12,718 nt of DNA from assembly GCA_013812995.1 (NCBI GenBank), contig JACCSL010000947.1, positions 1-12,718 of the forward strand, given 5' to 3'. This DNA comes from Ardenticatenales bacterium. Lineage in GTDB: Bacteria; Chloroflexota; Anaerolineae; Ardenticatenales; Ardenticatenaceae. A model generated the notes under the pieces. The model was not told the origin of the DNA. It ran no database searches and saw nothing but the letters and a program-made list of their open reading frames with translations. This document shows, in pieces, positions 1 to 12,718 of this stretch (positions are counted from its first letter, which is position 1; each line of letters begins with the position of its first letter). The position numbers and the translations under genes are program-made.

Positions 1-534
1 CAGCTCGTCGACGCGGTGCCGGAAGCGCAGCTCGACCATCCCGCGGTCGACCGCCGCGCGCACCCTGCGCAGGAAGGGCTCAAGCAGCCCCGGCCCGGTC
101 CCCCACGTGATGTGGAAGCGCGGCACCGAGTTGCCGTGGCCGATGGCCCCCTCACCGCCCCGCTCTGCCCAGCCGACGATGGGGAAGAAGCGCAGCCCCA
201 TGTTGGTCAGCCAGGAGCGCTTCTCGCCCGCCGCGAAGGCCACATAGGCTTGGGCCCACTTGCGCGGCCAGTAGTCCTCCTCGCGGTCGAAACCGGCGGT
301 GCCCATCCAATCCTCCAGGGCCAGTTCATGGGAGTCGCGGATGCGCAGGCGGCGCTGCTCCGGCGAATCCACGAGGAAGAGGCCACCGAAGGACCAGAAC
401 GCCTGCCCCCCCAGGTTCTGCTCCGACTCCTGATCCACCAGAATCACCCGTTTACCAGCATCGGCAAGCTCTGCTGCCGCTGCCAGACCGGCCAGGCCGG
501 CTCCAACCACAATCACGTCCGCTTGATCGCTCAT
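1..534 (-). CDS. FAD-dependent dehydrogenase/oxidoreductase, N-terminal part (cut by window edge)
   Basis: The reverse strand reads open from an ATG at 534 to the left edge: 178 codons with no stop, so the gene continues outside the window. The N-terminus is a classic Rossmann dinucleotide-binding fold: a beta strand (DVIVVG), the glycine motif GAGLAG at residues 11-16, an alanine-rich helix, then a second strand ending in VDQE near residues 33-37, where FAD ribose would be held. A following GGQAFWSFGGLF stretch is typical of FAD_binding_2 proteins such as fumarate reductase/3-ketosteroid dehydrogenase relatives annotated as 'FAD-binding dehydrogenase'. GGGAG at 541-545 lies 6 nt before the ATG and supports this start. 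It is transcribed divergently from the 649 gene. The substrate cannot be inferred; the catalytic domain is largely missing. Confidence 0.85.
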   Translation of the reverse strand, partial: MSDQADVIVVGAGLAGLAAAAELADAGKRVILVDQESEQNLGGQAFWSFGGLFLVDSPEQRRLRIRDSHELALEDWMGTAGFDREEDYWPRKWAQAYVAFAAGEKRSWLTNMGLRFFPIVGWAERGGEGAIGHGNSVPRFHITWGTGPGLLEPFLRRVRAAVDRGMVELRFRHRVDEL

Positions 535-599
535 GAGTTTCTCCCAGAATAGATGTGTCCGTCCGATTCTGTCCCTAGCTTACCGTCACAACGGCGGAT

Positions 600-629
600 T
601 TCACAACTCAAATCGCCGTGCGATATACT
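600..629 (+). promoter_or_regulatory. Sigma-70-type promoter for the three-gene membrane/PHP/PrsW unit
   Basis: TTCACA at 600-605 (5 of 6 to TTGACA) and TATACT at 624-629 (5 of 6 to TATAAT) are separated by 18 bp. Transcription would start near 636, leaving a short leader that contains GGAGG at 641-645 and the ATG at 649. An imperfect inverted repeat, CGGCGGATTT at 592-601 against AAATCGCCG at 610-618, brackets the -35 box and could be an operator. The role is inferred from position only. Confidence 0.6.
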
Positions 630-640
630 CTCCCTCGTCT

Positions 641-645
641 GGAGG
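641..645 (+). promoter_or_regulatory. Ribosome binding site that fixes the start at 649
   Basis: GGAGG lies 3 nt before ATG 649. The open frame extends back to 553, but that longer start would lie upstream of the predicted promoter and would place a charged, non-membrane segment before the first transmembrane helix. The 649 start is therefore preferred, although the spacing is short. Confidence 0.6.
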
Positions 646-648
646 ACT

Positions 649-1644
649 ATGATACGCGATTTATGGCAGAAGCTGCTGCTCTCCCTTCTCCTTGGGGTTG
701 GGGTGTTGGCAGCATTTATGTTGTACACCGATGTCCAATCGCTCCGCGCGGCCCTGACCCGCTTCGATTGGCGGATGCTGCTGCCCGTCCTGCTGGTGAC
801 CGGATTGAATCTGCTGGCCCGCTTCCTCAAATGGGAGTATTACCTACGGCGGCTCGATGTTCAGGGGGTCTCGCGCAGTACGAGCCTGGCAATCTTCCTC
901 GCCAACTACGCGCTCATCCTCACGCCGGGCAAGGTTGGCGCGCTGCTGAAAAGCTACTTTCTGAAGCAGAGCAGCGGCATTCCCGTTGCCCGCACGATGC
1001 CCATCATCGTGGCCGAGCGGCTGACCGATGGCCTGGGGATGCTGCTGATGACCACCGTGGCGCTCTTCGCCTACCCGGCAGCCTGGCCCGTGGTGCTCCT
1101 AACCTTTCTGGCGGTGGTTGCGCTCATCCTCGTGATTCAGATTCGCCCGCTGGCGCTTCGCCTGCTCTCGCTGGGGGAGCGGCTGCCAGGGATGAGACGC
1201 TTTGCCGGTACCCTGCATATCCTCTACGAGAGCGCCTACGACCTGCTGCGTGTCCGTGCGCTGCTCTGGGCCACCTTCCTGGGCACCGTCGCCCGGGCGA
1301 TGGAAGGCGTCGCGCTCTACTTTGTTCTCCTGGGGCTGGGCGTTGCCCCGTCAATAGCCCTGCTGGAGCAGAGTGTTTTCATCGCTGCGCTCTCGAACAT
1401 TGTGGGCGTCATCGTGATGATGCCGGGCGGGCTGGGCGGAACCGAGGGAAGTATGGCGGGCCTCCTGGATTACTTCGTGGGTCTCGCCCCCGGTCCTGCC
1501 ACCGCCGCCACGCTGCTGAGTCGCTTCGCCTCGCTCTGGATCCCGGCGCTGCTGGGCCTCGCCGCGATGGGGCTCAAGCGGCATCTCTTCTTCGCGCCAG
1601 AGTCACAGGCCGAGGAACTGGTCGCCGAGGTGGCCACGCCATGA
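649..1644 (+). CDS. LPG synthase transmembrane domain / UPF0104 (YbhN-like) integral membrane protein
   Basis: A 331-residue polytopic membrane protein. Hydrophobic segments lie near residues 8-26, 43-59, 80-92, 117-141, 146-165, 206-231, 240-258 and 286-306. Family signatures of the lysylphosphatidylglycerol synthetase TM region (PF03706) are visible: a TPGKVGALLKSYFLK stretch (92-106), ERLTD (123-127) and the glycine-rich PGGLGGTEGSM (259-269). Members are flippase- or glycosyl-phospholipid-associated membrane proteins. No cytoplasmic aminoacyl-transferase domain follows, so this is the stand-alone form whose substrate is unknown. The stop overlaps the next start by 4 nt (ATGA), indicating translational coupling with the PHP gene. 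The family call is firm; the function is not. Confidence 0.88.
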   Translation: MIRDLWQKLLLSLLLGVGVLAAFMLYTDVQSLRAALTRFDWRMLLPVLLVTGLNLLARFLKWEYYLRRLDVQGVSRSTSLAIFLANYALILTPGKVGALLKSYFLKQSSGIPVARTMPIIVAERLTDGLGMLLMTTVALFAYPAAWPVVLLTFLAVVALILVIQIRPLALRLLSLGERLPGMRRFAGTLHILYESAYDLLRVRALLWATFLGTVARAMEGVALYFVLLGLGVAPSIALLEQSVFIAALSNIVGVIVMMPGGLGGTEGSMAGLLDYFVGLAPGPATAATLLSRFASLWIPALLGLAAMGLKRHLFFAPESQAEELVAEVATP

Positions 1645-2309
1645 AATTCGATCTGCACCTGCACACCTTTCACTCGCCGGACTCATTGACCTCCTATGAA
1701 AGCATCATTCGCCGGGTGCAGGCGCGGGGGCTGACCGGCATTGCTGTCACGGACCACAACACGATGCGCGGAGCCGTGGAGTTGGCAAAAATTGCTCCCT
1801 TCCCGGTGATTCTCGCGGAGGAGATTCGCACCGTAGAAGGCGAGGTGATCGGCTATTTTCTACAGGAGGAAATTCCCCGTGGCCTGGGGCTGGAGGAGAC
1901 CATCGCGCGGGTCCACGACCAGGGCGGGATCGTGTCGGTGCCCCACCCCGTGGACCGGGTGCGCCGCTCGTCAGCGATTGGCGAGGCGGCCCTGCTTCGC
2001 GTCATGGATCAGATTGATATGATCGAGGGACAGAATGGGCGCTGCATGTTCTCTGCGGATAATCTCCGTGCCCGTCAGCTAGCCAGTCAGTATGACAAGC
2101 CGCTCACCGCCGGGAGTGATGCCCATGCTCCCTTCGAGATTGGGCGCTGTTATGTCGAGTTGGACCCCTTTGACGGCCCGGAGCAGTTCCTCGCCAACCT
2201 GCGCGCGGCGCAGGTGGAAGAGAGCCGCTATACCCCCTGGGCCACCCTCTCGTCGGCTTTTGCCAAACTCGCGAAAAGGACAGGACTTGACCGATGGATA
2301 GCTTATTAG
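1641..2309 (+). CDS. PHP-domain metal-dependent phosphoesterase
   Basis: A 222-residue protein made of a single PHP (polymerase and histidinol phosphatase) domain, the compact form that usually hydrolyses phosphate esters. All expected metal ligands are visible: HLH (H6, H8) with D14, TDHN (D38, H39), E60/E61, H102 in SVPHPVDR, and GSDAH (D160, H162). The family fold is a distorted barrel binding up to three metal ions. The frame is open far upstream (from 618), but that upstream part is only the shadow of the preceding membrane gene. ATG 1641 overlaps that gene's stop (ATGA), and the PHP motif starts at residue 4. The 3' end overlaps the PrsW-like gene by 16 nt. Possible substrates (nucleotides, sugar phosphates) cannot be told from sequence. 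Confidence 0.9.
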   Translation: MKFDLHLHTFHSPDSLTSYESIIRRVQARGLTGIAVTDHNTMRGAVELAKIAPFPVILAEEIRTVEGEVIGYFLQEEIPRGLGLEETIARVHDQGGIVSVPHPVDRVRRSSAIGEAALLRVMDQIDMIEGQNGRCMFSADNLRARQLASQYDKPLTAGSDAHAPFEIGRCYVELDPFDGPEQFLANLRAAQVEESRYTPWATLSSAFAKLAKRTGLDRWIAY

Positions 2310-3292
2310 TCGTTCTCATTGTCTCTTTCCTCGCTACCGCCATCCCGACCTTCTTCTACATTGCCATCGCCCTGTGGCTGGACCGCTATGAGAAGGAGCC
2401 ACTCTGGCTTATCACTGTCACCTTCCTCTGGGGGGCTGTTCCCGCCATCATCGTCTCGCTCATCGCCGAGATTGCACTGGATATTCCCATCCAGACGCTC
2501 GTCACAGGAGAGGCCACCCGGGATGTGATAGGCGCGGCGCTCGTGGCCCCGGTGGTGGAGGAAATCGCCAAGGCCATCCCCCTCTTTCTGATCTTCTCGT
2601 TCTACAAGCGGGAATTCGACGGCTTGATGGATGGCCTCATTTACGGGTCGTTGGTAGGCTTCGGCTTTGCCATGACCGAGAACGTTTTTTACTTCCTGAG
2701 CGCTTTTGATGAGGGCGGCTGGGAGGCTCTGACGATCCTGTTCGTTCTCCGCGCGCTGGTTTTCGGGCTAAACCACGCTCTATTTACCTCCGCGCTAGGA
2801 GCCGGGCTGGGCTACGCCCGCTACGCTTCCAATGGGTTGACGCGCCGTATCGCCCCTCTTGTGGGGTTGCTCGGGGCCATTGGGCTGCACATGATCCACA
2901 ACTTCTTCGTTTCTACCGATGTGGAATTCTTTTGCTTCATCAGCCTCTTCTCCGACTGGCTGGGGGTGATTGCCTGGCTGGCTCTGGTGTTCTGGGCAAC
3001 GAGTCTGGAGTCGAAGTGGATCAAGGAGGAGTTGGCCGAGGAAGTTGACAATGGCCTGCTGCGTCCCGAGCACGCTCAGGCCGCTGCCCGCTATCGCACG
3101 CGCCTGCGGGACCGCTGGGCCACCCTCCAGGAAAAAGGGTTTGGGCGCGCGCACCGGTTGAGCCACCTGCACGCTCTCTCTGCCGAGCTGGCCCTCAAGA
3201 AGCGCCAACTTCGCCTCTTCGGCGAGACCATTCACGCCGCTGAGGTGGACAAGCTGCGGAACCAGATATCGCAACTGGTGCCCGCGTTGTAA
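2294..3292 (+). CDS. PrsW-family intramembrane metalloprotease
   Basis: A 332-residue membrane protein of the PrsW family (related to CPBP/Abi glutamic-type intramembrane proteases). Motifs are in family order: EEIAKA (E89, E90), the helix GFGFAMTEN (E129, N130), H161 in LNHALFTS, and HMIHN (H199, H202, N203). These are the conserved residues of the family active site. About seven hydrophobic segments occupy residues 1-235, and residues 240-332 form a charged, probably helical cytosolic tail. In Bacillus, PrsW makes the first cut in anti-sigma factor RsiW; no anti-sigma gene is seen here, so the target is unknown. Its start lies inside the end of the PHP gene (16-nt overlap), so it is the last gene of a coupled unit. 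Confidence 0.87.
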   Translation: MDSLLVVLIVSFLATAIPTFFYIAIALWLDRYEKEPLWLITVTFLWGAVPAIIVSLIAEIALDIPIQTLVTGEATRDVIGAALVAPVVEEIAKAIPLFLIFSFYKREFDGLMDGLIYGSLVGFGFAMTENVFYFLSAFDEGGWEALTILFVLRALVFGLNHALFTSALGAGLGYARYASNGLTRRIAPLVGLLGAIGLHMIHNFFVSTDVEFFCFISLFSDWLGVIAWLALVFWATSLESKWIKEELAEEVDNGLLRPEHAQAAARYRTRLRDRWATLQEKGFGRAHRLSHLHALSAELALKKRQLRLFGETIHAAEVDKLRNQISQLVPAL

Positions 3293-3299
3293 ACAGAAA

Positions 3300-3500
3300 G
3301 GCAAAGGGCAAAAGGCAAAAGTGACGGCAAAGAAGAATTATCCTTCCTACTCTGCCGTTACTTTTGCCTTTTGTGATTTTACGATTTGATGTTCCCTATG
3401 GAACCTGCTCAGTGACTTTCCGGCGTACATCAGCGCGTTGCTATCGTCCTTTATCGTTATTTTTGCCCTTTGCCCTTTGCCTTTTGCCCTTCCCCTTTTA
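3300..3500. repeat. GGCAAAR / YTTTGCC heptanucleotide repeats in opposite orientation
   Basis: Three tandem GGCAAAR heptads lie at 3300-3320. Two partial copies in opposite orientation lie at 3361-3373. Four perfect YTTTGCC heptads occupy 3461-3488, followed by a degenerate fifth. The left array can pair with the middle copies (local hairpin) or with the right array (long-range stem). A CCCCT-TTT-AGGGG mini-hairpin follows at 3492-3504. The rest of this 233-nt intergenic region shows no gene. Confidence 0.7.
3309..3373. terminator. Long hairpin between convergent genes, likely bidirectional terminator
   Basis: Arms 3309-3332 and 3350-3373 are 24 nt each. They pair with one A-C mismatch and one G-U wobble around a 17-nt loop. 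The hairpin begins 16 nt after the PrsW-like stop and faces the end of rpoD. The + strand continues into TTGTGATTTT and the arms are A/T-rich, but there is no clean T run, so it is not a textbook intrinsic terminator. Confidence 0.5.
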
Positions 3501-3525
3501 GGGGCCTACTTGGTGCCTTTCCGTT

Positions 3526-5154
3526 CTACGTTAAATAGTCTCGCAGCTTTTTGGAGCGCAGCGGGTGGCGGAGCTTGCGCAGGGCCTTGGCCTCGATCTG
3601 GCGAATGCGCTCGCGGGTGACGCCGAATTTCTGCCCGACCTCCTCCAGTGTGCGAGTCTGCCCATCCTCCAGACCGAAGCGCAGCGTGAGCACCTCTTTT
3701 TCCCGCTTGTTGAGCTGGTCCAGCACCTCCAGCATCTGCTCTTTGAGCAGTTTGCGCGAGGCGGCATCAACGGGGCCAGTGAGGGATTCATCGGGGATGA
3801 AATCGCCCAGGCTGGAGTTTTCCTCGTTGCCCACTGGAGTCTCCAGGCTCATCGGCTCCTGCGAGAGGCTCATAATGCGCAGCACCTTGGCCGCCGCGCG
3901 CTTGAGTTTGCGTGTGAGCAGCGGGTCCATCATGCGCTCGCCGCGCCAGGCGGCGCGAATCGACTCAATCTCCTCGGCCGCCAAGCCGACATCTTCCATC
4001 TCCAACGCGATTTCCTCGGCGGAGGGCTCGCGCCCCAGCTCCTGAACGAGGTTGCGACTGGTGCGGATGAGACGGTTGATCATGTCTACCATGTGAACGG
4101 GGATGCGAATCGTGCGCGCCTGATCGGCGATGGCGCGGGAGATGGCCTGGCGAATCCACCAGGTGGCGTAGGTAGAAAATTTGTACCCTTTGGTGTGGTC
4201 GAATTTTTCCACGGCGCGGAGGAGACCCAGGTTGCCCTCCTGGATGAGGTCCAGGAAGTTCATCCCGCGCCCCGTGTAGCGTTTGGCTACACTCACGACG
4301 AGGCGCAGGTTCGCCTCGGCCAGCAGGCTCTGGGCGCGGTGGGCCAGGACCGAGACGCGGCGGTAATGACGCTCCAACTCCTCGACTTCCAGATGATTGA
4401 GGAGGTCGAGAGTGCCTGGTGGCTGGAGCGGATCCTGAAGTGCTGTCAGTACATGGTCCGGCATCAGGAAGAGGCCAAGGGGCACATTGAAGAGGCGGCG
4501 CTTGGTCTTCTGCGCCAGGTCGGGCAGGTTGTGGTCGTACTGTGGAAAGGAGCGCCAGAAGTATTTTTCTGGGTAGAAAGGATGGTGGGGCGGCCAGGTC
4601 TTGCTCACCACCCTCACATCTTCCAGGATGCGGCTCAGGCTTGGCGGTTCCATATTCAGGCTGGTGCAGCCCTGGAGCACCGAGAGCCAGTTCTCGTAAA
4701 GGGTGTGGTAGGCCGCGTCGAGGATCGTGTGCGGAGCAGGAGGTGGCTCCCCTTCCTGGTACAACTCGTCGATGTACTGCTGCGCCCCGATCATCAGGGC
4801 CAACCAGATCTCTTCCTCCCCCGATAGTAGCGCAACCTTGTCGATCTCGCGCAGGTACATGCGCACCGGGTCACTGCCAGGATCGTCGACCTCTTCTTTG
4901 GCAGCGCTACGCTTCTCTTCTTTCTCTACCTGCTCCAGCTCCTCGTCCAGGGGCTCTTCCTCCTGCCAATCGGAGGGTTTGCCGATAGAGATACCACTTT
5001 CTTTCAGGGACTTGTAAATCGTCTCCAACTCCCCGGCAGGTAGGTTGGCGTCTGCAACACGAGCAATGACCTCCTGTTGGGTCAGGCGCTTCTCTGTTCC
5101 TGCTTTTTCAATCAGGGATTGGAGGATGACGTCTCGATCCGCTGGTGGGATCAT
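3526..5154 (-). CDS. rpoD: Primary sigma-70 factor RpoD/SigA
   Basis: A 542-residue housekeeping sigma factor that directs RNA polymerase to -35/-10 promoters. Visible parts: region 1.1-like N-terminus (1-56), acidic linker (62-92), region 1.2 ([10 protein letters not shown], 95-104), regions 2.1-2.4 (about 278-352, with [18 protein letters not shown] and [14 protein letters not shown]), region 3, the sigma finger (EPMSLETP onward, 433-456) and region 4.2 helix-turn-helix ([20 protein letters not shown], 502-521). Two extra segments stand out: about 145 residues between regions 1.2 and 2.1 (about 126-270), and about 23 residues (about 401-423) between regions 3.1 and 3.2. ATG 5154 is preceded by GGGAGG at 5163-5168 with 8-nt spacing. 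It follows dnaG in the same direction after 95 nt, the conserved macromolecular-synthesis arrangement, here without an adjacent rpsU. Confidence 0.97.
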
Positions 5155-5220
5155 CCGAGTTTCCTCCCGACGTAGTGGGGCTGGCTGCGATAGAATAGGG
5201 GGATTTCAGAAACTGGAAAT

Positions 5221-5249
5221 AGTTTAGGCCACGGTGTAAATGACGTCAA
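5221..5249 (-). promoter_or_regulatory. Internal promoter for rpoD, overlapping the dnaG 3' end boundary
   Basis: On the reverse strand TTGACG (5244-5249, 5 of 6 to consensus) is followed after exactly 17 bp by TAAACT (5221-5226, 4 of 6). This would start an rpoD-only transcript near 5214 with a leader of about 60 nt. The -35 box directly abuts the dnaG stop codon (5250-5252). Internal promoters before rpoD are known in other macromolecular-synthesis operons; activity here is inferred. Confidence 0.5.
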
Positions 5250-7283
5250 TCAAGAGCGCTTTGGTTCTACGGTCCTACGCTGCTTGAGCCGATCCTGCTG
5301 GCCTCGTTGCCGTCTGAGAATCCGCTGTTCGACTTCATACTTCTGTTGGAGAAGGGTGCGCATGGTGGCGGGGTCCGCCTCCATCGTGCGCTGTAGATCA
5401 TCCAGAACGTAGTGTAACTGGCGCGCCTGCTGCTCGTCATGGCGAATCAGAAAGTCGCTGAGACGGGTCAGTGCCTCCTCCTCCCACGCTTCCGGCTCGA
5501 TGGGAGGTTGCCCGGCATAAAAATGGATGATGCGCCGCAGGTGGCGGGCGATGGGCGGCTCCAATTCCTCGATAAATTCTTCCAGGTGGGTCGCGCTTTG
5601 CAGGCCATGCGCCTGGAGCGCCTCGAACAGTTGGCGATGCTCGGTCTGCTGCCACATATCGCCGCGCATCCCCTGCTGGAGCGCCTGCTGGAGAAACGCG
5701 GGCCGCTCCAGCAACAGATAGAGCAGGTAGGCTTCCAGGTCTCGCGGTTCCGCGCCTGGCTCCGCCTGGGGGCGCGGCTCCGCCACGACCTCATCCAGGT
5801 AAAAGGAATCGTCTCCCCACTCCCCCTCTGTTTCTTCCCAGCCCTCGGGCGGTGGGGGGGCGAAAGAAGGCTCAGGCGGCGGCTCGGCCAGGGTACGCAG
5901 CGTGGGTGCTTTGGGAGTCGCTGCGCTACGATCCGTTACCTTGACCAGCTCCTGCGCGAGTGTTCGCTCGTCGGTACGAAGCAGGTGGGCCAGCCGCTGG
6001 AGATAGTGATCCCGCACCAGTGTAGAGTCAAGGGCCGCGATGATGGGCAGCACCGCCGCCGCCACGCGCGCCTTCTGGATGGGGTCCTCCAGGTTGGCCT
6101 GGCGGGCGTGCTGGGTAATCAGATACTCGACAACGGGCAACGCGTCAGCCACGAGCTGCGCCCAGCGCGCCGGCTCCTCGCGGATGAGATCATCGGGGTC
6201 ATAGCCCGCAGGCAGCGCCAGCACGCGGAGGTCGCCCTCGATGTCCGTGGCCCTGCCCTGCCCCTGCCGCGCACGCTCCCAGCGGGCACGGCGCACCTGC
6301 TGCTGAAGGTCCAGCACCGCCTCCAGGCCGCGCTCGATGGCCTTCTGCCCGGCGGCGTCGGCATCCAGGGCGAGAGTAAGGTTGGGCGAGTAGCGCTGGA
6401 GCAGCCGAATCTGCTCGCTGGTAAGCGCGGTGCCCAGCGCGGCCACCACATTGGTGAACCCCGCCTGGTGCGCGGCGATGACATCCATGTAGCCCTCGAC
6501 GATGATGGCGCGCTCCTGACCGCGAATGGCGTCCTTGGCCAGGTCCAGACCATAGAGCGTGCGGCTCTTGTCGAAGAGCGGGGTCTGCGGAGAGTTCAGG
6601 TACTTGGGCACCTGCTCCTCCTGGAGCGCGCGCCCCCCGAAGCCGACGACCTGCCCCCGCGCATCGCGAATGGGAAAGATCAGCCGACCCCGCAGGCTGT
6701 CGTAGTAGCCACCCTGCTCCCGCTCGTGGAGCAGCCCGACCCGCGCCATCTCCTGCGCCGTGTAGCCGCGCGCCGTCAGTGCCCGGAGCAGGGCATCCCA
6801 CGCGGCAGGCGCATAGCCCAGCGCGAAGCGTTGCGCCGTCTCGGCAGAGATTCCGCGCCGCGTCATGTACGCCCGGCAGGCGGCTGCCTCGTCCAACTGG
6901 TAGAGCCAGCTCTGAAATTGCTGGTGCGCGGCCTCGCAGACGGCAAGCAGCCGCTCGCGGGCGGCCTGTGCCTCGCGCTGCGCGTCGTTCTCCTCCTCTA
7001 GCGTCACCCCTGCCTCGCGCGCGAGCAGGCGCAGGGCCTCCGCAAAGGTGAGCCCCTCGCGCCTCTGCACGTAGGAGAAGAGGTCCCCGCCCACGCCACA
7101 GGCCCCGAAACAGTGCCAGGTCTGGGTATGGGGGAAGATCACAAAGGAGGGGGTGTTCTCCGCGTGGAAGGGGCAGCACGCCTTGAAGGTGCGCCCGGCG
7201 CGCTTCAGCTCTACAGAGCGACCAATGTACGTCTCCAGGTCGAGGCGCTGTTTGATCTCTTCGATAACGCGGTCAGAGGCCAT
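5250..7283 (-). CDS. dnaG: DNA primase DnaG
   Basis: A 677-residue primase that makes RNA primers for lagging-strand synthesis at the fork. The N-terminal CHC2-type zinc domain (1-100) shows CPFH (C37, H40) and CFGAC (C58, C62). The catalytic core holds the YYDSLRGRLIFPIRD motif (193-207) and a TOPRIM domain with EGYMDV (E263) and DADAAG (D307, D309), matching the spacing of the E. coli E265/D309/D311 set. A proline/acid-rich linker (about 460-512) leads to a helical C-terminal domain (515-650) of the type that binds the DnaB helicase, ending in a basic tail. The second zinc pair is CX3C rather than the usual CX2C. ATG 7283 is preceded by a weak GGAG (13 nt away) and lies about 37 nt from the predicted transcription start. 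It heads the dnaG-rpoD unit. Confidence 0.97.
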   Translation of the reverse strand: MASDRVIEEIKQRLDLETYIGRSVELKRAGRTFKACCPFHAENTPSFVIFPHTQTWHCFGACGVGGDLFSYVQRREGLTFAEALRLLAREAGVTLEEENDAQREAQAARERLLAVCEAAHQQFQSWLYQLDEAAACRAYMTRRGISAETAQRFALGYAPAAWDALLRALTARGYTAQEMARVGLLHEREQGGYYDSLRGRLIFPIRDARGQVVGFGGRALQEEQVPKYLNSPQTPLFDKSRTLYGLDLAKDAIRGQERAIIVEGYMDVIAAHQAGFTNVVAALGTALTSEQIRLLQRYSPNLTLALDADAAGQKAIERGLEAVLDLQQQVRRARWERARQGQGRATDIEGDLRVLALPAGYDPDDLIREEPARWAQLVADALPVVEYLITQHARQANLEDPIQKARVAAAVLPIIAALDSTLVRDHYLQRLAHLLRTDERTLAQELVKVTDRSAATPKAPTLRTLAEPPPEPSFAPPPPEGWEETEGEWGDDSFYLDEVVAEPRPQAEPGAEPRDLEAYLLYLLLERPAFLQQALQQGMRGDMWQQTEHRQLFEALQAHGLQSATHLEEFIEELEPPIARHLRRIIHFYAGQPPIEPEAWEEEALTRLSDFLIRHDEQQARQLHYVLDDLQRTMEADPATMRTLLQQKYEVEQRILRRQRGQQDRLKQRRTVEPKRS

Positions 7284-7324
7284 GAGCTTCGGGTCGCTCC
7301 AGAGATGTGCGGAAAGGGGAATCG

Positions 7325-7356
7325 CGATTATAGCACGAAGCGAGGGGGTGAAAAGG
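7325..7356 (-). repeat. 32-bp promoter-like direct repeat, copy 1
   Basis: Positions 7325-7356 and 8466-8497 match at 28 of 32 bases in the same orientation. The differences fall at repeat positions 9, 10, 21 and 23. The match includes TTTTCA, CTCGCTTCGT and TATAAT on the reverse strand, and similarity stops abruptly outside. This copy is the dnaG promoter. Confidence 0.8.
7327..7354 (-). promoter_or_regulatory. Promoter of the dnaG-rpoD operon
   Basis: On the reverse strand TTTTCA (7349-7354) and a perfect TATAAT (7327-7332) are 16 bp apart, giving a start near 7320 and a short leader to ATG 7283. The surrounding 32 bp (7325-7356) recur at 8466-8497 with 28 of 32 positions identical. Confidence 0.7.
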
Positions 7357-7449
7357 TTTTATGGCAGGACTGTGTTAAAAAGTTGACGATTTTTAGATGT
7401 TTCTGGCCCGCGATAGTATCATTCAGTCACGAAGCATGCCTGAGTACCA

Positions 7450-7456
7450 GGGGAGG
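7450..7456 (+). promoter_or_regulatory. Strong ribosome binding site of the antitoxin gene
   Basis: GGGGAGG is followed by 5 nt (TAAAA) and ATG 7462. It is the strongest Shine-Dalgarno match in the window, as expected for an antitoxin that must be made in excess. The toxin start lacks a comparable site. Confidence 0.75.
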
Positions 7457-7461
7457 TAAAA

Positions 7462-7692
7462 ATGAAGGTAGCAACAACCGTAAACTTATCGGAAGACGTT
7501 CGACAAGTACTGGATCAACAAGCCTCTACGCTCCAAGCTCGGTCGGAAATAGTTGAAACGGCCTTACGAACCTTTTTTCAACAGCAACTAACATCTGAAC
7601 AAAACCAACAGGATTTAGCAATCATCAACGAGCACGCAGACGCCTTGAATGAGGAAGCTGCCGATGTGCTATCGTACCAGGCAGACTGGTGA
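7462..7692 (+). CDS. Ribbon-helix-helix (CopG/MazE-type) antitoxin
   Basis: A 76-residue acidic protein. Residues 1-43 fit a ribbon-helix-helix DNA-binding domain: the strand KVATTVNLS, helix [15 protein letters not shown], turn, then the helix starting at [13 protein letters not shown]. Such dimers bind operator DNA through the strand. The C-terminal half (44-76) is acidic and glutamine-rich, the usual toxin-binding tail. It overlaps the downstream MazF-like gene by 4 nt (GTGA), the standard antitoxin-first order of a type II module. By family knowledge it would neutralise the toxin and repress its own promoter. It is transcribed divergently from dnaG. Coding content is more A/T-rich than the flanking genes, consistent with acquisition by transfer. 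Confidence 0.85.
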
Positions 7693-8015
7693 AACGCGGC
7701 GAGTTGTATCTGGTAAAAAAGCCGTCTGGGGGTGATCCGAAACGACAGCGCGTGTTTGTGGTGGTGAGTCGCCAAGTCTTAATAGAGTCATCCTTTTCAA
7801 CGGTCATGTGTGCGCCTATCTATACACGCCATGATGGGTTATCCACACAAGTGCGGATTGGGGTGGAAGAAGGCTTAAAGCACGAGAGCAGCATTCACTG
7901 TGACGAGTTAATCAGTCTGCCCAAGATGATGCTCACCCATTTCGTTGGCTCTCTGTCTCCAGAAAGAATCCAAGAACTCAATCGGGCCTTGCGACTCGCC
8001 CTGGCAGTTGACTAA
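7689..8015 (+). CDS. mazF: MazF/PemK-family mRNA interferase toxin
   Basis: A 108-residue protein with the PemK/MazF fold order. It starts with RGELYLV (3-9), has a G/D-P loop before RVFVVVS (21-27), then [12 protein letters not shown] (36-47), [14 protein letters not shown] (66-79) and the closing [19 protein letters not shown] (87-105). MazF toxins are ribosome-independent endoribonucleases that cut at short sequences. R21 and T46 align with the residues needed for catalysis in Bacillus MazF (R25, T48), judged by eye. The start is GTG at 7689, overlapping the antitoxin stop and with no strong ribosome binding site, so translation is probably coupled to and lower than the antitoxin. The cleavage sequence cannot be predicted. 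Confidence 0.9.
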
Positions 8016-8022
8016 CAATTCC

Positions 8023-8164
8023 TCAGTGGATCCCTTCAGGGTCAGGTGGGTTTTTGAAAAGATGCCGATCCGCATTTAGGCCGATAATAATGCCGAGTAA
8101 CCCGTTAAAACCTCCTATTACCAACGCCGAATTGAAGGTATCTAAAAGTTGAACCAACTTATAG
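8023..8164 (-). pseudogene. Small decayed ORF with hydrophobic segment, cut by the MITE-like element
   Basis: The reverse strand reads in one frame from the MITE boundary to a TGA at 8023. It gives about 47 residues including the hydrophobic NSALVIGGFNGLLGIIIGL and the tail FKNPPDPEGIH. If the element at 8165-8395 and one copy of its target duplication are removed, the frame continues upstream for a few more codons before a TAA near 8426. No ATG or GTG start is present in that stretch. It looks like the 3' remnant of a small membrane protein gene, but chance is possible. I do not recognise a family. Confidence 0.25.
8161..8164 (+). repeat. Target site duplication ATAG, left copy
   Basis: ATAG directly precedes the left terminal repeat; the matching copy is at 8396-8399. 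With four bases, chance identity is possible, but its exact position at both termini supports transposition. Confidence 0.7.
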
Positions 8165-8395
8165 ATTGGACTTTTGACAATTTTAGGGCACTTCAAGAGG
8201 GGCCACAGATTGTTTGCAGGGAGAGCGGGTAGCGCCTGGGGAGCAACGCCGGAATAAAGTCGGGGTTTGGGCGATACGTCCCCGGTGCTCAAACCTCGAC
8301 TTTATTCGCCCCCCCCATTCCTGTGAGGTGTTTTTCTCTCTACAAGGGCCTCCTTCCTACCCACCTCAGAGGCCAATTTTTGTCAAAAGTCCAAT
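8165..8395. mobile_element. MITE-like element with 16-bp perfect terminal inverted repeats
   Basis: The ends 8165-8180 (ATTGGACTTTTGACAA) and 8380-8395 are perfect inverted repeats of 16 bp. ATAG at 8161-8164 and 8396-8399 forms a direct 4-bp target duplication. The 231-bp interior codes for no convincing protein and contains a 21-bp hairpin. These are the hallmarks of a non-autonomous miniature transposable element mobilised by a transposase encoded elsewhere. A 4-bp duplication fits several IS families (for example some IS5- or IS701-type), so the parent is unknown. The insertion abuts a small palindrome, AAGTTG-AAC-CAACTT (8146-8160). Confidence 0.85.
8252..8307. repeat. 21-bp stem-loop inside the MITE-like element
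   Basis: Arms 8252-8272 and 8287-8307 pair over all 21 positions, 19 Watson-Crick plus 2 G-U when read as + strand RNA. The loop is 14 nt. The arm core is AATAAAGTCG. The differences between the arms keep pairing only in one RNA orientation, suggesting a possible role as RNA or as a transposase-recognised fold. Confidence 0.75.
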
Positions 8396-8399
8396 ATAG
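8396..8399 (+). repeat. Target site duplication ATAG, right copy
   Basis: ATAG directly follows the right terminal repeat and pairs with the copy at 8161-8164. Confidence 0.7.
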
Positions 8400-8465
8400 A
8401 TGACGTATTTCGTGGATAGGCTTTAGGGGAGGGCCGCGAGTAAGCAGTATATTTGGTAACAAGCA

Positions 8466-8497
8466 CGATTATAATACGAAGCGAGTGTGTGAAAAGG
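8466..8497 (-). repeat. 32-bp promoter-like direct repeat, copy 2
   Basis: This copy matches 7325-7356 at 28 of 32 positions. On the reverse strand it carries TTTTCA (8490-8495), a 16-bp spacer and a perfect TATAAT (8468-8473). It would fire leftward into 8460-8023, where only the decayed ORF and the MITE-like element lie. It is either an orphan promoter or the trace of a duplication. Confidence 0.75.
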
Positions 8498-8498
8498 G

Positions 8499-8654
8499 GG
8501 AGGCTGATTCCAGTGGACTGTCAAGGCTGGAGTGATGATTTGCCATGCGACTGAAGTCGCCCCTTGTAGCCGTTGGCCGGGCGTCCGCGTAGGCGGACGC
8601 GACATAGGCATTCATCAAAGCACGCATGACAGACCACTAGGGGAATCAGCCTCC
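8499..8654. repeat. Fold-back (long inverted repeat) element with two internal palindromes
   Basis: The left end 8499-8523 and right end 8627-8654 are inverted copies. There is a perfect 13-bp outer arm (GGAGGCTGATTCC, 8499-8511, against 8642-8654), then 12 further positions with one mismatch after a 3-nt insertion on the right. Weaker inverted similarity continues inward (around 8532-8551 against 8600-8618). Inside are GCGACT-GA-AGTCGC (8547-8560) and GCGTCCGC-GTAG-GCGGACGC (8581-8600). It begins 11 nt past the stop of the 3-hydroxybutyryl-CoA dehydrogenase gene, so as RNA it could terminate or protect that transcript. No clear target duplication is seen. Confidence 0.75.
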
Positions 8655-8665
8655 TCAACCCTCTG

Positions 8666-9514
<849 letters not shown>

Positions 9515-9519
9515 GTTCA

Positions 9520-9525
9520 CTCCTC
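9520..9525 (-). promoter_or_regulatory. Ribosome binding site choosing ATG 9514 for the dehydrogenase
   Basis: GAGGAG on the reverse strand is 5 nt upstream of ATG 9514 and overlaps the alternative GTG (9518-9520). That makes the GTG implausible as the start. Confidence 0.75.
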
Positions 9526-9539
9526 GTTGAGTTTAAAAA

Positions 9540-10289
9540 TCAAGCAACCACCAGGGTGAGGGCTCCATCCTCGAAGGGCAGCGCCAGATGCGGCGTCTGA
9601 AGCGGCGTCTCCACCGTGCCGAGGAGCAGCGCCACCGCACCGGGGAGCGGCGTAAAGCGCTGGATATCCTCGGGATAGGCGATGAGCAGGTCGCCCGCGC
9701 CGATCTGGCCGCCTGTACCGCTAAAATTCACCCTGGTGGTGCGCGGTTTCATACTTCCATCAAAGACGACATTTGGGCCAAGGGCCAACGTTGGCGGCTG
9801 CATGGCCCCCAGCAAAAGCGCCATGAAGCGCTCGCGCGGACTCTCCTGGTAGCGAGGCAGCCGCTCCATTGGCGAGGCAATAAACAATGCTTCCTCCGTT
9901 TGTTCCCCTACCACTACCGTTCGCCAGGGCATGTCGCCACCCGCCTGATCCAGCAACGCCATGTGCGCCTCATCCGACGCGGAAGCCACCAGCAGCCCAC
10001 CCGCCCGCAGCGTTCCAACCGATGGGGACCAGTCAGACGCTGCGCCCAGCACAGCCAGATCAAAGTCTTTCGTGGTCATATCTTCACGATTGGGCGCAAG
10101 AGCCACCGAAAGCCAGGTGAGGGCGATAGCATCAAGTGATGCGCCCAGGAAAAGTCGTTGGGGGCGGCACGCCCGCACCAGCAGATAGAGCAGAGGAGGG
10201 GACGGCTCGGTGCCCGCTGCTTCGGCGTGCTGGAGGAATGTCACCGCCTCAGCCGTCATGGGAACGCCACGATACAATGCCTGACTCAT
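9540..10289 (-). CDS. Unrecognised protein; N-terminal half resembles a degenerate O-methyltransferase fold
   Basis: A 249-residue soluble protein. The start is well supported: AGGAGG at 10295-10300 lies 5 nt before ATG 10289. Residues 8-110 follow the order of class I (CCoAOMT-like) methyltransferases: GVPMTAEAVTFLQ (8-20), a strand RLFLGASLDAIALTWLSVAL (45-64), FDLAVLGA (76-83) and LRAGGLLVAS (94-103). The glycine-rich SAM site (usual E/D-x-G-x-x-x-G) is replaced by FLGASLDA, so SAM binding is doubtful. Residues 150-249 (with VVFDGSMKPRTTRV and GGQIGAGDLLIAYPED) match no family I know. It sits between nhaA (38 nt upstream) and the 3-hydroxybutyryl-CoA dehydrogenase gene, in the same direction. 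The gene call is sound; the fold assignment is tentative. Confidence 0.75.
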   Translation of the reverse strand: MSQALYRGVPMTAEAVTFLQHAEAAGTEPSPPLLYLLVRACRPQRLFLGASLDAIALTWLSVALAPNREDMTTKDFDLAVLGAASDWSPSVGTLRAGGLLVASASDEAHMALLDQAGGDMPWRTVVVGEQTEEALFIASPMERLPRYQESPRERFMALLLGAMQPPTLALGPNVVFDGSMKPRTTRVNFSGTGGQIGAGDLLIAYPEDIQRFTPLPGAVALLLGTVETPLQTPHLALPFEDGALTLVVA

Positions 10290-10327
10290 TTTGCCCTCCT
10301 GGGGGCTATCCTACCGTGCATTGCAGA

Positions 10328-11668
10328 CTATTTGAAACGGGCCGGCGTGGACCGGGCCAGCATGGCATAACCGGCAAAACCCGCCACAAGAGAGGCCACG
10401 AGAATCGCTAGCTTGGCTGTTTCCAGAAGAAGAGGGTCGGCCCCAAAACCAAGCGAGGCAATGAAGAGGGACATGGTGAAGCCAATCCCGGCCAGCACGC
10501 CCGTGCCTACCATCTGATACCAGTTAGCTCCTGCTGGAAGGGAGGTCATTCCGCTGCGGATCGCCAACCAGGAGGCCCCCACCAACCCGATGGGTTTGCC
10601 AAGGACCAGCCCGGCAACAATACCCAGTGTCACCGGCAATGTCTCCCCGCCCAGGCTGGCAAAAGAGAGAGGGACGCCCGCATTGGCCAACGCGAAGATA
10701 GGCATAATGAGAAAGCTCACCCAGACATGAAGGTCGTGCTCCAGCTTTTGCAGGGGAGCCTGAACCTGCTCGCACGCCTCCTCCAACGCGATGACGGCGC
10801 TCTGCTGCTTCTCATTGGTAAGCATGGGGCTTGGCGCGGACTCCCCCTGCTCGAACTCGTCCAGTAGGCGGCGGGCTCGTCGGAGGAACGTTTTATCGTC
10901 AATGGTGTGGCGGGCGGGAATCGTCAGGGCCAGCAAGACACCCGCAATGGTGGCATGGACCCCTGATGTCAGAAACGCCAGCCAGACCACCATGCCCAGC
11001 ACGGCATAGAAGAGAATCGCGCGAACGCCCAGGCGATTGGCAATAAAGAGCAAGCCCAGCACAAGAAAGCCTATCGCCAGGGCCGCAAAATTGAGGTCGG
11101 CGGTATAAAAGAAGGCAATCACCAGAACCGCAATGAGGTCATCTACGATGGCAACCGCCGTGAGGAAAATCTTCAGAGAGAAGGGAACCCGGTCACCGAG
11201 GAGGGCCAGGCAGCCCAGTGCGAAGGCGATGTCGGTAGCCATCGGGATACCCCAGCCCTTGGCCCCGATGCCACCAGCGTTGAAGGCCAAGTAGATCAGC
11301 GCGGGCACGGCGACACCGCCGAGGGCTGCCACGATGGGCAAGGCTGCCGCGCGGGGGTTCGCGAGTTCGCCCACCGAGACCTCACGCTTGATCTCCAGCC
11401 CTACCACAAAGAAAAAGATGGCCATGAGCGCATCATTGATCCAATGATGCAGGCTAAGCTTCAACTGGTATGGTCCCGCGCTGATGGTGATGTAGCTATG
11501 GAGAAACTCGTCGTAGCTCTCCGCCAGGGGTGAATTTGCCAGCAGCAGCGCGATCAGGGTTGCCCCTATAAGGACAATGCCGCCTGATGCTGATCGGTGA
11601 ATAAACTCCTGCATGGGGGCCAGCACAACCTGGATAGGGGTGCTGGGGTACGCTTTTTGTTTGGACAT
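10328..11668 (-). CDS. nhaA: Na+/H+ antiporter NhaA
   Basis: A 446-residue inner-membrane antiporter exchanging Na+ (or Li+) for protons. All hallmark segments are present: WINDALMAIFFFVVGLEIKRE (76-96, containing the E/K/R pH-sensor cluster), ATDIAFALG (T145, D146), the ion-binding pair D176/D177 in AIVDDLIAV, LGKP (K358) and GIGFTMSLFI (394-403). These correspond to E. coli T132, D133, D163, D164 and K300. About twelve hydrophobic helices are visible. A hydrophilic loop of about 60 residues (251-312, charged, RRARRLLDEFEQGES) between the seventh/eighth-helix region and the rest is longer than in E. coli and typical of the longer NhaA branch. ATG 11668 lies 5 nt after the stop of the upstream reductase gene, so they are probably co-transcribed. 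Confidence 0.96.
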   Translation of the reverse strand: MSKQKAYPSTPIQVVLAPMQEFIHRSASGGIVLIGATLIALLLANSPLAESYDEFLHSYITISAGPYQLKLSLHHWINDALMAIFFFVVGLEIKREVSVGELANPRAAALPIVAALGGVAVPALIYLAFNAGGIGAKGWGIPMATDIAFALGCLALLGDRVPFSLKIFLTAVAIVDDLIAVLVIAFFYTADLNFAALAIGFLVLGLLFIANRLGVRAILFYAVLGMVVWLAFLTSGVHATIAGVLLALTIPARHTIDDKTFLRRARRLLDEFEQGESAPSPMLTNEKQQSAVIALEEACEQVQAPLQKLEHDLHVWVSFLIMPIFALANAGVPLSFASLGGETLPVTLGIVAGLVLGKPIGLVGASWLAIRSGMTSLPAGANWYQMVGTGVLAGIGFTMSLFIASLGFGADPLLLETAKLAILVASLVAGFAGYAMLARSTPARFK

Positions 11669-11673
11669 GTCTC

Positions 11674-12579
11674 TTATGAAGCCTCGCCTGAGCTGCCCTG
11701 CACCTGGAAGCCAGCCAGGGCCTCCAGGGCCTTGACGAGCGCATGGTTACCTTCCCGCCCCAATCCTCGTTCCTGAAGAGTGCGGTAGAGCTGGAAGATA
11801 TGAGCGGTATTGGGTACGGGGACTCCAACCTGGTCAGCCGCTTCCAGAACGAGGCGCAAATCCTTCTGCTGAAGCTCGATGGTGAAGCCAGGCCGCCAAT
11901 CGCGCTCCAGAATCTGCGGCCCTCGATTCGTCAGCATCCACGAGCCTGCCGCGCCCGCACTGATCGCCTCCCACGCCCGCCGTACATCGACGCCGCTCTT
12001 CTGTGCGAAGAGTAGCGCCTCGCACATGGCCAGGCAGTTGCCGACGACCACGATCTGGTTCATCAACTTGACCACCTGCCCCGCCCCATTGCCACCGACG
12101 TGGGTAATGCGCTTTCCCATCGTTTCCAGCACCGGGCGGGCACGGGCAACATCCTCGTCGCTGCCACCCACCATGATAGACAGTGTGCCCATCGCCGCCC
12201 CCTCGCTGCCCCCGCTGACAGGCGCATCGAGCATGGCCGCGCCCTGCCGGGCGAGGTGGGCCGCGATGGCCTGCGTGGCAACCGGCGAGATCGTGCTCAT
12301 GTCGATGACCAGCGAGCCCGCGCGCACCCCATGCAGGACACCGGACTCACCCAGAATCACCTCCTCCACATCGCGGGTGTCGCTGACGATGGTGATGATG
12401 ATGTCGCTCCGGGCCGCCACCGCACGGGGACTCTCCGCCCAGATGGCACCCTGCTCAATGAGTGTCTCAGCACGCGAGGCGGTACGATTCCAGAGGGTGA
12501 CCGGGTAGCCCGCGTCGATCAGGCGGCGGGCCATACCCATCCCCATGATACCAAGGCCGATAAAGCCGACTTGTTCCAT
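11674..12579 (-). CDS. NAD(P)-dependent beta-hydroxyacid dehydrogenase (3-hydroxyisobutyrate dehydrogenase / tartronate semialdehyde reductase type)
   Basis: A 301-residue member of the 3-hydroxyisobutyrate dehydrogenase family, which oxidises 3-hydroxy acids to semialdehydes (valine breakdown or glyoxylate metabolism). Visible: the Rossmann motif GFIGLGIMGMGMA (5-17), N31-R32 after the second strand (favouring NADP-type recognition), substrate-binding DAPVSGG (118-124) and the catalytic block GNGAGQVVKLMNQ (163-175) with K171 and N174. The exact substrate cannot be told within this family (MmsB, GarR, GlxR, or GLYR types). It is the first gene of the leftward run with nhaA, the unknown gene and the 3-hydroxybutyryl-CoA dehydrogenase. 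AGGA lies 11 nt before ATG 12579, and a perfect palindrome sits about 20 nt upstream of the start. Confidence 0.93.
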   Translation of the reverse strand: MEQVGFIGLGIMGMGMARRLIDAGYPVTLWNRTASRAETLIEQGAIWAESPRAVAARSDIIITIVSDTRDVEEVILGESGVLHGVRAGSLVIDMSTISPVATQAIAAHLARQGAAMLDAPVSGGSEGAAMGTLSIMVGGSDEDVARARPVLETMGKRITHVGGNGAGQVVKLMNQIVVVGNCLAMCEALLFAQKSGVDVRRAWEAISAGAAGSWMLTNRGPQILERDWRPGFTIELQQKDLRLVLEAADQVGVPVPNTAHIFQLYRTLQERGLGREGNHALVKALEALAGFQVQGSSGEAS

Positions 12580-12598
12580 AACGAGTGTGTTCCTGAGG

Positions 12599-12626
12599 GT
12601 AAAACGTAATGCATATTACGTTTTAC
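12599..12626. promoter_or_regulatory. Perfect 12-bp inverted repeat, candidate operator of the reductase-nhaA run
   Basis: GTAAAACGTAAT (12599-12610) and ATTACGTTTTAC (12615-12626) are perfect inverted copies around GCAT. The centre lies about 33 nt upstream of ATG 12579, where a repressor would block initiation. A further ACGTAA follows at once (12625-12630). It could instead be a hairpin in the leader, but the A/T content and position fit a dimeric regulator site. Confidence 0.5.
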
Positions 12627-12658
12627 GTAACTGGTTCTGACAGAATTTGTGGTATGGA

Positions 12659-12718
12659 AGAGGGGAAGCGTGCCAGCGAAGCCCTCTCCCCCACGTCGCT
12701 TCGCTCCGTGTCCCCTCT
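12659..12718. repeat. Nested inverted repeats at the right window edge
   Basis: AGAGGGGA (12659-12666) pairs with TCCCCTCT (12711-12718). Inside it AGCGAAGC (12675-12682) pairs with GCTTCGCT (12698-12705). It may be a terminator or repeat belonging to the region beyond the window. No coding is seen in 12627-12718. Confidence 0.45.

Follow-up and report, generated by a model that had tools for sequence, protein, structure and literature searches.

A probable MITE of IS4-like origin with a conserved, transposase-like central hairpin in an Ardenticatenales bacterium

Results

A MITE between two convergent genes

The 229-bp sequence at positions 8166-8394 of the window (the whole 12,718-nt stretch of Ardenticatenales bacterium DNA analysed here) is, with a probability we put at roughly 90%, a MITE, derived from an insertion sequence that is IS4-like and most likely of the NF041680 type, and moved in trans by the DDE transposase of that insertion sequence. 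Copies of the element are present elsewhere in the host genome, its ends are common to an end-sharing, transposase-bearing insertion sequence in the same host, it is flanked by a target duplication, and its centre is similar to the transposase gene. The original prediction of an intact non-autonomous transposable element is thereby upheld, as the element is multi-copy at unrelated host sites in addition to having these ends and duplications. The parts of the element are listed below by window position.

8160-8165, no strand: left target duplication TATAGA, 6 bp, with the flanks read against the 15-bp core
8166-8180, + strand: left terminal inverted repeat TTGGACTTTTGACAA, 15 bp; the ends read TTGG...CCAA
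8166-8394, + strand: MITE, 229 bp, with a further complete copy in contig C558 (95% identical) and three partial copies
8252-8307, + strand: 56-nt hairpin at the centre (arms 8252-8272 and 8287-8307), similar to the partner transposase gene at its 3' end
8380-8394, - strand: right terminal inverted repeat, 15 bp, matching the left TTGGACTTTTGACAA end
8395-8400, no strand: right target duplication TATAGA, 6 bp, the same six bases as on the left

The MITE lies between two convergent genes whose 3' ends are 650 bp apart, namely a PemK/MazF-like toxin gene (PF02452) that ends at 8015 on the left and a 3-hydroxyacyl-CoA dehydrogenase gene that ends at 8666 on the right. The sequences 8165-8180 and 8380-8395 form perfect 16-bp inverted repeats, and ATAG stands at 8161-8164 and again at 8396-8399, which the original prediction had read as 16-bp ends and a 4-bp duplication bounding an element of 231 bp. 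The intact element, its perfect repeats and the direct repeat at both ends are all real, but the borders need to be moved by one base at each end: the outermost base is target, the proper terminal inverted repeat is 15 bp long, the duplication is the 6-bp TATAGA, and the element measures 229 bp. Two further predicted properties, the lack of coding capacity and the internal hairpin, held as described. Neither of the two overlapping ORFs of at least 60 aa (61 and 89 aa) gave a Pfam match above cut-off, and the inner hairpin has 21-nt arms (8252-8272 and 8287-8307) with 90% complementarity, the 231-nt strand folding with z = -4.46 and none of 200 shuffles equalling it.

Target duplications

The length of the duplication was counted in 36 elements with such ends, accepting at most two mismatches per end to either core variant, taking the nearest partner, and excluding viral loci and elements at locus edges. 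Duplications of 6 bp were found in 11 elements, of 7 bp in 11 and of 8 bp in one, with none of 3-5 bp; the other 13 have a direct repeat of only 0-2 bp and were counted as without duplication. A single genome, S016_19, contributes 19 of the 36 (12 of the 19 duplicated), and 11 of the remaining 17 are duplicated. The first list of pairs also numbered 36, and three nested chance pairs with three mismatches (L017 at 422 bp, L176, and L180 at 1477 bp) were removed from it. L053, which has three mismatches in one end, is absent from the final count, its 7-bp duplication TGGTTGA having stood in the first list, and the G130 insertion sequence, with TAAGG (5 bp) in a shifted register, was scored as without duplication.

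Among the 23 duplicated elements, the outermost base is T at the start of the duplication in 15 and A at its end in 20, and where it departs from the usual base both copies change (ACTCAGA, TACTACT, CCTTCA, TACTGC). Because the base beside TTGG/CCAA varies jointly with the duplication in relatives, it is part of the target and not of the element, and the element therefore spans 8166-8394, or 229 bp. The same joint variation rules out a 4-bp duplication with 16-bp ends and likewise a 5-bp duplication. Copies with differing duplications, proposed beforehand as a check, are thus seen among relatives but not between the two complete host copies, both of which are flanked by TATAGA; this identity may be a coincidence or may reflect a target preference.

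Copies in the host and spread in the class

The host assembly comprises 5.03 Mb in 1,069 contigs and is 83.6% complete. It contains five matches to the MITE, two of them complete. The second complete copy (C558:1222-1460) is 95% identical to that of the window, with an alignment that stops at the MITE borders; no alignment was obtained between their wider flanks, and the two sites are unrelated. The partial copies lie in C346, C950 and C1038, the last truncated by the contig end. The element accordingly has the features by which MITEs are recognised: it is present in several copies at sites that are unrelated and bear target duplications (two complete, TATAGA each), it is 229 bp long (below about 500 bp) without a transposase gene, and it shares its terminal inverted repeats with a transposase-bearing element.

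A nucleotide search of 150 genomes including the host matched the MITE in none of the other 149. Across the class, to which both the host and G038 belong, 23 of 396 genomes contain the exact 16-mer end and none contains its reversed control. Elements of about 230 bp with these ends are also found in other families of the class, with two in G243, two in G340 and one in G298, those of G340 and G298 carrying the end variant TTGGACTTTGGACAA. Outside Chloroflexota, no exact 16-mer match among the matches listed had an opposite end (at most two mismatches) at a fitting distance. Viral contigs gave 22 exact 16-mer matches, none with the opposite end within 2 kb; an end pair in the viral locus L236 is unrelated, with three mismatches on each side, and the viral matches were taken as chance.

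Two observations concern other elements with these ends. In S016_19 (L118, L104 and other WFSD01 loci), a separate MITE family of about 181 bp is present in many copies; it has the ends of the window MITE and a different interior, and 12 of 19 complete copies have duplications of 6-8 bp. In L179 (G340), a MITE at 342-571 and an end-sharing insertion sequence at 610-2161 are separated by 38 bp, and both are flanked by a 6-bp duplication of their own (TTGTAA for the MITE and TAGTGA for the insertion sequence), and the MITE is located at a promoter-like sequence.

An empty site was sought in two places, and a clean one was found in neither. In the 12 relatives searched, matches to the right flank of the window MITE were confined to the coding part of that flank. 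For the MITE at G340:C1, the upstream region is common to all six genus-mates, and in G393 the similarity extends for another 36 bp (86%) to the target bases TATTGTA, after which the sequence continues without the MITE; the right side of the site does not align in G393, and we regard this as a suggestive candidate for the empty site.

A probable partner insertion sequence with the same ends

The core of the terminal repeat occurs 14 times in the host and a reversed control pattern not once. Seven of these cores lie in MITE copies, six are ends of larger elements and one is at C401. At C138:2473, an exact 16-bp end stands beside a transposase gene in two overlapping frames (317 and 184 aa) that is cut by the contig end, and the two pieces score 274 and 84.7 bits against NF041680. 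Five other contigs (C769, C798, C956, C957 and C1041) break off 124-126 bp inside the end and are 79-80% identical to the C138 end, as is expected of a multi-copy insertion sequence collapsed by the assembler. The host assembly, which is incomplete, yielded no intact gene of the NF041680 type.

Insertion sequences that are complete and exact at both ends are present in G340 (three), G145 and G130, with 1,550-1,582 bp between core ends; together with C138 in the host, they answer the earlier suggestion to look for an insertion sequence with the same ends and a transposase. Open frames of 475-494 aa are found in G340:C8, G340:C23, G145 and G130, and G340:C1 has none of at least 200 aa. For the three transposases scanned, NF041680 was the best-scoring family at 430.6, 417.1 and 452.3 bits (cut-off 440, which one of the three passes), and all three also match Pfam DDE_5. 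Three of the five complete insertion sequences are duplicated (TAGTGA, TCGGTTA and TGTGCTA, of 6, 7 and 7 bp), and that of G145 is not. The motif Y-(2)-R-(3)-E-(6)-K is present in all five transposases scanned for it, four of them end-bearing and the fifth (C679) a distant host relative without the end.

Judging from anatomy and copies, the element would be mobile as follows. The partner DDE transposase would recognise the common 15-bp end, excise the MITE and insert it where the target is cut with a stagger of 6-7 bp, so that mobilisation would take place in trans and, we infer, by cut-and-paste chemistry. Insertion between the two convergent genes would leave TATAGA on each side, and the centre would be what is left of the 3' end of the transposase gene, now turned into a near-perfect palindrome.

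A conserved central hairpin

By motif scan, the window, C558, G243 and G340 elements all carry the 56-nt hairpin at offset 86-87. Six elements align across it without gaps, 6 of its 21 pairs having both-sided changes. Their covariation scores 0.273; shuffles gave 0.137, none of 500 reaching the observed value, and sliding the partners gave 0.083 at most. However, the count of further pair types does not exceed that of shuffles (389 of 500), and near-identical host copies make up three of the six elements. A covariance model built on the hairpin alone, ends excluded, was run over 396 genomes including the host and matched 16 of them, and every match above 40 bits is an element of the MITE kind (G000, G243, G340 and G298). 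The matches fall at 23 loci, of which 16 were checked for ends, the other seven being known elements or the second strand of one locus. An end pair was found in four of the 16 (G340:C52, 228 bp; G298:C206, 226 bp; G298:C236, 344 bp; G362:C11, 332 bp) and a single perfect end in two (G294:C130 and G366:C5). The remaining ten have no end or only matches with 3-4 mismatches, score at most 36.7 bits, and are probably chance.

Origin of the centre

Of four insertion sequences tested with the hairpin model, three gave weak matches roughly 80 nt ahead of where the transposase frame stops (E 0.0011-0.03 over 11.7 kb), and G145 gave none; in a wider search of 57 loci, the model's insertion-sequence matches have E values of 0.033-0.93. 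In G366, the match (E 2.2e-4, by a model blind to the ends) is to a transposase 3' end that is followed by a terminal repeat. When five MITE interiors were aligned to four insertion sequences in both orientations, 26 of the 40 best alignments fell on the 70-nt segment of the transposase gene that the model also matches, as compared with 64 of 1600 (4%) for mononucleotide-shuffled MITEs; the 40 alignments are not independent, since the five MITEs and the four insertion sequences are mutually related. A separate dinucleotide-shuffle test gave p < 0.03 for 10 of 40, nine of them on this segment. Between the MITE and the C138 transposase gene of the host there is also an exact antisense match of 14 nt, a length reached by at most 1 of 300 shuffles.

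Folded as a palindrome, the segment forms 12-15 of 21 pairs in five insertion sequences and 18 in G366. In those five it is not the best palindrome, ranking 6-170 of about 4,000-4,600, and the best palindrome in four MITEs has 17-21 pairs. These matches, taken with the weaker palindrome in the insertion sequences, point to the 3' end of the transposase gene as the most likely source of the MITE centre. The remnant would since have become palindromic, which may have come about through selection or through template switching during replication.

One possible role of the hairpin, which would account for a transposase piece being kept in MITEs of several families with its pairing maintained, is that of a trans-acting antisense regulator, in which MITE RNA would base-pair with the transposase mRNA at its 3' coding end and damp transposition. 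Going by the sequences, we consider this role quite improbable; if true, it would mean that a parasite of the transposon also polices it.

Discussion

Relation to known families

The partner is best described as an IS4-like element of the NF041680 type that appears to fit the IS4 definition in part only, having the YREK motif and duplications of 6-7 bp. In a published account of IS4, the IS4 subgroups are given a YREK motif and duplications of 7-13 bp, while IS701 (4 bp), ISH3 (4-5 bp) and IS1634 (5-6 bp) are listed without YREK (PMC2266710). An IS701 partner was rejected, with duplications of 6-7 bp as opposed to 4 bp, the YREK motif present, and the IS701 models under cut-off. The IS1634 definition was rejected as well: YREK is present, duplications are 6-7 bp as opposed to 5-6 bp, and the three proteins scanned gave no NF033559 match at E 0.001. 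IS701 and IS1634 are nonetheless alike in having DDE transposases related to IS4, according to the same account (PMC2266710), and the IS701_3 model NF049999 is the second-best NCBIfam match of the partner transposases (62.8-80.3 bits, cut-off 170). Of the IS4 subgroups described there, ISPepr1 resembles the partner in its YREK motif, its length of 1.5-1.6 kb and its published 7-8 bp duplication; it differs in that 6 or 7 bp are duplicated here (8 bp once) and in that the ends here are TTGGAC, outside the published YT-AA-YTT consensus (PMC2266710).

NF041680, the best-scoring family for transposases beside the same ends, is a name for a family of putative transposases without described ends or duplication length. 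A literature search for it found no mention, and a search for the end letters GGACTTTTGACAA did not find them. The original prediction recognised no named family; this still holds for the MITE, for which the literature text that could be searched gave no named family, but the type of the partner can be named. Prokaryotic MITEs are described as short elements that lack a recognisable gene, have ends like those of transposase-bearing insertion sequences as well as direct repeats, and occur in several copies, all as here; their likeness to the partner is usually limited to the ends (PMC3852290). The present element departs from that pattern in that its centre keeps a transposase-like hairpin common to several taxonomic families, and this conserved hairpin of probable transposase origin is the one feature that may surprise a specialist.

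In this way a MITE family that has no name is connected, across a poorly annotated class, with the insertion sequence that is its likely partner. The exact ends and the target rule of 6-7 bp can be used by annotation tools, and a transposase gene fragment that has seemingly turned into a palindrome and been kept across taxonomic families provides a case in which one can test why hairpins persist in MITEs.

Alternative explanations

The ends are not exclusive to one transposase type, because L055 has an IS4_2-type transposase frame (159.9 bits, cut-off 152) starting 136 nt inward of an exact end, and L092 has a frame of IS1634-like type (97.8 bits, cut-off 100) starting 531 nt inward of another. 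No second end was seen at either locus. The partner type is therefore less than certain, and the MITE could have been mobilised by an IS4_2- or IS1634-type transposase with the same ends, all the more as a single IS1634 transposase (C285) and weak matches to IS4_2 (C679 and C749) are present in the host. We nevertheless think this unlikely. A scan of the C285, C679 and C749 loci at up to five mismatches showed no such end, apart from one five-mismatch match at C679, so that among the host transposase loci examined C138 is the only one bearing the end; moreover, the complete end-sharing insertion sequences are of the NF041680 kind in all three scanned (of five found), and it is the NF041680-type gene that the MITE centre resembles.

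That the element is instead a repeated structured RNA gene or regulatory host hairpin, with no transposon behind it, is highly improbable, although its strong folding and the both-sided changes in the conserved hairpin would suit such a gene. Its ends are those of insertion sequences and are accompanied by target duplications, the flanks of the two host copies are unrelated, and it is absent from 149 relatives. Furthermore, no Rfam family was matched in the window, no terminator-like site was detected in 7950-8700, and the sole promoter-like site there lies outside the element. A 4-bp direct repeat is uninformative by itself, and one could imagine that chance inverted repeats and a chance 4-bp repeat had met in an intergenic region. 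The odds of this are negligible: the real window has three perfect 16-nt inverted words at a spacing of 60-400, as compared with a mean of 0.01 (maximum 1) in 100 dinucleotide-shuffled windows, the ends occur class-wide with a control of zero, and the existence of copies in the host genome refutes a chance origin.

Other repeats and genes in the window

About 100 bp from the MITE, another MITE-like inverted repeat, GGAGGCTGATTCC ... GGAATCAGCCTCC, was noted by eye at 8499-8656; its inner part (8547-8601) has 84% matches at C893 and C716 of the host. A 37-nt direct repeat (84%) has one copy at 7320-7356, upstream of a small ORF that precedes the toxin gene, and the other at 8461-8497, just downstream of the MITE, where it overlaps a promoter-like match on the - strand. 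The small ORF (76 aa) and the PemK/MazF-like toxin gene that follows it make up a toxin-antitoxin-like pair at 7462-8015, the antitoxin-like Pfam matches of the former being sub-threshold only. Lastly, the gap between two genes at 3297-3498 contains several overlapping inverted repeats of the type AAAGGCAAAGGGCAAAAGG.
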